Shown here in pieces: positions 1 to 7,496 of a stretch of 7,496 nucleotides of DNA; positions within the stretch are counted from its first letter, which is position 1; every line of letters starts with the position of its first letter. This DNA comes from an uncultured Dyadobacter sp. (GTDB taxonomy: Bacteria > Bacteroidota > Bacteroidia > Cytophagales > Spirosomataceae). The translations under genes and the position numbers were made by a program. Location of the stretch: NCBI GenBank assembly GCA_946481035.1, contig CAMLNK010000175.1, forward strand, positions 1 through 7,496. The letters run 5' to 3'. The notes under the pieces are model-generated. The model ran no database searches and was not told the DNA's origin. It saw only the letters and a program-made list of their open reading frames with translations.

Positions 1-27
1 ACATTTGTTTGTTGATGAAATGCATTA

Positions 28-522
28 TTACTTTTCCAGCAGCTCATCCAAGTTACCAAGCGCCATCGTGAAGCCTTCTTTGAAGCCCATCTGCATGATC
101 TGCTCGATGTCCTCATATTTATCATATTGAATCACCACGGAAACGGTAGTCGAGCCATCAGCCTCGGCGAACGTATTCGTCCAGGTTGACCGGGCGAACT
201 CCTCATTGAGCTTGCCGTTTTCATCGCAGAACGCATCGATACCCGAAAAGCTTTTCTGCGGATCGATCGTTTTGTAGTCAAGTTTCGCCCAATGCTCTTC
301 ACCCTCGGGGCCTACCATGGCATAGAGCCAGCTGCCGCCTTCGCGGAAATCCATGGATTTGGTGCGTGCTTTCCAGGGACGCGGCGCCCACCATTGGTCG
401 AGCAGGTCGCGCTGTGTCCACGCGGCCCAAACTTTCCCCACCGGAGCGGCAAATTCCCGTTCCACATTGATACGATTGTTCTCTTTGTCTACCGAAAAAT
501 TCATTACTAAGCTAGTTTTCAT
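28..522 (-). CDS. AHSA1/SRPBCC domain protein (Activator of Hsp90 ATPase homologue 1-like)
   Basis: A small soluble protein of 164 residues with the AHSA1-type START/SRPBCC fold, a helix-grip barrel that binds a hydrophobic ligand. Family marks visible are an N-terminal strand leading into FAAPVGKVWAAWTQ (about residues 24-37), the following WWAP, the FREGGSW strand near 59-65, and a long C-terminal helix (GFKEGFTMALGNLDELL). There is no signal peptide, so it is probably cytoplasmic. Its ATG at 522 lies inside the 3' end of the upstream ArsR gene, overlapping it by 11 bases, which points to one operon and coupled translation. An alternative start is the Met codon at 504, which would remove the overlap; neither start has a clear ribosome binding site. 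ArsR-AHSA1 pairs are common in bacteria. The ligand and physiological role are usually unknown and cannot be read here. Confidence 0.9.
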   Translation of the reverse strand: MKTSLVMNFSVDKENNRINVEREFAAPVGKVWAAWTQRDLLDQWWAPRPWKARTKSMDFREGGSWLYAMVGPEGEEHWAKLDYKTIDPQKSFSGIDAFCDENGKLNEEFARSTWTNTFAEADGSTTVSVVIQYDKYEDIEQIMQMGFKEGFTMALGNLDELLEK

Positions 523-838
523 CTGAATTGGAATTTAGGTTGATTAAAAGTTGATCTAATTGATTAAAACGGTCTTCCCAGTGTTTTTTGAACTGTGTCA
601 ACCAGTGGTCTAACTCTTTCATTTTGACCGGATTGAAATAATAGTGAATCTCCCTCCCGACTTTGGCCTGCGTGAGCAACTCACAATCGGCGAGTACCTT
701 AATATGCTTCGAAACCGCCTGCCTGGAAGTATCAAAATGTTCTGCCAGGGCATTGGGCGTCATGGACTGTGCGGCGATCAGCACCAGAATGGCCCTTCTG
801 GTGGGGTCCGCAATAGCTTGAAAAATATCTCCTTTCAT
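512..838 (-). CDS. ArsR-family winged-helix transcriptional repressor
   Basis: A 108-residue helix-turn-helix regulator starting MKGDIFQAIADPTRRAIL, the classic N-terminus of the ArsR superfamily. The DNA-binding unit spans about residues 27-55 (TPNALAEHFDTSRQAVSKHI), followed by a beta wing (KVGREIHYYFNP). The start at 838 is chosen because the family begins here. The 32 codons open upstream read through the palindromic operator and promoter and look noncoding. The ELCVCDL-type metal-binding cysteines of true arsenic and cadmium sensors are missing; the only cysteine is Cys52 beside the recognition helix. It is therefore better seen as a non-metal-sensing ArsR member of the kind paired with AHSA1 proteins. 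Its stop codon lies within the start of the downstream AHSA1 gene. Two inverted repeats over its own promoter suggest autorepression. Confidence 0.92.
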   Translation of the reverse strand: MKGDIFQAIADPTRRAILVLIAAQSMTPNALAEHFDTSRQAVSKHIKVLADCELLTQAKVGREIHYYFNPVKMKELDHWLTQFKKHWEDRFNQLDQLLINLNSNSDEN

Positions 839-852
839 ACACGATCGAAATA

Positions 853-895
853 TGCAACTTGATGGTTGCAAATGTATATGCAACTTTTGAGTTGC
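853..895. promoter_or_regulatory. Tandem palindromic operator of the ArsR-AHSA1 operon
   Basis: Two inverted repeats of form GCAAC-N6-GTTGC lie at 854-869 and 880-895, with centres 26 bases apart. The second is perfect over six bases per arm (GCAACT/AGTTGC). Each is preceded by the same 11-base string ATATGCAACTT (850-860 and 876-886). Centres 26 bases apart place both sites on roughly the same DNA face. They overlap the predicted minus-strand promoter, so a bound dimer at either site would block RNA polymerase. That ArsR itself binds here is inference from position and symmetry. Confidence 0.8.
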
Positions 896-900
896 GCAAA
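869..900 (-). promoter_or_regulatory. Bacteroidota-type promoter of the ArsR-AHSA1 operon
   Basis: On the minus strand TTTG (900-897) is followed after 20 bases by TACATTTG (876-869). This matches the Bacteroidota form TTG-N17 to 23-TAnnTTTG. The ATG at 838 lies about 30 bases downstream of the box. One operator palindrome sits between the two boxes and the other overlaps the -7 box and extends downstream. Confidence 0.65.
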
Positions 901-925
901 TTTTTTTGAAATTTATTTTGAATTG

Positions 926-960
926 TTTGTACATAATGCTTTACCGAAAGGTAATTTTTG
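926..960 (+). promoter_or_regulatory. Possible promoter of the S8 protease gene
   Basis: TTTG at 926-929 is followed after 22 bases by TAATTTTTG (952-960), an imperfect match to TAnnTTTG with one extra T. The gene's ATG is 40 bases further on. A small perfect hairpin, TTACC-GAAA-GGTAA (941-954) followed by T5, overlaps the box. It could be an operator-like palindrome or a weak terminator. The assignment is tentative. Confidence 0.3.
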
Positions 961-999
961 TGCACATTGAATGACAATCGCACCTTAAAAATCTGATCT

Positions 1000-2400
1000 A
1001 TGAAAAGTATGTACAACCTCCTGACGTCGAAGACGTTGATCGCTGCGGTGGTCATCTCTTTCACCATTGCAAGTTGTCAGGAAACTTCCGTTGAAAACCA
1101 GCCGTCCACATCGTCGGAACCCTCCGGCAGCACCTTGCGGACGAGCGGTGAAAATGAATTTGTAGAAGGGGAATTGCTGATCCAGTTTAAAGAAGGCGCA
1201 TCGGCAGCTTCCAAGCAAAAGGCTTTCGACAAGGTAAAAGGGCAACCCGTGGAGAAGATTCTGACGAAAGCGATGGAGCGGGCCGGTAAGAAAGAAGGAC
1301 TGGAGCTTGTGAAGGTCAATAAGAACGTTTTGGAAGCCATCGCAGAACTCAATGGAGCTGAGGGCGTCGAATTCGCCGAACCCAATTACTTGTACCAGCA
1401 TGCCGCCACTTCCACGGACACTTATTTCACGAATGGATCGCTTTGGGGCATGTACGGCCCGTCGACGAGCCCTGCCAGCCCTTACGGCAGCAATGCCGCA
1501 GCGGCCTGGGCGGCGGGCAATACGGGAGGAGCATCGGTGTACGTGGGTGTGATCGACGAGGGCATTCAGCTCACACACCCTGATTTGGCAGGTCAGGTAT
1601 GGGTTAACCCCGCCGACCCGACAGACGGTATCGATAACGACGGCAATGGCCTTGTGGACGATACCAATGGCTGGGATTTTGCCAACAAGGATGGCTCTAT
1701 TTATGACGGAGGTACCAAAGGCATGCTCGACGACCACGGTACCCACGTGTCGGGCACCATCGGTGGCAAAGCGAATGGGCAGGGAGTGGTTGGTGTAAAC
1801 TGGAATATCAAGCTCATTTCCGCGAAATTCCTCGGTCGTCGCGGCGGTACAACGGCCGATGCAGTGAAGGCTGTCGATTACCTCACCAGTCTGAAAAGCC
1901 GCGGGATCAACATCGTGGCCAGTAACAACTCCTGGGGTGGCGGAGGCTATTCGCAAGCACTTTATGATGCAATTTCGCGCGCGAACAACGCAGGAATCAT
2001 GTTCATAGCTGCTGCCGGCAACGCTGGCACCAACAATGACGTCACCGCGAGTTATCCATCCAACTACAATCTCCCGAACGTGATTGCAGTTGCAGCTATC
2101 GATAAAAACGGAGCATTGGCCAGCTTCTCGCAATACGGCGCTACCACCGTGGATATCGGCGCGCCAGGCGTGGCGATTAACTCCACCACCGCATACAACA
2201 CTTATTCGTCCTACAATGGCACCTCCATGGCGACCCCGCACGTAACGGGCGCCGTGGCCCTGTACGCATCCACGCACCCGGGCGCGTCCGTCGCGCAGAT
2301 ACGAAATGCGATTCTATCCAGCGCTGTACCCACGGCTTCGCTGGCCGGCAAGACGGTTACCGGTGGAAGGTTGGATGTGAATGGGGCTTTGAGTAAGTAG
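1000..2400 (+). CDS. S8 family subtilisin-like serine protease, predicted lipoprotein
   Basis: A 466-residue secreted subtilase. The N-terminus is a lipoprotein signal: a basic start, a hydrophobic stretch and a lipobox ending TIASC, so Cys26 is the probable lipidation site. A Ser/Thr-rich linker follows. A propeptide of the fervidolysin/I9 kind lies at about 51-132 (FVEGELLIQFKEG to FAEPNYLYQ) and should act as chaperone and inhibitor. The catalytic domain carries Asp186 (VIDEGIQLTHPDL), His246 (DDHGTHVSGT), oxyanion-hole Asn341 (AAAGNAG) and nucleophile Ser409 (NGTSMATPHV). An acidic insertion DGIDNDGNGLVDD (209-221) resembles calcium-binding DxDxDG loops and is common in Bacteroidota subtilases. 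The protein ends with the catalytic domain; I see no type IX sorting domain. A weaker alternative start is Met4. It stands alone, diverging from the ArsR operon. The role is probably extracellular or surface protein degradation; the substrate is unknown. Confidence 0.95.
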   Translation: MKSMYNLLTSKTLIAAVVISFTIASCQETSVENQPSTSSEPSGSTLRTSGENEFVEGELLIQFKEGASAASKQKAFDKVKGQPVEKILTKAMERAGKKEGLELVKVNKNVLEAIAELNGAEGVEFAEPNYLYQHAATSTDTYFTNGSLWGMYGPSTSPASPYGSNAAAAWAAGNTGGASVYVGVIDEGIQLTHPDLAGQVWVNPADPTDGIDNDGNGLVDDTNGWDFANKDGSIYDGGTKGMLDDHGTHVSGTIGGKANGQGVVGVNWNIKLISAKFLGRRGGTTADAVKAVDYLTSLKSRGINIVASNNSWGGGGYSQALYDAISRANNAGIMFIAAAGNAGTNNDVTASYPSNYNLPNVIAVAAIDKNGALASFSQYGATTVDIGAPGVAINSTTAYNTYSSYNGTSMATPHVTGAVALYASTHPGASVAQIRNAILSSAVPTASLAGKTVTGGRLDVNGALSK

Positions 2401-2419
2401 GGTTTTTAATGCGTCTGAG

Positions 2420-2453
2420 AAAGGGGAATGGCTTTTGGCTGTTCCCTTTTTTA
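2420..2453 (+). terminator. Intrinsic terminator after the S8 protease gene
   Basis: The stem AAAGGGGAA (2420-2428) pairs with TTCCCTTTT (2442-2450), with one G-T pair, closing a 13-base loop and running into a T6 tract. It begins 20 bases after the stop codon. The complement also ends in a short T-rich run, so it may partly serve the convergent vapC transcript. A second GC-rich hairpin, GGGGC-N6-GCCCC (2461-2476), lies nearer vapC but lacks a T tract on either strand. Confidence 0.8.
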
Positions 2454-2516
2454 TTGACGGGGGGCTGATCCGCCCCTCCTTAACAGTTGGAATATGTTCG
2501 TTCAGCAGATTAGAAA

Positions 2517-2915
2517 CTAGATTGTCCAATTTTCGAGCCTAATCTCATTGATTTTTTGAAGGTGCCTGGTGTTGTTGGTAACCATTGTTAGTTGATGTCT
2601 GACGGCGGTAACGCCAATAAATAGATCAAAGTCGTCGAGCGGTGTGCCTATTCTTTGTAGCCGAGCCTTCTCTTTGGCAAACAGGTCGATGGAATCAAAA
2701 ATGGGTAATATCTGCACACCGCTCAGAAAGTCATGTAAGGTTCTGAGATTCTGTTCAGGCCGGTCACTCTTCTCAACGCCAAATTTTAGTTCCGCGAGGG
2801 TGATCTCGGAAATATAGCATTGCTCAGGTGTAACTTTCTCGAAACGGCTTTGAGGGTCAAACTTGCCTTTCATGAAATAAATGGCAATGTCGGTATCGAT
2901 GAGGTATTCCTTCAA
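2517..2915 (-). CDS. vapC: VapC-type PIN-domain ribonuclease toxin
   Basis: A 132-residue PIN-domain protein, the normal VapC length. The family pattern is LIDTDIAIYF at the N-terminus with Asp7, ITLAELKFG with Glu42, LDDFDLFIG with Asp97, and TMVTNNTRHL near 110-119. These give the acidic residues that hold magnesium in the active site. VapC toxins cut tRNA or other RNA and are silenced by the cognate antitoxin. The reading frame begins with TTG (2915-2913), because the family N-terminus starts exactly there and no better codon lies upstream. That TTG overlaps the antitoxin's TGA stop in the four bases TTGA. Translation is therefore probably coupled to the antitoxin. The RNA target cannot be told from the sequence. 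Confidence 0.88.
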   Translation of the reverse strand: MKEYLIDTDIAIYFMKGKFDPQSRFEKVTPEQCYISEITLAELKFGVEKSDRPEQNLRTLHDFLSGVQILPIFDSIDLFAKEKARLQRIGTPLDDFDLFIGVTAVRHQLTMVTNNTRHLQKINEIRLENWTI

Positions 2916-3157
2916 AGTGGCTCTATTTGGCGGGTTGAAACTCGGCTGCCGCGAATGTCAGCGATAATCTCCTCGGCAGATTTGTCAGAAACGAAGGCAC
3001 CAAAGGCTTTGCGGAAGGTAGTTTTCTTCTTTTGGGTAGACATTTCCTTGGTCTCACTTAGCCGGGCTATGAGATCCATCCTGTCATCAGGACTCAGATT
3101 GCCCAAAATGGATGCATATGCATCGACAATGGTAGTATTTCTTTTTTCTGGTCTCAT
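2912..3157 (-). CDS. Antitoxin partner of the VapC toxin
   Basis: An 81-residue protein directly upstream of, and overlapping by four bases, the PIN toxin. It reads MRPEKRNTTIVDAYASILG at the start and ends DIRGSRVSTRQIEPL. The N-terminal half is helical (DAYASILGNLSPDDRMDLIARL), the middle is basic (TQKKKTTFRKAFG), and the C-terminal segment should wrap the toxin, as in many VapB-like antitoxins. I recognise the type from Bacteroidota VapC partners, but it is not one of the classic AbrB, Phd or RHH antitoxins by eye. The ATG at 3157 is preferred to codons open further upstream, because those run into the structured element at 3175-3250. Antitoxin-first order fits autoregulated type II pairs. 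Confidence 0.8.
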   Translation of the reverse strand: MRPEKRNTTIVDAYASILGNLSPDDRMDLIARLSETKEMSTQKKKTTFRKAFGAFVSDKSAEEIIADIRGSRVSTRQIEPL

Positions 3158-3174
3158 ATCACTTAAAATTACAA

Positions 3175-3250
3175 AAAAATGCCGCATGTACACTAAGAGG
3201 GATACCCCTCGACGGCAGGAGGCCGACCTTCATGCACCGCAGGCATTTTT
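3175..3250 (-). ncRNA. Structured repeat element, copy 1 (three-way-junction candidate)
   Basis: Read on the minus strand, the outer helix AAAAATGCC (3250-3242) pairs with GGCATTTTT (3183-3175). It continues inward with GC/GC and TGCA/TGTA. Inside are helix P2, CGGC-CTCCT-GCCG, and helix P3, GAGGG-GTAT-CCCTC. The joining bases TGAAGG and TTAG are shared with copy 2. The element ends in T7 (3179-3173), so on the minus strand it is also a terminator shape; the plus strand ends in T5. It lies in the leader between a promoter-like sequence (3264-3296) and the antitoxin ATG at 3157. It could be an attenuating leader structure, a short RNA of its own, or a mobile palindromic repeat. I do not recognise the family. 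Confidence 0.55.
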
Positions 3251-3263
3251 GAAGTCTGGAATG

Positions 3264-3296
3264 CAAAGATAAATCGCCCGGAAATGCCAAGTCAAA
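3264..3296 (-). promoter_or_regulatory. Bacteroidota-type promoter upstream of copy 1 and the antitoxin-vapC pair
   Basis: On the minus strand TTTG (3296-3293) is followed after 21 bases by TATCTTTG (3271-3264), an exact TAnnTTTG match. Transcription would begin near 3258, pass through the structured element and reach the antitoxin start after about 100 bases. I see no equally good box between the element and the antitoxin. Confidence 0.55.
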
Positions 3297-3390
3297 TTGC
3301 TTGATAAGCGAAACGGACCGGTTATTCATTTCTATTTCTTTTAAGCGTTTAAGGCTTTGTGGTTAAGAATAAGCAGTTTAAGTTTACTCC

Positions 3391-3552
3391 GTCCAATCCA
3401 AGAGTAGAGTTACTGCCGAACATTCCGTTAACAGCCATGAACTGGTTGTGAATGGTATTTCTATCAATGAACGGTGCCGTAACTACCGTAATGGATTACA
3501 TTCCATTGCTCTACTCTTGGGCTGGACAACGGCAAGTGCGGCACCGTTTTTT
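3391..3552 (+). repeat. Interlocking inverted repeats, attenuator-like leader
   Basis: Pair A: 3391-3409 with 3509-3527, 17 of 19 positions complementary, including 12 in a row (CCAAGAGTAGAG). Pair B: AACGGTGCCG (3470-3479) with its exact complement at 3539-3548, running straight into T6 (3547-3552). The order A, B, A', B' means the two helices interlock: they are alternatives or a pseudoknot. A smaller hairpin, AATGGA-N6-TCCATT, lies at 3490-3507. Pair B with its T tract resembles an intrinsic terminator, and pair A an antiterminator, for the gene starting at 3581. A mobile-element remnant is another explanation. I see nothing definable in 3300-3390. Confidence 0.4.
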
Positions 3553-3580
3553 GCTGCATTCCATCATCAACCTGACAGCT

Positions 3581-3832
3581 ATGCACACCGATTTTCATCA
3601 ACAGCGCCGTGATCACGCGGCATTCAAGTTGCTCAAAGATTTCCTGAATGAGGATGTGGATCTTGTGGAATTGGAGCATGTTTTGAATGATATGCTCATT
3701 CACTACCTCAGGCCCGCGCATGAATGGAACATCTCGCGCGAGCATGCGCTGTACGCGATTGATAATAGTGAGGTTTTGATGCGGTTGTTGAGGAAGATGC
3801 GGGAGTTTGGGAGGCAGGAGGAGATGATTTGA
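3581..3832 (+). CDS. Small helical protein of unknown function
   Basis: I do not recognise this 83-residue protein. From MHTDFHQQRRDHAAFKLL onward it reads as a soluble, charged, mostly helical protein with no signal peptide, cysteine or membrane segment. It has two amphipathic stretches, FKLLKDFLNEDVDLVELEHVLNDML and a C-terminal SEVLMRLLRKMREFG. The same frame is open up to an ATG at 3452, which would give 126 residues. I prefer the ATG at 3581 because the earlier stretch overlaps the interlocking inverted repeats and its residues look less protein-like; this choice is uncertain. It precedes the DUF3800 gene on the same strand by 31 bases, so the two may be cotranscribed. Whether they work together is unknown. 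Confidence 0.6.
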   Translation: MHTDFHQQRRDHAAFKLLKDFLNEDVDLVELEHVLNDMLIHYLRPAHEWNISREHALYAIDNSEVLMRLLRKMREFGRQEEMI

Positions 3833-3863
3833 TTACCAAACGGATACACTTAAACCTGGGTAT

Positions 3864-4694
3864 ATGCTAGTAATGTCAGGCAGCACACAACCTCCCTTCA
3901 AGCAACATCGTTTTCTCGATGAAGCTGGTGACACAGCTTTTTATGGAAAAGGCAAGTCGCCTATTGTCGGGCAACAGGGCGTTTCGAAGTGTTTCATATT
4001 AGGAATGTTGCGAATCAACGAGCCGCTAGAAGATGTGAGGATAAAGATTTTGGCATTACAGGCATCTATCGAGCAAGATCCTTATTTTCAAGGTATTTGC
4101 AGCATCCAGCGACGGAAAGAAAAAAATGGGTTTCATCTCCACGCAAACGATGATCTCCCAGAAGTTCGCAGAATGGTGTATGAGTTGATCAGATCAATAA
4201 ATTGTAGTTTTGAAGCCGTCGTTGCGCGAAAGATTTATGGTATTTATGAAAGAAAGCACAATGGGAATGCGGCGGAATTCTATGCGGATCTACTTTCTCA
4301 TCTATTAAAAAATAAATTGAATAAATATGATCGACTGGTTTTGAATATCGCCGGGAGATCCAACTGTACAACACACTCCAATTTAAAAAGAGGCCTTGTG
4401 AAATCGGTAGAGCGCTCAACATTTCGAAATCCAGATCAGCCTAATGATTGTGATGTCGTTTTCAACGTGCAAACCCCGACATCAGAACCCATCCTCAATA
4501 TAGTAGACTATTTCTGTTGGGCTATTCAACGTGTATTCGAGCGGGGAGAAACGAGATTCTACGATTTTATTAGTGGTAAGATCAGCCAGGTCATCGATAT
4601 TTATGATTTCGAAAATTTCCGACAACCGAAAGTTAAATCAGGTGCGCACTATGGTAAGCGACGAAAGCTAACAAGCGAAAACCTGATACAATAA
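3864..4694 (+). CDS. DUF3800 domain-containing protein
   Basis: A 276-residue protein with the DUF3800 layout: an N-terminal FLDEAGDTAF (Asp19, Glu20, Asp23), a central FHLHANDD (90-97), and a C-terminal EPILNIVDYFCWAIQRVFE with Asp215. Conserved acidic residues at both ends of the domain suggest a metal-dependent nuclease-like active site, but the family's activity is not established to my knowledge. DUF3800 genes are frequent in accessory and mobile regions. This gene is visibly AT-richer than the protease and hydrolase genes nearby, which suggests horizontal transfer. Met4 (3873) is an alternative start. No signal peptide or membrane segment is visible. The stop codon is followed within five bases by copy 2 of the structured repeat, so this gene sits between the two copies. 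Confidence 0.85.
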   Translation: MLVMSGSTQPPFKQHRFLDEAGDTAFYGKGKSPIVGQQGVSKCFILGMLRINEPLEDVRIKILALQASIEQDPYFQGICSIQRRKEKNGFHLHANDDLPEVRRMVYELIRSINCSFEAVVARKIYGIYERKHNGNAAEFYADLLSHLLKNKLNKYDRLVLNIAGRSNCTTHSNLKRGLVKSVERSTFRNPDQPNDCDVVFNVQTPTSEPILNIVDYFCWAIQRVFERGETRFYDFISGKISQVIDIYDFENFRQPKVKSGAHYGKRRKLTSENLIQ

Positions 4695-4764
4695 AAAAAG
4701 CCCGTAGGTGCACTAAGAGGGATACCCCTCCACGACTCGTGGTCGACCTTCATGCATAACAGGC
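4693..4764 (-). ncRNA. Structured repeat element, copy 2 (three-way-junction candidate)
   Basis: On the minus strand the outer helix GCCTGT (4764-4759) pairs with ACGGGC (4705-4700), then TGCA pairs with TGCA. Inside are P2, CGAC-CACGA-GTCG, and P3, GAGGG-GTAT-CCCTC, then T7 (4699-4693). Compared with copy 1, 20 bases (4711-4730) and 13 bases (4744-4756) are identical. The differences concentrate in P2 and the outer helix, where pairing is kept. A TACCTTTG box (4777-4770) ends five bases before the first helix, so a transcript could begin at the helix itself. It may be a small RNA, or the strong terminator of the GH30 gene upstream on this strand; both readings fit. Confidence 0.55.
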
Positions 4765-4769
4765 TGATT

Positions 4770-4777
4770 CAAAGGTA
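4770..4777 (-). promoter_or_regulatory. TAnnTTTG box in front of structured copy 2
   Basis: The minus strand reads TACCTTTG at 4777-4770, an exact match to the Bacteroidota -7 form, five bases before the outer helix of copy 2. About 20 bases upstream there is only TTTT (4801-4798) instead of TTG, so the -33 part is weak. Confidence 0.4.
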
Positions 4778-4802
4778 GCAATATTTGTGTTGAATATAAA
4801 AG

Positions 4803-4864
4803 TTCTTGATTTTTTTTCAACATTATTTATAGTGGGGAGGCATATCTGGTTGAGAAATCAAGAA
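4803..4864 (-). repeat. Long-armed inverted repeat after the GH30 gene
   Basis: TTCTTGATTT (4803-4812) is the exact complement of AAATCAAGAA (4855-4864), and the inner TCAAC (4817-4821) pairs with GTTGA (4849-4853). The structure begins 22 bases past the GH30 stop codon. On the minus strand it is followed by only CTTTT, so it is at best a weak terminator; it may be a 3' stabilising stem. Confidence 0.4.
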
Positions 4865-4886
4865 GTTTTGTATTTGGTCGGGTAGT

Positions 4887-6458
4887 TCATTTCTTGTCCA
4901 GCACCACCGTCACCATTCCCCGCCCCGGAATCGTAACCCCATCCTTCAACCTCCCAAGTTCCGATCGCCGCATATCAACCCCCTTCTCCCCGGTAGTCAG
5001 ATAAACCTCCCCACCTTTCACCTTAAACCCATTCACCTCCGGCCGCAAAACCCGCTCTTCATTCCCATAATTAATCGCTACCAGTACCACCTGCTTCTCA
5101 TTCGCATAAGCCGAAACCATCAAATCCTGCGCAATCTGCTCCTTGTTTAGCTTATCGTTGCGCTGGATATTCAGCCGGTGCATTCCCGGGCGGACGAAGC
5201 GGCTGTAATGGCCTAATGCCCAAAGGTTTTTGGTGGCGGTAATGGTGCCATCCGTGTATTCCTTATTAGCGGGTTTAAGGGCAATGAGGTAGTAGCGGGT
5301 ATCGAAATCGGGGTTGCCGGGTTCCCAGCTGTTCCAGAGCTGCCAGGCGGCGGCGTTGCCGTATACGAGGTCGTCGTGGATGACTTTGGAGAGGAACAGG
5401 GCGCAGTCGATGGCGGGGATGCGGCCGGTTTTGCCCTCGCGGTAGCCGTCGGCTAGCATGGAGTATTCGGTTTGCCAGAAGGTGACGCCATATTTGGCGG
5501 TGGTGTCGGCTACGTGACGGCGAATGGCGATGCGGGCGCTGTCGCCTTTGTCGGTGAAGTAGCTATGGCCGCCGATGAGGCGCGGCAGGTGTTTTAGGTT
5601 GGTGAGTACGAGCTTGCTTTTCGGGGCGAAGAAGGCTTGCGTTTGTTGGGTAGCGTTACCGGTTTTTCCGTAGAGAAAATCGAGCTGGGCGGCTTCGGTG
5701 AGCAGGATTTGGGAGGTCGAGCCGGTGGCGGTCAATGCGCTGTCGAGGGCTTTGGCTACCTGCGCGATTTCGTCGTTGCGCCACGGGCTGCCTTCCTGCT
5801 TGGCACCTTGTCCGGGAGCATGGTACCAGTCCCATTGCGGCTCGTTGACGGGGCTGATATATTTGAAATGCAAACCTTCTTCGTCGAAATGCTTCAAAAC
5901 CGTCGCCAGAAAGCGGCCGTAGTCGGCATAATGCTCCGGTTTGAGGTTTGAGATATAGTCTTTCGTGGTTTTATAACCCCGGCCATTCTTCGTAAACTGC
6001 ACCGGTGGCGTGTTGGAGAATGCGATCAGGTTTTCGACACCGTAATCCCTCGCTTTTTTGGTAAACCATACATAGCCAGCTTGTTTCGACCAGTCATAGG
6101 TGCCATCGGGCCCGAGAAAGCATTCCACGCGCTTGCGGAAATCGGTGATGCCACTGCTGTCGCCCTGCTCGGCTGTGCCGCCGCCGATATTGAAGCGCCA
6201 CGCGGAAAGCCCGATGCCTTTGGGGTTGCCGTTGGCGTCGAGTTCTTTGCTGAAAAGCCATTCAGCCATTTGCTCGCGGTTTTGGGTCGGCCAGTTTTTG
6301 GCAATGCCTTCGGTGAACCAGGCTCCGGCGGCACCGAAGTTGTCGATCTTTTGGGCTTTGTTTTTAATGTCTATTTTAATGACCAGTTCTCGGGGTTTTT
6401 GAGCGTGGGCAAGAACTGTGGTCAGGATGGAAAGGGTAGTGAGCAGCAGTTTTTTCAT
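4887..6458 (-). CDS. Secreted glycoside hydrolase family 30 enzyme
   Basis: A 523-residue exported hydrolase. The start at 6458 gives a clean signal peptide (MKKLLLTTLSILTTVLAHA, probable cut after Ala19); the ATG 21 bases upstream would add YFNFPT and overlap the transporter gene, so it is rejected. The TIM-barrel shows GH30 marks: DNFGAAGAWF near the start, LSAWRFNIGGGTAEQGD, then AFSNTPPVQFTKNG. The acid/base is Glu206 in SPVNEPQWDW and the nucleophile is Glu331 in FWQTEYSML, the order and spacing of clan GH-A retaining enzymes. A C-terminal beta domain (about 430-523) follows, as is usual in GH30. It should act in the periplasm or outside the cell on a beta-linked polysaccharide or glycoconjugate. 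Characterised GH30 members include glucosylceramidases, xylanases and beta-1,6-glucanases or galactanases, and I cannot tell the substrate. It lies 10 bases after the transporter gene on the same strand. Confidence 0.9.
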   Translation of the reverse strand: MKKLLLTTLSILTTVLAHAQKPRELVIKIDIKNKAQKIDNFGAAGAWFTEGIAKNWPTQNREQMAEWLFSKELDANGNPKGIGLSAWRFNIGGGTAEQGDSSGITDFRKRVECFLGPDGTYDWSKQAGYVWFTKKARDYGVENLIAFSNTPPVQFTKNGRGYKTTKDYISNLKPEHYADYGRFLATVLKHFDEEGLHFKYISPVNEPQWDWYHAPGQGAKQEGSPWRNDEIAQVAKALDSALTATGSTSQILLTEAAQLDFLYGKTGNATQQTQAFFAPKSKLVLTNLKHLPRLIGGHSYFTDKGDSARIAIRRHVADTTAKYGVTFWQTEYSMLADGYREGKTGRIPAIDCALFLSKVIHDDLVYGNAAAWQLWNSWEPGNPDFDTRYYLIALKPANKEYTDGTITATKNLWALGHYSRFVRPGMHRLNIQRNDKLNKEQIAQDLMVSAYANEKQVVLVAINYGNEERVLRPEVNGFKVKGGEVYLTTGEKGVDMRRSELGRLKDGVTIPGRGMVTVVLDKK

Positions 6459-6468
6459 CGTTGGAAAA

Positions 6469-7496
6469 TTAAAATACATTGAAACCCATGGCGAGCAGGA
6501 TCAATACCACGGCCCAGCCCGCAATTTGGAGTAATACCGGATGTTTGTAATGGCCCATTAACCGGCCTTTTCGGCTTGCTACGAGCAGAATGGCGAGGGC
6601 AACGGGAAGTACAAAGCCATTTAATGTGCCTACAAACACGAGCACTTTCACCGGCCGGCCTACCAAGAGGAAAATGAGGGTAGAAATGAGTATGAAAACA
6701 ATGGTAATATAAGATTGATATTGCTCCACAAAAGGATGAAACGACCTCAGAAACGAAATGGAAGTATATGCCGCACCCACCACAGAAGTAATCGCCGCCG
6801 CCCAGATCATCAACCCAAATAACTGCTTGCCGAATGCACCAGCAGCACTTTCGAACACCGAAGCGGCCGGGTTGTCCGGATTGATGCTCGCACCGGTAAG
6901 TATAATGCCCAGCGTGGCCAGGAACAGCAAATAGCGGATCAATGCCGTGATGAGTATGCCGGTAGATGCACCGCGGTTTACTTCCTTCAACGCGCCTTCG
7001 CCCCGTACGCCCGAGTCGAGCAGGCGGTGCGCGCCTGCGAAGGAGATATACCCGCCCACGGTGCCGCCTACGAGGGTGAGGGTGGCAACTGGGTCGAATT
7101 TTTCGGGGAAAAAGGTGTGTTGGATGGCAATTCCCAGTGGCGGATGCGAGGTGAATGCGACGTAAAGAATGAGGGCTATCATGACAAAGCCGAGGATTTT
7201 GGCGAAGCTGTCCATGGCCTTTCCGGCTTCTTTAAATAGAAAAATACCGATCGCAATGGCTGCGCTGAGAATCGCGCCGGTTTGGGCGGGAACGCCCGTG
7301 ATAGCTTCGATGCCGAGGCCTGCTCCGGCCACATTGCCGATGTTGAATGCTAACCCGCCCGCTACGATAAGGAATGCGAGGAGGTAGCCCAGGCCCGGAA
7401 AAAGGTCGTTGGCGAGGTCCTGGGCGCGCTTGCCGGATACGGTGATGATTTGCCAGATGTTGAACTGAACGGCCAGGTCGATCAGGATCGAAAGCA
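6469..7496 (-). CDS. NRAMP-like divalent metal transporter (N-terminus beyond the window)
   Basis: An integral membrane protein of which 341 residues are visible. The frame stays open to the right edge, so the true start is outside; the GTG at 7332 is an internal valine, not a start. Recognisable parts are FNIWQIITVSGKRAQDLAND and the next helix, GGLAFNIGNVAGAGLG, typical of the NRAMP-like subgroup that includes Bacillus YcsG, followed by about eight further hydrophobic helices to the C-terminus. The segment GGTVGGYISFAGAHRLLDSG occupies the place of NRAMP helix 6, but the MPH motif of classic manganese and iron carriers is missing; the DPGN motif of helix 1 would be off the edge. The cargo may therefore differ from classic NRAMP. 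It is followed after 10 bases by the GH30 gene, suggesting one transcript. Confidence 0.85.
   Translation of the reverse strand, partial: LSILIDLAVQFNIWQIITVSGKRAQDLANDLFPGLGYLLAFLIVAGGLAFNIGNVAGAGLGIEAITGVPAQTGAILSAAIAIGIFLFKEAGKAMDSFAKILGFVMIALILYVAFTSHPPLGIAIQHTFFPEKFDPVATLTLVGGTVGGYISFAGAHRLLDSGVRGEGALKEVNRGASTGILITALIRYLLFLATLGIILTGASINPDNPAASVFESAAGAFGKQLFGLMIWAAAITSVVGAAYTSISFLRSFHPFVEQYQSYITIVFILISTLIFLLVGRPVKVLVFVGTLNGFVLPVALAILLVASRKGRLMGHYKHPVLLQIAGWAVVLILLAMGFNVF

Follow-up and report, generated by a model that had tools for sequence, protein, structure and literature searches.

We describe a small structured RNA that goes with one particular group of DUF3800 proteins and whose three-way junction, as our computations show, is maintained by selection. 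In one comparison of matching genomic sites, the RNA and the protein gene are either both there or both missing, as a unit of ~1 kb. The RNA was found in the window analysed here, a stretch of 7,496 nucleotides from an uncultured Dyadobacter species that contains two copies with different settings. Copy A lies beside a DUF3800 gene, while copy B, a diverged relative, is located ahead of a vapBC-like operon. RNAs beside DUF3800 genes being known already, the element is a new DUF3800-associated RNA, with its newness judged against the models of Rfam 15.

The two copies occupy positions 3173–3244 (copy 1, here called B) and 4693–4764 (copy 2, here called A) of the window, sharing their orientation and 81% identity over 72 nt at a spacing of 1520. 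Both are read as minus-strand RNAs (3244–3173 and 4764–4693), each ending in T7. An initial annotation of this DNA had described two same-orientation copies, which is confirmed, and in the minus-strand reading its P3 hairpin (GAGGG-GTAT-CCCTC), the joiners TGAAGG and TTAG and the terminal T7 are all as described; a count by eye also agrees with its six differences in the 13 nt that separate the identical blocks. It had further placed a TAnCTTTG box upstream of each copy on the minus strand, and indeed a TACCTTTG box (4770–4777) lies 5 nt upstream of RNA A and a TATCTTTG box (3264–3271) 19 nt upstream of RNA B. From their sequence, both boxes are promoter-like, with the form TAnnTTTG of the Bacteroidetes-type −7 promoter box; a full box ending within 20 nt of the element was detected for only 15 of the 34 elements compared below. 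A pattern made of the element's conserved parts has two matches in the window, whereas 200 shuffles yielded none. What the annotation had overlooked is the partner gene, DUF3800, at whose stop codon copy A ends.

Folded singly, the copies are only moderately more stable than shuffled sequences (z −2.1 and −2.0, with 7 and 8 of 200 shuffles reaching an equal energy). P2 (CGGC/GCCG in one copy, CGAC/GTCG in the other) is likewise as described earlier, but the minimum-energy fold of copy A alone prefers another P2, CCACG/CGTGG, so that the shared helix depends on comparison with relatives. Similarly, the outer helix, said to be kept with changed sequence, is regained in copy B only by a one-base shift, two of its six pairs being missing in the common register. 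Among the 34 elements, minimum-energy folding of single copies gave the three-way junction in 26 and another fold in eight. One alternative, which pairs a GAAGG joiner with the 3′ arm of P3, has the lowest energy in some copies, yet it is unsupported because three loci (L038, L039 and L077) alter P3 without a matching change in the joiner.

Comparison across relatives supports the three-way junction. In an alignment of the 34 elements (30 distinct) that was fitted to the structure, 97.9% of cells pair, 16 of the 20 pairs show two-sided changes, and 500 shuffles never reached any of the five measures. When 26 elements were aligned by plain MAFFT, without reference to structure, RNAalifold returned the same three-way junction with 14 of 21 pairs doubly changed, and selection on RNA structure, suggested earlier from the two copies, is thus borne out by both alignments. 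P3 in particular is replaced wholesale among relatives, for example from GAAGG/CCTTC to TCTTG/CAAGA. Copy B of genome G001, on the other hand, has lost one P2 pair and two P3 pairs.

The earlier statement that no known family fits also stands against Rfam 15, for the window, for copy A alone and for the relatives scanned. The window gave no match at E up to 5, and a scan of the region surrounding copy A (E ≤ 10) gave one chance-level snoRNA match outside the element. In relatives (7 + 18 + 14 loci) the element was unmatched, with chance-level matches elsewhere, and in 18 loci of other DUF3800 groups chance-level matches fell only away from the element; one tRNA match exceeded its cut-off in these scans, in locus L037. 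For the window and the scanned relatives, these scans rule out a tRNA, a riboswitch, a ribozyme or a listed small RNA. Rfam includes DUF3800-I (RF02969) and DUF3800-IX (RF02968), both named after this protein family, and neither matched the element in the window or in the relatives scanned. The accessible portion of the literature on DUF3800 apparently includes neither a test of such a protein as a toxin nor a description of this RNA.

The partner gene (3864–4694, plus strand) encodes a protein of 276 residues with a predicted RNase-H-like fold and an invariant DEAGD motif, whose match to PF12686 barely exceeds the Pfam cut-off (22.7 against 21 bits). The predicted structure has a pLDDT of 92, and RNase HII ranks first in a fold comparison in which the match is moderate (TM-score 0.38–0.47). 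Across 48 aligned DUF3800 sequences, D19 and E20 are invariant and N161 nearly so. By its modelled fold, the protein belongs to the RNase H-like superfamily; membership of RNase HII calls for the full catalytic set in matching places. A catalytic rearrangement is noted for a published DUF3800 model (PMC10910872). Searches of plasmid and phage collections with the window protein gave no match. Two viral contigs encode DUF3800 relatives, one of them with a weak RNA match. On viral contig IMGVR_UViG_3300005286_000039 (locus L164), the DUF3800 protein is 30% identical to that of the window, and the RNA model gives a weak hit (16.1 bits, E 0.007) that is convergent with the gene and retains a CGGCTCCAAGCCG hairpin.

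Copy A points at the DUF3800 gene from the opposite strand, sharing 2 nt with its stop codon. This arrangement is consistent: RNA and gene are convergent in 16 of 16 measured loci, ranging from an overlap of 28 nt to a gap of 6 nt from the stop codon. Seven exact matches, three of them in Dyadobacter, came from a pattern scan that took a single genome for each species; the matches at L001, L002, L005 and L007 were dropped, showing by eye no likeness to the element outside the pattern. Within the genus (48 genomes), the element adjoins DUF3800 in G001, G003, G010, G013, G021, G036 and G040, and G001, like the window, has both copies. Three genomes (G002, G032 and G042) carry only a B-type element and a fourth (G006) a decayed one, with no PF12686 match in any of the four genomes. 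A first covariance model, built from the two elements of the window and 11 from the genus, recovered the unseen elements of L036–L042 at E 1e-11 or better. Models R1 and R2 score copy A at 98.3 and 90.9 bits and copy B at 87.6 and 82.7 bits, both copies having been in both training sets.

Beyond the genus, the RNA follows one group of DUF3800 proteins. In a sample of 222 genomes from the family, the window protein found matches in 24, and the 14 genomes with matches below E 1e-50 (47–85% identity) all carry the RNA; the other ten comprise seven weaker full-length matches (29–39% identity) with a different RNA, called type II, and three short ones (G022, G163 and G203). The covariance model detects the RNA in 18 of the 222 genomes, namely those 14 together with G002, G006, G032 and G042. 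The order sample gave protein matches in 10 of 390 genomes, the single new one (G225) having the RNA, and the class sample in 3 of 395, of which two were new, L060 with a type II motif by eye and L061 stopping at a contig end. In the phylum sample, matches were found in 16 of 395 genomes, 15 of them new, and the RNA accompanies 13 of these 15 at 24 to 93 bits, the weakest thus reaching just 24 bits; of the two exceptions, G1183 has a type II RNA, and none was seen at the partial DUF3800 match of G1078. At 23 loci with other DUF3800 proteins, the RNA model gave nothing at E ≤ 1. Conserved secondary structure with covariation is combined in copy A-type elements with an adjoining DUF3800 gene (14/14 in the family, 13/15 in the phylum), the two features by which DUF3800-associated RNAs are recognised.

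The pairing also extends to divergence and to gain or loss. Protein and RNA distances at 25 loci are correlated (Mantel r 0.77, a value reached in 0 of 9999 permutations; the 25 are what remains of 34 after removal of five B-type rows and of four loci that are partial or broken), although linked genes co-diverge somewhat anyway. On a tree of 45 DUF3800 proteins, from which L145 is absent, RNA type requires three changes, the minimum possible, against 18.5 in shuffles, with the type labels assigned partly by eye. Type I is not one clade on this tree, type II lying among it, and the tree has open forks and several long branches. Where flanks are ~90% alike in G013 and G009, the former has ~1.0 kb with the RNA gene and DUF3800 and the latter 16 bp. 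Similar filled and empty sites are seen in G013 and G036 against G008, in G040 against G025 and G004, and in G010 against G023, with 14 to ~100 bp on the empty side; all these comparisons probably represent one event.

Other DUF3800 groups carry different convergent elements. A second group, with 29–39% identity to the window protein in the cases measured, has another RNA (type II) in the convergent position, marked by a GTTGCCAGTATTGGCACG-like hairpin in the 3′ flank of DUF3800 (L043–L049, L053, L054 and L082); it gives a three-way junction in at least 7 of the 9 cases folded, judged by eye, and has no Rfam match. In a third group (L008, L009, L139, L148 and L155), the same convergent 3′ position holds another conserved stretch, with a TGGGATTGGGG-like start, then CGGTCGGCAAAA and a hairpin, which is unmatched in Rfam. 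Locus L145 has a GC-rich stretch with a terminal T-run convergent to DUF3800 and is by eye unlike the other types.

Copy B has different neighbours. The start codon of a VapB-like antitoxin candidate (2912–3157, minus strand) lies 15 nt past the T-run of RNA B; this candidate, named by its place before vapC, has no match in Pfam or NCBIfam and has homologues in L019, L020 and L025. It is followed by a VapC-like PIN-domain toxin candidate (2517–2915, minus strand; PF01850, E 2.7e-12), which NCBIfam VapC models match below their cut-offs. Divergent from RNA B is a gene for a 126-aa protein of unknown family (3452–3832, plus strand; no Pfam or NCBIfam match), whose homologues adjoin RNA B in G001 (L025), G002 (L004/L021), G032 (L020) and G042 (L019). 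The 8-kb locus of G002 (L004) contains no vapC homologue, though the 126-aa gene is still divergent from RNA B. A 19-nt inverted repeat, 89% complementary, places 3391–3409 in the gap following RNA B and 3509–3527 inside the 126-aa reading frame. By eye, RNA B stands ~13–16 nt before the vapB-like start codon in the window, G001, G032 and G042, and the decayed RNA B of G006 (L069), which has a promoter box, stands equally far before the start codon of an XRE-type antitoxin-like gene (weak spr1629 antitoxin match, below cut-off), so that a similar leader precedes a different operon. Copy B may be a leader with a terminator before an antitoxin-like gene; it would lie in the presumed 5′ leader of the vapBC-like operon, where its T-run could attenuate.

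In the relatives, a small folded RNA lies tail-to-tail with the DUF3800 gene, so both probably function as an RNA-plus-protein unit. We propose, at what we judge to be even chances, that copy A is a stand-alone RNA of ~70–80 nt with a dedicated DUF3800 partner, which it binds and holds inactive, and that copy B is a diverged relative in the leader of a vapBC-like operon. Copy A would be transcribed from its own promoter-like box and end at the T-run, and the RNA would then bind DUF3800, a protein of predicted RNase-H fold, and keep it inactive, the pair working like an RNA antitoxin with a protein toxin or like an abortive-defence module. Given the pairing of RNA and gene, binding is most likely. 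Restraint of the putative RNase-H-fold nuclease is probable, because the RNA occurs without PF12686 (G002, G032, G042 and, decayed, G006) but none of the 14 family genomes has this DUF3800 group without the RNA. These RNA-without-protein cases may represent one history rather than four, as all are B-type with common neighbours, and the genomes may be incomplete.

The same pairing, together with the RNase-H-like fold, would equally fit an RNA that acts as an activating cofactor or guide with which DUF3800 recognises or cuts nucleic acid, like small RNA-guided nucleases; DUF3800 proteins are indeed present in some Cas12a2 loci (PMC10910872) and in some VI-F and V-A2 loci (PMC12669027). We regard this as possible but rather unlikely, since the RNA has no apparent free variable segment to serve as a guide, much of its variation being compensated within helices and most loops being short, and since B-type RNAs are retained by three genomes that lack a PF12686 match, though perhaps in another role. 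Those genomes also count against a purely regulatory RNA, an improbable reading in which a convergent antisense transcript or a transcription roadblock would control the DUF3800 gene without binding the protein. Its placement at the stop codon suits such regulation, but the overlap is at most 28 nt and is missing in 3 of 16 loci, yet the branched structure is kept with compensatory changes.

If neither copy were a free RNA and each served a neighbouring gene as leader or attenuator, the position of RNA B before the vapB-like and XRE-type genes would fit; copy A, however, has no nearby downstream gene on its own strand and runs into DUF3800 in all 16 loci, and we give this explanation a slight chance only. 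Finally, two copies within one window might suggest a repeat of the dispersed kind, such as a REP-like element or transposon end, with DUF3800 nearby by accident. Copy number leads us to reject it as scarcely credible, there being at most two matches per genome in 222 genomes under strict filters, and in both the family and the phylum sample the element keeps the same position by one gene family. Among the neighbouring genes scanned are restriction enzymes, a TIR domain, HerA and PIN domains; as these were a biased selection (46 of 115 neighbours and two window genes, chosen by eye as not housekeeping-like), the scan is not used as evidence.

Our preferred reading, an RNA that binds and restrains its DUF3800 partner, bears on a protein family that also occurs in CRISPR loci. 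The test case is small and direct, with a single protein (~275 residues) and a single RNA (~72 nt); cultured Dyadobacter species carry them, and there are strains that have the matching empty site. That the window has two copies hints, moreover, that an RNA-based module may be linked with a protein toxin–antitoxin operon. DUF3800 might even represent a large class of RNA-held nuclease modules, each group with its own convergent structured RNA, and in Dyadobacter a diverged copy might have joined the vapBC-like leader, wiring the RNA module to a protein toxin–antitoxin; this wider picture is speculative, and we consider it unlikely.

Among known systems, the closest in kind are the DUF3800-associated RNA motifs, reportedly described by Weinberg et al. 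in 2017, which are likewise structured bacterial RNAs tied to DUF3800 genes, hence their name; the present element differs in matching no Rfam model in the window and the relatives scanned. In type III toxin–antitoxin systems such as ToxIN, a repeat RNA lies upstream of the toxin within one operon. The likeness is that an RNA is proposed to restrain a nuclease through direct binding, whereas the window has a single RNA convergent with DUF3800, another protein family, in place of an upstream repeat RNA in the same operon, and the pair is thus not assigned to type III. AbiF/RCd22 provides a precedent: there too one RNA gene is combined with one protein gene, and the RNA is proposed to neutralise the protein, but AbiF is an Abi_2/AbiD/F protein linked to Cas13 ancestors, while the partner in the window is DUF3800, a putative toxin. 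For the CRISPR loci, published work reads DUF3800 as an RNase-H fold (PMC10910872, PMC12669027), and a role in interference or crRNA handling is suggested for Cas12a2 loci (PMC10910872); the same protein family is thus found in Cas12a2, VI-F and V-A2 loci, whereas in the window the DUF3800 gene stands with one small RNA.
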